Positions 1 to 64,000 of a stretch of 64,000 bases of DNA are shown piece by piece. Origin of the DNA: Sphingomonas sp. JC676 (GTDB taxonomy: Bacteria > Pseudomonadota > Alphaproteobacteria > Sphingomonadales > Sphingomonadaceae). The DNA is taken from positions 868,001-932,000 of the forward strand of contig NZ_JACTGR010000001.1 of assembly GCF_014489075.1 (NCBI RefSeq). Reading direction: 5' to 3'. Below the pieces are notes generated by a model that ran no database searches, was not told where the DNA came from, and saw only the letters and a program-made list of their open reading frames with translations. Made by a program: the position numbers and the translations under genes. Within the stretch, counting starts at the first letter, position 1, and each line of letters starts with the position of its first letter.

Positions 1-379
1 GGTGCTCAAGGTCTTCGACAAGGCGGACCGGCTGGTGGCGCAGTTCAGCGCGACGATGGGCAGTGGCCATGATCCGCTGCCGGTCGGCAGCTGGAAGATC
101 AACGGTGCCGACACCAACCCCAAATTCCACTACAATCCGGAACTGTTCTGGGATGCCAAGAAGGATTCCGATCCGGCGATGCTGCCGCCGGGGCCGAATG
201 GACCGGTGGGGGTGGTGTGGCTTGACCTTTCGAAGGAGCATTACGGTATCCATGGCACGCCCGAGCCGCAGAATATCGGGCGTAGCGAGAGCCATGGCTG
301 CATAAGGCTCACCAATTGGGACGCGGCGCGGCTGGCGCTGATGATCAAACCGGGGACGCCGGTGATCTTCCAGGAGTGA
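1..379 (+). CDS. L,D-transpeptidase, 3' part (5' end outside the window)
   Basis: The visible ~125 residues form a YkuD-type L,D-transpeptidase catalytic domain, which cross-links peptidoglycan stem peptides in the periplasm through a cysteine thioester. The signature is complete: HGTPEP around residue 84 and SHGCIRLTN, with His98 and catalytic Cys100 counted from the GTG at base 2. That GTG is probably internal, because family members normally carry a signal peptide and a longer N-terminal region, so the true start should lie upstream of the window. It ends four bases before a second peptidoglycan-active gene (M23), so the two are likely co-transcribed. The family call is firm; the enzyme's exact role (3-3 cross-links or lipoprotein attachment) cannot be read here. 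Confidence 0.88.
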   Translation, partial: VLKVFDKADRLVAQFSATMGSGHDPLPVGSWKINGADTNPKFHYNPELFWDAKKDSDPAMLPPGPNGPVGVVWLDLSKEHYGIHGTPEPQNIGRSESHGCIRLTNWDAARLALMIKPGTPVIFQE

Positions 380-383
380 CGGC

Positions 384-956
384 ATGACGCTGGCCAAGCG
401 CGTTGGATGGGGACTCGGGCTGTTTCTGCTCGTGCTCGCGATTGCCTTCGCCTCGATGGTGCGCATCCGCTTCGATCCTCCGGCGCAGGCCGTGCGCGAG
501 CAATCCGCCGCGCCGGGCTTCGCGGACACGTCGCTGATCATTCCGGTGCAGGGCGTGCGCGCGAACCAGCTCAGCGACACCTGGGGCCAGAGCCGCGGCG
601 GCGGCACCCGCGAGCACCATGCGATCGACATCATGGCGCCACAGGGAACGCCGGTGCTCGCCGCCGCGGGCGGCACGGTCGAGAAGATCTTCGAGAGCGT
701 GAATGGGGGCCACACAATCTATGTCCGGACGCCCGATGGCGGCACCATCCACTATTACGCGCATCTCGACACCTACGGCGTGGCCGAGAAGCAGGTGGTG
801 CAGCAGGGCCAGCAGATCGCCACGGTCGGCAATACCGGCAGCGCCGCCGGCGGCGCGCCGCATCTCCATTTCGAAATCAAGATCATGCAACCCGGCGAGG
901 CCTGGTGGCAGGGGACCAACGTCAATCCGTACCCGCTGCTTGCGGGTGTGCGTTAG
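384..956 (+). CDS. M23-family (LytM-like) metallopeptidase, membrane-anchored
   Basis: A 190-residue protein with an N-terminal membrane segment (about residues 8-25) followed by an M23 peptidase domain. Zinc and catalytic motifs are visible: HHAID (His78, Asp82), YAHLD (His127) and HLHFEI (His160, His162). Members cleave peptide bridges in peptidoglycan or, when degenerate, activate amidases; all ligands are present here, so it is probably active. It starts four bases after the L,D-transpeptidase stop, suggesting a two-gene cell-wall unit. A bipartite palindromic repeat follows immediately downstream. The substrate is unknown. Confidence 0.87.
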
Positions 957-966
957 ATTTCACCTC

Positions 967-1049
967 GTCATCCCGGCGCAAGCCGGGATCCAGAGCCATA
1001 CGCGGCGGGTCAGAGAAATCCTGGGCCCCGGCTTTCGCCGGGGTGACGG
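967..1049. repeat. Bipartite REP-like repeat (family 2), inverted pair
   Basis: Two palindromic units in opposite orientation. The left one begins GTCATCCCGGCGCAAGCC and the right one ends GGCTTTCGCCGGGGTGACGG; about 30 bases separate them. Each can fold into its own hairpin and together they form a long inverted repeat. The same design occurs at 13968-14051 and, with a different loop, at 23923-24028. It fills the gap between the M23 gene and efp and may also act as an mRNA-end structure. REP-like repeats of this kind are common in alphaproteobacteria. Confidence 0.8.
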
Positions 1050-1129
1050 CTTGGAAGCAGGGGTGTTGCCCGCATGGCCTTCCCCCGCTAAAGCGCGCGC
1101 TCGCTCTTTCTCAGGTACAGGTCTCGATC

Positions 1130-1693
1130 ATGAAGATCAGTGGCGTGGACATCCGTCCCGGCAACATCATCGAATATGAAGGCGGCATCTGGCGCGCCGT
1201 CAAGATTCAGCACACCCAGCCCGGCAAGGGCGGCGCCTATATGCAGGTCGAGATGAAGAACCTCATCGACGGCCGCAAGAACAATGTCCGCTTCCGCTCG
1301 GCGGAAACGGTCGAGCGCGTGCGCCTCGACACCACCGACTTCCAGTTCCTCTTCCGCGACGGCGATGCGCTGACCTTCATGGACAAGGTCACTTATGAGC
1401 AGATCACGCTCGACGCAGGCATCCTGGGCGATGCCGCGGCCTTCCTGCAGGACGGCATGGACGTGGTGATGGAGCTTTACGACGAGCGCCCGATCAGCGT
1501 GCAGCTGCCGGACACGATCGAAGCGACGATCGTCGAGGCCGATGCGGTGGTGAAGGGCCAGACGGCGTCTTCCAGCTACAAGCCTGCGGTGCTCGACAAT
1601 GGCGTGCGCATCATGGTGCCGCCGCACATTGCGGCCGGGACCCGGATCGTGGTCGATGTCTACGAGCAGACCTACGTGAAGCGCGCGGATTGA
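1130..1693 (+). CDS. efp: Elongation factor P
   Basis: A 187-residue protein, the usual EF-P length. EF-P enters the ribosomal E site and relieves stalling at polyproline stretches. The N-terminal KOW-like domain carries the loop PGKGGAY with Lys33 at the position that is modified (by EpmA or another system) in many bacteria. The central and C-terminal OB domains follow, with the conserved end [12 protein letters not shown]. The ATG at 1130 begins [12 protein letters not shown], as in homologues. No modification enzyme is encoded in the window. Complex I, carB and the NuoC tail include proline-rich stretches that could need it, but that link is only a thought. Confidence 0.95.
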
Positions 1694-1703
1694 TCTTCTC
1701 ATT

Positions 1704-1811
1704 CCCCTCCCGCTTGCGGGAGGGGTTAGGGGTGGGCCCTCGCCCGCCTCATGATTCAACGCTCGCGGATGGCGGGCGCCCACCCCCGACCCCTCCCGCA
1801 AGCGGGAGGGG
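1704..1811. repeat. Palindromic repeat family 1, short form (copy A)
   Basis: A 108-bp element of two inverted units. Each unit has a hairpin CCCCTCCCGCTTGCGGGAGG(GG) followed by G-tracts (GGGG, GGGG, GGG) and a GGGCGCCC-like inner palindrome. About 20 unrelated bases lie in the centre. Related copies are at 37817-37864, 38247-38293 (inverted around a DUF559 gene) and 39501-39605 (inside carA). The right-hand G-rich arm ends about 12 bases before the suhB start and supplies its ribosome binding site. Confidence 0.85.
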
Positions 1812-1823
1812 AGGAGAGTAGAT

Positions 1824-2639
1824 TTGGTTGCCCATTCCGGCCTTCTCACTGTCATGGAGCGCGCTGCCCGCAAGGCGGCGCCGCGCCTGCGTCGCGACTT
1901 CAACGAGGTCCAGCACCTCCAGGTGAGCCGCAAGGGGCCCGCCGACTTCGTCTCGATGGCCGACAAGCGCGCCGAGGAGACGATCGTCGAGGAATTGCGC
2001 AAGGCGCGGCCCGACTGGAGCATCCTTGCCGAGGAAGGCGGGGAGATCAAAGGCGATCCCGACAAGCCGCGCTGGATCGTCGATCCGCTCGATGGCACGA
2101 GCAATTTCCTGCACGGCATCCCGCATTTCGCGATCTCGATCGCGGTCGAAGATCCGCACGGCAGCCAGGGCAAGCCCGAGATCACCCACGGGCTGATCTA
2201 CCAGCCGCTGACCGACGAGAGCTTCTGGGCCGAGAAGGGCCGCGGCGCGTGGCTGACCGATCAAAGGCTGCGCGTCTCGGCGCGGCGCGACCTGGCAGAC
2301 GCACTGATCGCGACCGGCATCCCGTTCCTCGGCCATGGCAATTTCGCGCAGTGGAGCCGCATTTTCGGCGCGGTGGCGCCTGAAGTGGCGGGCATCCGCC
2401 GGCTCGGCGCGGCGTCGCTCGATTTGGCATGGGTCGCAGCGGGCCGCTTCGACGGCTTCTGGGAATCGGACCTCCAGCCCTGGGACGTCGCGGCGGGCTA
2501 TATCCTGATCAAGGAAGCCGGCGGCTTCATTACCGATTTCCGCGGGCAGGACCTCGCCATGCAGCGCAACCAGTTCCTCGCGGCGAACGACGTGCTCCAC
2601 TCCAAGCTCCACAAGCTGGTCGGGAACGCGCTCAGATGA
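1824..2639 (+). CDS. suhB: Inositol-1-monophosphatase family protein (SuhB-like)
   Basis: A 271-residue Mg-dependent phosphatase of the IMPase/FBPase superfamily. Visible metal-binding motifs are AEEGGE (Glu70, Glu71), WIVDPLDGTSNF (Asp87, Asp90) and, near the C terminus, WDVAAGYILIKEAGG. It could dephosphorylate inositol phosphates; SuhB proteins also act in rRNA transcription antitermination. The start taken is TTG at 1824, because MVAHSGLLTVMERAARKA resembles alphaproteobacterial homologues and GGGAGGGGAGGAG lies just upstream; the first ATG is at 1854. That ribosome binding site is the arm of repeat copy A. The stop overlaps the next gene's ATG (ATGA). Confidence 0.88.
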   Translation: MVAHSGLLTVMERAARKAAPRLRRDFNEVQHLQVSRKGPADFVSMADKRAEETIVEELRKARPDWSILAEEGGEIKGDPDKPRWIVDPLDGTSNFLHGIPHFAISIAVEDPHGSQGKPEITHGLIYQPLTDESFWAEKGRGAWLTDQRLRVSARRDLADALIATGIPFLGHGNFAQWSRIFGAVAPEVAGIRRLGAASLDLAWVAAGRFDGFWESDLQPWDVAAGYILIKEAGGFITDFRGQDLAMQRNQFLAANDVLHSKLHKLVGNALR

Positions 2640-3556
2640 TCCCCGCGGCGCTGTTCGGGCTGCTGGCCCAGGACGCGCCGCCTGCCGTCGAATTCGCGGT
2701 TCCCGCCCAATACCGGCTGATCGAGGGCGTCGCCTCGGACGGGGAGACCGTCTGGCTGAGCAGCATCCTCGATCGGATGATCGTCGAATATCGCAAGCGT
2801 CGCTTCCGCGCGGTGCCGATGCCGAAAGGCGAGGGCGCGCCGCTGGGCATCGCCTGGGATGCCGGCCGCGGCTGGCTGTGGGTCGCCGCCAATTGCCCCG
2901 ACGTGCTGAAGCTCGCCGATTGCCGGACGGGGTTGGTGGCGATCGACCGGTCGGGAAAGCCGCGCGCCAGCCTTCGCCCCGCGGGGGACACGCCGTTCAC
3001 GCCCGGCGATGTTTCGGTGTGGCGCGACCAGGTGTTCGTCAGCGACGGCGCCAATGGCGCGGTCTATCGCTGTCGGGGCGATTGCCGCGAGCTGACGGTC
3101 GTGATCGCGCCGCGCCAGAAGGGCAGTGCGCAGGGCACGGTGGTCTATGACGGCGGCAAGCGGCTGCTCGTCGCGGACTATGGGCGCGGGCTGATCAGCG
3201 TGGACCTGGCGACATTGGCCGAAACGCCGGTGCCGCTCGAGGACGGATCGCTGCTGCCGGGCGTGGACGGCATGGTGGCCGATGGCGACGGTTTCGTCGG
3301 CGTGCGCAACGCCAGCATACCGGGAAAAGCGTGGCGTTTCCGTATCTCCGCCGACAATCATGTGACCAGGCTTGAAGTGGCGGCGCAGGGCGGGGCGATC
3401 GTCGATCCCACCCAGATCGCCCGCGCCGGCGACAAGCTGCTGATCGTCGCGGACTCGCAGTGGAGCGCCTATTCGCCCGACAAGGACGGCAAGGTTTCAG
3501 GCGTGCAGAAGCCGACACCGATCGTAGCGATTCAGGCCAGCGCGACCCCGCGCTGA
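2636..3556 (+). CDS. Hypothetical protein, beta-propeller (SMP-30/NHL-like) fold likely
   Basis: A 306-residue protein starting at an ATG that overlaps the suhB stop, so translation is probably coupled. Repeating WLWVA, QVFVSDGANGAVY, RLLVADYGRGL and KLLIVADSQW segments are spaced like blades of a six-bladed propeller of the SMP-30/NHL type. Four cysteines in the first half (NCPDVLKLADC, RCRGDC) could form disulfides. A short hydrophobic N terminus (MIPAALFGLLAQ) may be a weak signal peptide, fitting a periplasmic location. Substrate or partner is unknown, and the fold is inferred from repeat rhythm rather than a search. Confidence 0.6.
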   Translation: MIPAALFGLLAQDAPPAVEFAVPAQYRLIEGVASDGETVWLSSILDRMIVEYRKRRFRAVPMPKGEGAPLGIAWDAGRGWLWVAANCPDVLKLADCRTGLVAIDRSGKPRASLRPAGDTPFTPGDVSVWRDQVFVSDGANGAVYRCRGDCRELTVVIAPRQKGSAQGTVVYDGGKRLLVADYGRGLISVDLATLAETPVPLEDGSLLPGVDGMVADGDGFVGVRNASIPGKAWRFRISADNHVTRLEVAAQGGAIVDPTQIARAGDKLLIVADSQWSAYSPDKDGKVSGVQKPTPIVAIQASATPR

Positions 3557-3657
3557 ACGCCGGCTAATTGCGAGTGATTCTCAGGGGTTCAAACCCTTGC
3601 CGCACCCCCTCCACCGTCCTAGAAGCCCCTCAAATTCCGCATCTGCGAGAAGGCATC

Positions 3658-4044
3658 TTGGTCGATCTATCGCAATATCTGCCGATCCTTTTGTTCCTCG
3701 GCGTAGCCCTGGTGCTTTCGAGCGCCTTCGTGTTCCTGCCCATGGCCGTGTCGCGCCTCACCGGCTCGCACCAGCCGACTCCGGAAAAGCTCACCGAATA
3801 TGAATGCGGCTTCCCCGCGTTCGAAGATTCGCGCAGCCAGTTCGACGTCCGATTCTATCTGGTCGCGATCCTGTTCATCATCTTCGATCTCGAGGCAGCG
3901 TTCCTCTTTCCCTGGGCCGTCACCGTCTTCAAGATGGGTGTCGCCGCCGGATGGACCGCTTGGTTCTCTATGATGATCTTCATCGTCGAGCTGGCGCTCG
4001 GCCTTGTCTATGCTTGGAAGAAGGGAGCGCTGGAATGGGAGTAG
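3658..4044 (+). CDS. nuoA: NADH-quinone oxidoreductase subunit A
   Basis: A 128-residue, three-helix membrane subunit of complex I that sits at the junction with the peripheral arm near the quinone site. The conserved motif [20 protein letters not shown] and the segment [11 protein letters not shown] are present. I chose TTG at 3658, because the encoded [12 protein letters not shown] matches the usual NuoA beginning and GAGAAGG lies just upstream; a longer reading from 3568 has no family support. First gene of the nuo operon; its stop overlaps nuoB. Confidence 0.9.
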
Positions 4045-4574
4045 AGCTTTCCGTGCCGCCACCCCCGGGCACGCTGCCGAATGTCGGTTTCCTCAACGAC
4101 ATCAATGCCGAGATCGGCGACAAGGGCTTCCTGGTCACCTCGACCGAGGAGCTGTTCCAATGGGCGCGCACCGGCTCGCTGTGGTGGATGACCTTCGGCC
4201 TGGCGTGCTGCGCGGTCGAAATGATTCACGTCAACATGCCACGCTACGACATGGAGCGCTTCGGCGCCGCGCCGCGCGCGTCTCCGCGCCAGTCGGACGT
4301 GATGATCGTCGCCGGTACTTTGTGCAACAAGATGGCCCCTGCGCTGCGCCGCGTGTACGACCAGATGTCCGAGCCCAAATATGTGATCTCGATGGGTTCG
4401 TGCGCGAACGGCGGCGGCTATTATCACTATAGCTACAGCGTCGTGCGCGGCTGCGACCGGATCGTGCCGGTGGACATCTACGTTCCCGGCTGCCCGCCGA
4501 CCGCCGAGGCTCTGCTCTATGGCGTGATGCAGCTCCAGCGGAAGATCCGCCGTTCGGGGACGATCGAGCGGTGA
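4035..4574 (+). CDS. nuoB: NADH-quinone oxidoreductase subunit B
   Basis: A 179-residue peripheral-arm subunit carrying iron-sulfur cluster N2, the last electron carrier before quinone. Cluster ligands are visible as the tandem Cys58-Cys59 (GLACCAVEM), Cys123 (GSCANGGG) and Cys153 (VPGCPP). The ATG at 4035 lies inside the end of nuoA (10-base overlap), and the stop shares bases with the GTG of nuoC, indicating coupled translation. Length and motifs are standard. Confidence 0.97.
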
Positions 4575-5491
4575 GGGCGCCTGCACCCCGCTATGCCGCC
4601 AATGACGGCGTGATCGAGCTGGCCGAGGCCGTGCTCGGCGACAGCCTCGTGGAGAGCAAGGACGCCGTGGGCGAAGTTTCGCTAACCGTGGCGCGCGAGC
4701 GCCTGGTCGAGGCGATGCTGGCGCTGCGCGACACGCCGGGCCTCGAATATCAGCAGCTCAGCGAGATTGCCGGTGCCGATTATCCCGATCGGGCCGAGCG
4801 TTTCGACGTGGTCTATCAGCTGCTGTCGTTCACCCGGAACCACCGGATCCGCGTCCGCGTGATGACCGACGAGGAAAAGCCGGTCCCCTCGGTGACGGGC
4901 ATCTGGCCGGTCGCTGGCTGGCTCGAGCGCGAAGTGTACGACATGTACGGCGTGCTGTTCGACGGCAATGTCGACCTGCGCCGCATCCTGACCGACTATG
5001 GTTTCGTCGGGCATCCGCTGCGCAAGGACTTTCCGCAGACCGGCTATGTCGAGCTGCGCTATTCGGAAGAGGCCAAGCGCGTCGTGTACGAGCCGGTGCG
5101 GCTCGCGCAGGATTTCCGCACGTTCGACTTCATGAGCCCCTGGGAAGGCGCGAAATATGTGCTGCCGGGCGACGAGAAGGCGGCCGCGCCGCCGCCTCCG
5201 CCTCCCGCGCCGGCACCTGCTCCCGCTCCGGCGCCTACGCCGGGCCCCGTTGCTGCGCAGCCCGAGGCGAAGGGCGCGCCGACGCCGCTGACCGCCGACG
5301 AAATCGTCAAGGCCGATGCGCCGGCGGCCAAGACGACCAAGCCGCGCGTCAGCAAGCCCAAGACCACCGACAGTACGGCCGAGAGCGGCGCGGGCAAGCC
5401 CGGTCCCGATGCGGGTCCGAAGCCCGCCGATCCCGATGTCGTGAAGAAGCCGCGAGCATCGCGCGCGAAGAAGGCAAACCCGGATGGCTGA
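4571..5491 (+). CDS. nuoC: NADH-quinone oxidoreductase subunit C, with long low-complexity tail
   Basis: A 306-residue product. The first ~200 residues are the NuoC (30-kDa) fold, with the family signature in [17 protein letters not shown] and [10 protein letters not shown]. The rest is an extension: a Pro/Ala run around residues 207-228, then a Lys/Ala/Pro-rich part ending [12 protein letters not shown]. It starts with GTG at 4571 overlapping the nuoB stop (GTGA), and its end overlaps nuoD by eight bases. The core binds NuoD and NuoB at the quinone module; the tail has no assigned role and is probably disordered. Confidence 0.95.
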
Positions 5492-6719
5492 GTATCTCGA
5501 CGAGATTGAGGGCCGCACGGACGGCGGCAAGCCGGAGCCGGGCGACATCGCAATCGCCAACTACACGATCAATTTCGGCCCGCAGCACCCGGCGGCGCAC
5601 GGCGTGCTGCGCCTCGTCACCGAGCTGGATGGCGAGATCATCGAGCGTATCGATCCGCATGTGGGCCTGCTCCACCGCGGCACCGAGAAACTGATCGAGT
5701 ACAAGACCTATACCCAGGCGCTGCCCTATTTCGACCGGTTCGACTATTGCTCGCCGCTCGGTATGGAGCACAGCTTCGTACTCGCGGTGGAGAAGCTGCT
5801 CGACCTCGAAGTGCCGCTGCGTGGGCAATATATGCGCGTGTTCTTCGCCGAGCTGACCCGCATCTCGAACCATCTGCTGAACCTTGGTTCGCACGTGATG
5901 GACGTCGGCGCGATGACGCCGAACCTGTGGATGTTCGAGCTGCGCGAGGATTGCCTCAACTTCTTCGAGCGGGCGTCGGGCGCACGCATGCACTCCAACT
6001 GGTTCCGCGTCGGCGGGGTGCGCCAGGACGTGCCGCTCAAGCTGCTGACCGATATCGCGGAATGGCTCGATACGCGGCTGCCGCGGCTGTTCGAGGACGC
6101 GATCAGCCTGGTCGCCGAGAACCGCATCTTCAAGCAGCGCAACGTCGACATCGCCGTGGTGAGCCGTGACGACGCGATCAAATGGGGCTTTTCCGGCCCG
6201 ATGATCCGCGCCGCGGGCATCCCCTGGGATATCCGCCGCTCGCAGCCCTATGACGTGTATGACCGGATGGAGTTCGACATCCCGGTGGGTACGCGCGGCG
6301 ACTGCTACGACCGGTTCATGGTGCGGGTGGAGGAGGTCCGCCAGTCGGCGCGGATCATGAAGCAGTGCCTGAACGAAATGCCCGAAGGCCCGGTGCTGAC
6401 GCTCGACCGCAAGGTCGCGCCGCCCAGCCGCGGCGAGATGAAGCACTCGATGGAAGCTTTGATCCATCACTTCAAGCTGTTCACCGAAGGCTATCACGTC
6501 CCCGCGGGCGAGGTTTACGTCGCGACCGAGAGCCCCAAGGGCGAGTTCGGCGTGTATCTGGTGAGCGACGGCACCAACAAGCCGTACCGCTGCAAGGTCC
6601 GCCCGACCGCGTTCAGCCACCTCCAGGCGATGGATTTCATGGCCAAGGGCCACATGCTTGCCGACATCACCGCCATTCTGGGCGCGATGGATATTGTGTT
6701 CGGGGAGTGCGACCGGTGA
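5484..6719 (+). CDS. nuoD: NADH-quinone oxidoreductase subunit D
   Basis: A 411-residue 49-kDa-type subunit that forms the quinone-binding pocket with NuoB. Recognisable stretches are [15 protein letters not shown] near residue 30, [12 protein letters not shown], and the C-terminal IVFGECDR. Length is normal. It overlaps the end of nuoC, and its own stop overlaps the GTG of a small non-nuo membrane protein gene. NuoC and NuoD are separate here, not fused as in enterobacteria. Confidence 0.97.
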
Positions 6720-6931
6720 GCCAAGACGCACGGAACAGCGCCGCGATGACGTTGGGGGTCGTTGGCTTCGTCCTGATCGGCGCAGCGTTGCTGCTGCTGT
6801 TGAGGGGGGTGAACATGCCCTCATGGATGCCCGTCGTTCTTGGCGTGCTGGGCGTCTTAAACCTTGCTCTGTTCGGCAGGCAGCTGTGGCTGCGCCGATT
6901 CAAAGAACACGCTGGACTTCGAAATGGCTAA
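6716..6931 (+). CDS. Small two-helix membrane protein inside the nuo operon
   Basis: A 71-residue protein starting at GTG overlapping the nuoD stop (GTGA). Two hydrophobic segments, roughly [18 protein letters not shown] and [19 protein letters not shown], are joined by a short loop; a basic tail ([15 protein letters not shown]) should face the cytoplasm. It overlaps the start of nuoE by eight bases, so it is translated as part of the operon. I recognise no family. It could be an accessory or assembly factor for complex I or simply a passenger; position is the only evidence. Confidence 0.6.
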
Positions 6932-7595
6932 CGCACCCCAACTCCCCGATGAAGCCGAGACCCGCGCGCGCTGGGGCAATTTTGCCTGGACCGCGGAGAA
7001 TGCCGAGAAGGCGAAGGAAATCCTGAGCCGCTATCCGGCGGGCCGGCAGATGTCGTGCACCTTGCCGTTCCTCGATCTCGCCCAGCGCCAGGTCGGTGCG
7101 GAGACCAATACCCAGGGCTGGCTGCCCGTGCCGGTGATCGAGTTTGTCGCGCGCGAGCTTTCGCTGCCCTATATCCGCGTGTTCGAGGTCGTGACCTTCT
7201 ACACCATGTTCAACATGGTGCCGACGGGCCGCTTCCACGTGCAGGTCTGTGGCACCACGCCGTGCATGCTGCGCGGTTCGGACGACGTGATGGCGGCATG
7301 CAAGAGCCGCGGCATGAAGAAGGGCCACACCACCGAGGACGGGCTGTTCACGCTCACCGAGGTTGAGTGCATGGGCAATTGCTCCTCGGCGCCGATGGTC
7401 CAGATCAACGACGACAATTACGAGGATCTGGACTACGATCGCACGATCGCGATCCTCGATGCGTTGGCCCGGGGCGAGAGCCCCAAGACGGGCACGCAGG
7501 AGCCCGGCCGCCACACCGTGGAGCCGAGCGGCGGTCCGACCACGCTGACCGCGATGGTCACGGAAAACCACGACTATCGGGGAGAATGGGCGTGA
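6924..7595 (+). CDS. nuoE: NADH-quinone oxidoreductase subunit E
   Basis: A 223-residue, thioredoxin-fold subunit of the NADH-input module that holds the [2Fe-2S] cluster N1a. The ligands are Cys109, Cys114 (CGTTPC), Cys149 and Cys153 (ECMGNC). Start ATG 6924 gives [17 protein letters not shown]. The C-terminal ~40 residues beyond the fold are a typical alphaproteobacterial extension. The stop overlaps the beginning of a second small membrane protein gene. Confidence 0.96.
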
Positions 7596-7758
7596 AGAAC
7601 GACAATATCCTCTTCGTGATCCTGGCGATCATCGGCGGCATCGTCGTGCTGGGCTTCCTGCTGAAGGTCGCGTTCAAGCTGATCGGTGTCGTGATCGTGG
7701 TCGGGCTCGCAGTGGCGGCCTATATGCTTTTGCAGAAGATGGTGGGGAAGGGCCGCTA

Positions 7759-7759
<1 letters not shown>
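7586..7759 (+). CDS. Tiny membrane protein between nuoE and nuoF
   Basis: A 57-residue protein with about 45 hydrophobic residues ([20 protein letters not shown] and [18 protein letters not shown]), long enough for one or two helices, and a basic end [11 protein letters not shown] 7586 is used; GTG 7592, which makes the GTGA overlap seen at other junctions here, is an equal alternative. Its last base is the first base of nuoF. No family recognised. Together with the gene at 6716 it flanks nuoE, an unusual place for membrane proteins because nuoE and nuoF are peripheral. Confidence 0.55.
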
Positions 7760-9059
<1,300 letters not shown>

Positions 9060-9063
<4 letters not shown>

Positions 9064-9644
9064 TGCGTTTGGCACTCGCCGCGATTTCCTTCAGTGCCTT
9101 GATCGCTGCGCTGCCCGCCGCGGCGCAGGATGCGGAGAAGCCGATCGATCAGTTCGCGCGCTGCACGGTCGGCGCCGATGCCGCCGGTGCGCGGGCGCTG
9201 CTCACGCTGGCGCCGGGCAGCGCCGAATCGAAGAATGCGGCCAAGCGGCTCGCCGACAAGAAGGGCGCATGCGGCAGCGTGATCAAGCGTCCCGGCGAGC
9301 CTGAGGTGCGCGGCGCGATCGCCGAGCGGCTCTATCTCGATACCTATGCCACGCCGCCGGCCGCGCTGACCGGCGAGCCCGCGCCTTTCCAGGGCAGCGG
9401 CGATGCGACACAGGCGATGTACGACGTCACCCGCTGCGCCGCGTCGCGCGATCCGGCGGCGGCCGACATGCTGATCCGCGCCGCTGCGGGTACGGCGGAG
9501 GAGAAGGCCGCGCTGGCGCGCGTCGTCCCTGCGGTCGGCCGTTGCACGCCGCAGGGCGCGAAGCTCGGCTTCAATCGCGACCAGCTTCACGCGCTGGTCG
9601 CCGAGGGGTTGTTCAAGCTGCGCGGCGAGACTCCAGCGCAATGA
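9060..9644 (+). CDS. Secreted protein with two C-x35-C repeats (unknown function)
   Basis: A 194-residue protein with a clear signal peptide ([20 protein letters not shown], cut probably after AAA). The mature part holds two tandem ~65-residue repeats, each FARC/VTRC, 35 residues, Cys, then a segment ending in AE-x-LY/LF. The repeat occurs twice more in the protein at 9712. The gene starts by ATGA overlap with nuoF and sits between nuoF and nuoG, where no complex I subunit is expected. A periplasmic role with the Cys pair as a disulfide is likely; nothing indicates enzymatic activity. Confidence 0.6.
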
Positions 9645-9711
9645 TGCGAGGGACAGCCTTGATAGGCGTTGCCGGTCCGGCAATGCGCATTGGGATGCAG
9701 GAGGCGACGGA

Positions 9712-10392
9712 ATGACGATGTCGACTTCGTTCAATGCGCTGCTTGTCGGTGCGTGCCTCGTCCTGGGCGCTCCTGCCGCACAGGCGCAGCAAACCGGCCA
9801 CATCATCGTTGACCACGCCGCGGAGGCTTCCACTCGCGACGTGTCGGCAGCGGATCAGGCCCGCGATACCATGAATCGCTATGGCGTTTGCGTCGTCAAG
9901 GTGAAGAGTGTTGCGGTCAAGCGCGCGCTATCGCAGCCTACGGACCAGGCTATCGATAGCGCTCTGGCGAAGATCGCAATCGACGAATGCCTCGGGAGCG
10001 GCGAGTTGACGATGTCGCGGTCGCTCTTCCGCGGCGCAGTGTATCGGGCGCTCTACATCCGTGATTTCGGTCAGGTATCGCAGGCGCCGGCCACGATTGG
10101 GATGCAGGGCAAGGATGCTGCCGCAGAGGCAGCCGCAACGACACCGATGAATTTGCTTCAGAGATTCGGCGATTGCGTCGTCCGCGCCGACCCGGCCGAC
10201 GCGCAGGCGCTTGTCCTGGCCACTGCTGCGACACAGGCGGAGCGTAGTGCGATTACGCGCCTTGGTCCGTCGCTTGGCGGCTGCGTGGCGCCAACAAACC
10301 AAGTAAGATTCAGTCGAGCAGTGCTGCAAGGGGTGCTGGCCGAAGCGCTTTACAAGCGCGCGGCTGCCTCTGAACCTTCGAGAGTCAAGTAA
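9712..10392 (+). CDS. Second secreted C-x35-C repeat protein (paralogue)
   Basis: A 226-residue protein with signal peptide (about residues 1-26, ending PAAQAQ). It carries two copies of the same repeat: RYGVC with 32 residues to the next Cys, and RFGDC with 35, each ending in a RALY/EALYK motif. It is a diverged duplicate of the product of 9060-9644. Base use is a little less GC-rich than in the nuo genes. Its TAA overlaps the nuoG ATG, so it belongs to the operon transcript. Function unknown. Confidence 0.6.
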   Translation: MTMSTSFNALLVGACLVLGAPAAQAQQTGHIIVDHAAEASTRDVSAADQARDTMNRYGVCVVKVKSVAVKRALSQPTDQAIDSALAKIAIDECLGSGELTMSRSLFRGAVYRALYIRDFGQVSQAPATIGMQGKDAAAEAAATTPMNLLQRFGDCVVRADPADAQALVLATAATQAERSAITRLGPSLGGCVAPTNQVRFSRAVLQGVLAEALYKRAAASEPSRVK

Positions 10393-12392
10393 TGCCCAAA
10401 CTCAAAGTAGACGGAATCGAAGTGGAGGTGCCCGCGGGCGCCACGGTACTCCAGGCCTGCGAGGCCGCGGGGAAGGAGATTCCGCGCTTCTGTTATCACG
10501 AACGCCTGTCGATCGCCGGCAATTGCCGCATGTGCCTGGTCGAGGTGAAGCCGGGGCCGCCCAAGCCGCAGGCGAGCTGCGCGCTGCCCGCCGCCGACAA
10601 CCAGGAAATCCGCACCGACAGCCAGATGGTGAAGGCCGCGCGCGAAGGCGTGATGGAATTCCTGCTGATCAACCACCCGCTCGACTGCCCGATCTGCGAC
10701 CAGGGTGGCGAATGCGACCTGCAGGACCAGAGCCTGGCTTATGGTCGCGGGCACAGCCGCTACACCGAGAACAAGCGGGCTGTGACCGAGAAATATATGG
10801 GGCCGATCGTCAAGACGGTCATGACCCGCTGCATCCAGTGCACCCGCTGCGTCCGTTTCGGCGAGGAAGTGGCCGGTGTGGAGGATATCGGCGCGATCTA
10901 TCGCGGCGAGGACATGCAGATCACGACCTATCTCGAAAAGGCTTTCAAGAGCGAGCTTTCGGGCAATGTCGTCGATCTCTGCCCGGTCGGCGCGCTCACC
11001 CACAAGCCGGTGGCATTCGAATACCGCCCCTGGGAGCTCAAGCGGAACCTGTCGATCGACGTGATGGATGCGGTCGGCACCAATATCCGCCTCGATGCGC
11101 GCGGCCGCCAGGTGATGCGCGTGCTTCCGCGGATCAACGAAGACGTCAACGAGGAATGGGCGCACGACAAGACGCGCTACCATGTCGACGGCCTGGTGCG
11201 CCGGCGGCTCGATCGCCCGTTCATCCGCAAGGGCGGCAAATTGGTCGAGGCGAGCTGGGACGAGGCGTTCGACGCGATCGCCGCGGTCAAGGCCGGCTCG
11301 AGCGTCGCGGCGATCGCCGGCGACCTGCTCGATTGCGAGACGATGTACGCCGCCAAGGCGCTGGTGAAGTCGCTCGGCTCGAACCTGCTCGAAGGCCGCC
11401 AGACCGGCATGGCCTATGACGTGACCAACCTGGGCGCGGTGGCGTTCAACACCACGATCGCCGAAATCGAGAATGCCGACGCGATCCTTCTGTTGGGTTC
11501 GAACCTGCGCTGGGAAGCACCGCTGGTGAATACGCGCGTGCGCAAGGCGATCAAGAAGGGCGCCAAGGTCTTCGGCATCGGCCCCGAGGTCGACCTGACC
11601 TACAAGCTCGAATGGCTGGGCAATGACCTGGCGCTGCTGGGCAAGCTGCCGGACGCGGCGGCCGAGGCGTTCGCCAAGGCCGAGCGCCCGGTCGTGATCG
11701 TCGGGCCCGGCGCGCTCAAGGACGGGCATGGCCCGGCGCTGGCGCTCGCCAAGTCACTGAATGCGGTCAAGCAGGGCTGGAACGGTTTCAACGTCGTCCA
11801 CACCGCCGCGGCGCGGATGGGCGGGCTGATGCTCGGCTACGCGCAGAAGGGCGGCATCGCCGATGTGGTTGCCGCGGCGCCGAAGCTGGCTTTCTTCCTC
11901 GGCGCCGACGAAGTGGATTTCTCGAAGTTCGACAAGAGCTTCAAGGTCTATATCGGCCATCATGGCGACAAGGGGGCACACCATGCCGACGTCGTCCTGC
12001 CTGGCGCGACCTATGCCGAGAAGCCGGGCACCTATGTGAACCTCGAGGGCCGGGTGCAGCGCGCCGACCGCGCGGTGTTCGCCCCCGGCGACGCGCGCGA
12101 GGACTGGACGATCCTGCGCGCGCTGTCGGAGAAGCTCGGCCACACGCTGCCGTTCGACAATTTCGACGAGCTGCGCGCGGCGATGGCCAATGAAGTGCCG
12201 GCTTTGGGCGAGGAAGGCCTAGTCCGCTACGAGTGGGCGCCGCCGGCGCTTGCCGCGTCCGCATCGGGCCCGGTCGGCCATCCGATCGCCGATTTCTACC
12301 TCACCAACGCCATCTGCCGCGCGTCGCCGACGATGCAGCGCTGCTCGGCCGAACTGGTCCATGGCGAAGATTTCGCGGAGGCAGCGGAATGA
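10392..12392 (+). CDS. nuoG: NADH-quinone oxidoreductase subunit G
   Basis: A 666-residue iron-sulfur subunit. The N-terminal ferredoxin-like domain has Cys34, Cys45, Cys48, Cys63 (N1b). Next comes His95, Cys99, Cys102, Cys108 (N5), then Cys147, Cys150, Cys153 and Cys197 (N4). The remaining ~430 residues are the molybdopterin-oxidoreductase-like domain, which in complex I has lost its cofactor. ATG 10392 follows TAATG overlap with the secreted-protein gene. It ends EAAE, with the stop overlapping nuoH. Confidence 0.97.
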
Positions 12393-13444
12393 CCTCCTGG
12401 TTCACCTATCTCGGCCTGCCGTTCGGCTGGGCGTGGTTCATCGCCACGATCATCGATATCCTCGTGATCGCGCTGCCGCTGATGCTGGCGGTGGCGATGA
12501 TCATCTATGCCGATCGCAAGATCTGGGCGGCGATGGCGCTGCGCCGCGGCCCCAACGTGGTCGGCCCGCTCGGGTTGCTGCAGAGCTTTGCGGACGGCCT
12601 GAAGGTCTTCCTGCAGGAGACGATCATCCCGTCGAGCGCGAACAAGACCCTGTTCCTGATCGCGCCGATCATCACCTTCACGGTCGCGCAGATCGTGTGG
12701 GCGGTGATTCCGTTCCAGGCGGGTGTGGCGCTGTCCAACATCAATGTCGGCCTGCTCTACGTGCTCGCGGCATCGTCGCTCGGCGTCTACGGCATCATCC
12801 TGGCCGGCTGGTCTTCCAACTCGAAATACCCGTTCTATTCGGCGATCCGCGCCGCGGCGCAGATGGTGAGCTACGAAGTCTCGATCGGCTTCGTGCTGAT
12901 CGCGGTGGTGCTGTGGGCCGGCACCTTCAACCTGGGCGGCATCGTCGAGGCGCAGAAGGCGATCTATCCGTTCCTCCCGATCAACGGCTTCGGCTTCAAC
13001 GTGCTGCTCTTCCCGATGGCGGTGGTGTTCTTCATCTCGTCGCTCGCCGAGACGCAGCGCGCGCCGTTCGACCTGGCCGAGGCCGAGAGCGAGCTCGTCG
13101 CGGGCTACCAGACCGAATATTCGTCGATGGCGTTCGCGCTCTACTGGCTGGGCGAATATGCGAACGTGCTGCTGATGTGCACGCTCAACGCGACGCTCTT
13201 CTGGGGCGGCTATCTGCCGCCGTTCGACTGGGCGCCGCTCTATCTGGTGCCGGGCATCCTCTGGCTGTTCGCCAAGATCCTGTTCTTCTTCTTCGTGTTC
13301 AGCTGGGTGAAGGCGACCGTCCCGCGCTATCGCTACGACCAGCTGATGCGCCTGGGCTGGAAGATATTCCTGCCGCTTTCGCTGTTCTTCGTGTTCCTCG
13401 TTTCCGGGTTCCTGATGTTTACCCGGGTGGGATTGTCCGCATGA
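12389..13444 (+). CDS. nuoH: NADH-quinone oxidoreductase subunit H
   Basis: A 351-residue membrane subunit with eight or so helices that links the peripheral arm to the proton-pumping arm and lines the quinone tunnel. Family motifs: [20 protein letters not shown] near residue 40 and the acidic loop [20 protein letters not shown] near 220. ATG 12389 overlaps the end of nuoG; the stop overlaps nuoI (ATGA). Only the downstream ATG gives the family start MTSWFTYLG. Confidence 0.97.
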
Positions 13445-13926
13445 CCGTCGCCCAGATCATCCGATCCTACACCTTGTGGGAGTTCCTCAAGGCGCACTGG
13501 CTGACCTTGCGGTATTTCTTCAAGGCCAAGGCGACGATCAACTATCCGTACGAGAAGAACCCGATCTCGCCCCGCTTCCGCGGCGAGCATGCGCTGCGCC
13601 GCTATCCCAATGGCGAGGAGCGCTGCATCGCGTGCAAGCTGTGCGAGGCGGTGTGCCCGGCGCTGGCGATCACGATCGAGGCCGAGCCGCGCGAGGACGG
13701 CAGCCGCCGCACCACGCGCTACGACATCGACATGACCAAGTGCATCTATTGCGGGCTGTGCCAGGAGGCGTGCCCGGTGGACGCGATCGTCGAGGGGCCG
13801 AACTTCGAATTCTCGACCGAGAGCCGCGAGGAGCTGATCTACGACAAGGACAAGCTGCTCGCCAATGGCGATCGCTGGGAGCGCGCGATCGCCGCGAACC
13901 TTGCCGCCGATGCACCGTACCGTTAA
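13441..13926 (+). CDS. nuoI: NADH-quinone oxidoreductase subunit I
   Basis: A 161-residue 2x[4Fe-4S] ferredoxin-type subunit (clusters N6a and N6b) that carries electrons towards NuoB. The two motifs are complete: Cys62, Cys65, Cys68, Cys72 (CIACKLC-AVCP) and Cys101, Cys104, Cys107, Cys111 (CIYCGLC-EACP). An amphipathic N-terminal helix anchors it to the membrane arm. It is followed by 135 bases without a gene, the largest gap in the operon, holding a REP pair. Confidence 0.97.
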
Positions 13927-13967
13927 GCGCGCGCCAACAGTGGGACGCATGATGATTCACGCTCTGA

Positions 13968-14051
13968 CCGTCACCCCGGCGAAAGCCGGGGCCCAGGGTC
14001 ACACAGGACACGGTTCGCGGCTCTGGATCCCGGCTTTCGCCGGGATGACGG
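13968..14051. repeat. Bipartite REP-like repeat (family 2) between nuoI and nuoJ
   Basis: Two inverted units of the same family as 967-1049: left CCGTCACCCCGGCGAAAGCC, right GGCTTTCGCCGGGATGACGG, with about 35 bases between them. Each arm folds on itself, and the pair can form a longer stem. It ends 10 bases before the nuoJ start codon, inside the nuo transcript, so it may affect mRNA processing or nuoJ translation. No T-run follows, so it is not an obvious terminator. Confidence 0.8.
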
Positions 14052-14061
14052 AGGCTGTGCG

Positions 14062-14673
14062 ATGATCCAGCTTCTCGCCTTTTATCTGTTCGCCGTCGTC
14101 GTGATCGCCTCCGGGGCGATGACGATCCTGTCGCGCAATCCGGTGCATTCGGTGCTCTGGCTCATCCTGGCGTTCTTCAACGCCGCGGGGCTGATGGTGC
14201 TCGCCGGCGCCGAGTTCATCGCGATGCTGCTGGTGATCGTCTATGTCGGCGCGGTCGCGGTGCTCTTCCTGTTCGTCGTGATGATGCTCAACATCGATTT
14301 CGCCGAGCTGCGCGCGGGCATCATGCACTATGCCGCGGTGGGTGTGTTGCTGGCGATCGCCTTGATCGCCGAGATCATCGTCGCGGTGAAGGCGTGGAGC
14401 GCCGGCGGGCTGCAGCTTGCCCGCCGCGCGGCGCCGATCGACGCGGCGGTGCCCAATATCGAGGCGGTCGGGCACCTGCTCTACACGCGCTATTTGTTCG
14501 TGTTCGAAGGCGCGGGGCTGGTGCTGCTGGTGGCGATGATCGGCGCGATCGTGCTCACCTATCGCAAGCGCAGCGACCTGCGCCCGCAGAACGTCTCGCG
14601 CCAGATCAATCGCCGCTCGAAGGATGCGACCCGCAACATGAATCCGCCGGTTGGGCAGGGGGTGGAGCTGTGA
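14062..14673 (+). CDS. nuoJ: NADH-quinone oxidoreductase subunit J
   Basis: A 203-residue membrane subunit with five predicted helices, e.g. [20 protein letters not shown] and [20 protein letters not shown]. The latter includes the helix whose pi-bulge and conserved Gly/Tyr ([10 protein letters not shown]) are linked to coupling. A basic tail ([20 protein letters not shown]) follows. It starts after the REP pair with little room for a standard ribosome binding site, and its stop overlaps the GTG of nuoK. Confidence 0.94.
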
Positions 14674-14975
14674 TCTCCATAACCCATTATCTCGTCGTCT
14701 CTGCGATCCTGTTCACGCTGGGGGTGCTGGGCATCTTCATGAACCGCAAGAACCTGATCATCATCCTGATGGCGATCGAGCTGATCCTGCTCGCGGTGAA
14801 CCTCAACCTGGTGGCGTTCTCGAACTTCCTCGGCGATCTGGTGGGCCAGGTCTTCGCGATGTTCGTGCTGACCGTCGCCGCCGGCGAGGCCGCGATCGGG
14901 CTCGCCATTCTCGTAATCTACTTCCGTAGCCGGGGCACAATCTCGGTCGACGACGTCAATCGGATGAAGGGCTGA
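14670..14975 (+). CDS. nuoK: NADH-quinone oxidoreductase subunit K
   Basis: A 101-residue three-helix subunit of the MrpC type. The buried glutamates needed for proton transfer are visible in [13 protein letters not shown] and [17 protein letters not shown] 14670 (GTGA overlap with nuoJ) gives the family-typical length. The stop overlaps the ATG of nuoL. Confidence 0.96.
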
Positions 14976-17032
14976 TGTCGGCGATTCATTTCATCGTATT
15001 TCTGCCGCTGTTAGCGGCGGTGGTAGCGGGCTTCTCGAACAAGGCGTTTGGCAGCCTGATGCCCAAGGCGGTGACGACTTTGTCGCTGTTCGCGGCGTGC
15101 GCGCTCTCCTGGCCGATCTTCCTGTCCTACATGGCGGGAACGGCGGAGCCGAGCGTGGCGCCGGTGTTCACCTGGTTCACCAGCGGTGACATGCACGTCG
15201 AATGGGCGCTGCGCGTCGATGCGCTGACCGCGGTGATGCTGGTGGTGGTCACCAGCGTCTCGGCGCTCGTCCACCTCTATAGCTGGGGCTATATGGACGA
15301 CGACGCGGACCAGCCGCGCTTCTTCGCCTATCTCTCGCTCTTCACCTTCGCGATGCTGATGCTCGTGACGGCCGACAACCTGGTCCAGATGTTCTTCGGC
15401 TGGGAAGGCGTGGGCCTGGCGTCCTATCTGCTGATCGGCTTCTGGTTCAAGAAGCCCAGCGCCAATGCCGCCGCGATCAAGGCGTTCGTGGTGAACCGCG
15501 TCGGCGACTTCGGCTTCATGCTCGGCATGTTCGGCACCTTCCTGGTGTTCGGCACGATCTCGATCCCCGAGATCCTGGCGGCCGCGCCGCACATGGCCGG
15601 ATCGACGATCGGCTTTCTCGGCCACCGCTTCGACACGATGACGGTGCTCTGCCTGCTGCTGTTCGTCGGCGCGATGGGCAAGTCGGCGCAGCTCGGGCTC
15701 CACACCTGGTTGCCGGACGCGATGGAAGGCCCGACTCCGGTCTCCGCGCTGATCCATGCGGCGACGATGGTCACCGCGGGCGTGTTCATGGTCTGCCGCA
15801 TGTCGCCGATGTTCAACATGAGCCCGGTGGCGATGGGCGTGGTCACCTTTGTTGGGGCCGCGACCTGCCTGTTCGCCGCGACCGTCGGCACGGTGCAGAC
15901 CGATATCAAGCGCGTGATCGCCTATTCGACCTGCTCGCAGCTCGGTTACATGTTCTTCGCGGCGGGCGTCGGCGCCTATGGCGCGGCGATGTTCCATTTG
16001 TTCACGCACGCCTTCTTCAAGGCGTTGCTGTTCCTTGGCGCGGGCTCGGTGATCCACGCGATGCACCACGAGCAGGACATGCGTTATTATGGCGGCCTGC
16101 GTAAGCACATCCCGATCACCTTCTGGACGATGCTGGCGGGCACGCTCGCAATCACCGGCGTGGGACTGCCGGCCGTGTTCGGCAATCCGCTGGCGTTCGG
16201 TTTCGCGGGCTTCCATTCGAAGGACGCCATCATCGAGGCAAGCTGGGCCGCGGGCGTGCCGAGCGCCTTCTGGATCGGTGTGTTCGTAGCGCTGCTGACG
16301 AGCTTCTATTCCTGGCGCGTCGTGTTCCTGACTTTCTACGGCAAGCCGCGCTGGGCCGCTTCGGAAAATATCCAGCATGCACTCCACGACGCGCATGACC
16401 ATCACGACGATCACGCGGCGGGAGATGCCGGCCATAGCGCGCACGACCATGGGCCCGCGACGGGAACCGGTGGCTATCATCCGCATGAAAGCCCCTGGTC
16501 GATGCTGGTGCCGCTGCTGCTGCTGTCGGTCGGTGCGATCTTCGCGGGCTTCTTCTTCCACGGCTTCTTCATCGAGCCGGAAGCGGGCGAGAAGTTCTGG
16601 AAGGGCAGCGTCGCCTTCAACGAGCATCTGATGCACAACATGCATCTCGTGCCGCTGTGGGTGAAGCTGTCGGCGACGGTGGCGATGCTCAGCGGGCTGC
16701 TGATCGGCTGGCTGGCCTATATCCGCTATCCGGAATTCCCGGCCAAGTTCGCCGACGCATTCCGTCCGGTCTACGTCTTCCTGCTCAACAAATGGTATTT
16801 CGACGAGCTGTACAACTTCCTGTTCGTCCGTCCGGCGTTCGCCATCGGCCGGTTCTTCTGGAAGCGCGGCGACGAGAAGACCATCGATCGCTTCGGCCCC
16901 AATGGCGCGGCGCGGCTTGTCCAGATCGGCAGCGCGGGCGCGGTCAGGCTTCAATCGGGATATCTCTATACCTATGCCTTCGTCATGCTGATCGGGCTCA
17001 CCGCCGCGCTCACCTGGGTCATCACGAGGTAA
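14975..17032 (+). CDS. nuoL: NADH-quinone oxidoreductase subunit L, with His-rich loop
   Basis: A 685-residue antiporter-like proton-pumping subunit at the distal end of the membrane arm. Key segments are visible: [39 protein letters not shown], and the C-terminal lateral-helix region. An unusual feature is a histidine-rich hydrophilic loop, about residues 468-506, with [10 protein letters not shown] and later HSAHDHG and HPHES. It lies after the proton channel core and could bind metal. Start by overlap with nuoK. Confidence 0.96.
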
Positions 17033-17039
17033 TGGCGCG

Positions 17040-18617
17040 ATGACCGGCTTCCCGATCCTTTCCGTCATGCTCGCCGTGCCTGCGGCCGCCGCGGTGCTGT
17101 GCCTATTCTCGAGCGCGCAAAACGCCCGCTGGATCGCGCTCGCCGCGACCCTGGTGGACTTCGCGCTCGGCGTCTGGCTGTGGGGCAGTTTCCAGACCGG
17201 CGCCGGCGCGCCGCAATGGCAGTTCGTCGAGAACGTCCTGATCTTCGGCAAGCCCGGCGGCGTGACGCTATCCTGGGCGCTGGGCATCGACGGCTTTGCG
17301 CTGATGCTGATCATGCTCTCGGTCTTCCTGATGCCGATCTGCATCGGCGCCAGCTGGAAGGCGATCCAGACGCGCGTGCCCGAATATATGGCGGCGTTCC
17401 TCGCCACCGAACTGCTGATGGTCGGTACCTTCGCGGCACAGGACCTGTTCCTGTTCTACATCTTCTTCGAAGGTGGCCTGATCCCGATGTTCCTGATCAT
17501 CGGCATCTGGGGCGGCGCCAACCGCATCTACGCGTCGTACAAATTCTTCCTCTACACGCTGCTCGGCAGCCTCGTGATGCTGATCGCCATGCTCTACATG
17601 GCGCTGACCGCGGGCACGTCGAGCATCCCGGCGCTGATGGCGTATGACTTCCCGGCGCATATCCAGACCTATTTGTGGCTGGCCTTCTTTTGCTCGTTCG
17701 CCGTCAAGATGCCGATGTGGCCGGTCCATACCTGGCTTCCCGATGCGCACGTGCAGGCGCCGACCGCCGGTTCGGTGATCCTGGCGGGCGTGCTGCTGAA
17801 GCTCGGCGGATACGGCTTTCTCCGCTTCTCGCTGCCGATGTTCCCCGAAGCCTCGGCGCAGTTGATCTGGCTGGTGTTCGGCCTGTCGGCGATCGCGGTG
17901 ATCTACACCTCGCTGGTGGCGCTGGTGCAGAGCGACATGAAGAAGCTGATCGCCTATTCCTCGGTCGCGCACATGGCGATCGTGACCTTCGGCCTGTTCA
18001 CCTTCAACCAGCAGGGCATCGAAGGCGCGATGCTGGTGATGCTGAGCCACGGCCTGGTCTCCGGCGCGCTCTTCCTTTGCGTCGGCGTGATCTATGACCG
18101 GCTGCACACCCGCGAAATCGACCGGTATGGCGGGCTGGCGATCAACATGCCGCGCTATGCCGCGCTGTTCCTGTTCTTCACCATGGCCTCGATCGGGCTG
18201 CCCGGGACCAGTGGCTTTGTCGGCGAGTTCCTGTCGCTGACCGGCACCTACAAGGTCTCGACGCTCTTCGCGCTGCTCGGCACGACCGGCATCATCCTGG
18301 GCGCCGCCTATATGCTCTATCTCTATCGCCGCGTGGCGTTCGGGGATCTGACCAAGGACGACGTCAAGGCGATGCCGGACCTCGAGGGCCGCGAGCTTTG
18401 GCTGCTGGCGCCGATCGCGGCGGTGGTGCTGTGGATGGGCGTCTATCCCGAGAGCTTCGTGAAGCCGATGCGTGCCGATGTCGTGCGGCTGGTCGATCGT
18501 GTGCACCGTGCCGCGCCCGCCGGTGACTCGCTGCCGACGCCCGGTAAACTTTGCCATCATGGCGAAGCTGCATGCCATGAGCCCGCCGAAGCCGTTGCGC
18601 ACGGGGGGGCGCACTGA
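17040..18617 (+). CDS. nuoM: NADH-quinone oxidoreductase subunit M
   Basis: A 525-residue antiporter-like proton-pumping subunit with about 14 helices. Conserved stretches are FFEGGLIPMFLIIGIWGG (with the functional Glu), KMPMWPVHTWLPDAHVQAPT and AYSSVAHM. The C terminus is odd: it ends LCHHGEAACHEPAEAVAHGG plus AH, a short Cys/His-rich tail. ATG 17040, seven bases after nuoL; stop overlaps nuoN. Confidence 0.96.
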   Translation: MTGFPILSVMLAVPAAAAVLCLFSSAQNARWIALAATLVDFALGVWLWGSFQTGAGAPQWQFVENVLIFGKPGGVTLSWALGIDGFALMLIMLSVFLMPICIGASWKAIQTRVPEYMAAFLATELLMVGTFAAQDLFLFYIFFEGGLIPMFLIIGIWGGANRIYASYKFFLYTLLGSLVMLIAMLYMALTAGTSSIPALMAYDFPAHIQTYLWLAFFCSFAVKMPMWPVHTWLPDAHVQAPTAGSVILAGVLLKLGGYGFLRFSLPMFPEASAQLIWLVFGLSAIAVIYTSLVALVQSDMKKLIAYSSVAHMAIVTFGLFTFNQQGIEGAMLVMLSHGLVSGALFLCVGVIYDRLHTREIDRYGGLAINMPRYAALFLFFTMASIGLPGTSGFVGEFLSLTGTYKVSTLFALLGTTGIILGAAYMLYLYRRVAFGDLTKDDVKAMPDLEGRELWLLAPIAAVVLWMGVYPESFVKPMRADVVRLVDRVHRAAPAGDSLPTPGKLCHHGEAACHEPAEAVAHGGAH

Positions 18618-20062
18618 TGAACTATTCGATGCAATTGCTGATGACGCTGCCGGAGGTAGTGCTGGGCCTGGGCGCCATCGTGCTGATGTTGGTCGCCGCA
18701 TGGGGCGGTCAGCAATCGGCCAAGCTGGTGAGCTGGGTTTCGATCGCGGTGCTGGCGGGCGCGGGGATCGCGCTGCTTGGGCCGTCGTCGACCGGCGGTG
18801 ACGCGTTTGGCGGGCTGTACAAGGCCGACATGTTCGCGGCGTTCGCCAAGGCGCTGATCTTCGGCGCCGCCGCGGTGGCGATCCTGATCGCGCCCAAATT
18901 CTTCGAGCGGACCTCGGGCGACGATCTGCGCCCCGAATATCCGGTGCTGATCCTGCTCGCCGTCTGCGGCATGGGCATGATGGTCTCGGCGGGCGACCTG
19001 CTGAGCCTCTATGTGGGTCTCGAGCTGCAGAGCCTTGCGGCCTATGTGCTCGCCAGCTTCATGCGGCGCGATACGCGCTCCGCCGAGGCGGGTCTGAAAT
19101 ATTTCGTACTGGGCGCCCTGGCATCGGGCATCCTGCTCTACGGCATCAGCCTGGTATACGGCTTCAGCGGCACCACCGATTTCGGCGGCATTGCCCAGGC
19201 CTATGCGGAGCCGCGCTCGATGGGGCTGCTGTTCGGCCTGGTGTTCGTGTTCGCGGGCCTCGCCTTCAAGATGAGCGCGGTGCCGTTCCACATGTGGACG
19301 CCCGACGTCTACGAAGGCGCGCCGACCCCGGTGACGGCGTTCTTCGCCTCGGCGCCCAAGGTCGCGGCGGTTGCGCTCGCGGTGCGCGTTGCGGTCGATG
19401 CGATGGGCCCGGCGATCCATGACTGGCGCCAGATCGTGATCTTCGCGGCGCTCGCCTCGATCATCTTCGGCGCGGTCGCGGCGATCGGGCAGAACAACAT
19501 CAAGCGGCTGCTCGCTTACTCCTCGATCAACAATGTCGGCTTCGCGCTGATCGGCCTCGCGGCCGGGGGCGAGAGCGGCGTGGCGAGCGTGATGTATTAC
19601 ATGGCGGTCTATATCGTCATGACGCTGGGCAGCTTCCTGGTCGTGCTGCAGATGCGCGGGCCGGACGGCGAGCCGATCGAGACGATCTCCAGCCTGTCGG
19701 GCATGTCGCGCACGCGGCCAGGCCTGGCGCTGGCACTGGCGATCTTCATGTTCAGCCTTGCCGGCATCCCGCCGCTGCTCGGTTTCTTCGCCAAGCTGCA
19801 GGTGTTCGTGGCGGCGGTGCATGCCGGGCTGTTCGCTTTCGCTGTGGTGGGCGCGACGGCATCGGCGATCGGCGCCTTTTATTATCTCAAGATCGTCAAG
19901 ACGATGTACTTCGACGAACCGGCGCCTGCCTTTACGGGCAAGACCGACCTGATCGAGGGCGGACTGATCGTCGTGGCGGCCCTGCTGATCTCGCCGGTCG
20001 GCTGGCTGGTGCTGCGTCCGCTCGAGCTCTGGACGACCCACGCGGCGCAGGCGCTGTTCTGA
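18617..20062 (+). CDS. nuoN: NADH-quinone oxidoreductase subunit N
   Basis: A 481-residue antiporter-like proton-pumping subunit. Family stretches: LSLYVGLELQSLAAYVLASF, KMSAVPFHMWTPDVYEGAPT and LLAYSSINNVGFALIG. Last gene of the complex I set; its TGA overlaps what appears to be the CTG start of birA, so birA and coaX probably extend the transcript. Confidence 0.97.
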   Translation: MNYSMQLLMTLPEVVLGLGAIVLMLVAAWGGQQSAKLVSWVSIAVLAGAGIALLGPSSTGGDAFGGLYKADMFAAFAKALIFGAAAVAILIAPKFFERTSGDDLRPEYPVLILLAVCGMGMMVSAGDLLSLYVGLELQSLAAYVLASFMRRDTRSAEAGLKYFVLGALASGILLYGISLVYGFSGTTDFGGIAQAYAEPRSMGLLFGLVFVFAGLAFKMSAVPFHMWTPDVYEGAPTPVTAFFASAPKVAAVALAVRVAVDAMGPAIHDWRQIVIFAALASIIFGAVAAIGQNNIKRLLAYSSINNVGFALIGLAAGGESGVASVMYYMAVYIVMTLGSFLVVLQMRGPDGEPIETISSLSGMSRTRPGLALALAIFMFSLAGIPPLLGFFAKLQVFVAAVHAGLFAFAVVGATASAIGAFYYLKIVKTMYFDEPAPAFTGKTDLIEGGLIVVAALLISPVGWLVLRPLELWTTHAAQALF

Positions 20063-20763
20063 CCGCTGTCATCCGGACCGTCGCCGAGACGGGATCGACC
20101 AATGCCGACATGGCCGAGCTTGCGCGCAGCGGCACGCCCGAGGGGGTGTGGCTGCGCGCCGAGCGGCAGAGCGCGGGCAAGGGCAGGCAGGGGCGGGCTT
20201 GGGATTCGCCCGCCGGCAATCTCTATGTCTCGACGCTGATCCGGCTGCGGCCGAGCGATCCGCCCGCGGCAACGCTGGCGCTGGTCGCGGCGGTGGCGCT
20301 GGAAGAGGCGGTGCGGACCTTCGGCGTTTCCGCGATGCTCAAATGGCCGAACGACCTGCTGGTCGAGGGCGCCAAGCTTTCGGGCATATTGCTCGAGCGC
20401 ACCGAGGATGCGGTCGTGATCGGGCTGGGGGTGAACCTGGCGCATTGCCCGGAGGGGCTGGACCGCGCGGCAACGAGCATGCGCGTCTATGGCCCGGCAC
20501 CCGATCCGGCGATATTCGCCGAGACGCTGGCCGAGAGCTTCGAGCGCTGGGTGGCGCGGTGGCGGGGCGAGGGGTTGGCCTCGGTACGCGAGCGCTGGCT
20601 TGTCCATGCACATCCGGCTGGGACGGCGCTCACCGCGCGCCTGGCGGACGGCAGTGCGGTCGACGGGCTGTTCGATGGCCTGACGAGCGAAGGCGCGCTC
20701 ATCCTGCGCTTGGCCGACGGCACCCGGCGTGTCATTCACGCGGGTGACGTGTTTCTGCTTTAG
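20059..20763 (+). CDS. birA: Biotin--[acetyl-CoA-carboxylase] ligase
   Basis: A ~234-residue biotin protein ligase without an N-terminal DNA-binding domain, so not a repressor. It activates biotin to biotinyl-AMP and transfers it to BCCP. Motifs: ETGSTNADM, GKGRQGRAWDSP (adenylate loop) and LKWPNDLLVEG. The conserved ETGSTN stretch lies upstream of the first ATG (20110), so translation must begin earlier. The only in-frame candidate after the nuoN stop region is CTG at 20059 (CTGA overlap), giving MTAVIRTVAETGSTN. The function call is firm, the start less so. Confidence 0.85.
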   Translation: MTAVIRTVAETGSTNADMAELARSGTPEGVWLRAERQSAGKGRQGRAWDSPAGNLYVSTLIRLRPSDPPAATLALVAAVALEEAVRTFGVSAMLKWPNDLLVEGAKLSGILLERTEDAVVIGLGVNLAHCPEGLDRAATSMRVYGPAPDPAIFAETLAESFERWVARWRGEGLASVRERWLVHAHPAGTALTARLADGSAVDGLFDGLTSEGALILRLADGTRRVIHAGDVFLL

Positions 20764-20778
20764 AATAGGAGAAGCCCG

Positions 20779-21582
20779 ATGCTGCTCGCGGTCGATGTCG
20801 GCAACACCAATGTCGTCTTCGCTTTGGTCGATCCTGGATCAAGTCCGGGACAGGCTGCCCAGATCCACGCGCGCTGGCGGATCGCCACCGATCCCCGCCG
20901 CACGGCGGACGAATATGCCGTCTGGCTCAGCCAGCTGCTGAGCCTCGAGGGCTATGGGCGCCAGGACGTGACTGCGGTGATCGTCGGCACGGTGGTGCCG
21001 CGCGCACTCCACAACCTCCAGGTGCTCAGCAGCAAATATTTCGGCACCGAGGCGGTGATCGCAGGGCAGGGCGCGGCCGAATGGGGCTTCCAGCTCCATG
21101 TCGAGGAGCCGGGCAATCTCGGCGCCGACCGCGCGCTCAACGTGATCGCGGGGCATGCCCGGCATCCCGGCGACCTGATCATCATCGATTTCGGGACGGC
21201 GACGACCTTCGACGTGGTCGATTATCAGGGCGCCTATAAGGGCGGGATCATCGCGCCGGGCATCAACCTGTCGCTCGACGCGCTCGTCACCGCCGCCGCC
21301 AAACTCCCCCGGATCGCGATCGAGGCGCCGCGGAGCAACAGCGTGATCGGCCTCAACACGATCGACCAGATGCATATCGGCATCTATTGGGGCTATATCG
21401 CGATGATCGAGGGGCTGGTCGCGCGGCTGAAGACCGAGGTTGGCCGCCCGCTCAAGGTGATCGCGACCGGCGGCCTCGCCACTTTGTTCGAGAAGCAGAC
21501 CGATGCCTTCGATGTGATCGAGGACGATCTGACCATCCAGGGGCTGGCGATGCTGTGGGGGCGTACCCATATCAATTCGTGA
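20779..21582 (+). CDS. coaX: Type III pantothenate kinase
   Basis: A 267-residue ASKHA-fold kinase that phosphorylates pantothenate, the first step of coenzyme A synthesis. Visible motifs are [11 protein letters not shown] (phosphate-1 loop, Asp6, Asn9), [11 protein letters not shown] and [17 protein letters not shown] 20779 is preceded by AGGAG. It follows birA by 15 bases, keeping two cofactor genes together. Confidence 0.95.
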
Positions 21583-21618
21583 CGCGGCACCCGCTTTGGC
21601 GCAGAAATGGCCACATTG

Positions 21619-21641
21619 TTGCGGGGCCGCAATTTTCTTTC
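21619..21641 (+). terminator. Possible rho-independent terminator after coaX
   Basis: A short stem TTGCG-GGGC-CGCAA is followed by TTTTCTTTCTT. The stem is only five base pairs but the pyrimidine/T-rich tail fits. It would end the nuo-birA-coaX transcript before rnj. Confidence 0.4.
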
Positions 21642-21701
21642 TTACCTGTTGCCGTCCGGCCTGTCCGCTGACGGCGCTCTCCATGATTCGATAGGAACTC
21701 T

Positions 21702-23339
21702 GTGAAACCTGGCAACGAACTCCTCTTCCTGGCGCTTGGCGGCTCGGGCGAGATCGGCATGAACGTCAATCTCTATGGCACCAAGGGCAAGTGGCTGATG
21801 GTCGATTGCGGCATCACCTTCGGCGATGCGAACTATCCCGGCATCGACGTGATCCTGCCCGACCTCCAGTTCATCGAGGAGCGGCTAGACGACCTGCTCG
21901 GCATCGTGCTGACCCATGGCCATGAGGATCATATCGGCGCTTTGCCCTATCTGGCGGGCGAACTGAACGTGCCGCTCTATGCCACCCCGTTCACCGCCGG
22001 GCTGATCCGCGGCAAGCTCGAGGAAGAGGGCATCGAGGAGCGCATCGAGCTCAACGTGGTCGACGAGGAAGGGCCGTTCGACATCGGGCCATTCACGATC
22101 ACCTACAAGCCGCTGGCGCATTCGATCCCCGAGGGCAATGCGGTGCTGATCGAGACGCCCTATGGCAAGATCTTCCACACGGGCGACTGGAAGCTCGACG
22201 AGGCCCCTTCGCTGGGCGGCGCATCGACCGCGGCGGAGCTGACCGCTATCGGCGACCAGGGCATCCTCGCTCTGGTCTGCGATTCGACCAATGTGTTCAA
22301 TCCCGAGGCTTCGGGGTCCGAGGCCGAGGTCCGCAAGGGGCTGGACGAGGTGATCGGGGCGGCGAAGGGCCGCGTGCTCGTCACGACCTTCGCCTCCAAC
22401 GCTGCCCGGCTCCAGACGCTGGGCGAAGTGGCGCAGGATACCGGGCGCGAGCTCTGCGTCGCCGGCCGCTCGCTCGACCGGATCATCCGCGTCGCCAAGG
22501 CGACCGGCTATCTGCGCGATTTCCCCGAGACGATCGATTTCGAGACCGCGATGACGCTGCCGCCCTCGCGCGTGCTGATCGTCGCGACCGGCGGGCAGGG
22601 CGAGCCGCGTGCCGCGCTCAACCGCATCGCCGAGGGCAGCCATGTGCTGAAGGTCCATCCGGGCGATACCGTCGTCTTCTCGTCGCGCCAGATCCCGGGC
22701 AACGAGATCGCGATCGGCAAGATCATGAACACGCTGGCCGGGCTGGGCGTCGAGCTTATTACCGATCGCCAGGCCTTCATCCACGTCTCCGGCCATCCCG
22801 GCCGCCCCGAGCTCGCCGAGATGTACAAGTGGATCCGGCCCGAGATCCTCGTGCCCGTCCATGGCGAGGTTCGTCACATGTACGAGCAGGCGCGGTTCGG
22901 GCTGTCGCAGGGCGTGCCCAAGGCAGTTAACCAGGTGAATGGCGACATCGTCCGGCTGGCGCCCGATGGCCCGCAAAAGGTCGGCCTGGCGACCGTGGGC
23001 CGGCTGGTGCTCGATGGCGACGTGATCCTCCCGGCCGACGGCGCGACCATGAACGAGCGGCGCAAGCTGGGACTTTATGGCCAGATATCGGTCGCGGTGG
23101 CGATCAGTTCCAAGGGCAATTTGATCGGGCGCCCCGTCGTGCGCGTCGAGGGCGTGCCGGTGGAGGAGGATCGTGACGATTTCCTCGACGAAGCCGCCGA
23201 TGCCGCCGCCGAAGCGGTCAAGAAGGACAGCCGCGACCGCGAGAAATTGCGCGAGAGCCTGCGCCTCGCGGTGCGCCGCGTCGCGACGCGCTACACCGGC
23301 AAGAAGCCGGTGGTCGACGTGCTGCTGATCGAGGCCTAA
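21702..23339 (+). CDS. rnj: Ribonuclease J (metallo-beta-lactamase/beta-CASP family)
   Basis: A 545-residue RNase J, a 5'-3' exo- and endonuclease for mRNA and rRNA processing. The beta-lactamase motif is intact: THGHEDHIGAL (His72, His74, Asp76, His77), followed by TGDWKLDEAP. The beta-CASP part has VCDSTNVFN, VLVTTFASNAARL and the final VHGEVRHMYEQ histidine. The C-terminal ~100 residues match the RNase J extension. Start GTG 21702 with AGGAACT upstream. Sphingomonads use RNase J beside RNase E-type decay. Confidence 0.94.
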   Translation: MKPGNELLFLALGGSGEIGMNVNLYGTKGKWLMVDCGITFGDANYPGIDVILPDLQFIEERLDDLLGIVLTHGHEDHIGALPYLAGELNVPLYATPFTAGLIRGKLEEEGIEERIELNVVDEEGPFDIGPFTITYKPLAHSIPEGNAVLIETPYGKIFHTGDWKLDEAPSLGGASTAAELTAIGDQGILALVCDSTNVFNPEASGSEAEVRKGLDEVIGAAKGRVLVTTFASNAARLQTLGEVAQDTGRELCVAGRSLDRIIRVAKATGYLRDFPETIDFETAMTLPPSRVLIVATGGQGEPRAALNRIAEGSHVLKVHPGDTVVFSSRQIPGNEIAIGKIMNTLAGLGVELITDRQAFIHVSGHPGRPELAEMYKWIRPEILVPVHGEVRHMYEQARFGLSQGVPKAVNQVNGDIVRLAPDGPQKVGLATVGRLVLDGDVILPADGATMNERRKLGLYGQISVAVAISSKGNLIGRPVVRVEGVPVEEDRDDFLDEAADAAAEAVKKDSRDREKLRESLRLAVRRVATRYTGKKPVVDVLLIEA

Positions 23340-23348
23340 AGCCGCGCC

Positions 23349-23621
23349 ATGCAGTGGAAGTCGGCGCTCGCGATCTATGTCCTGTTCTGGGCCTTCTCGG
23401 TCTTCCTGGTGCTGCCCTTCGGGGTGCGCACCAGCGAGGAGGCGGGCGTGCCTCTGGTGCCGGGGCAGTCGCCGAGCGCGCCAGCCAATTTCAGCATGAA
23501 GCGCATCGCGATCCGCACGACGATCGTCGCCACGACGCTTTTCGCGATCTTCGCGCTGAACTATAATTATGGCTGGGTGACGCCCGACATGCTCGACTGG
23601 GTGCATCCGAGCCCGCGATAA
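23349..23621 (+). CDS. DUF1467 family small membrane protein
   Basis: A 90-residue protein with two helices (ALAIYVLFWAFSVFLVLPFG and IVATTLFAIFALNYNYGW), separated by the conserved loop GVRTSEEAGVPLVPGQSPSAP. This arrangement is that of the DUF1467 family, typical for alphaproteobacteria and often near prolyl-tRNA synthetase genes; function unknown. It begins nine bases after rnj. No proS follows inside this window. Confidence 0.85.
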   Translation: MQWKSALAIYVLFWAFSVFLVLPFGVRTSEEAGVPLVPGQSPSAPANFSMKRIAIRTTIVATTLFAIFALNYNYGWVTPDMLDWVHPSPR

Positions 23622-23765
23622 GACCGCGCATCTGCCGGATCTGCGGCCACTTGCGGCCCAAGGAAGTTGACACGGTTGACACCTGCTATGTCGAAAAACC
23701 TTCCTTCCCGAATTTTGCGGGTCGAGCGGTAGCTGGTTACCCTAAAGTCACAAGAGTCACGGGTT

Positions 23766-23795
23766 CCTCGCGCGCGAGCGCACGCGCGCGCGAGG
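23766..23795. repeat. Strong GC hairpin
   Basis: CCTCGCGCGCG pairs perfectly with CGCGCGCGAGG around an eight-base loop (AGCGCACG). There is no T-run on either side, so it is unlikely to be a classical terminator. Alternating CG runs could also adopt Z-form DNA, which is only a possibility. Confidence 0.6.
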
Positions 23796-23922
23796 CCGCA
23801 TCGTAGCTGGATAATATTCGCGATGAGAAAGAGCCCGCCGAGGATTGCGGGCCAAATCCTACATTGCAAGCTGTGGCTGTTTGCGAATTGCGGCGCCTGT
23901 CTGACGCCCTTTCTATCTTTCA

Positions 23923-24028
23923 GTCACCCCGGCCTTGTACCGGAGTCCACCCATCCGTGAGCGAGCCGCTAGAGCCTTGAACCTCTCGCCAAGTTGCGCA
24001 GTGGACCCCGGCACAAGGCCGGGGTGAC
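23923..24028. repeat. Bipartite REP-like repeat (family 2, CCTTGT-loop subtype)
   Basis: Left unit GTCACCCCGGCCTTGTACCG, right unit CCCCGGCACAAGGCCGGGGT followed by GAC, in opposite orientation about 60 bases apart. It shares the outer GTCACCCCGG with the other family-2 repeats, but the loop reads CCTTGTRCC instead of CGAAAGC. Confidence 0.75.
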
Positions 24029-24099
24029 AATGAGGCTATGGCAGCTAACAATCCAGTTCCGGTCGTTCCGCGCCTCACCATAATTGCCCGCCGTGGCGC

Positions 24100-24555
24100 T
24101 TACGAAACCCACATCCGCTTTGGCTGACTCACTCGCTTCCAGATGCCACGCTTTCGTTCGTAGCGCACTTGGAAACCCGCGCCGCAGAGACCATTGCAGG
24201 TAAAGAAGTAAGACACCCGAGCGGTTCGCCCATCCGGTGAAATTTTTGGCACATCCAAGCCGAAAATCGTCACGGGATTTATCGAAGTCAAATCTGCCTT
24301 ACGGGCAATTTCAGCTCTTGATGCGGTCCGCACATGAACGGGAAGCGATTTCAGTAGGTCCGGGCACAACGTAAAGATCGATGGGCCGTTCTCTTCAGCC
24401 CCCGGATCCACTAGGATTTCATTGCCTGCCGAATCCCCGGAAGGCGCCAAATCAGCCAGTACAGCTTGCGCAAGGGCGCACTCCGCCTTTGTTCTGGCGT
24501 CAGGGCCAGGCTTTGCCGATGCTGCGCTTAGCGCTAGTGCCATCAGTACGATCAT
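24100..24555 (-). CDS. Hypothetical secreted protein, less GC-rich than neighbours
   Basis: A 151-residue protein if translation begins at the ATG at 24555, which has AGGAACGGCAC upstream and gives a short signal-like start MIVLMALALSAASA; a longer reading from 24684 has no such support. The C-terminal half has YFFTCNGLCGAGFQVRYERK, with two close cysteines, and a basic end. No family recognised. Base composition is clearly less GC-rich than in flanking genes and it stands alone between repeats, so it may be acquired. Confidence 0.45.
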   Translation of the reverse strand: MIVLMALALSAASAKPGPDARTKAECALAQAVLADLAPSGDSAGNEILVDPGAEENGPSIFTLCPDLLKSLPVHVRTASRAEIARKADLTSINPVTIFGLDVPKISPDGRTARVSYFFTCNGLCGAGFQVRYERKRGIWKRVSQPKRMWVS

Positions 24556-24720
24556 GTGCCGTTCCTGAAATACATGTGCGATCCCAGGGATTACCGTCGC
24601 TGCCTTGCCAAGTCGAGGTCGATGCCTGGCGCACCAAGCGCTCTTGATCAGTTCCCCAAAAACTGCCGGACCACTTTCCACCACTAGCGGACCTTCCGCC
24701 TACAACAGCCTCCGGAAGGA

Positions 24721-27012
24721 TCAGGTCCGCAGCCGCTCGATCGCCTGGGCCAGCGCCACGTAGAGCTTGCCCATGTCCGATGAGAGCAGGGTCACGCCCA
24801 GCGGCGAACCGTCGCGCAGCACCAGGATCTGGCGGAGCATCGCCTCGAAATCGTGGATGTAGCGGTTCACATTCTCGCGGAAATCATCGTCATTGTCATA
24901 GAGCCGCGCGATCTCGCGGGTTTCGCCGGGATCGAGGAGCCGCACCGCGCGGCGGGTGAAGACGCCGCGATCGCCCTTCAGATACGCCGTCCAGGCGCTG
25001 TCGCTGACTTCGGTCGAGAAGGCCTTGGTGATGTCGATCGACGACGAATTCATCGCCTCGATCAACAGCGAGACGCGGCGGGCGAAGGATTCGCTGTCGC
25101 CCTTCTCGCGTTCGTCGCGCGCTTCGTCGATCCTGGCCTCCACCTTGGCAGTGGTCTCGGCGATCAGGTGCATCTGGTGCGACAGTCGCTCGGAGGCCTG
25201 GGTCGCGGCGTTGACCGCGGCTTCGGTGGTCTCAGTCAGTTGGGCGATTTCCCGGCGCACCGAGCTATCGATCGCGCGCTTGAGCGCGGTGCCGCTCGCT
25301 TCCTCGATCGCGCGCGCCGCGGTGGGGGCGATCATCGAAAGCGTCTCGCGGGCGTGATCGGCGGCGGCGGCCGACGTCTCGCGGACGCGGACCAGCGCCT
25401 CGACCAGCTGCGGCGCGGCCGATTCGGCGAAGCGCTGGGTAGTGGCGATCGTCTCGTCGACGATGCGGCCGAGCGATTCGGCCTGGTCGCCGCCGGTCGC
25501 CAGCGTCTCGAGTAGCGAGGCCTGGGTCTTGGCGAGCGTGTCGCGTTGCTTCGAAACCACGTCGGCGATCGCTTCGATCGCTTCGTGCGTGCTTTCGGCG
25601 GCGGTGACGAGCGCGAGCAGCTCGGGCTTGGCGCCCGCGACGACCTGGCGGCTGGCGGCGATGCGCGCGTCGAGGCGGGCGAGCGCCTCGGGCAGCGTCT
25701 CGTCGATCTCGCGCGCGGAGGCGTCGAGCGCGGTGAGCAGGTCTTCCGACGTGCCGATCACGGTGCGGGCGGTACTCTCACCGGTGCGCATCGCCTCGGT
25801 CATCGCGTCCATCGACTGATGGAGCACGCTGATCGAGGAGGAGAGCGCCTGGGTGCGGTCCATGCCGGAGGCGTGGAGCACCTGCAGCTCGCGGTCGAGC
25901 CGGTCGACGCCGCCTGAAAGGCCGGCGAACAACGCGTCGCCGCGGCCCTGTTCCTCTTCGAGCCGTATCGAGACGCGCATGATCGCGTCTTCGATCATGC
26001 CCATGCGCTCGCCCAGCGCCTCGGCGCTGTCGCGGCCGGCGCGGTCGAGCGCGGCCTGGTTGGCGCCGAGCATCGCCAGGATCGCCTCGCCCTGCGTGGC
26101 GATGCTCTTGCGGGCCTCGTCCACCGCCTCGGCGGCGCGATCGAGCACGCTGTCGACCGCAGTCGACATCTCGCCGGTGACCTGTTCGAGCCGCGAGCTG
26201 GCGGTTTCGCTGGTCGCTTCCATCCGCGAGATATGCGCGGCGAGGCGCTCGGCGGCGCCGCTGGCGATCTGATCGGCCTCGCGGCCGCGTTCGCTGAGCG
26301 CAGTAAGCTGGGTGTCGAGCGAGGCGGCGCGCTGGCTGGCGAGTAGCCCGGCGGCATCGACGCGCTCGGCCATGCCGCGCATCTCGTCATGCGCCTTGGG
26401 CAGCGAGGAAAGCACGATCGAGACGCGCCGCTCGGCTTCCGAGGTCGCGTCGTTGAGCGCGCGCGTGCTCACATCGAGCGTGCGCGACTGTTCACCGACA
26501 TCCTGCGCGACGCGGCCGATCCGCTCGGCGGCGCGGTCGCCCATCGCGATCATCACCGTGGTCTGCTCGGCGAGCGCGACGCGATTCTCTTCGATCTTGC
26601 GGGCAAGCATGGCGACGGAGCGCTCAAGACTGGCGGCTTCGGCCCGCATCATGCGCGCGGTCATGCCGAAGCGACGCGCCTCGGCGGCACTGGTGCGCAG
26701 CGAGAGCAGATAGAGGATGCCGATCAGCGCGGGCGGAATGCAGAGCGCGGCGACAAGCTCGATCAGCGCTACGGGCTCGAGGCCCGCGCGAATCGAGGGA
26801 AGAGCGAGCCAGAGCATCGTGCCGAGCCAGGCAGCGGATACGAGCAAGGCGAGGGTGGGGGCCAGCCAGCCGAATCGGCGGGTGGGCACCTCTTCTTCGT
26901 CGTCTTCGAACTCCATGACAGCGACCGGCTCGGTCGTATCGACCAATACCAGTTCGTCTTCGACTGCCGCATTCGGCGCGGGCGCGGCTTCGGCCGAGTT
27001 TCCCCCAATCAT
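24721..27012 (-). CDS. Membrane-anchored long coiled-coil protein (TipN-like architecture)
   Basis: A 763-residue protein. Residues 1-45 are acidic and disordered (MEFEDDEEE); two helices follow at about 49-71 and 81-104. Residues ~110-640 are almost continuous Ala/Glu/Arg-rich coiled coil with heptad character, and the last ~120 residues look globular (TAYLKGDRGVFTRRAVRLLD, FEAMLRQILVLRDGSPLGV). This layout resembles polarity or chemoreceptor-like scaffolds such as Caulobacter TipN, but sequence identity cannot be shown here. It lies divergent from an Hpt-like gene. Function is inferred only as an envelope or polar scaffold. Confidence 0.6.
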   Translation of the reverse strand: MIGGNSAEAAPAPNAAVEDELVLVDTTEPVAVMEFEDDEEEVPTRRFGWLAPTLALLVSAAWLGTMLWLALPSIRAGLEPVALIELVAALCIPPALIGILYLLSLRTSAAEARRFGMTARMMRAEAASLERSVAMLARKIEENRVALAEQTTVMIAMGDRAAERIGRVAQDVGEQSRTLDVSTRALNDATSEAERRVSIVLSSLPKAHDEMRGMAERVDAAGLLASQRAASLDTQLTALSERGREADQIASGAAERLAAHISRMEATSETASSRLEQVTGEMSTAVDSVLDRAAEAVDEARKSIATQGEAILAMLGANQAALDRAGRDSAEALGERMGMIEDAIMRVSIRLEEEQGRGDALFAGLSGGVDRLDRELQVLHASGMDRTQALSSSISVLHQSMDAMTEAMRTGESTARTVIGTSEDLLTALDASAREIDETLPEALARLDARIAASRQVVAGAKPELLALVTAAESTHEAIEAIADVVSKQRDTLAKTQASLLETLATGGDQAESLGRIVDETIATTQRFAESAAPQLVEALVRVRETSAAAADHARETLSMIAPTAARAIEEASGTALKRAIDSSVRREIAQLTETTEAAVNAATQASERLSHQMHLIAETTAKVEARIDEARDEREKGDSESFARRVSLLIEAMNSSSIDITKAFSTEVSDSAWTAYLKGDRGVFTRRAVRLLDPGETREIARLYDNDDDFRENVNRYIHDFEAMLRQILVLRDGSPLGVTLLSSDMGKLYVALAQAIERLRT

Positions 27013-27095
27013 CCGGCATGTTTAACACATTTGTCAGCGCGTCCAATACTCGTGGTGAAACGAACGGTTAACGCCCGTCGGGTATCTCTTTCGGC

Positions 27096-27389
27096 ATGGC
27101 GTATGATCCTGGTGCAATCGATGCGACGCTGGCGGCGGCGGTGGGCGACGAGCCCGCGCTGATCGCCGAGCTGCGCGAGGCTTTCCTCGAGAGCGTGAAG
27201 CGCGGCGTGGATGGCCTGCGCGCGTCGAAGGGCCCCCAGGAATGGACTGCGGCAGCGCTGCGCCTGAAGGGACTGGCCGCCAGCTTCGGCGCCGTGCGGC
27301 TGATGGCGCTGGCCACCGAGGCCGCCAATGCGACCGCGGGAGACAGCGCAGTGCTCCGCCGCCTGGAACGGGCCGTCGAGCGGCTCTGA
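27096..27389 (+). CDS. Hpt-like domain protein lacking the phospho-acceptor histidine
   Basis: A 97-residue, all-helical protein with the shape of a histidine phosphotransfer domain. The Hpt core motif AHxLKG is AALRLKGLAASFGA (residues 53-66), so Leu55 stands where the phosphorylated His would be. The following Gly/Ala pattern and length agree with the family. It may bind a response-regulator receiver without passing phosphate, or be a structural relic. The gene is divergent from the coiled-coil gene, with 83 bases between starts. Confidence 0.6.
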   Translation: MAYDPGAIDATLAAAVGDEPALIAELREAFLESVKRGVDGLRASKGPQEWTAAALRLKGLAASFGAVRLMALATEAANATAGDSAVLRRLERAVERL

Positions 27390-27432
27390 GCCGCTGCCCG
27401 CGTCTTGTACAATCCGCCGGTGTGTTATATGA

Positions 27433-27456
27433 ATCACTCACCTGGTGGGGAGTGAT
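27433..27456 (+). promoter_or_regulatory. Hairpin over the ribosome binding site of the next gene
   Basis: ATCACTC (27433-27439) and GAGTGAT (27450-27456) form a seven-base stem with a ten-base loop. The right arm includes part of GGGGAG, the likely ribosome binding site for the ATG at 27461, so folding could mask it. TTGTAC and TATATG (16 bases apart) just upstream are a possible promoter. Confidence 0.35.
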
Positions 27457-27460
27457 GTGG

Positions 27461-28351
27461 ATGCGTGCGCGTTTGTTTGGTCCGGGCCTGGTGGTGGCGC
27501 TGCTGGTCTCGGCGAACGCCGGCGCACAGGAGGCCCCGGCAAAGCCGCAGGACGAAGGGATCGTCGTCACCGGCCAGCGCGAGGTGCCACCCGCCGTTGC
27601 GAAGCACTATGTCGGCCAGATCAGCTCGAGCATCGATGGGCAGCTCACCCAGTTCCGCGAGCCAGTCTGCCCGCTCGTGATCGGCTTCGCGCCGCAATAT
27701 AACCAGATCGTCGCGCAGCGCATCCGGACGGTTGCCGCCGATGCGGGCGTCAAGGTCGCCAAGGAGAAATGCCGGGCGAACCTGGTGCTGATGATCGCCA
27801 AGGACGCGGATTCGCTGGTGAAGGCGATGCGCACCAAGACGCCCAATCTGTTCGAGGGCGTTGCCGACGGCGATCTCAAGCGCGCTTTCGAGGACGGGCC
27901 GGTCCATGTCTGGAACACTACCGAGCTTCGCAACGAAGACGGCCAGGCGATGGGGCATTCGGATTCGGAGGGCGGCAGCGCCTTCGCCAATGTGCTGAAC
28001 GTGAAGAGCGCATCGATCATCGAATTGCCGACCCAGCGCGCGATCATCGGTTCGATGGTGGTGATCGATGACGACGCCACGCTCGGCAAGACGCTGACCC
28101 AGATCGCCGATTATGCCGCGATGCGGGCGCTGGCCGGGGCCCGGCCGCCGCAGCAGGGCGTCCAGACCGACACGATCCTGACATTGTTCGATCCCGACGC
28201 CACCGCGCCGCTTTCGGTGACGTCGGTCGACCGATCCTATCTGCAGGGCCTGTACGACACGCGGCCGACGGCCCGCGGGATCAGCGCGAAGAGCCGGATC
28301 GCGAGCCGGATCGTCAAGGATGCCAAGGAACGCAGCGGCGCGAAGGACTGA
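27461..28351 (+). CDS. Secreted protein with IVVTGQR signature (unknown function)
   Basis: A 296-residue protein. The signal peptide is RLFGPGLVVALLVSANAGAQ; right after it comes DEGIVVTGQREVPP, a motif seen at the mature start of sphingomonad TonB receptors. The rest (QFREPVCPLVIGFAPQYNQI, KEKCRANLVLMIAKD) does not look like a barrel and is probably periplasmic; two cysteines could pair. ATG 27461 is preferred because GGGGAG is eight bases upstream; ATG 27455 and GTG 27452 are alternatives. Such proteins are common and unassigned in sphingomonads. Confidence 0.6.
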   Translation: MRARLFGPGLVVALLVSANAGAQEAPAKPQDEGIVVTGQREVPPAVAKHYVGQISSSIDGQLTQFREPVCPLVIGFAPQYNQIVAQRIRTVAADAGVKVAKEKCRANLVLMIAKDADSLVKAMRTKTPNLFEGVADGDLKRAFEDGPVHVWNTTELRNEDGQAMGHSDSEGGSAFANVLNVKSASIIELPTQRAIIGSMVVIDDDATLGKTLTQIADYAAMRALAGARPPQQGVQTDTILTLFDPDATAPLSVTSVDRSYLQGLYDTRPTARGISAKSRIASRIVKDAKERSGAKD

Positions 28352-28356
28352 GTGCT

Positions 28357-29535
28357 CTAGTGCTTGCGGCTGAGCTCGCGCATCGCGTCGTCGAGCCCGG
28401 CCAGGGTCAGCGGATACATCCGGTCGTTCATCAGCTCGCGCAGGATGCGGACCGACTGGGTATAGCCCCATTGCGCCTCTGGCAGCACGTTGAGCCAGAC
28501 CGCGGCGGGATAGGTGTTGGTCATGCGCTGCATCCACACCGCGCCGGCTTCCTCGTTGAAATGCTCGACCGAACCGCCGGGATGGCTGATCTCGTACGCG
28601 CTCATCGAAGCGTCGCCGACGAAGATCAGCTTATAGTCGTGGCCGTATTTGTGGAGGATGTCCCAGGTCGGCGTGCGCTCGGTGAAGCGGCGCTTATTGT
28701 CCTTCCACACGCCCTCGTAGAGGCAGTTGTGGAAATAGAAGAATTCCAGGTTCTTGAACTCGCTGGTCGCCGCGGAGAACAGCTCTTCGCAGAGCTTGAC
28801 GAACGGATCCATCGAGCCGCCGATATCGAGGAAGAGCAGCAGCTTGACCGCATTGTGCCGCTCGGGGCGCATATGGACGTCGAGCCAGCCCTGGCGCGCG
28901 GTGCCGTCGATCGTCGCGTCGATGTCGAGCTCGTCGGCGGCGCCTTCGCGGGCGAAGCGGCGCAGGCGACGTAGCGCGACCTTGATGTTGCGCGTGCCCA
29001 GCTCGCGGGTGCTGTCGAGATTCCGGAACTCGCGGCCTTCCCACACTTTCAGCGCGCGGCCGTGCTTGCTTTCGCCGCCGATGCGGACGCCCTCCGGGTT
29101 GTAGCCCGAATTGCCATAGGGCGAGGTGCCGCCGGTGCCGACCCACTTGCTGCCGCCCTCATGGCGCCCATGCTGCTCCTCGAGCCGCTTCTTGAGCGTC
29201 TCCATGATCTCATCCCACGAGCCGAGCGCCTTGATCGCTTCCATCTCCTCGGGGGTCAGGAACTTCTCGGCGACGGCCTTGAGCCAATCCTCGGGGATGT
29301 CGGCGGGGGCGACGCCGTAGGTGGTCGCGATCCCCTTGAAGACCTTGGCGAAGACCTGGTCGAAGCGATCGAGCAGCCCCTCGTCCTTCACGAAGGTGGC
29401 GCGGGCGAGATAGTAGAAGGCCTCGGGCGTGCGATCGATCACGTCGCGATCGAGCGCTTCCAGCAGGATCAGATGCTCCTTCAGACTGGCGGGGATGCCC
29501 GCGGCGCGCAGCTCGTCGAGGAAGGAGAAGAACAT
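28357..29535 (-). CDS. VWA-domain protein of the CoxE type (MoxR partner)
   Basis: A 392-residue protein. The first ~200 residues are helical (MFFSFLDELRAAGIPASLKE); the C-terminal half is a von Willebrand A-like domain with the metal site LLFLDIGGSMD at about residue 235. CoxE-like proteins work with MoxR AAA+ ATPases as chaperone or metal-insertion pairs. A MoxR gene lies 2.5 kb upstream on the same strand, separated by three genes. Start at the ATG at 29535; a longer reading of the same frame runs antiparallel over the next gene and is not real. Confidence 0.85.
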   Translation of the reverse strand: MFFSFLDELRAAGIPASLKEHLILLEALDRDVIDRTPEAFYYLARATFVKDEGLLDRFDQVFAKVFKGIATTYGVAPADIPEDWLKAVAEKFLTPEEMEAIKALGSWDEIMETLKKRLEEQHGRHEGGSKWVGTGGTSPYGNSGYNPEGVRIGGESKHGRALKVWEGREFRNLDSTRELGTRNIKVALRRLRRFAREGAADELDIDATIDGTARQGWLDVHMRPERHNAVKLLLFLDIGGSMDPFVKLCEELFSAATSEFKNLEFFYFHNCLYEGVWKDNKRRFTERTPTWDILHKYGHDYKLIFVGDASMSAYEISHPGGSVEHFNEEAGAVWMQRMTNTYPAAVWLNVLPEAQWGYTQSVRILRELMNDRMYPLTLAGLDDAMRELSRKH

Positions 29536-29543
29536 GGCCCCTT

Positions 29544-30944
29544 TTAGGGTTGGAGCTCGTAGAGCGTCCAGTGGGTGCCGGAGAGGCCACGGGCATAGGC
29601 GCGGGCGATCGGGGCGTAGCGCTTGCCGCAGCGGATCGAGGCTCCGGGCATGGTCTCGCCCTTGAAACGATCGATGAACAGGAAGCGGGAAGGGCCGCAG
29701 GGCCTGTTCTCGATTATATCGAGCTTGTAGCGGTCCTGCGCGGCGGCGACCTGGAGCATCGCGAGGCCGGTCGAACGATCGAGGATGACGCTGGTGCCGC
29801 CGGGCGCGCGGGCCTGGAGCGCGCGGATCGCGCCACCGGGGTCGCCGCGCTGGTTCTGGATCAGGTCGACGTCCTGGATCAGGCTGCCGATGACGATCGC
29901 GCCGAATGCCACGCCGGCGAGCCCGCGCTTCCACCCGTTCATGCCCCATCCGCGCCAGATCATCTCGGCGACCAGGATCAGCAGCGCGATCCCGGCGAGC
30001 AGATAATAGCGGGGATGGCCGACATTGCCCGATTGCAGCACCGCGAGCGCGACGGGGAAGCCGATGATCGCCAGCCGGTGAAAGGCGAGGCGGGAGACGC
30101 CTGCGCCTGCGGCCAGCACGACCAGGATCGGCGCGAAGGCGAGCCACCAGACCGAAACGACCGGAATGCCGAGTGCATAGCCGAGCATCTCGACGATCGC
30201 GTGGAGATATTGCAGCCAGTCGAACGGATCGTAGCGGCCGAACTGGAAACCGGTCTTGCTCGCCGCCGCCGCACCCAGGACGATGCCCGCGACGGCCGCC
30301 ATCGCGATGGCGCTCGGCAGGAGCAGGCGGAGCGAATCGATCAGCGCCTGCCGGAGCGTCGATCGCTTCCACAGCGCGAAGAACACCCAGCCGGCGAGCG
30401 CGCAGAAGCCGAAGAACAAGGTGAGCTGCGACAGCGCGCCGAGGAAGAAGCAGAGTGCCAGCGCCGTCGCCGGGCTCCGCTCCGCCTCGCCGGCGAGCCA
30501 CCGGTCGGTGAGCAGGATCGCGGTCAGCAGCGCGAGCGTCATCGGCGCATAGCCGCGCGCCTCGGAGCCGAGCGTCACGAGGAGCGGGGAGAGTGCGAAC
30601 AGCGTCGCGGTGATCAGGCCGAGTGCCGGGCTTCGGCGCTTGCCGATCAGGCCGGCGACCAGGATCCCTGCGGTCCCGGTGACGATCGAGAGCGCGCGGA
30701 CCAGCGGCGGCGGCGCGCCGAACCCCACGAACTGCATCCACAGCGAGTTCAGATGGTGATTATTGTCGTGATTGATGTTGAGGAAGATGCCGAGCGGCGT
30801 CCCCGCATCATGCGCCAGCACCGCCGACCAGGCCTCGTCGAGCCAAAGCGCGCCCTGGGCGCCTGCAAGCCGCAACGCAAAGCCGATCGCGGCCAGCGCG
30901 CCGAGCAGCCACCACCAATGCCGATCGCCCCCGCGCGCTTCCAT
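29544..30944 (-). CDS. GT-C (family 39-like) membrane glycosyltransferase
   Basis: A 466-residue polytopic protein with about ten helices. Near the N terminus is GALWLDEAWSA (Asp36, Glu37), the acidic motif of the PMT/ArnT-type GT-C superfamily, which moves sugars from polyprenyl phosphate on the periplasmic side. Other family-like parts are HHLNSLWMQFVG and SEARGYAPMTL. ATG 30944 has GAGG upstream; GTG 30977 is an alternative. Acceptor unknown. It lies between the VWA and CHAP genes. Confidence 0.75.
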   Translation of the reverse strand: MEARGGDRHWWWLLGALAAIGFALRLAGAQGALWLDEAWSAVLAHDAGTPLGIFLNINHDNNHHLNSLWMQFVGFGAPPPLVRALSIVTGTAGILVAGLIGKRRSPALGLITATLFALSPLLVTLGSEARGYAPMTLALLTAILLTDRWLAGEAERSPATALALCFFLGALSQLTLFFGFCALAGWVFFALWKRSTLRQALIDSLRLLLPSAIAMAAVAGIVLGAAAASKTGFQFGRYDPFDWLQYLHAIVEMLGYALGIPVVSVWWLAFAPILVVLAAGAGVSRLAFHRLAIIGFPVALAVLQSGNVGHPRYYLLAGIALLILVAEMIWRGWGMNGWKRGLAGVAFGAIVIGSLIQDVDLIQNQRGDPGGAIRALQARAPGGTSVILDRSTGLAMLQVAAAQDRYKLDIIENRPCGPSRFLFIDRFKGETMPGASIRCGKRYAPIARAYARGLSGTHWTLYELQP

Positions 30945-30980
30945 GGCGGCCTCATGCTTCACGGACGGATTGGGCACAAG

Positions 30981-31547
30981 CTAGCGCGCGTATGCGTCGA
31001 TCAGCGATCCGACATAATCGGGCTGCTTGCCGGTGAGTTCGGGAGCCGGCTGCGCCTTGCGCACCTTGTGGGAAGCCTCAGGATCGGGCGTGCCGTAGAT
31101 GAAACCGTTGGCGGGATAGACCGACCCGCCGAGCCCGTCATTGTCGCGGTACCAGACCTTTACCTGACTCCAGTCGCCGTCGGACGAGACGTCAAACAGC
31201 GTCACGTCCTGCTCGGCATGGCCGCGCTCGCCATTCTGGCGCGACCAGTTTGCGTGGGTGACCATCAACACGCGCGGCTCGACGATGCGGCTGACCACCG
31301 CGACATGTCCGAGCGGCAGGCGCGGGCTCCGGGCGAAGACGAGCACCGCGCCGACCCTGGGCTGCGAGCCACGGGCGTAGCGTCCCTTGGCCTGGTCCCA
31401 CCAGGTCCATGCGTCGCCATAGATCTGGATGCCCGAAGCCGCGCGGGCGAAGGGCACGCACTCGCCGACATAGTCGAGCAGCGAATCTGCGCGCGCCGGC
31501 GCGATGACGGCGAGGCCGAGGGCAAGACAGGACAGGAAGACGCGCAT
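30981..31547 (-). CDS. CHAP-domain amidase/peptidase, secreted
   Basis: A 188-residue protein with a signal peptide (VFLSCLALGLAVIAPARA) and a CHAP domain. The catalytic triad is visible: Cys30 in YVGECVPFAR, His81 in LGHVAVV, and Asn100 in THANWSRQ. CHAP enzymes cleave peptidoglycan peptides or amide bonds. ATG 31547 is used; GTG 31553 is also possible. It is on the same strand as the GT39-like gene, probably in one transcript. Confidence 0.85.
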   Translation of the reverse strand: MRVFLSCLALGLAVIAPARADSLLDYVGECVPFARAASGIQIYGDAWTWWDQAKGRYARGSQPRVGAVLVFARSPRLPLGHVAVVSRIVEPRVLMVTHANWSRQNGERGHAEQDVTLFDVSSDGDWSQVKVWYRDNDGLGGSVYPANGFIYGTPDPEASHKVRKAQPAPELTGKQPDYVGSLIDAYAR

Positions 31548-31622
31548 TGGCACACCCTGAAACCACGATCCCCCGCGGAAATCCTAGGTTTCAATGGTTA
31601 CCAAGAGGTTAACGACGCGCGT

Positions 31623-32036
31623 TCAGGCGATCGGCGGAGGCTGCCGCTCGACCTGGGGCAGTGCGGGATCGAAATGCGCCCAGCCGGGCGCCGCCGCCGT
31701 CCAGATCACCGATCCGGGCGCGGCGAGCCCCGGATCGTCGAGCGCGCCGGCACGGACGATCATCAGATGCGGCCGCCCGCTCGACTGGCTGAAGATCTGC
31801 GTGCCGCACGCCGGGCAGAAGCCGCGGCGCATCGTATTGCCGCTTTCCGCGACGCCCTCGATCCAGCGGATTTCGCCTTCGGAGGCGATCGCATCGGCGG
31901 GGAAGATCACGTTCACCGTGCCGCCGCCCGCGCTCAGATACTGGCAGAGCCGGCACCAGCAATGGCGCGCGCCCAACGGCTCGGCGTCGATCGTGACCTT
32001 GACGGCGCCGCACAAGCACCCCGCCTTGTGGCTCAT
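31623..32036 (-). CDS. GFA family (glutathione-dependent formaldehyde-activating-like) protein
   Basis: A 137-residue zinc-binding protein of the GFA/CENP-V fold. Cysteines follow the family pattern: Cys7, Cys9, Cys26, Cys28, Cys31, Cys74 and Cys77 (GCLCGAV, HCWCRLC, CPACGTQ). Despite the name, most members have no proven formaldehyde role. Start ATG 32036 overlaps the MoxR stop (ATGA), so it is translated after moxR. Confidence 0.9.
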   Translation of the reverse strand: MSHKAGCLCGAVKVTIDAEPLGARHCWCRLCQYLSAGGGTVNVIFPADAIASEGEIRWIEGVAESGNTMRRGFCPACGTQIFSQSSGRPHLMIVRAGALDDPGLAAPGSVIWTAAAPGWAHFDPALPQVERQPPPIA

Positions 32037-32881
32037 TTGCCCTGCTGCCGCCGCGCCATGAACGCCAAGCGTTCGAACAGCATCACGTCCTGCTCGTTCT
32101 TGAGCAAGGCGCCGTGGAGCGGCGGGATCGCCTTGGTGGGATCGCGCGACTGGAGGACGTCGAGCGGCATCTCCTCGTGGAGGAGCAGCTTGAGCCAGTC
32201 GAGCAGCTCGCTGGTCGAAGGCTTCTTCTTGAGGCCGGGGACCTCGCGGATGTCGTAGAAGATATCCATCGCCTTGCTGACCAGGATCTTCTGGATGCCG
32301 GGGAAATGGACGTCGACGATCGCCTGCATCGTCTCGCGGTCGGGGAATTTGATATAATGGAAGAAGCAGCGGCGCAGGAACGCGTCGGGCAGGTCCTTCT
32401 CATTGTTCGACGTGATCACCACGATCGGTCGCTCGGCGGCGCGGATCGTCTCCTTGGTCTCGTAGACATGGAATTCCATGCGATCGAGCTCCTGGAGCAG
32501 GTCGTTCGGGAATTCGATATCGGCCTTGTCGATCTCGTCGATCAGCAGCACGGGCACTTCGGGAGCGGTGAACGCCTCCCACAATTTGCCGCGGCGGATA
32601 TAGTTGGCGATGTCGTGGACGCGCGCGTCGCCGAGCTGTCCGTCGCGCAGCCGGGCGACGGCGTCATATTCGTACAGGCCCTGCTGCGCCTTGGTGGTCG
32701 ATTTGACGTTCCACTCGATCAAGGGCGCGCCCACCGCCTTGGCGATCTCATAGGCCAGCACGGTCTTGCCGGTGCCAGGCTCGCCCTTGACGAGGAGGGG
32801 GCGGCGGAGCGTGACCGCGGCGTTGACCGCGACCTTCAGGTCATCGGTCGCGACATAGCTCTGGGTGCCTTCGAAGCGCAT
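32033..32881 (-). CDS. MoxR family AAA+ ATPase
   Basis: A 282-residue AAA+ ATPase. Walker A is GEPGTGKT (33-40), Walker B is VLLIDEIDKAD, and sensor parts are VVITSNNEKDLPDAFLRRC. MoxR ATPases assist assembly or activation of partner enzymes together with VWA proteins. The likely partner is the CoxE-type gene 28357-29535, here parted from it by GFA, CHAP and GT39 genes rather than adjacent. Confidence 0.93.
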   Translation of the reverse strand: MRFEGTQSYVATDDLKVAVNAAVTLRRPLLVKGEPGTGKTVLAYEIAKAVGAPLIEWNVKSTTKAQQGLYEYDAVARLRDGQLGDARVHDIANYIRRGKLWEAFTAPEVPVLLIDEIDKADIEFPNDLLQELDRMEFHVYETKETIRAAERPIVVITSNNEKDLPDAFLRRCFFHYIKFPDRETMQAIVDVHFPGIQKILVSKAMDIFYDIREVPGLKKKPSTSELLDWLKLLLHEEMPLDVLQSRDPTKAIPPLHGALLKNEQDVMLFERLAFMARRQQGK

Positions 32882-32912
32882 GGCTTCGAACTAGCGGTAT
32901 GGCAGAGGCTTG

Positions 32913-33578
32913 TCAGCCCCGATTGCGGGCGCCGGCGCGGGCCTCGAGCAGGTCCCACAGCCCGCGATGCTGGGCATAGACCTGTTGCGCGCCGAACAGC
33001 ATCGCGCGCTCGATCGCGCATTCGCGCGCCAGCGCGTCGACGACGCTCACCGTCTCCTCGGCCAGCGGCAGTGTCGTGGGGAAGGGCGTGATGCCGAAGC
33101 GGTGCGCGGCGGTATCGAGCACCTGGCGGATCGTGGTCCAGTCGATCGCCAGCGCGACCGCGGCGCCCGTCGCGCAGCCGGAACGATCGGACTGGGCGAG
33201 CATGTCCAGCGCGTGGCTTTGCGCCGCCGTCACGGCTTCCGATTCGGCGTGGCCGGGCGTGCTGGGTAGCGGACCCGCGGCGGCGACCAGGCGGACGAGA
33301 TAGGCGCGCTCGCCGGCAAAGGCCTCGGCTGCGGCTTCGATCCAGCCCGATTCGATCGGCATGCGCGCATGCTCGAGCGCGTGATCGATCACGCCCGGAT
33401 GGCGGCCGTGCAGCAGGCAGATATAGTGGACCGCGTCGCACAGATCGCGCTGCGGCTCGATATCGTCGATCAGGCGGCGGAGATAGGGGTGGTTGGCGCT
33501 GCCGTCGGAGCCCGCGAGCGAACCCATCGCACCCCAGGCGCCACCCAAATGCGCAATTTGTACGGAATCAAACGGCAT
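32913..33578 (-). CDS. Conserved hypothetical protein
   Basis: A 221-residue soluble, mostly helical protein with no signal peptide. Noticeable parts are DLCDAVHYICLLHGRHPG and AAQSHALDMLAQSDRSGCATGAA, followed by DWTTIRQVLDTAAHRFG. I recognise no family with confidence; the sequence has the look of a sphingomonad-specific DUF. It is first in a minus-strand group that continues into moxR 32 bases later. Confidence 0.55.
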   Translation of the reverse strand: MPFDSVQIAHLGGAWGAMGSLAGSDGSANHPYLRRLIDDIEPQRDLCDAVHYICLLHGRHPGVIDHALEHARMPIESGWIEAAAEAFAGERAYLVRLVAAAGPLPSTPGHAESEAVTAAQSHALDMLAQSDRSGCATGAAVALAIDWTTIRQVLDTAAHRFGITPFPTTLPLAEETVSVVDALARECAIERAMLFGAQQVYAQHRGLWDLLEARAGARNRG

Positions 33579-33792
33579 TTCGCCCCCAGTGACAAAGATC
33601 GTCGCCGTTCATGCCGGCGTCGTCCATCTAGCCTCAGGGGTTATACTGAACCGCGTAGAGACGTGGTTGACGGCGAATTTACTGTAAGAAAATCCTCTGC
33701 GGGTGAGATATCCGCCCGGTAACCGATGGCCGCGCAACCACCGTGCCCCAACCGGAAAGCATCCTGAAATCCGGCGCATGAGCCCAAACAGA

Positions 33793-33827
33793 AAAGGGCG
33801 GGTGTCCGGCCTAGACACCCGCCCTTT
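33793..33827 (-). terminator. Rho-independent terminator of rpoD
   Basis: A perfect 14-base stem AAAGGGCGGGTGTC / GACACCCGCCCTTT with a seven-base loop. Read on the minus strand it is followed by TTCTGTTT, 22 bases past the rpoD stop. This is the clearest terminator in the window. Confidence 0.85.
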
Positions 33828-33848
33828 CTCTGTTCGATCCCGGCGACC

Positions 33849-35882
<2,034 letters not shown>

Positions 35883-35924
35883 CAAAATCCTCGAAATCCA
35901 GATGACGGCTATTTTACAGCCGCC

Positions 35925-37811
35925 CTAATCGTCAAAATCTTCGTCGTCCGCAAGCATTAGGTTTGCAAGCCGCGCCTGGAGCTCCTGCCGCTGCCGCGAA
36001 AGCGCCACCTGACGGGCGAACGCCTCCTCCGAACCATCCCTGCTCAGCGCCTGGGTCGCCTCGGCAAGCGCCGCATCCACCACCGGCTGCGCTACCATCA
36101 CCGCGATGGCCTCGTTCAGATCCTCGCGCGCCTTCAACTCGTCAGCCCCGTTGGGCCGTGTGAACGAGAAGGGGAGCGTATCGGCTCTCAACAGGTCGCT
36201 GGCTACCTGATCAAATCCGGACTTCGCCAATATGGTGAGGACTTTGCCGCTATCAAGCTGACGATCTTCTAAAGCGACGTTGATAACCGCTTCGAACAGC
36301 TTGCCCAGTGCGCCGCTGGCGCTGCGCAGGCTCCCGAGAACCTCCATATGGCGCGCGATTTCAGCCGGGTGCCGGATCAGTCCCGCGAGCACCGCCTTGG
36401 CGAGGATCGGATCGAGTCCGCCCGCGCCGACGCCCCGCATCGTTGCGCCCGGCGGCGCCTCGGGCGGCTGCCAGACGCCGCGCGCATTGCGGCTGCCGCG
36501 CGCCGTCCGGCTACCGGCCTGCGGTTGCTGGCGCGGCTGGAATTCACGCGGGCCGCGTCCGAAATGCACGTCGATGCGCTGGCGGAACTCGGCCAGATAT
36601 TCGGACTTCACATTTGCATCGGCGATCGTGTTCGCGAGCTCGCTGAGCCGGCGCTTGAGGCCCGCGCGCTGTTCGGGGGTATTAAGCGGCTCGGCGGCGA
36701 CTTCGCTGGCCCAGAGGCGATCGACCAGCGGCTCGGGGGCCTTGAGCAGTGTCTCGAAGGCGTGCGGCCCCTTGGCGCGGACCAGATCGTCGGGATCGAG
36801 TCCGTCGGGCAAAGTGACGAAGGCGAGGCTGCGGCCGGGCTGGAGCATGGGCAAGGCGCGGTGCGCCGCCCTGAGCGCCGCCTTCTGGCCGGCCGAATCG
36901 CCGTCGAAGCAGAGCAGGGGCACCTCGGCGATGCGCCATAGCCGCTCGAGCTGGTGTTCGGTCAGCGCGGTGCCGAGCGGCGCGACGGCTTCGCCGAACC
37001 CAGCCTGGGCGAGCGCGATCACGTCCATATAGCCCTCGACCGCGATGATCCGGCCGGCCTGGCGCGCGGCGGCCTGGGCGCGATCGAGATTGTAGAGCGT
37101 GCGGCCCTTGTCGAAGAGCGGCGTCTCCGGGGAGTTGAGATATTTCGGCTCGCCGTCGCCGATGATGCGTCCGCCAAAGGCAATGGTCCGCCCGCGCGCG
37201 TCGCGGATCGGGATCATGAGACGCCCGCGGAAGCGGTCGTACGGCTCCTTTTCCTCGACCTGGATCAACAGCCCGGCCTCGACCAGCATGCGATCGCCAT
37301 AGCTCTTGAGCGCTTCCTTGAGCTTGTCGCGCGAATCGGGCGAGAAACCCAGGCCGAACGCACGTGAGGTTTCCTCGGTCACGCCGCGCTTCTTGAGCAC
37401 CGCGCGCGCCTCGGCGCCCTCGATGCCCTGCAGCCGCTCGCCGAACCACTTCGCGGCATCGGCCATCGCCTCATGCAGGCCCTTGGCGCGCTCGGCCTTT
37501 TCGGCGGCGTGGCGGTCCTGCTCGGGCATGTCGAGCCCGGCGGCCTGGGCGAGCTCCTTCACCGCATCGATGAACGGCAGCCCGCGCTGGTCGGTCATCC
37601 AGCGGATCGCGTCGCCATGCGCGCTGCAGCCGAAGCAGTGGTAAAAGCCCTTCTCGTCGTTGACGTAGAAGCTCGGCGTCTTTTCCTGGTGGAACGGGCA
37701 ACAGGCACGGAATTCCCGCCCCGCGCGCTGGAGCTTCACCGACTTGGCGATGAGGCCGGACAGCAAGGTGCGGGCGCGCAGTTCGTCGAGGAATTGCGGG
37801 GTGAGGCTCAT
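35925..37811 (-). CDS. dnaG: DNA primase
   Basis: A 628-residue primase that lays RNA primers at the replication fork. The zinc-binding domain has Cys38, His41, Cys59 and Cys62 (CPFH, CFGC); the TOPRIM part includes IIAVEGYMDVIAL and LCFDGDSAGQKAA. The C-terminal helicase-binding domain follows a disordered link. The ATG at 37811 overlaps the stop of the DUF559 gene (ATGA). The ribosome binding region GGGAGGGGGAG is the arm of a palindromic repeat. Confidence 0.96.
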   Translation of the reverse strand: MSLTPQFLDELRARTLLSGLIAKSVKLQRAGREFRACCPFHQEKTPSFYVNDEKGFYHCFGCSAHGDAIRWMTDQRGLPFIDAVKELAQAAGLDMPEQDRHAAEKAERAKGLHEAMADAAKWFGERLQGIEGAEARAVLKKRGVTEETSRAFGLGFSPDSRDKLKEALKSYGDRMLVEAGLLIQVEEKEPYDRFRGRLMIPIRDARGRTIAFGGRIIGDGEPKYLNSPETPLFDKGRTLYNLDRAQAAARQAGRIIAVEGYMDVIALAQAGFGEAVAPLGTALTEHQLERLWRIAEVPLLCFDGDSAGQKAALRAAHRALPMLQPGRSLAFVTLPDGLDPDDLVRAKGPHAFETLLKAPEPLVDRLWASEVAAEPLNTPEQRAGLKRRLSELANTIADANVKSEYLAEFRQRIDVHFGRGPREFQPRQQPQAGSRTARGSRNARGVWQPPEAPPGATMRGVGAGGLDPILAKAVLAGLIRHPAEIARHMEVLGSLRSASGALGKLFEAVINVALEDRQLDSGKVLTILAKSGFDQVASDLLRADTLPFSFTRPNGADELKAREDLNEAIAVMVAQPVVDAALAEATQALSRDGSEEAFARQVALSRQRQELQARLANLMLADDEDFDD

Positions 37812-38263
37812 TGGCTCCCCCTCCCGCGCGCGGGAGGGGGTTGGGGGGTGGGCGCCCGCTCTCCGCTCGATGAAGCGGCAATGAGAATCGCCTGGAGCAC
37901 CCCGTCCAGGTTATTCGTCAGATCGTTGTTCCAGAAACGGATGACGCGGTAGCCCTCGGCCGCGATGCGGCGAGTGCGCTCGGCATCGGCAGCGGAATCG
38001 AGGTGCTGGCTGCCGTCGAGTTCCACGATGAGTCGCGCACGGCGACAGCCAAAGTCACCGAAATAGCCGGCGACGGGAAGCTGGCGGGTGAAAGTCAGAC
38101 CTCCCAATTGCGACTTTCGCAATTTCGACCAGAGCAATTCCTCGGCTGCCGTCGGCGCACTGCGAAGTTGGCGCGCGCGCTCCGTGGGCCGGTCCAGCCG
38201 GAAGCGAGCGGGATTGGAAGGGCCTTTTCCCGCCGGATCTCCTTGAGGAGAGCGGGCGCCCAC
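37808..38263 (-). CDS. DUF559 (Vsr-like fold) endonuclease-domain protein between inverted repeats
   Basis: A 151-residue reading with a DUF559 core at about 27-128: LLWSKLRKSQLGG, GDFGCRRARLIVELDGSQH (Asp70, Glu81, Asp83) and GYRVIRFWNNDL. The fold is related to Vsr mismatch endonucleases. Both ends are repeat-derived: residues 1-6 (GTG start at 38263) come from the unit at 38247, and the last ~19 (SGERAPTPQPPPARGRGSQ) from the unit at 37817. The stop overlaps the dnaG ATG. No other good start is seen, so it may be expressed weakly or as a remnant. Role unknown; a link to mobility of the flanking repeat is an inference. Confidence 0.72.
   Translation of the reverse strand: MGARSPQGDPAGKGPSNPARFRLDRPTERARQLRSAPTAAEELLWSKLRKSQLGGLTFTRQLPVAGYFGDFGCRRARLIVELDGSQHLDSAADAERTRRIAAEGYRVIRFWNNDLTNNLDGVLQAILIAASSSGERAPTPQPPPARGRGSQ
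37817..37864 (+). repeat. Palindromic repeat family 1, left unit at DUF559 (copy B)
   Basis: Hairpin CCCCCTCCCGCG/CGCGGGAGGGGG, then TTGGGGGGTGGGCGCCCGCT and CTCC. It is the forward unit; the matching reverse unit is 38247-38293. It encodes the C-terminal end of the DUF559 protein on the other strand and ends six bases from the dnaG start codon. Confidence 0.85.
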
Positions 38264-38293
38264 CCCTCAATCCCCTCCCGCAAGCGGGAGGGG
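38247..38293 (-). repeat. Palindromic repeat family 1, right unit at DUF559 (copy C)
   Basis: Reverse orientation of copy B: GGAGAGCGGGCGCCCACCCC, then TCAAT and CCCCTCCCGCAAGCGGGAGG(GG). It encodes the start of the DUF559 reading. The whole inverted element 37817-38293 is 477 bp, against 105-108 bp for the short forms. Confidence 0.85.
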
Positions 38294-38313
38294 AAGCAAG
38301 AAGACGTCGAAGC

Positions 38314-38766
38314 TCACGAAAGCGCCGCCTTCACCAGGCCGCTCGCCTTACTCATGTCGAGCGTGGTCGCGTGGCGGCCCTTCAGCTCGGCCATCACGCG
38401 GCCCATGTCCTTCATGCCCGAAGCGCCCAGCTCGGCCTTGATCGCCTCGATCGCAGCCTTGGTCTCGTCCTCGCTCATCTGCTGCGGCAGGAAGCGCTCG
38501 ATCACCGCGACCTCGGCGGCCTCGGCGTCGGCGAGCTCCTGGCGGCCGCCCTTGGTGTACATCTCGATCGATTCGCGGCGCTGCTTGACCATCTTCTGGA
38601 GCACTTCGACCACCAGCGCATCGTCGTCCTCGGGCGCCTTGCCGGTGCGAGCCTCGATGTCGCGGTTCTTGATGGCGGACTGGATCAGGCTGATGGCGCC
38701 CCGGCTTTCCTTGTCTCCGGCCTTCATGGCGGTGATCTGGGCAGCCTTGATGTCGTCGCGAATCAT
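38314..38766 (-). CDS. GatB/YqeY domain protein
   Basis: A 150-residue protein matching the YqeY family: MIRDDIKAAQITAMKAGDKE, then RFLPQQMSEDETKAAIEAI and a C-terminal MKDMGRVMAELKGRH. The domain is shared with the tail of GatB, where it contacts tRNA; free-standing YqeY proteins may act in tRNA amidation, not proven. Commonly found before dnaG-rpoD, as here, with the DUF559/repeat element intervening. Confidence 0.92.
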   Translation of the reverse strand: MIRDDIKAAQITAMKAGDKESRGAISLIQSAIKNRDIEARTGKAPEDDDALVVEVLQKMVKQRRESIEMYTKGGRQELADAEAAEVAVIERFLPQQMSEDETKAAIEAIKAELGASGMKDMGRVMAELKGRHATTLDMSKASGLVKAALS

Positions 38767-38906
38767 GCGTTCTCTTTCGGTTTGCAGATAAGCGAGCGAC
38801 GATAGCCGGGCTCGCGGAAATTGAACAGGTTGACGGCGGGGGGCAGGGGGTCTAGCCGCCGCGACTTAGCGACATCGCTGCAACCTGAATGGAGCGCCAC
38901 CCCATA

Positions 38907-40181
38907 ATGGCCGAAGCCAAACCCATGCCCATGCCTCAAGGAGCCACCGGCGTATTGGTGCTCGCTTCAGGAGACGTGGTCTGGGGCCGCGGATTCGGTG
39001 CCGAGGGGCAGGCAGTGGGCGAGGTGTGCTTCCACACCGCGATGACCGGCTATCAGGAGATCATGACCGATCCGAGCTTCGCCGGTCAGATCATCAACTT
39101 CACCTTTCCGCATATCGGCAATGTCGGCGCGAATCCCGACGATTTCGAGGCTGATACGCCGCACGCGCTGGGCATGATCGTCCGCGAGGACGTGACCGAG
39201 CCGAGCAATTTCCGCAGCAACGAGCATCTCGATAGCTGGATGAAGAAGCATGCGCGGATCGGCCTGGCCGGGATCGACACCCGCGCGCTCACCCGCCGCA
39301 TCCGCACCGGCGGCGCCCCCAACGGGGTGATCGCGCATTCGCCGACCGGCGAGTTCGACATCCCTTTGCTCTTGCAGATGGCTCGCGAATGGCCGGGGCT
39401 GGAGGGCATGGACCTGGCGATCACGGTGACGGTCGAGACGCATTATGGCTGGGAAGGCGGCGTCTGGCGGCTTGGGTTTGGCTATGAGGCTTCTTCTTCT
39501 CCCCTCCCGCTTGCGGGAGGGGCAGGGGGTGGGCCCACGCTCACGGACGATACCGCTGCTGGAGAGCGGGCGTCCACCCCTAACCCCTCCCGCTTGCGGG
39601 AGGGGGATGACAGGCCCCATGTCGTCGCGATCGATTACGGCTCGAAGCGCAACATCTTCCGCAACCTGGTCCAGGCCGGCGCCAAGGTGACCGTGCTGCC
39701 GGCGACCGCGACCTTCGAACAGGTCATGTCGTTCGCGCCCGACGGCTTCTTCCTGTCGAACGGCCCGGGCGACCCCGCCGCGACGGCGGAATATGCCGTG
39801 CCGGTGATCCGCGAACTGCTCGAGACCGGCAAGCCTTTGTTCGGCATCTGCCTAGGGCACCAGCTGCTGGGCCTCGCCGTGGGCGCCGAGACCACCAAGA
39901 TGTTCCAGGGCCATCGCGGCGCCAACCACCCGGTAAAGCGGCTGAGCGACGGCGCGGTCGAGATCACCAGCATGAACCACGGCTTCGCGGTCGAGCGCGA
40001 GACTTTGCCCGCCAACGCGCGCGAGACGCATGTGTCGCTGTTCGACGGCAGCAATGCCGGGATCGAGCTGACCGACAAGCCGGCCTTCAGCGTGCAATAT
40101 CATCCCGAGGCGAGCCCCGGGCCGCAGGACAGCTTCTATTTGTTCGAGAAGTTCGTGGGCAGCCTGAAGGGGAGTCGTTGA
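38907..40181 (+). CDS. carA: Carbamoyl-phosphate synthase small subunit, with an in-frame repeat insertion
   Basis: A 424-residue glutaminase subunit that passes ammonia to CarB. The N-terminal domain has TGYQEIMTDPSFAGQI; the class I amidotransferase part has FLSNGPGDPAAT, the nucleophile in GICLGHQ, and the final YHPEASPGP. Between them, about 35 codons at 39501-39605 are a complete copy of palindromic repeat family 1, in frame with no stop, so the protein is longer than the usual ~390. The insertion lies in the linker before HVVAIDYGSK. ATG 38907 gives MAEAKPMPMPQGATG; ATG 38889 is a six-residue longer option. Confidence 0.92.
   Translation: MAEAKPMPMPQGATGVLVLASGDVVWGRGFGAEGQAVGEVCFHTAMTGYQEIMTDPSFAGQIINFTFPHIGNVGANPDDFEADTPHALGMIVREDVTEPSNFRSNEHLDSWMKKHARIGLAGIDTRALTRRIRTGGAPNGVIAHSPTGEFDIPLLLQMAREWPGLEGMDLAITVTVETHYGWEGGVWRLGFGYEASSSPLPLAGGAGGGPTLTDDTAAGERASTPNPSRLREGDDRPHVVAIDYGSKRNIFRNLVQAGAKVTVLPATATFEQVMSFAPDGFFLSNGPGDPAATAEYAVPVIRELLETGKPLFGICLGHQLLGLAVGAETTKMFQGHRGANHPVKRLSDGAVEITSMNHGFAVERETLPANARETHVSLFDGSNAGIELTDKPAFSVQYHPEASPGPQDSFYLFEKFVGSLKGSR
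39501..39605. repeat. Palindromic repeat family 1 inside carA (copy D)
   Basis: A 105-bp short form: left unit CCCCTCCCGCTTGCGGGAGG(GG)CAGGGGGTGGGC, a short centre, and right unit GGAGAGCGGGCGTCCACCCC-TAA-CCCCTCCCGCTTGCGGGAGG(GG). Its length is a multiple of three; in the carA frame it reads SPLPLAGGAGGGPTLTDD and onward without a stop. Confidence 0.9.
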
Positions 40182-40237
40182 TGCTCTTCACGCTGCTCCT
40201 CGTTCCGCAGAGTGCTGTGCAGCGGAAGGGATCGTAA
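40181..40237 (+). pseudogene. Short reading after carA, likely debris
   Basis: ATG overlapping the carA stop gives an 18-residue peptide, MLFTLLLVPQSAVQRKGS. It looks like the beginning of a signal peptide cut short by TAA. Probably the remnant of a small gene once placed between carA and carB. Confidence 0.3.
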
Positions 40238-40263
40238 TGGGCGCGGGGATTTCCTGCCTTACC

Positions 40264-40316
40264 GAGGCGAGTCCAGGGCCGCAGGACAGCTTCTATCTGT
40301 TCGAGCGGTTCGTGGG
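40264..40316 (+). repeat. carA: Duplicated 3' end of carA
   Basis: These 53 bases match carA 40107-40159 at 48 positions and would encode EASPGPQDSFYLFERFVG; in carA the same place reads EASPGPQDSFYLFEKFVG. They sit in a 31-codon reading (40237-40332) that is probably not a gene. Differences are mainly synonymous, so the copy looks like the end of another carA allele rather than a fresh tandem duplication. Confidence 0.75.
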
Positions 40317-40334
40317 GATGATGAACGGGTGACT

Positions 40335-40685
40335 ATGCTGACTGACATTCCTCACCAGTCTCTGGTCGTCGCCCGCGCTGAATCCGTTGAGCAGCCGACC
40401 TGCAAGTCAGACCCTTGCATCACAGTGGACGGCAAGGTGATGATATTGGTTGGTTGGCTGGTCACCGGCGAGCAGGACGCGCTCGACAGGGTAAAAAATG
40501 CCCTCACATCCTCGTACTGGTCTATCACGGCACCGTGGAAGACCGGCGATCGCCTCACTCTCCGCATTTACACTCAGGGAAAGAGTCCCGATGCGGCGGC
40601 GGGCATAGAAAAGCGGCTAAAGTCATTAGAATTTGGAAGGCTGGAAGTGAAGTCGATGATGATCCCGGCACCGGGAGCAAACTAA
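40335..40685 (+). CDS. Hypothetical protein between carA and carB
   Basis: A 116-residue soluble protein ([17 protein letters not shown] ... [11 protein letters not shown]) with [21 protein letters not shown] and a C-terminal part [16 protein letters not shown] recognise no family. Base use is visibly less GC-rich than carA and carB. GTG 40329 is an alternative start that overlaps the preceding stop. Its TAA overlaps the carB ATG, so it is translated with carB. It may be an insertion into the carAB unit. Confidence 0.5.
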
Positions 40686-43600
40686 TGCCCAAACGCACCG
40701 ACATCTCCTCCATCCTCGTCATCGGCGCAGGGCCTATCGTGATAGGCCAGGCGTGCGAGTTCGATTATTCGGGCACGCAGGCGATCAAGGCGCTCAAGGA
40801 AGAGGGCTATCGCATCGTCCTGGTCAATTCGAACCCGGCGACGATTATGACCGATCCCGAGCTGGCCGACGCGACCTATGTCGAGCCGATCACCCCGGCG
40901 ATCGTCGCGCGGATCATCGAGAAGGAGCGCCCCGACGCGGTGCTGCCGACGATGGGCGGGCAGACCGCGCTCAACACCGCGCTGGCGCTCGCGCAGGACG
41001 GCACGCTGGAGAAATACGGCTGCATCATGATTGGCGCCGACGCCGAGGCGATCGACAAGGCCGAGGACCGGCTGAAGTTCAAGGACGCGATGACCAGGAT
41101 CGGGCTCGAAAGCGCCCGCAGCCATATCGCACACTCGATGCCGGAAGCGTTGGCCGGGCTCGAACATGTCGGCCTGCCCGCGATCGTCCGCCCGAGCTTC
41201 ACGCTAGGCGGCACCGGCGGCGGCATCGCGTACAACCGCGAGGAATTCTGCGACATCGTCCGCAAGGGGCTCGACGCCTCGCCGACGAGCGAGGTCCTGA
41301 TCGAGGAATCGCTCCTCGGTTGGAAGGAATATGAGATGGAGGTTGTCCGCGATCGCAAGGACAACTGCATCATCGTGTGTTCGATTGAGAACATCGATCC
41401 GATGGGCACGCACACCGGCGATTCGATCACCGTCGCGCCGGCACTGACGCTGACCGACAAGGAATACCAGATCATGCGCAATGCATCGATCGCGGTGCTC
41501 CGGGAAATCGGCGTCGAAACCGGCGGTTCGAACGTGCAGTTCGCAGTCAATCCGAAGGACGGCCGGCTGATCGTCATCGAGATGAACCCGCGCGTCTCGC
41601 GGTCCTCGGCGCTGGCGTCGAAGGCGACGGGCTTCCCGATCGCCAAGGTCGCGGCCAAATTGGCGGTGGGCTATACGCTCGACGAGATCGAGAACGACAT
41701 CACCGGCGCGACGCCGGCGAGCTTCGAGCCGACGATCGACTATATCGTCACCAAGATACCCCGCTTCGCCTTCGAGAAGTTCAAGGGCGCCGAAGCGGTA
41801 CTGGGCACCGCGATGAAGTCGGTCGGCGAGGTGATGGCGATCGGCCGCTCGATCCATGAATCGATGCAAAAGGCGCTGCGCGGGCTGGAGACGGGCCTTT
41901 CGGGCTTCAACGATGTCGATGCGCTCGTCGGCGCGCGCCGCGACGTGATCGAGGCGGCGCTGGCCGCGCGGACGCCCGACCGGCTGCTGGCCGCGGCGCA
42001 GGCGATGCGCGAGGGCTTCACCGTCGCCGAGGTCCATGCGCTGACCCAGTACGACCCCTGGTTCCTCGAGCGCATCCGCGAGATCATCGAGGCCGAGGCG
42101 GCGATCATCGACCATGGCCTGCCGCAGGACGCGGCGGGGATGCGCAAGTTGAAGGCGATGGGCTTCAGCGACAAGCGCCTGGCCTATCTCTCGCTCAAGT
42201 CCGCCAATTTGCCCAAGGGCACCGAGCGCGGCATCGCCCGCGGCTCGGGCCTGGTGCGCGACGTGGTCAAGGCGATGACCGGCGGCGTGACCGAGCAGGA
42301 AGTGCGTGCGCTGCGCCAGCGGCTGGGCGTGCGCCCGGTGTTCAAGCGGATCGACACCTGCGCGGCCGAGTTCGAGGCGAAGACGCCGTACATGTACTCG
42401 ACCTATGAGGCGCCGAGCTTCGGCGAGCCCGAGAACGAGTCCAACCCGACCGACCGCAAGAAGATCGTGATCCTTGGCGGCGGTCCGAACCGGATCGGGC
42501 AGGGCATCGAGTTCGATTATTGCTGCTGCCATGCCTGCTTCGCGCTGGCTGAGGCGGGCTATGAGACAATCATGATCAACTGCAATCCGGAGACGGTGAG
42601 CACCGATTACGACACGTCCGACCGCCTCTATTTCGAGCCGCTGACCGCCGAGGACGTGCTCGAGATCCTCGAGATCGAGAAGTCGAACGGTACGCTTGTC
42701 GGCGTGATCGTCCAGTTCGGCGGCCAGACTCCGCTCAACCTGGCGCAGGCGCTGGAGGATGCGGGCATTCCGATCCTTGGTACCTCGCCCGATGCGATCG
42801 ACCTCGCAGAGGACCGGGAGCGCTTTGCCGCCCTCGTCCAGAAGCTGGGTCTCCGCCAGCCGGCCAACGGCATCGCCCGCAGCCGCGACGAAGCGGTGCG
42901 GGTGGCCGAACGGATCGGCTACCCGGTGCTGATGCGCCCGAGCTACGTGCTCGGCGGGCGCGCGATGGAGATCGTCGACAGCCTCGGCCAGCTCGACGAC
43001 TATATCCAGACCGCGGTGCAGGTCTCCGGCACCTCGCCGGTGCTGATCGACCAGTATCTGCGCGACGCGATCGAAGTCGATGTCGACGCGATCGCCGACG
43101 GCACCGACGTGGTGGTCGCGGGCGTGCTCCAGCATATCGAGGAGGCGGGCGTCCATTCGGGCGACAGCGCCTGCTCGATCCCGCCCTACAGCCTGCCCGC
43201 CGATATCATCGCCGAGATCGAGCGCCAGACCGAGGCGCTGGCCCGGGCGCTCAAGGTCAAGGGGCTGATGAACATCCAGTTCGCGGTCAAGGACGGCCAG
43301 GTCTATCTGATCGAGGTGAACCCGCGTGCTTCGCGGACAGTGCCCTTCGTCGCCAAGGCGATCGGCATTCCCATCGCCAAGATCGCCAGCCGCGTGATGG
43401 CGGGCGAGAAGCTCAAGAACCTGCCGAAGATCGACCGCAACATCGATTATATCGCGGTCAAGGAGGCGGTGTTCCCCTGGGCGCGCTTCCCAGGCGTCGA
43501 TCCAGTGCTCTCACCCGAAATGAAGTCCACGGGCGAAGTGATGGGAATCGACCGCGATTTCGCGATCGCCTTCGCCAAGTCGCAGCTCGGCGCGGGCACG

Positions 43601-44020
43601 GTGCTGCCGGCCTCCGGCACGTTGTTCGTCAGCGTCAAGGACAGCGACAAGCCCGTGGTGTTGCCCGGCGTGCGCATCTTGGCCGGTCTCGGCTTCAGCA
43701 TCATCGCCACCGGAGGTACCGCGGATTATCTGATCGCCGAGGGGATCGCGGTCGAGCGGGTCAACAAGGTGGCGCAGGGGCGGCCGCACATCGTCGACCG
43801 GATTCAGGACGGCGCGGTCGACATCATCTTCAACTCGACCGAAGGCTGGCAGTCGCTCAAGGACTCCTCAAGCATCCGCGCCTCGGCATTGTCGCAGAAG
43901 ATACCGTATTTCACGACCGCGCCTGCGAGCGTGGCTGCGGCACGGGCCATCGAAGCGCTTTCCCGCCAGACGCTTGATGTTTGCCCTTTGCAGTCTTACT
44001 ATTCGCATTCGCACAATTGA
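40685..44020 (+). CDS. carB: Carbamoyl-phosphate synthase large subunit
   Basis: A 1111-residue synthase making carbamoyl phosphate for arginine and pyrimidines. Two homologous ATP-grasp halves are seen: [20 protein letters not shown] and [16 protein letters not shown] in the first, [20 protein letters not shown] and [15 protein letters not shown] in the second. The C-terminal MGS-like allosteric domain includes [12 protein letters not shown] 40685 overlaps the preceding hypothetical gene (TAATG). Full length, about 30-40 residues longer than E. coli. Confidence 0.97.
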
Positions 44021-44045
44021 TCTCCCCAACCGGTGTTAGTGTGCG

Positions 44046-44067
44046 AGCGTCTCGATTGTGAGACGCT
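44046..44067 (+). terminator. Hairpin after carB (possible terminator or leader structure of greA)
   Basis: AGCGTCTC and GAGACGCT form an eight-base stem around GATTGT. No T-run follows directly; TTTTAAGGA comes later and holds the greA ribosome binding site. It may be a weak terminator or a leader hairpin. Confidence 0.35.
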
Positions 44068-44097
44068 TGGGGCCCGGGGCGTTTTAAGGACGAGTGT

Positions 44098-44574
44098 ATG
44101 GCGACGGTCGAAAAGATGCCGATGCTGGCTGAGGGCTATGACAAGCTCAATGCGGAGCTGAAGCGCCTGAAAATCGAGCGGCCGCAGATTGTGGACGCAA
44201 TCGAGGAAGCGCGCGCGCACGGCGATTTGTCGGAAAACGCCGAATATCACGCCGCCAAGGAGCGCCAGGGCCAGATTGAGGCGAGCATCGCCGATATCGA
44301 GGACAAGCTCAGCCGCGCGCAGATCATCGATCCGCGCGACCTGTCGGGCGACAAGGTGGTGTTCGGCGCGACCGTGACCCTGCGCGACGAGGACGAGAAG
44401 GCGATCAAGTATCAGATCGTCGGCCAGACCGAGGCGGATGCCAATAAGGGCCGCATCTCGTACAACTCGCCGCTCGGCCGCGCGCTGATTGGTCGCAAGG
44501 TCGACGAGGAAGTCGAAGTGTCGGTGCCGGCGGGCGACCGATACTATCTGGTGTCGCGCATCGAATTCATCTGA
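44098..44574 (+). CDS. greA: Transcription elongation factor GreA
   Basis: A 158-residue factor that rescues backtracked RNA polymerase by promoting RNA cleavage. The N-terminal coiled coil carries the acidic tip [18 protein letters not shown], with Asp and Glu at the expected places; the C-terminal FKBP-like domain ends [19 protein letters not shown] precedes the ATG. The rhomboid gene follows within four bases. Confidence 0.96.
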
Positions 44575-44578
44575 GACC

Positions 44579-45214
44579 ATGTCGATGGACCGCCTGACGG
44601 CGACCACGGCGATCGTGCTGCTCACCATCGCGGTGAGCGCGCTGGTGACGCTGTCTCCCTATGCCACGGATATCCAGGTGCTGGCCGGGTTCATCCCCGC
44701 GCGGCTGAGCGGTGCCGTGGTATTTCCCGGGCTGACCGCGGTTCCGGCCTGGCTGACGCCGCTCAGCTGTGCGCTGATCCATGCCGGCTTCTTCCACCTC
44801 GGCATGAACATGCTCATGCTCGGCTTTACCGGCAGCGCCACCGAGCGCGCGCTGGGGCCGGTTGGCATCATCGTCCTCTATCTGGTCGGCGCCTATGCCG
44901 CCGCGTTCGCGCAATGGGCGGCGGGCCCGCTTTCGGTCACCCCGATGGTGGGTGCCAGTGGCGCGGCTTCGGCGGTGGTCGGCGCCTATTCGCTGCTCTA
45001 CGGCCAGCCCAAGGCCAAGGCGATTGGACCGATCCCCGCGCGGGCGATCCACATCCTGTGGCTCGCCGTTGCCTGGACGCTCGTCAACCTGCTGATGGCG
45101 ACTGCGTTTTTGCAGGGCGGCGTGGCGATCGCCGCCGCGGCGCATATCGGCGGTTTCTTCGCGGGCCTCGCGCTGGCGGGCCCGCTGTTCCGGTGGCGTT
45201 GGCGGAAAGCCTGA
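44579..45214 (+). CDS. Rhomboid-family intramembrane serine protease
   Basis: A 211-residue protein with about six helices. The rhomboid catalytic elements are all present: HLGMN (His73, Asn77), VGASGA with Ser127, and AHIGGFFAG with His189. It should cut membrane-embedded substrates. It begins four bases after greA, so the two are likely co-transcribed without an obvious functional link. Confidence 0.9.
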   Translation: MSMDRLTATTAIVLLTIAVSALVTLSPYATDIQVLAGFIPARLSGAVVFPGLTAVPAWLTPLSCALIHAGFFHLGMNMLMLGFTGSATERALGPVGIIVLYLVGAYAAAFAQWAAGPLSVTPMVGASGAASAVVGAYSLLYGQPKAKAIGPIPARAIHILWLAVAWTLVNLLMATAFLQGGVAIAAAAHIGGFFAGLALAGPLFRWRWRKA

Positions 45215-45218
45215 GCGT

Positions 45219-45437
45219 TCAAGCCTGCAGATCGGGCTCGAGCAGCCGGTGCAGGTGCACCACGACATAGCGCATCTCGGCATCGTCGACGGTACGCTGC
45301 GCGGCGCTGCGCCACGCTTTTTCGGCGCTGGCATAATCGGGGAAGATGCCGACCACGTCGAGTTGCGACGGATCCTTGAAATCGAGAGTCTGCGGATCGG
45401 CCACACGGCCGCCGAAGACCAGGTGAAGCTTGCTCAA
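45219..45437 (-). CDS. DUF4170 family protein
   Basis: A 72-residue protein: SKLHLVFGGRVADPQTLDF, then IFPDYASAEKAWRSAAQRTV and YVVVHLHRLLEPD. This matches DUF4170, a small alphaproteobacterial family of unknown function. TTG 45437 is chosen because AGGAGG lies eight bases upstream and the family begins at this point; a reading from 45494 adds a non-conserved head. Its stop faces the rhomboid stop. Confidence 0.8.
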   Translation of the reverse strand: MSKLHLVFGGRVADPQTLDFKDPSQLDVVGIFPDYASAEKAWRSAAQRTVDDAEMRYVVVHLHRLLEPDLQA

Positions 45438-45511
45438 TTGGGCCTCCTGGGGTGCGGTCGCCGCAGGCCTTAGCGGGTCTGCGGCGGCGCTCAACCCTTT
45501 ATAGGCCGGTT

Positions 45512-45853
45512 TCAGACCTTGGCGTTCGCGCCCTTGGCCGCGTCGATGATGTTTCCGAACAGCGCAGAGACGCGTTCTCTGGTCGCGTCGCGGGCTGGGA
45601 GGAGCGAATCGATCTCTTCGCGACCGGTCTCCTTGGCCGCTTTCACAGCCGCGGTTGCGCGTTCGGCGAGCTTCTTGCCGACAGGGTCGAGCGCCTTACG
45701 CTCGCGCTCGAGTCGGGGGAGCAGCATGCCGATCAGGACGCCGAGTGCGACACCGCCGGCGAGCAGCACGGCGGGGTTGTCGCCGATCGTATCGGTGGCT
45801 GCACTTTTCTTCGTCGCGGGCGTGCGGGCGACGCTCGTGGTGCCGTTGCTCAT
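45512..45853 (-). CDS. Small membrane-anchored protein (YqjD/DUF883-like context)
   Basis: A 113-residue protein with a single helix (NPAVLLAGGVALGVLIGMLL) and an Ala/Lys/Arg-rich amphipathic tail. Last of four overlapping minus-strand genes resembling the enterobacterial yqjD-yqjE-type group. Members of that type are ribosome- or membrane-associated stress proteins. Its ATG overlaps the upstream stop. No firm family. Confidence 0.6.
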   Translation of the reverse strand: MSNGTTSVARTPATKKSAATDTIGDNPAVLLAGGVALGVLIGMLLPRLERERKALDPVGKKLAERATAAVKAAKETGREEIDSLLPARDATRERVSALFGNIIDAAKGANAKV

Positions 45854-46206
45854 TTCGATTGTCCTTTCGCGGTCTTCGCGGGTCTGTGTTCCTGCTTCAA
45901 ACCCTTGGGGTTGGCAGGGGTTTCATGCTTGCGCTTGCGGCCGCCGACGATGTCGCCGATCCAGCCGCGTGCCATGACGAGGCCGATCGCGCCGGTGATC
46001 GCGGCGACGGCGAACGGTCGACTACGCACCGCCTCGGCGCCCTTGCGCGCGACCGAGGCGACGCCCTGCGCGGCGCTTTCGACGGCGTCCTGCGCGAGGT
46101 TCGAGGGCTTGAGGCGGGTCTGCACCTCGCCGAGCGTGCCGAAGAGGCGCGCGCGGGCGAGCTTTACTCGGGCCTCGGCGATGCCGATGTCGGGTGGTCC
46201 GCTCAC
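45850..46206 (-). CDS. DUF3618 family membrane protein
   Basis: A 118-residue protein starting at GTG 46206 (overlap with the upstream stop). The part IAEARVKLARARLFGTLGEV followed by LKPSNLAQDAVESAAQG is the DUF3618 pattern; a helix (RPFAVAAITGAIGLVMARGW) and a basic tail follow. Function unknown. Part of the YqjD/E-like cluster. Confidence 0.75.
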   Translation of the reverse strand: MSGPPDIGIAEARVKLARARLFGTLGEVQTRLKPSNLAQDAVESAAQGVASVARKGAEAVRSRPFAVAAITGAIGLVMARGWIGDIVGGRKRKHETPANPKGLKQEHRPAKTAKGQSK

Positions 46207-46544
46207 TATTTGTCCTTCAGGACACGCTTGACGTGGAGCCAGGCGAGCCGGGCCATGATGCCGGCTAGCCCCAGCGCCACGGCCACCACGATCAACGTGG
46301 CCCAACCCGGTCCGACGAGCGGTGACAGTGTAAGTACCGATCCGACGACCAACGCAACCGCCGCGGCCAATGCCAGGGCGGCTGCGACAGCGCCCGTCCA
46401 AAGAGCAGCACTAGCCTCGCTCAGCTTGCCGCGCGCGAGCGCGTAATAATAATCGAGTTCGGCCTGCCCGAACGCCTTGGCGTCATCGGCGAGTCGCGTC
46501 AGCAGCTCGCCGATGCCCTGTTCCTGCTGTTCCGGCTCCGGCAC
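46206..46544 (-). CDS. Phage-holin-family (YqjE-like) membrane protein
   Basis: A 112-residue protein with an amphipathic head (GELLTRLADDAKAFGQAELD) and two helices (AAALALAAAVALVVGSVLTL, WATLIVVAVALGLAGIMARL). This is the pattern of the actinobacterial holin-X/YqjE family, which is chromosomal and not evidence for a phage. It follows a DUF883-like gene as in E. coli yqjD-yqjE. Confidence 0.75.
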   Translation of the reverse strand: MPEPEQQEQGIGELLTRLADDAKAFGQAELDYYYALARGKLSEASAALWTGAVAAALALAAAVALVVGSVLTLSPLVGPGWATLIVVAVALGLAGIMARLAWLHVKRVLKDK

Positions 46545-46559
46545 CCCCCGCGACGCCTG

Positions 46560-47045
46560 TTATGCGTCGGGCTTGGATTTGGGTTCGCCGGCATCGGCTG
46601 CCGCATCGATCCCAGACTTGATCAGCCGCGCGAGGACGAAGCCGACTGCCGCGGCGGTGCCGACTGCGATCACCGGACTCTTCTTCACGAAATCGGTCGC
46701 GCCGGCGAGCAAGTCGTCGACATCCTTGCCGCGCAGCGATTCGGCGAAGTTCGAAATGCCGTCGGCGGCGGACCGGGCGTATCGGCCGTAATCCTCGCCG
46801 AGCTTGGAATCGACGTCCTCGGCCGCGTTCTTCATCATCTTGGCGACCTCATCGAGCGCGCTGGTCGCCTTGTCCTTGCCTTCGCCGGCAAAGGCACGCG
46901 CGCGATCGGCGGCCTGGCTGGTGAACTTGCCGGCTTCCTCGCGGATCGTGTCGGCGGCGCTGCGCTTGGCTGCGCCCGCTTCAGCGGCGGCATCCTTCAC
47001 CAGCGTATCGGTCGCGTCGCTGATTCCCGTCGTTTCGTCTGCCAT
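46560..47045 (-). CDS. YqjD/DUF883-like membrane-anchored protein
   Basis: A 161-residue protein starting at the ATG at 47045 (MADETTGISDATDTLVK). A long Ala/Lys/Asp amphipathic helix is followed by FVKKSPVIAVGTAAAVGFVL, a C-terminal membrane anchor with the GYxxxxxP-like position SP. E. coli YqjD has this order and binds ribosomes in stationary phase. First gene of the four-gene group. Confidence 0.7.
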   Translation of the reverse strand: MADETTGISDATDTLVKDAAAEAGAAKRSAADTIREEAGKFTSQAADRARAFAGEGKDKATSALDEVAKMMKNAAEDVDSKLGEDYGRYARSAADGISNFAESLRGKDVDDLLAGATDFVKKSPVIAVGTAAAVGFVLARLIKSGIDAAADAGEPKSKPDA

Positions 47046-47133
47046 GTAAAAAACTCCCATGTCTCGTGCGAAACAACAACGGCCGCGTTTGCGAGTTCCA
47101 TCCGGAGCCGTTAGAGGCACGCCCGCGCCCCAA

Positions 47134-48430
<1,297 letters not shown>

Positions 48431-48489
48431 TCACTTCCGTAGCTATACGGCCCTTGATTAGCGCACTTGGTTAAGCGAGAATCAACTTC

Positions 48490-48807
48490 ATGAAGCGCGC
48501 TTCTCCTGTTCAGACCCTTCTACGCCGCGCGGGACTTCCCGCCGCGGTGCTGATTGCGATCTGTTTCTTCGCGTACAATGCCGTTTTGGGGCCGAACGGC
48601 ATCGTCGCGGCCAAGGAAGTGCGCCACGATCTGGAGCAGAAGAACCAGGAGTTCGCCGCGCTCCAGAAGAAGCGCGCCGAGATCAAGAACCGCGTCGACC
48701 TGCTCGATCCCAAGCGCGGCGCCGATCCCGACATGGTCGAAGAACTCGCGCGCAAGCAGCTCAATGTCGTGCGCCCTGATGAAGTGATCGTCCCGCTCAA
48801 CAAGTAG
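48490..48807 (+). CDS. FtsB/DivIC-like septum formation initiator
   Basis: A 105-residue protein with one helix (LPAAVLIAICFFAYNAVLGP) and a coiled coil (RHDLEQKNQEFAALQKKRAE), followed by the FtsB-type end MVEELARKQLNVVRPDEVIV. FtsB links FtsL and FtsQ in the divisome. Its place directly after eno is the classical one. The last 11 bases overlap the convergent NmrA gene. Confidence 0.88.
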   Translation: MKRASPVQTLLRRAGLPAAVLIAICFFAYNAVLGPNGIVAAKEVRHDLEQKNQEFAALQKKRAEIKNRVDLLDPKRGADPDMVEELARKQLNVVRPDEVIVPLNK

Positions 48808-49666
48808 GGCGCTCGACCAGCTTGCGCAGCGCTTGCTCCAGCGTCGTGCTGCCACGCAGCCGCTCGGCGCCCGGTGCCCCGAAGGCGATCCAGCCCTGAT
48901 TGACTCCGTCGAGCATTTGCATGCGGGGCAGGGGATTGCTCATGCCGCGGGCACGGAACATGCCCTCCCATTCCTCGCGCGGAACGGCCTCGGCGCGTAC
49001 CGGCTTGCGGAGAATTGCGCCGAGCGTGGCGGCAATGTCCAATGGCGACACAAGCGCTGGCCCTTGCAGTTCGACGACATGCTCGCCCTGCCAGTTCCGC
49101 TGGAGCAGTGCGGCCGCGGTGCTGCCGACGTCATCGGTGGCGATCATCGGGATCGCGCCGTCGAGCGGCTGGAGGAAGCTCGGGATCACGCCATTTTCGC
49201 GCGCCGGTGCGATGTCCCACGAGGCATTCTCCATGAACCAACAGGCACGCAGGAAGGCGACGGGCATCGGCAGCGTCCGCAGTTCCTGTTCCATCAGGCG
49301 AAGCTGGTTGAGCAGGTTAGGCCGCGCGCTGTCGGCGCCGATCGTCGACAGGCACACCACCCGGTCCGGTTTTGCTTCCAACAGTGCCGAGCGCACCGCG
49401 GCGATCACCGCCCGGGCCTCTCGAAAATCCGGCGAGGGATCGAAGACCGGCGGCAGCAGGATGAACACCGCCTCCGCTCCGGAGAAGGCGGCGGTGAGCG
49501 CGGCGGAATCGTCCATGTCGGCGCGTGTGAAGCTACAGCCCTGTTCGATCCAATCCGCTGCCTTTGCCGGATCGCGCGCGACTGCGCGGACTAGCTTGCC
49601 GGCGGCCAGCAGCGTGCGTGCGACCGCACCGCCGACCTGACCCGTGATGCCCGTGATTGCGTACAT
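48797..49666 (-). CDS. NAD(P)-binding NmrA-like oxidoreductase/sensor
   Basis: A 289-residue Rossmann protein: MYAITGITGQVGGAVARTLL begins with the nucleotide-binding glycine motif; VVCLSTIGADSARPNLLNQL and FLRACWFMENASWD follow as in the NmrA/YtfG (quinone reductase or redox sensor) group. The ATG at 49666 has GGAGG five bases upstream; a start at 49684 adds six residues. Divergent from a LysR gene, which probably controls it. Confidence 0.85.
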   Translation of the reverse strand: MYAITGITGQVGGAVARTLLAAGKLVRAVARDPAKAADWIEQGCSFTRADMDDSAALTAAFSGAEAVFILLPPVFDPSPDFREARAVIAAVRSALLEAKPDRVVCLSTIGADSARPNLLNQLRLMEQELRTLPMPVAFLRACWFMENASWDIAPARENGVIPSFLQPLDGAIPMIATDDVGSTAAALLQRNWQGEHVVELQGPALVSPLDIAATLGAILRKPVRAEAVPREEWEGMFRARGMSNPLPRMQMLDGVNQGWIAFGAPGAERLRGSTTLEQALRKLVERPTC

Positions 49667-49767
49667 GAAGGCCTCCATTTCCAATGCGGGTGAATATGGC
49701 GCGGAGTGCTTCTTGCCGGTAACGCCGAATTGTCAGATCATTCATGACTCGATTGCAGGAGTGTCGG

Positions 49768-50679
49768 ATGGCATTCGACGAACGGCTACTCTCGGGTGTG
49801 CGAGTTTTGGTCGCGGTGGTCGAAGCAGGGAGCTTCACCGGCGCCGCGCGAGTGCTTGGGCTCACCGACTCGGCAATATCGCGCGCGATCTCGCGGCTCG
49901 AGTCGCGCGTCGGCGCCCGGCTGTTCGATCGCACCACGCGCTTCATGCGCCTGACCGACGAAGGGGCGCGTTTCCATGTCTCGGTGGCGCCAATGCTCGC
50001 GGGGATCGGCGAGGCGGCTGAAGCGCTTGCCGGGAGCAGCCGCGCGGTCACCGGGCGCTTGCGCGTCGATATGGACGCGCATTTCGGCCGCACAGTGCTC
50101 GCGCCTCGTCTGTCGGAATTCCTCGATCGCTATCCGGACCTGCAACTCGAGTTGCTGATTCGCGAGATGCCCGATGATCTGGTGCGCGAGGGCCTCGATC
50201 TCGCGATCCGCTTCGGCCCGCCTGCGACGTCTTCGATGGTGACGCGCCTGCTCGCGAACACGCGGGTGCTGACAGTAGCCTCGCCCGCCTATCTCGCGCG
50301 GCATGGCAGGCCGACGCACCCGTCGGAACTGGCCCGGTACCGCTGCATTGATTTCAACGATCCGCGGACCGGCCGCCCCTTCGATTGGGAGTTCCATCGG
50401 GGGGATGAGGTACTGCCCGTCGCGGTGGGCGGCGGGCTGGTCACGATGGACGCCGGCACGATGCTCGCAGCCTGTCTGGCGGGCGTGGGAATTGCGCAAA
50501 CCCTGGCGCTCGGAGTCGAGCCGCTGCTGGCTTCGGGTGACCTGGTCGAGCTTTTTCCGGACTGGCCGGACGAACGCTATCCGCTCCACGCGCTGCATTC
50601 GTCGGGCCGCTACGTACCCGCCAAGGTGCGCGCGTTGCTCGACTTCTGCGAGGGCGTGATCGCCGCGCACGAGCCGTAG
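49768..50679 (+). CDS. LysR-family transcriptional regulator
   Basis: A 303-residue regulator. The N-terminal winged helix is clear (FVAVVEAGSF-type: LVAVVEAGSFTGAARVLGLT; AISRAISRLESRVGARLFDR), followed by the periplasmic-binding-like effector domain (PDLQLELLIREMPDDLVREG). ATG 49768 has CAGGAG upstream. It is divergent from the NmrA gene with about 100 bases between starts, the usual LysR-target arrangement. Effector unknown. Confidence 0.9.
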   Translation: MAFDERLLSGVRVLVAVVEAGSFTGAARVLGLTDSAISRAISRLESRVGARLFDRTTRFMRLTDEGARFHVSVAPMLAGIGEAAEALAGSSRAVTGRLRVDMDAHFGRTVLAPRLSEFLDRYPDLQLELLIREMPDDLVREGLDLAIRFGPPATSSMVTRLLANTRVLTVASPAYLARHGRPTHPSELARYRCIDFNDPRTGRPFDWEFHRGDEVLPVAVGGGLVTMDAGTMLAACLAGVGIAQTLALGVEPLLASGDLVELFPDWPDERYPLHALHSSGRYVPAKVRALLDFCEGVIAAHEP

Positions 50680-50783
50680 CGGAGAATGAACGCAGGCATT
50701 GTCCGCGCGTTAGTTGCGCAGGCAGTCAAAACGCGCTTATAGGCACCCCGCCTTACCCCTCCCCGGACGAGGAATTCCTGATC

Positions 50784-51833
50784 GTGGCCAAAGCACCGGC
50801 TCGCAAAGCACCGACTCCCCCTGCAGCATCCAATCGTGAGCGACCCAGCGAACCGGAGCGGTTCGAGGCCTCCAAGGAGCAGATGCTCGAATTCTACAAG
50901 CAGATGTTGCTTATCCGACGCTTCGAGGAGAAGGCGGGTCAGCTTTACGGCCTCGGCTTCATCGGCGGTTTCTGCCACCTCTATATCGGCCAGGAAGCCG
51001 TTGCGGTTGGCCTGCAGTCCGCGCTCGACGGCGAGAAGGACTCGGTGATCACCGGGTATCGCGATCATGGTCACATGCTCGCTTACGGCATCGATCCGAA
51101 GGTGATCATGGCCGAGCTGACCGGACGCGGCGCGGGCATCAGCCGCGGCAAGGGCGGTTCGATGCACATGTTCTCGACCGAGAAGAAATTCTACGGCGGC
51201 CACGGCATCGTCGGCGCGCAGGTTTCGCTCGGCACCGGCCTGGCGTTCGCGCACAAATATAATGAGGATGGCGGCGTCGCCATGGCCTATTTCGGCGACG
51301 GCGCGTCGAACCAGGGCCAGGTGTATGAGAGCTTCAACATGGCCGAGCTGTGGAAGCTGCCGATCATCTATGTGATCGAGAACAACCAGTACGCCATGGG
51401 TACCTCGGTCAATCGCTCCTCGTCCGAGGACCAGCTCTACAAGCGCGGCGAGAGCTTCCGCATTCCCGGCATCCAGGTGGACGGCATGGACGTACTCGCC
51501 TGCCGCGGCGCCGCCGAGGAGGCGCTCGCCTGGGTCCGCGCGGGCAAGGGCCCGATCATCCTCGAAATGAAGACCTACCGGTATCGCGGCCATTCGATGT
51601 CCGATCCCGCCAAATATCGCAGCCGCGAGGAGGTCCAGTCGGTCCGCGACAAGTCGGATCCGATCGAGCATGCCAGGCGCGAGCTCGAGACGATGGGCAT
51701 GAAGGACGAGGATCTGAAGCCGATTGAGGCGGAGATCCGCAAGATCGTGAACGAGGCCGCGGACTTCGCGGAGCAGACGCCCGAGCCCGATGCGGCCGAG
51801 CTGTATACCGACGTGCTGGTGGAGTCCTACTGA
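50784..51833 (+). CDS. pdhA: Pyruvate dehydrogenase E1 component subunit alpha
   Basis: A 349-residue subunit of the thiamine-diphosphate decarboxylase that feeds acetyl-CoA into the TCA cycle. The ThDP motif is [17 protein letters not shown], ending in NNQYAMGTS; the phosphorylation-loop region [19 protein letters not shown] is typical. GTG 50784 with an extended Ala/Pro-rich head. TTATAGGC at about 50737 may be part of the promoter. pdhB follows at once. Confidence 0.96.
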
Positions 51834-51834
51834 G

Positions 51835-53250
51835 ATGGCCGTTGAACTGAAGATGCCGGCGCTTTCTCCCACGATGGAAGAGGGCACGCTCGCCAAGTGG
51901 CTGGTCAAGGAAGGCGACACGGTCAAGTCGGGCGACATTCTCGCCGAGATCGAGACCGATAAGGCGACGATGGAGTTCGAGGCGGTCGACGAAGGCACGA
52001 TCTCGAAGATCCTGGTCGCCGAGGGCACCGACGGCGTTAAGGTCGGCACCGTGATCGCACTGATCGCGGGCGAGGGTGAAGACGCCTCGACGCCGGCTCC
52101 GACGCCGGCTGCTACACCCGCGCCGGCTCCCGCCCCCGCCGAGGCGCCCAAGGCCGAAGGCGGCGATGAGGACGGCGCGCCCAAAAAGGCCGAGAGCGGC
52201 ACCAAGCAGCTCGCCAGCGACAAGGCCGCGACCGTTTCCGATCCAGACATTCCCGCGGGCACCGAGATGGTCAAGACGACCGTCCGCGAGGCGCTGCGCG
52301 ACGCGATGGCCGAGGAAATGCGCACCGATCCGCGCATCTTCGTGATGGGCGAGGAAGTCGCCGAGTATCAGGGCGCCTACAAAGTCACCCAGGGCCTGCT
52401 CGACGAGTTCGGCGCGAAGCGCGTGATCGACACGCCGATCACCGAATATGGCTTTGCCGGCATCGGGACGGGCGCGGCGATGGGCGGCCTGCGGCCGATC
52501 GTCGAGTTCATGACGTTCAACTTCGCGATGCAGGCGATCGACCACATCGTGAACTCGGCCGCCAAGACCAATTACATGTCCGGTGGCCAGATGCGCTGCC
52601 CGGTTGTGTTCCGCGGCCCGAACGGTGCGGCGTCGCGCGTCGGCGCACAGCATTCGCAGAATTACGGCCCCTGGTACGCCAGCGTCCCAGGTCTGATCGT
52701 GATCGCGCCCTATGACGCGGCCGATGCCAAGGGGCTCTTGAAGGCCGCGATCCGCAGCGAGGATCCGGTCGTGTTCCTCGAGAACGAGCTGATGTACGGC
52801 CGTCACTTCGAAGTGCCGAAGCTCGACGATTATGTCCTGCCGATCGGCAAGGCGCGGATCGTGCGCCAGGGCAAGGACGTGACGATCGTGTCCTATTCGA
52901 TCGGCGTCGGCGTCGCGCTCGAAGCGGCCGAGACGCTGGCGGCCGAGGGCATCGATGCCGAGATCATCGACCTGCGCACGCTGCGCCCGCTCGATACCGC
53001 GACGGTGCTCGAGAGCCTGAAGAAGACCAATCGCATGGTCGTGGTCGAAGAAGGCTGGCCGACCTGCTCGATCTCGTCGGAGATCGTCGCGGTGGCGATG
53101 GAGCAGGGCTTCGACGATCTCGATGCCCCGGTGCTGCGCGTCACCAACGAGGACGTGCCGCTGCCTTACGCCGCCAATCTGGAGAAGCTCGCGCTGGTGA
53201 GCGCGGCCAAGGTGGTCGAGGCGGTCAAGAAGGTCACCTACAAGGGCTGA
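51835..53250 (+). CDS. pdhB: Pyruvate dehydrogenase E1 subunit beta with N-terminal lipoyl domain
   Basis: A 471-residue fusion. Residues 1-80 are a lipoyl domain ([20 protein letters not shown]) with the lipoylated Lys43 in ETDKATM. An Ala/Pro linker follows, and from ~140 the transketolase-like E1-beta ([40 protein letters not shown]). A lipoyl domain on E1-beta is characteristic of alphaproteobacteria. E2 and E3 are not in the window. Confidence 0.96.
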
Positions 53251-53257
53251 TACCTGC

Positions 53258-53288
53258 GACGGGGCGCGCCCACAGCGGCGGCCCCGTC
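53258..53288. terminator. Possible shared hairpin terminator between pdhB and the Tad cluster
   Basis: GACGGGGC and GCCCCGTC pair across 15 bases between two convergent genes. There is no T-run, and the right arm reaches the stop of the TadE gene, so the call is weak. Confidence 0.35.
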
Positions 53289-53940
53289 AGCAAGTCGCAG
53301 CGATGACGTGCTCGGCGTTGTAGATCTGGGTCAGGTCGCGGCGGTCGCGGACCATCATCGAGGCGATCTCGACCATGCTGGTCGAGGGCGAGAGCGACGT
53401 CTTCACCAGCGGCGTATATTCGTAATAGATCTCGACGAACATTGCCGCGCCGCCATCGGGGGCGATGGTCTGGCGGCCGGCCGGTCCGATACCCGTCATG
53501 CTGGTCTTGGACTGCCCGGCCGGCGGATAGAGCGGCACATAGGTGTTCTTGTTGCCATAGCAGCGCTGCCAGCCGACCTTGTACGTCGTCGCGCCCGCAG
53601 CGGTCGGTTCGATGTCGGAGAGGATGACGCGGCCGTTGGTCTTCAGATCCAGCTCGCCGGATTGCAGCTGCGCGCCGGTCAGCAGATCGTTGATGTCGGC
53701 CTCACTGATCGTCTTGGCCTGGAGCTGGCTGCCCGTGCCGATGCGCGCGGCATTGTCCGCCAAATGCAGTGCCATCTGGCTGATCCGCATCTTGGTGGTG
53801 ATGTAGTTCGTCAGTTCGGCGCCGGTCAGGCTCATCGTAAGCAGGATCGGCAGCGCGAACGCGAACTCGAGCAGTGCCACGCCGCTGGTATTGCTGCGCA
53901 GTGCCGCCAGCGAATGAAGGAGGCGCTTCGATTTGGTCAT
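53287..53940 (-). CDS. TadE-family pilus assembly protein
   Basis: A 217-residue pseudopilin-like protein. The N-terminal TadE segment is clear: SGVALLEFAFALPILLTMSL followed by TGAELTNYITTKM. The remainder is periplasmic, ending HVIAATC. ATG 53940 overlaps the stop of the next TadE gene (ATGA); TTG 53946 is less likely. TadE and TadG proteins are minor components of Flp/Tad pili; no other tad genes are in the window. Confidence 0.85.
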   Translation of the reverse strand: MTKSKRLLHSLAALRSNTSGVALLEFAFALPILLTMSLTGAELTNYITTKMRISQMALHLADNAARIGTGSQLQAKTISEADINDLLTGAQLQSGELDLKTNGRVILSDIEPTAAGATTYKVGWQRCYGNKNTYVPLYPPAGQSKTSMTGIGPAGRQTIAPDGGAAMFVEIYYEYTPLVKTSLSPSTSMVEIASMMVRDRRDLTQIYNAEHVIAATC

Positions 53941-54551
53941 GGGCAATTCCGCACTGTGGGAGCGCCATAGCTTCCCTGGTCGCCGAACGGCTGGTTCTTG
54001 AGAACGGTCTCCGCCGAAATCGTCGTCGTGTGTTCGCCGTCGATAAGGTTGTAGAGCGGGAACATGCGCGGATATTTGACGGTGACGGTGTAGAGCACCG
54101 CATCCTTGGCGCCGCCCTGGCCCTGGTTGCCGCCGTCCGCGTCCCAGACTTGGTTCTGGTTCGCGTCCTCATAGGGCTCGCCGTCGTCGCAGCGCCCGTC
54201 TCCGTTTGTGTCGCTCCACGCTTCGGCCTTCGCTTCCGAGGCCTCGGAGAAGGTGCGGTAGAAGCGGCGGGTGATGTTGATTTCGGCGTTGTTCGCGATC
54301 GCGCTCGTCTGCGCGCGCACGCGGTCGTCGAGCATCTGCTGCTCCTGGGGCGTGCCGCCGTCCTGGAGCGTCGAATCGCGCGCGGTCTTCTGCACGACGC
54401 CCTGAAGGACGGAGCGCATGTAGAGCGTGTGGCCGACGTCGAAGGCGCCGAGCAGCAACAGGCCCATTACCGGCGCCACCACCGCGAATTCGACCAGGGC
54501 CGCGCCCCGCTCTTCGCGCGCCAGCCTGCGCAGGAGGGCGAAGCGCGTCAC
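53937..54551 (-). CDS. TadE-family protein with EF-hand-like loops
   Basis: A 204-residue protein beginning at GTG 54551 (GTGA overlap with the TadG gene). TadE segment: RGAALVEFAVVAPVMGLLLL then GAFDVGHTLYMRS. In the periplasmic part, DTNGDGRCDDGEPYEDANQN and the following QVWDADGG resemble calcium-binding loops (DxNxDGxxDxGE). Middle gene of a three-gene translationally coupled set. Confidence 0.82.
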   Translation of the reverse strand: MTRFALLRRLAREERGAALVEFAVVAPVMGLLLLGAFDVGHTLYMRSVLQGVVQKTARDSTLQDGGTPQEQQMLDDRVRAQTSAIANNAEINITRRFYRTFSEASEAKAEAWSDTNGDGRCDDGEPYEDANQNQVWDADGGNQGQGGAKDAVLYTVTVKYPRMFPLYNLIDGEHTTTISAETVLKNQPFGDQGSYGAPTVRNCP

Positions 54552-56611
54552 TTTGTGAGCCTCAGCTGCGAGATCTCGCTCGCGATCGACTGGAACGTCT
54601 TCTGCAGGTCGGCCTGGTTGCGCGCGGCGAAATAGCGACCCGGTGTCGAGCAGGCCTTGAGCATGTTCTCGATCGTCGCGTTCGAGGCGCCAAACCAGAT
54701 CACCCACAGGGTGACGTTCTTGTTCTTGATCGAGCTGCAAAGAGCCTGGGTGCGCGCATTGACCTGCTGGGTCAGCGTACCGGTGGTGACGCAGCCGCTG
54801 GTCGGTGGCGTCGACGGATCGGTCTGGCGGCGATCCCACCAGGCGACGCCATATGCCTGGTAGTTGTATTCGTTGGTACATGCCTCACCGTCGGTCATGA
54901 AGATGAGGTGGCGCTGGATCTCACCGCCGCCCGGCGTGAACTCGTTCTCCGCACGGAACAGGCCTGTCGGCGAGATCAGGCGCGAGCCCCAGACCAGGCC
55001 GATGTCGTGATAGGTGTTGCCGCCCCCCCAGATCGAATCGACATAAGCGTCGAACGTCGAGGGGTCCTGCCACTTCTGCAGCTTCTTCGCCGCGGTCGGA
55101 CAGTCATAGATTTCGCCAGTATAATTGCCCTGATAGAACGTATTGATGGTGTCGGTCGTGTAGGATCCGCTGTTGCTGAAGCTTGCCTTTCGCGGCTGGA
55201 TCAATGTCGGCAGTACGGGACCCCACTGCGTATCGGCATCCGCGGTCGGCACCATATCGATGTTGAGGTCGTAGGCATCGGCCGGGAGCGGGCTGTAGGT
55301 GGTATCGCGCACGGTCTTGCGTTCCTCGACGCATCCATCCCAGGCGAACGAGGCGTTGGGCGGCGTCGTGCCGACAGGGGCGTTGGTCGGGAAATTGCCG
55401 AGCGGTATCGTGACGCCCGAATTATAGTCGGTCCCGTTCTTCAGGCTGGAGATGTCAATCTCCGCCTGCTTGTAGGACCATGCCGGGAACGTCAACGCGT
55501 TCGGCGTGCCCTCCGAAACCGGCGTGAACCACGACCTGCGATAGATGCTGCGCGTCCGCTTCTGCTGGCGGCAATATTTGTCGCTGCTGGTGCCGCTCTG
55601 GCGACGGAAATTCTCCTGGATGGCAGGGCCATAGGCCCGCCACTCGGCATTCGGGTCCATGCCCGAGTCCGGATAATAAGGCTGGCCGCTCGTCGGGGTA
55701 TAGGTGTCGCTGGGAACCTGTACCGAGGTTCCGCTGCAATTACCGTTGCTGTTGTTGAACTCCGAAACCCCGGTATTCTCGTATGCGCTCCAGGCACCGG
55801 CATTGGTCGTCGAGCTACTGTCCCACCGATTCCACAGTCCGTATCGCGCCGTTACTTCGCGCGCCTGATACTTCCATTTGTCGGCAAAATAGCTATTGGG
55901 CAGCAGGCGGCCGACATTGACGTTCATGTCATAGGGCACGAAGCCGAAGCGAACCTGGACCTGATCGCCCACGCCTCCGCTCGGGTTGCCGCCTGCGCAA
56001 ACCTCGTCGGTGTCGAGCCGGGCGACAATCTCGTAGAAGCACTTCACCGAGGACCGCAGCGCCTCGATCTTGGTCTGCGCGTCCGTGCTGACGGCCTTGC
56101 TGGCCATCGAGCCGGTGACGTCGAGGACGAACATCACGTCGGTATTCGGCAGCCGCATCTCGGCGTCGCAGGTGACGGAAAGGGTCTCGGTTGTGCGTCC
56201 GAAGATCTTCATGAGCGTCATCGGCAGGACCGCCGATGCAGTACCGCTCACCTTGCCGGCATCCTCGCTGAAGCTGCGCGCGACGCCGGACGCGCCATAG
56301 GCATCCTTGTTGTAATTGGCGTCGAAAAACTTTTCCGCCGATACGTTGGGGTAATGGGCGGTCCCGTTAATAGTCTGGTCCCAGATGCCGCCGCCCATCG
56401 CCTTGCGGCCGGCCAGGGCGCCGGCGTCGCAAGCGTGTTGCAGGCGCGTCTTGACGATGTACATGCGGCTGATGTCGATACCGCCGCCGACCATGCCAGC
56501 GAGGGGAATCAGCGCCATGGTCATGATCGCAAGCGTGTTTGCTCGCACATCGCGTGCGAGAGCGCCGAGAAAGCCTCGCGCGTCGGTCCAATTATGCTTG
56601 CGTTCGATCAT
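54548..56611 (-). CDS. TadG-like protein with VWA domain
   Basis: A 687-residue protein. The N terminus holds a TadG-type anchor (ANTLAIMTMALIPLAGMVGG, IDISRMYIVKTRLQHACDAG). A VWA metal site MFVLDVTGSMASKA lies near residue 160, and the domain resumes near the C terminus (HLIFMTDGEACTNEYNYQAY). Between them is a ~300-residue insert rich in Tyr, Asn, Ser and Thr. It is the first gene of the Tad-like set. Its family is firm; the insert has no clear match. Confidence 0.85.
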   Translation of the reverse strand: MIERKHNWTDARGFLGALARDVRANTLAIMTMALIPLAGMVGGGIDISRMYIVKTRLQHACDAGALAGRKAMGGGIWDQTINGTAHYPNVSAEKFFDANYNKDAYGASGVARSFSEDAGKVSGTASAVLPMTLMKIFGRTTETLSVTCDAEMRLPNTDVMFVLDVTGSMASKAVSTDAQTKIEALRSSVKCFYEIVARLDTDEVCAGGNPSGGVGDQVQVRFGFVPYDMNVNVGRLLPNSYFADKWKYQAREVTARYGLWNRWDSSSTTNAGAWSAYENTGVSEFNNSNGNCSGTSVQVPSDTYTPTSGQPYYPDSGMDPNAEWRAYGPAIQENFRRQSGTSSDKYCRQQKRTRSIYRRSWFTPVSEGTPNALTFPAWSYKQAEIDISSLKNGTDYNSGVTIPLGNFPTNAPVGTTPPNASFAWDGCVEERKTVRDTTYSPLPADAYDLNIDMVPTADADTQWGPVLPTLIQPRKASFSNSGSYTTDTINTFYQGNYTGEIYDCPTAAKKLQKWQDPSTFDAYVDSIWGGGNTYHDIGLVWGSRLISPTGLFRAENEFTPGGGEIQRHLIFMTDGEACTNEYNYQAYGVAWWDRRQTDPSTPPTSGCVTTGTLTQQVNARTQALCSSIKNKNVTLWVIWFGASNATIENMLKACSTPGRYFAARNQADLQKTFQSIASEISQLRLTK

Positions 56612-56725
56612 ATCTCAGGCCCCGGTCCCCGATCAGTGGGCTGCTATGCGGCAAGTCTCGCTAATCGCGGCTGAAGGGGCTTGGTTAATACGGGATTTTA
56701 GGGATCGTACGGAGGCGGGTGCGCG

Positions 56726-57394
56726 GTGACTGAAGAGCAAGATCCCGAACGTGCGCTGATTTTGGTCTACGCGCCGGCGGAGGGCCGGGCCGCGCTGGCG
56801 GCGCTGCTGGCGCTCGACGATGCGCTGGCGGCGCTGCTGCGCTCTACTACCCAGCCCGCGGTGGGGCAGCTTCGCCTGGCGTGGTGGCGGGAGGCGCTGG
56901 CTCGGCTCGACACGCAGCCGCCCCCCGCCGAACAGGTGCTGCAGGGGCTGGCGGCAAATCTACTGCCGCTCGGCATTTCGGGGGCGTCGCTGGTGCCCAT
57001 CGTGCACGGCTGGGAAGTGCTGATCGAGGAGGACGCGCTCGGCGAGGATGCGCTGCGGCGCTTCGGCGAAGGCAGGGGTAGCTTGTTCGAAGCTGCGGGC
57101 AGGACGCTGGGTGCCGGCCCCGGCGATCCGCTGGTCGAGGCTGGCCGGGGCTGGGCCCTCGCGGACCTGGCGCACAACCTCGACACGGCGGAGGAGGCGG
57201 CGGGCGCCCGTGCGCTTGCCGCACCGCTGCTGGAGGCGGCGACGAGCCGGAAATGGAGCCGCAACGGCCGCGCGCTCGGCGCACTCGCCCATCGCGCCAG
57301 GCTCGATCTTGCGCTGGAACATGGCGCGCCGGCGCCGGTCGGCGCCCCCCGCAGGGTAATGCGTCTATTTTGGCACCGAATTACCGGCCGATAG
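56726..57394 (+). CDS. Squalene/phytoene-synthase-like protein
   Basis: A 222-residue helical protein. The segment VGQLRLAWWREALARLDTQP is the second conserved part of the isoprenyl synthase fold (and of NDUFAF6). The aspartate-rich motif is degenerate: the usual DxxxD is found only as ALDDALAALL. It may thus be a non-catalytic assembly factor, as NDUFAF6 is for complex I, but that is only analogy. GTG 56726 has GGAGGCGGG upstream. Confidence 0.65.
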   Translation: MTEEQDPERALILVYAPAEGRAALAALLALDDALAALLRSTTQPAVGQLRLAWWREALARLDTQPPPAEQVLQGLAANLLPLGISGASLVPIVHGWEVLIEEDALGEDALRRFGEGRGSLFEAAGRTLGAGPGDPLVEAGRGWALADLAHNLDTAEEAAGARALAAPLLEAATSRKWSRNGRALGALAHRARLDLALEHGAPAPVGAPRRVMRLFWHRITGR

Positions 57395-57456
57395 GTTGCC
57401 AGCGCGCAGGAGGACGCTAGCCTTCGCGCCGGGATCAGGCGGTCGGAGATCGTTCG

Positions 57457-57954
57457 ATGTGGCGCTATTTTGTCGGGGCGGGTGCGGCGTTGCTGCTGGG
57501 GCTCGCGGGGATGTTCCTGTTTCGCGGATCGGCTTCACCCGGTGTGAAACTGCCCGGCGCGCCTGCTGCCCGGGCCGAGGCCATGATGGGCTCCGAAGCG
57601 CAGCTTCCCGCCGAGGCGCCAAGTGCCAGCGCACGCACGCGAGAGGAGAAGCGCTTCGATCGCTACGATAAGGACCGGAATTCATCGGTCACGCGCGAAG
57701 AATATCTCGCCAGCCGCCGCAAGGCTTTCGCCAAGCTCGACGTCAATAGTGACGGCAAGCTCGAATTCGAGGAATGGGCGCTCAAGTCCACGACCAAGTT
57801 CGTTGGCGCCGACAAGGACAAGTCGGGCGCGCTCACCCGCGCGGAATTCGTGGCGACAGCGCCCGCGATTGGCAGGGGCAAGACCCGGCCGCAATGCGTT
57901 TGCGCGGGTCCCGGTCCGTCGGCCGCTCCGGCGAAGGAAGACGACGAAAGCTAG
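57457..57954 (+). CDS. EF-hand domain protein, membrane-anchored or secreted
   Basis: A 165-residue protein with an N-terminal helix ([20 protein letters not shown]). Three EF-hand-like loops are seen: [31 protein letters not shown] and [14 protein letters not shown]. Calcium binding in the periplasm is likely. The end is Cys/Pro-rich ([11 protein letters not shown]). Its stop overlaps the convergent trmFO stop. Confidence 0.8.
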
Positions 57955-59264
57955 GCCGCGCGCCACTCCTGGAACGCGGCGCGCGCGCGGCTGGTGTACA
58001 TCAGCTTGCGGTCGGCTTTTTTCGAACGGCCCTCGATCGGCGGGAACAGGCCGAAATTGACGTTCATCGGCTGATAGGTCTCGACCTCCGCCTCGCCGGT
58101 GATATGCGCCAGCAGTGCGCCCAGCGCGGTCTCGCGCGGGGGCGGGGCAAGCAAAGTGCCGCCCAGTTCGGCTGCGGCGAAGCGCCCGGCCAGCAGGCCG
58201 ATCGCCGAGCTTTCGACATAGCCTTCGCAACCCGTGATCTGGCCGGCGAAGCGGATGTTCGGCCGCGACTTGAGCCGTAGCGTCGGATCCAGCAGTTCGG
58301 GCGACTTGATGAACGTGTTGCGGTGGAGCCCGCCCAGCCGCGCGAACTCGGCCTTTTCCAGCCCGGGAATGGTGCGGAACAGTTCGACCTGTGCGGCATA
58401 TTTGAGCTTGGTCTGGAAGCCGACCATGTTCCACAGCGTGCCAGACGCGTTGTCCTGGCGGAGCTGCACCACGGCATAGGGCCAGCGCCCCGTGCTCGGC
58501 TGATCCAGCCCGACGCCCTTCATCGGCCCGAAGCGCAGGGTCTCGAGCCCGCGTTCCGCCATCACTTCGATCGGCATGCAGCCTTCGAAATAGGGGACAT
58601 TCTCCCATTCGCGGAATTCGGTCTTCTCGCCGCCCATCAGCCCGGCGTGAAAGGCGTAATACTGGTCCTTGGTCATCGGGCAGTTGATGTAATCCTTGCC
58701 CGAACCCTTGTTCCAGCGCGACTGGAACCAGGCGGTTTCCATATCAATGCTCTCGAAATGGACGATCGGGGCGATCGCGTCGAAGAAAGCGAGTTGGTCC
58801 TTGCCGGTGGCGCTGCCGATGCTTTCGGCGAGCCCGGGCGCGGTGAGCGGACCGGTAGCGACGATCGCCAGGCCTTCGGACGGCAATTGATCGACGCGCT
58901 CGCGCACGATCGTGATGTTCGGGTGCGCCGCCAGTGCCGCGGTGACGCCATCGGCAAAGCCGTCACGGTCGACCGCGAGCGCCGAGCCGGCGGGGACCTT
59001 GTGGATATCGCCCTGGGTCAGGATCAGCGATCCGAGATCGCGCATTTCCTGATGGAGTAGGCCGACGGCGTTGCGCTCGGCATCGTCGGAACGGAAGCTG
59101 TTCGAGCAGACCAGCTCGGCGAGCCGGTCGCTCTGGTGCGCCGGCGTCATGCTGCCCGATCCGCGCATTTCGGAAAGGCATACCTTGTATCCGGCCTGGG
59201 CGAGCTGCCAGGCGGCCTCCGATCCGGCGAGGCCGCCGCCGATGATGTGAACGTCGTGAGTCAT
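57951..59264 (-). CDS. trmFO: Methylenetetrahydrofolate--tRNA-(uracil-5-)-methyltransferase
   Basis: A 437-residue folate- and FAD-dependent enzyme that makes 5-methyluridine 54 in tRNA. FAD-binding start [18 protein letters not shown]; other conserved parts are [31 protein letters not shown] and [15 protein letters not shown], plus [18 protein letters not shown]. The ATG at 59264 ([10 protein letters not shown]) fits the family; a reading from 59327 adds an unconserved head. Divergent from the YhhN gene. Confidence 0.96.
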
Positions 59265-59326
59265 CGGGCGCGGATAGCCCGATGACGCGCCCATGACAAA
59301 GGGCGCGAGTTCGGTATGCTCGCGCA

Positions 59327-59953
59327 ATGAACGCTCGCATCATTCCCGTCCTCCTCGCCGCGCTTGTTGCAGGCGGCAGTTACTACGCCAATCACTGGAT
59401 CGGGATCGACGGTCCGGCGGAGATAGTCTGGAAGGGCTCCGGCGTGGGCCTGCTGACGCTATGGACGGGATTGCAGGCGCGAAGTCTCGATGGCTGGCTG
59501 ATCACCGCGGTGCTGGCGCTGGGGGCGCTGGGCGACGTGCTGCTCGAGACGCACGGACTGACGATCGGGGCGCTCGCGTTTCTGGCGGGGCACCTGGTGG
59601 CGGTGCTGCTCTATCTCCGCAATGCCGCTCGACCGGCTTGGCTGGCGGTGCCGATCGCGCTTGGCGTCGCGTTCCTTGCCTGGAAGCTGCCCGTGGACCG
59701 GGATGCGGCCGGCGGCATCGCGATATACGCGCTCGGGCTGGGTGCGATGGCGGGGAGCGCGCTGGTTAGCCGGTTTCCGCTCGCAGCGCTGGGCGCGGCG
59801 TTGTTCGTCCTCTCTGACCTGCTGATCTTCGCGCGGCTGGGGCCGCTTGCTGGATCGCCGCTGCCCGGGCTGCTGATCTGGCCGACCTATTTCGCCGGTC
59901 AGGCGTTGATCGCTTGGGGTGTGGTGACGGTACTGGCGAGGCTAAGGCGATGA
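59327..59953 (+). CDS. YhhN/lysoplasmalogenase family membrane protein
   Basis: A 208-residue protein with eight short helices, e.g. [32 protein letters not shown] (conserved GD-x2-L motif) and [20 protein letters not shown]. This is the TMEM86/YhhN pattern; some members hydrolyse lysoplasmalogens. The end overlaps the next gene by four bases. Confidence 0.8.
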
Positions 59954-60381
59954 AGATCTTCACGATCGGATATGAAGCGACGACGATGGACGAGTTCATC
60001 GCGGCGTTGAAAAAGGCCGGCGTGGAGCGGATCATCGATGTGCGCGCGGTGCCGCTGTCGCGGCGGCCGGGCTTTTCCAAGAACATCCTCGCCGCAAGCC
60101 TGAAGGAGGCGGGGATCGACTATGTCGGCTTGAAGGCGCTGGGCACGCCCAAGGCGGGGCGTGATGCCGCCAAGAAGGGCGATGTCGCCACGCTGGAGGC
60201 GGTGTACGACGCCCAGCTCGGCCTGCCCGAGGCGCAGCTGCAGGCGGCGCAGATGCGCGAGCTCGCTGCCGAGAAGCCGAGCGCTTTGCTCTGCTTCGAG
60301 CGCAACCCCGAACATTGCCACCGCACGCTCCTGCTGGCTGCCGAAGGCGAGGGGGCGGAAGTCGTGGACCTATATCCCTGA
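59950..60381 (+). CDS. DUF488 family protein
   Basis: A 143-residue protein: [37 protein letters not shown], and CFERNPEHCHRTLL. These are the DUF488 hallmarks, with possible nucleic-acid or nucleotide binding; role unknown. ATG 59950 overlaps the preceding stop region (ATGA). Confidence 0.9.
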   Translation: MKIFTIGYEATTMDEFIAALKKAGVERIIDVRAVPLSRRPGFSKNILAASLKEAGIDYVGLKALGTPKAGRDAAKKGDVATLEAVYDAQLGLPEAQLQAAQMRELAAEKPSALLCFERNPEHCHRTLLLAAEGEGAEVVDLYP

Positions 60382-60405
60382 GCTGTTGCCACGAGAGGAA
60401 CACCC

Positions 60406-60795
60406 ATGATCGACCATGTCGGATTCGCCGTGACCAATCTCGATGCGTCCAAGACCTTCTACGAGGCCGCCCTGGCGCCGCTCGGCATCGCCAATCTGAT
60501 GACCGTGACGCCCGAGCAGACCGAGGCGGGCGGCACCGCGATCGGTTTTGGCAGGGATGGCAAGCCCTTCTTCTGGATCGGCGACAATGAGCGGGTGGGA
60601 GAGGGCACGCACATCGCCTTCGTCGCGGATACGCGGGACCAGGTCGATGCGTTCTACCGGGCGGCGATCAGCGCCGGCGGGCGCGATAACGGCGCCCCGG
60701 GCATCCGCGCGCATTATCACCCGAACTATTACGGCGCGTTCGTGCTCGATCCCGACGGGATGAACATCGAGGCGGTGTGCCACCGTCCGGCGTAA
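60406..60795 (+). CDS. VOC (glyoxalase/dioxygenase fold) family protein
   Basis: A 129-residue protein of two beta-alpha-beta units. MIDHVGFAVTNLDASKTFYE carries a first metal-type His, THIAFVADTRDQVDAFY a second, and FVLDPDGMNIEAVCH the C-terminal Glu. Metal-dependent activity is likely but the substrate is unknown. AGAGGAA lies upstream of the ATG. Confidence 0.9.
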   Translation: MIDHVGFAVTNLDASKTFYEAALAPLGIANLMTVTPEQTEAGGTAIGFGRDGKPFFWIGDNERVGEGTHIAFVADTRDQVDAFYRAAISAGGRDNGAPGIRAHYHPNYYGAFVLDPDGMNIEAVCHRPA

Positions 60796-60815
60796 TGGCC
60801 TATTGATACGGGAAA

Positions 60816-60845
60816 GGTAGGGCGGCCGGGGCAGACCGCCCTACC
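60816..60845 (+). terminator. Hairpin after the VOC gene
   Basis: A perfect ten-base stem GGTAGGGCGG / CCGCCCTACC with a ten-base loop, 21 bases past the stop. No T-run follows, so termination may be weak or Rho-assisted. Confidence 0.45.
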
Positions 60846-60951
60846 AGTCAACGAGGGAAGGGCGCAGACGGGAGGAAGGCGCCGCGACCCTTTGCGGCGT
60901 TGGCGGCATGATGTTTCGTCGGTTTTTCGGCTTGTGTCCGGCTATCGAATC

Positions 60952-60986
60952 AAGGGGCCCGGCGTTGCCGCAACGCCAGGCCCCTT
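60952..60986 (-). terminator. Terminator-like hairpin after the TonB receptor gene
   Basis: AAGGGGCC ... GGCCCCTT with inner GGCGTTGC/GCAACGCC makes a long stem, about 25 bases past the receptor stop on the minus strand. A few T residues follow (TTGATT). It lies in a 213-base gap that otherwise holds only the hairpin at 60816-60845. Confidence 0.6.
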
Positions 60987-61008
60987 GCGGTTGTCGAGCC
61001 GCTAAGCG

Positions 61009-63861
61009 TCAGAAACCGAACGACAGGCGCGCATAGCCGAACTGGCCGGGCAGGTCATATGTCGTGGGGTCGAAATTCGCGCTGTCGCAGGTGAAGCAGG
61101 CCGGTGGAGTCCGATTGAACAGATTGTTGACGCCCAGCGTCAACCGCCAGCGATGGTCCATCCAGCCGGGCGAGAAATAGGCCTGGATATCGCCGTAGAA
61201 CACCGCTCCCATGGTGTGAACGCCGTCGCGCTCGTCCACTTTGCTGATGTAGCGGCCGGTGAACGAGGCGCCATAGGCGGGCGACGACCAGTCCAGCGTC
61301 GCATTGAGCTTGAACTTCGGATAGGCTTGGTCAGGGCTGCCGCGCTCGGTACCGGCATATTCGAGCGTCGGCGCGTTCAGGTCGGACGGCGGAATCACGT
61401 TATATCTGAGCAGCCAGGCGGCATTGGCGATCAGCCCCACCGTCCCTCCGAGGAATTCGGGCGAGCGATAGTTAAGCGAGGCGTCGATTCCGTCAGTGTT
61501 GATGCCATTGAGGTTCAGCAGCCGCCCGCTGATGCCCGCGACATTGCCATTCGCGGTGCGGGAGATCGCCGCGCAGCTGACGGGGTCAGCATTGAACGCG
61601 CAACGGGTAAGCGTGAGTGTCGCGGGAACCGAGTCGACCGCGTTCGTCAGCTTGATGTTATAGTAGTTGACCTCGAGGCTGAGCGCGCTCGCCCAGCCGC
61701 CGCGTGCCCAGGACGGACTATAGACGCCGCCCGCAGTCCAGGTCTCGGCCGTTTCGGGTAGCAGCGCGACATTGCCCTGCGAGAAGACGCCGAGCTGCCC
61801 GCCGACCGGCTCGGCATAGCTGCCATTGGCCGGCACCCCGTTCGCGATGCAGTTCGCCCGGACCGTGGCATTGGTCTGGAAGAAGCCGCCCGGTGCGCTG
61901 GTGCACGGGTCGTCGATCGTCTGGTCGGTGCGCGACAGGCCGGCATAGAGCTCGCCGATGCTCGGCGCCCGCAGGCTTTCGGCATAGCCGCCGCGGAACA
62001 GCAGGTCGCGTACCGGCTTCCACAGGCCGGACACGGTGAAGGTCGTGTTGCTCCCGAACGAGGAATAGTTCGAATGCCGCACGGCGCCGTCGACCTCGAG
62101 CTTCTCGAAGAAAGGCGTGCCCGAAAGGATCGGCACGCGAAGCTCGCCATAGACCTCGTCGACATTGAAGCCGCCGCGCGCCGGGCTGGTCGGCACGTCC
62201 GCTCCGAGGCCGGCGACGATGGTCGGATCCGGGTCGTAGCTGGCATGCTGGTCGCGATGCTCGTAGCCGATGGCGACGCCTACCGCCCCGCCGGGCAGGT
62301 CGAACAGCTCGCCGGACAGGTTGGCCGTGAAGTCCCATAGCCGCTGCGAGCTCTTGTCGCGCTCGTCAAAGGCCACATAGTTAAGCATCGGCTGCGTCAC
62401 CGAGCCCGCGCCGCCGAAGATGTTGAACGGCACGCAGCCGCCGGTGCACGCGGCGACTGGGCCGAGCGCGCGGGCAAGGTTCGCCGCGTTGATGTTGCCG
62501 GTGAAGGTCTGGTGGGCGTCGTTGATCCCGTAGACGCCGTTGACGTCCCAATACCAATTGTGGCCGAACAGCTCCAACCTGCCGTCGAAGGTCACCGTGG
62601 CGGACATCGTGTCGACATCCTGCGTGAATTGGCGCTGCCCCGCCTCGACCAGGCGGCGCCGGATCGTCGAATAATTGGCAGGGGTGCCGTTGGCGCCCGA
62701 AGAGAGCGTGACACCGAACGGATTATAGGGGTTGGTCGCGTCGACCGAGATGGTGTCGAGCAGATTGCCGTTGCCGGCGTCCGGGCCGATGAACAGCGGG
62801 AGGAATGCGGCTTGGGTGCTCGAATGGCGATGGCTGTAGACCAGCTTCGCGCGCATGTTGATGTCGCTGCCCAGCTCCTGCTTGAAGTTGATGAAGCCGC
62901 CATAGCGCTCCGACGGAGTCAGCAGATAATTGTACGGCGCGAAGTTGAACGAGTCGGTCGTGGAGGAATAATTCTTGAAGTCGGTGGGGAAGACCGGGTT
63001 CCTCCCGATGACCGGGGCGATCAAGGTCAGGCTCTGGCCGAGAACGTCGAACCGGCCGTTCGGAATCGCGCTGGAACATCCACCTGCGGCGCAACTGTTC
63101 GCGCCGGGCGTCGGCCATTGCGAGATATCCCGGTCGGCGGTGCGGACCGCTTCCTGCTTCACATAGGCGGCGCCGAACACGAGCGAGGTTCCGGTATTCG
63201 GCGACTGGATGCCGTAGCTCACCTCGTAATTCTGGGTGTGGCCGTCGCCCTGGCGATAGGTGCCGAACTGCGCCGACGCTCTCAACCCTGCCTGTGACTG
63301 CTTGGTGATGATGTTGACGACGCCGGCAATCGCGTCGGTGCCGTAGAGCGGCGAAGCGCCTGATTGGAGCACCTCGACGCGCTCGATCATGTTGGCGGGA
63401 ATCTCGTTGAGATCGACCGAGGCGGGAATGCCGCCGGCCGCCGATCCGTTGACGAAGCGCAGGCCGTCGACCAGCACGAGCGTGCGCTTGGCGGCGAGAT
63501 AGCGCAGGTCGATCTCGGCCGAACCGGAGCTGACGCCGGTCCCGTCGGGCGGCCCGCCGATATTGCCGGCATTGTTGACCTTGGTGTTGAGGCCGCCACC
63601 GGCGCTGGGCAGGCGCTGCAGCACGTCGGCGACCGACGAAAGGCCCGTGCGCGCGATCGCACTTTCATCCACGGTAACGACGGGCTTGTCCTGATCGAGC
63701 GGGTTGCGCCGAATGCGCGAGCCGGTGACCACAATGTCCTCGCCCGGGGAGGCGCCCTCGGCGGCCGGCGTCTCCTGCGCATGTGCAGGGAGAGCCGATA
63801 GCGCCGCGGCAAGGGCAAGAATAGCTACGCCGGCGCTTTTCCTAAGCTTGATCTCGTGCAT
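61009..63861 (-). CDS. TonB-dependent outer-membrane receptor
   Basis: A 950-residue receptor. The signal peptide ([21 protein letters not shown]) is followed by the TonB-box-like [12 protein letters not shown], the plug domain ([36 protein letters not shown] with [10 protein letters not shown]), and a ~700-residue barrel ending in an aromatic residue (GYARLSFGF). Typical of the large oar-like or carbohydrate/peptide-type receptors of sphingomonads; the ligand is unknown. Several extracellular cysteines (CAAGGC, CTGGC, CFTCD) occur in loops. Confidence 0.95.
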
Positions 63862-63982
63862 GACTTCATCTCCCTGATACGCCTCAGAAATATTTCATCC
63901 ACAAATCTGGAGTGAGTCAGAAACAAAATTGCGCGGGATTGCAAGGACACACTGACTCCATTGCGCCGTTCCTGCCCCGACT

Positions 63983-64000
63983 GTGTCATGTTAGTGACAC
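63983..64000. promoter_or_regulatory. Inverted repeat upstream of the receptor gene
   Basis: GTGTCA-TGTTAG-TGACAC has perfect six-base arms at the very end of the window, about 120 bases before the receptor start. It may be an operator for a dimeric regulator of the receptor or of the gene beyond the window. Confidence 0.35.

Follow-up and report, generated by a model that had tools for sequence, protein, structure and literature searches.

Triplex repeats of the BoxC type have been on record since the 1990s, according to the accessible text of PMC4666352. That text relates that the E. coli form, TM_ECO, adopts a triplex in solution, as shown by CD and NMR, that a stable triplex was not seen by in vivo footprinting in E. 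coli, and that the surroundings of the E. coli repeats showed no remnants of a transposase or integrase. It also sets out what constitutes an intrastrand triplex motif (ITxF): three stems of 6-15 nt in the order Y, R and third, separated by loops of 1-6 nt, with G.G-C and A/T.A-T triads and at most one mismatch. Repeats of this type have so far had no accepted function, spreading route or known partner. In the comparison described below, the same small nuclease gene is flanked by triplex repeats in distantly related bacteria, pointing to a possible mobile element behind the repeat family.

Layout and copies of the units

The window (the whole 64 kb stretch of Sphingomonas sp. JC676 DNA that was analysed) contains, at positions 1704-1811, two inverted units in which the sequence, read directly, gives a hairpin and then further G-tracts. 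This dimer lies between two tandem genes, just past a stop codon and ahead of a start codon:

1130..1693, plus strand: gene upstream of the dimer (open reading frame and translation)
1704..1736, plus strand: unit A, CCCCTCCCGC-TT-GCGGGAGGGG-TTA-GGGGTGGG (sequence and unit finder)
1704-1711, 1712-1717 and 1718-1725: Y arm, apical GCTTGC and R arm GGGAGGGG of unit A
1726-1728 and 1729-1736: loop TTA and third strand GGGGTGGG of unit A
1777..1811, minus strand: unit B, inverted copy with loop TCG; its third strand GGGGTGGG corresponds to plus-strand 1779-1786 and faces unit A
1824..2639, plus strand: gene downstream of the dimer (open reading frame); residues from 1854 on served as query for related loci

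The upstream gene probably encodes elongation factor P, and the downstream gene is probably inositol monophosphatase-like; the nearest named record for the latter is Sphingomonas sp. dw_22, at 98% identity. No Rfam family reached its gathering threshold anywhere in the 64 kb window. The units being inverted, their G-runs occupy opposite strands (A on plus, B on minus), just as the original prediction had it. The R arm GGGAGGGG and the third strand GGGGTGGG are mirror images, with T placed over A, and both units are class II intrastrand triplex motifs by the ITxF definitions. For each unit, a class II intrastrand DNA triplex layout of the BoxC/TM_ECO kind is thus well supported at the level of sequence.

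The unit finder returned six units in the window, starting at 1704, 1777, 37817, 38257, 39501 and 39573, which fits the further copies and the linkers (TT, ATTGA, CA) listed at the outset. When the genome (4.87 Mb, 34 contigs) was searched, 28 hairpins of the form CCCTCCC-N2-16-GGGAGGG were found and none of the reversed pattern, indicating that CCCTCCC/GGGAGGG hairpins occur above chance. Further G-tracts follow 25 of the 28 hairpins and are absent after 3; genome-wide, the claim that every unit joins a hairpin to a four-tract G-run thus holds for 25 of the 28. The BoxC search pattern gave 12 hairpins in the same genome, one of them common to the 28. The published TM_ECO/BoxC consensus, CCCTCNCCCN3-6GGGNGAGGGN3GGGNGAGGG, does not describe the window units, whose arm is CCCCTCCC/GGGAGGGG. 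In the units of this genome the G positions of the third strand are altered in 6 of 175 cells, whereas the 3-nt loops (n=17) depart from their commonest base in 20 of 51. This supports the view that the G-tracts are kept more strictly than the linkers and are, on that ground, important. A third-strand seed with two mismatches yielded mostly noise (106 matches against 86 for the reversed control) and served only to spot variants. A second repeat family, of CCCGGC...GCCGGG palindromes in inverted pairs, occupies window positions 966-1049, 13968-14051 and 23923-24028.

One dimer of the window lies inside a gene:

38889..40181, plus strand: carA frame (open reading frame, Pfam and alignment), open through the dimer
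39501..39533, plus strand: unit E, the first half of the dimer within carA
39573..39605, minus strand: unit F, second unit of the dimer within carA

Relative to S. parapaucimobilis CarA, with which it was aligned, the in-frame dimer (39501-39605) adds about 35 residues to the protein. Rickettsia palindromic elements are palindromic repeats placed in frame within protein genes; the likeness, which concerns one case here and is drawn by description only, lies in the in-frame palindromic insertion.

DUF559 genes between and beside the units

In stretches of the JC676 genome taken around hairpins of the set of 28, the third strands faced inward in 13 of 13 unit pairs. Eleven of these pairs are narrow and two wide, and a DUF559 gene lies inside both wide ones. 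The first is in the window:

37817..37854, plus strand: unit C, bounding the DUF559 cassette at one end
37808..38263, minus strand: DUF559 open reading frame, 151 residues, with ends running into units C and D
38257..38294, minus strand: unit D, the other end of the cassette, inverted relative to C

The second, on contig 1, has its inverted units about 430 bases apart. In the window protein the DUF559 domain spans residues 27-128, between units C and D (Pfam PF04480, E 3.1e-34; 117.6 bits against a curated cut-off of 20.6), and the protein is related to PDB 3hrl (E 5.9e-17). AlphaFold, given the single sequence, returned a poor model (mean pLDDT 53). Residues E42, D71, E82, D84, H88 and D94, presumably catalytic, are invariant in all 31 DUF559 domains compared. 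The sequence CGCCCGC follows the third strand in 4 of 11 other GC-apical units, as it does at both ends of the window cassette, which is what one would expect were narrow dimers shortened forms. The window segment 35925-40181 and a Sphingomonas parapaucimobilis locus (L174) both have a DUF559 gene between yqeY-like and dnaG genes, with differing arrangements of flanking units.

Reading among the matches listed in the family and phylum searches identified ten pairs or arrays with units 250-800 bases apart. A DUF559 frame was present in eight of the ten (L133-L137, L181, L183, L185), comprising all eight spaced 367-542 bases, and was not found in those at 270 (L182) and 718 bases (L184); in L185 the third strands are degenerate. 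Nor was DUF559 present in two close pairs (L138, L139), at a single unit (L141) or at spacings of 900-1460 bases (L186-L188). E. coli K-12 also has a DUF559 gene, ycjD, and one of its BoxC units (number 9 in the published table) is found about 170 bases away from it.

The association was also approached from the side of the gene. DUF559 homologues matched in 44 plasmid records, of which 24 were examined, chosen for genus spread, and 20 left out. A unit was found within 800 bases of the DUF559 gene in 17 of the 24, and on both sides in 9, at loci that include Sphingomonas, Azospirillum, Sinorhizobium, Deinococcus, Synechocystis and E. coli; the other 7 had no unit within that distance. Two of the 17 positive loci (L155 and L173) depend on imperfect units, and in another with units on both sides (L180) the DUF559 match falls inside a very long annotated gene. 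By comparison, random places drawn in six control stretches had a unit within 800 bases in 0, 0, 2.8, 4.3, 4.8 and 11% of draws, and units on both sides in at most 1.6%; one of these stretches holds a DUF559 gene yet no unit at all. On viral contigs, 8 of 9 DUF559 matches were without units and one had them. Where DUF559 cassettes occur elsewhere, the nearest units are usually inverted and sometimes outward facing, as in Deinococcus. Comparison thus places DUF559 genes between or beside units in several phyla, and the association of units with DUF559 genes, as judged from these loci, is strong.

Some individual loci deserve mention. In Photobacterium (L178), long arrays of alternating triplex units occupy positions 25412-26996 and 43783-44979, one of them adjoining a DUF559 gene. 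In S. parapaucimobilis, DUF559 genes lie between sufB and sufC (L163) and between transhydrogenase subunit genes (L168), as if inserted into operons; no unit was found at L168 by the search used. In Pseudanabaena (L167), inverted repeats of 45 bases lie on either side of the DUF559 gene; they contain CCCCCTAAATCCCCCAATTCTGGGGGACTT and resemble a triplex of a different type with shorter arms. In the literature searched on DUF559 and ycjD, which included few subscription journals, nothing was found joining DUF559 to BoxC or triplex repeats, and the letters of the repeat themselves had no match there. A Caulobacter DUF559 protein is described in the available text of PMC12907096 as responsible for an SOS response in methyltransferase-lacking cells, which suggests that DUF559-type proteins can act on DNA in cells.

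On balance, we lean towards reading these arrangements as triplex-ended mobile elements, whose autonomous form would carry DUF559 and whose narrow dimers would be non-autonomous. When single-stranded, the G-rich strand would fold its C-arm onto its G-arm as a hairpin, and the following G-run would lie antiparallel in the major groove of that hairpin, making a class II (purine-motif) intrastrand triplex. Units would act mostly in inverted pairs that form the two ends of a small mobile element. In its autonomous form, the gene for the DUF559 (EDxHD/Vsr-like) nuclease would lie between both units, and the common narrow dimers such as 1704-1811 would be derivatives devoid of the gene. The triplex, exposed on a single strand during replication or transcription, would be the structure recognised. 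DUF559 might then cut at or near the triplex, or at an empty site, with repair copying or replacing the element; it is in this sense that we infer mobilisation of the elements by DUF559, along with folding in the cell and the copying route. No precise empty site or target duplication has been defined for the element.

The main rival reverses the order of events: triplex dimers would be the older component, and a DUF559 gene of the homing type would land between existing units without moving them. A DUF559-containing gene has indeed been placed in the EDxHD homing endonuclease family, in the part of PMC9403480 available, and EDxHD/Vsr nucleases are described as homing enzymes of phage introns in the accessible text of PMC12350094; the excess of narrow dimers over wide pairs in the fetched stretches (11 against 2) would also suit homing. 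Against it, arm types ("none" being treated as a type too) cluster weakly on a DUF559 tree of 31 rows, itself weakly supported, requiring 15 changes where shuffled labels average 19.7 and none of 200 shuffles was as low. This clustering suggests that nuclease and ends travel together, and homing into pre-existing dimers seems to us an unlikely account, if one to be taken seriously.

Turnover of units at one orthologous site

Relatives of the gene downstream of the 1704-1811 dimer made it possible to follow a single site through evolution. Among the best 80 of 504 relatives, at least one unit was found within 260 bases before the gene in 32 loci, with both orientations present in 16, against 0 of 400 shuffled stretches. 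When the states were assigned by eye in 81 rows (window included, degenerate units counted), 22 had the 8-nt arm, 14 the BoxC arm and 31 no unit, and in 14 another gene lay in between. On the gene tree these states require 30 changes, against a shuffled mean of 41.9, with at least nine switches between the two arm types. Close relatives can differ in type, as do L079 and L085 from L082 and L084 within one well supported group of four. The nearest relative (L033) also has an inverted dimer here, with apical loops and between-unit sequence that differ from those of the window. The arm type found at the locus shows a modest link to the genome-wide arm counts (Mann-Whitney p 0.008, 12 versus 13 genomes). 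Turnover of units at one orthologous site is thus shown by sequence comparison.

Two further features of these dimers were apparent. Paired units, both in the JC676 dimers and in the 16 two-sided loci, often combine an A-ending loop (TTA, CTA) with a G-ending one (TCG, TTG). The same mixture is reported for E. coli. No pair among the 16 has both loops ending in A; in the DUF559 cassette L135, both loops are TAA. At six loci (L053, L060, L062, L066, L069 and L076), a small hairpin (CCCATCGC...GCGATGGG) is set into the loop that joins purine arm to third strand in the second unit.

The position of the dimer, with a stop codon directly ahead of it and a start codon following, together with the presence of another hairpin-like sequence at that place in several relatives, might be taken to mean that the units are cis elements useful to the host (mRNA 3' ends, terminators or replication pause sites) maintained by selection, their link with DUF559 being a by-product of both occupying intergenic gaps. 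This explanation appears improbable in view of the 31 rows that lack a unit here, some with few bases between the genes, the differences in type among close relatives, the location of one dimer inside carA and the rarity of units at random places. Moreover, the accessible text of PMC4666352 mentions that, for the E. coli relative, earlier work had detected neither promoter nor terminator activity.

Three-strand covariation and comparison with described systems

The original prediction had interpreted the G-runs as intramolecular quadruplexes, that is, as four G-tracts folding on themselves into the structure under selection. The units do have four tracts of three or more Gs joined by short linkers, and the G positions are well conserved. 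What a quadruplex leaves unaccounted for is the behaviour of the remaining bases, since it has no need of the C-rich arm and is indifferent to the base between tracts 3 and 4. The family search gave matches in 50 of 59 genomes, and 149 of the matches listed, from 7 genomes, were typed. Third strands were present in 55 of these rows, in which the separator over arm A is T in 36, A in 19 and C in none (G being excluded by the search pattern); in JC676 itself the counts are T 18, A 6, G 1 and C 0. A third strand accompanies none of the 13 listed rows with a non-A arm centre, as opposed to 55 of 136 with A (Fisher p 0.0018, in rows that are not independent because both orientations of the palindrome were counted).

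A phylum-level search leaving two arm positions free found matches in 112 of 398 genomes and 66 of 212 genera. Among the matches listed in such searches, 178 rows from 16 genera were typed; they come from related genomes, and their sequence changes are therefore not independent. R arm and third strand matched fully in 148 of the 178, compared with a mean of 80.6 and a maximum of 97 in 2000 shuffles. With each combination of genus, arm and third strand counted once, 30 of 53 matched (shuffle mean 12.8, maximum 22), and shuffling within genus gave a mean of 19.4 and a maximum of 29 in 2000 shuffles against the same observed 30. Thus, arm GGGAGAGGG is paired with third strand GGGTGAGGG in 104 of 113 typed rows, arm GGGGGAGGG with GGGTGGGGG or GGGAGGGGG in 25 of 40, and arm GGGGAAGGG with GGGATGGGG or GGGTTGGGG in 15 of 22: when the A of the arm shifts, the third strand shifts in step. 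The correspondence extends outside the G-tracts, where the next base covaries (A with T, G with G, C with C) in 57 of 63 units from JC676 and the family, against a mean of 29.9 and a maximum of 44 in 5000 within-genome shuffles. In 23 published E. coli copies, C-G goes with G in 15 of 15 cases, T-A with T in 4 of 5, and unpaired T-T with C in 3 of 3. C matched with C does not make one of the standard triads, and inheritance within subfamilies could lie behind it instead. The accessible text of PMC4666352 contains no word beginning covar, co-var or compensat.

Linker identity and position depend, then, on the hairpin arm. Such covariation counts against a quadruplex, under which bases outside the G-tracts should vary independently of the arm. 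The separator base (T or A, a single G in JC676, no C) and the mirror-fashion tracking of the arm's A point the same way. Holder et al. 2015 (PMC4666352), in the text available, weighed the G4 alternative for the related repeat of E. coli and then excluded it by NMR. The quadruplex reading is accordingly disfavoured, and we regard it as very improbable as the selected structure; a competing G4 on isolated single strands of the Sphingomonas unit is possible. The evolutionary evidence argues that what has been preserved is the triplex layout, rather than a quadruplex or a hairpin on its own. Hardest of all to credit are plain hairpin repeats of the REP/BIME type moved by a RAYT (Y1 HUH) transposase, which would account for the REPIN-like look of inverted dimers scattered through the genome, but not for the third strand, which a hairpin alone leaves unexplained, nor for the distribution of PF01797 (Y1_Tnp), with 0 matches in JC676, presence in only 12 of 59 family genomes (absent from 47) and 4 of 37 genomes reached via related loci (absent from 33), and none in a metagenome-assembled genome with 294 hairpins (G453).

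Returning to triplex-ended mobile elements, we tentatively put forward, with rather less assurance than a coin toss would give, a more general view: an undescribed class of bacterial mobile elements may exist that has intrastrand-triplex ends and a triplex-recognising DUF559 nuclease, with BoxC and many GC-rich triplex repeats of Proteobacteria, Deinococcus and Cyanobacteria as its non-autonomous copies and with selection on folding visible as covariation. If this is true, DUF559, annotated as unknown, would supply the nuclease for mobile elements of a widespread family, and recognised transposon ends would come to include a non-B DNA structure. The comparison names DUF559 as a candidate enzyme, and one that is directly testable.

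Of the described systems, BoxC/PIT/TM_ECO of E. coli, as presented in the accessible text of PMC4666352, has in common with the Sphingomonas units the Y arm, R arm, third strand and class II layout, the 3-nt loop types (TTA or CCG/TCG), and the inverted pairs that mix A-type and B-type loops and are mostly intergenic. It differs in that the Sphingomonas arm, of 8 nt (GGGAGGGG with GGGGTGGG), falls outside the published consensus; relative to what that text covers, the present work adds a DUF559 gene between or beside the units and the three-strand covariation. The REP/REPIN system with RAYT (REPtron), to judge from the available text of PMC8266576, is alike in its small palindromes forming inverted pairs and in its organization, a single-gene cassette between two copies and many gene-less copies. 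Here, however, a Vsr-like DUF559 nuclease takes the place of the HUH transposase, RAYT being absent from the genome, and a triplex layout takes that of the tagged hairpin; no GTAG or CGTC tag was seen by eye beside units A and B, the two units inspected. Finally, the accessible part of PMC9403480 counts a DUF559-containing gene among the EDxHD/Vsr-like homing endonuclease genes; the cited examples reside in inteins or phage introns, whereas the present gene stands alone between triplex repeats.
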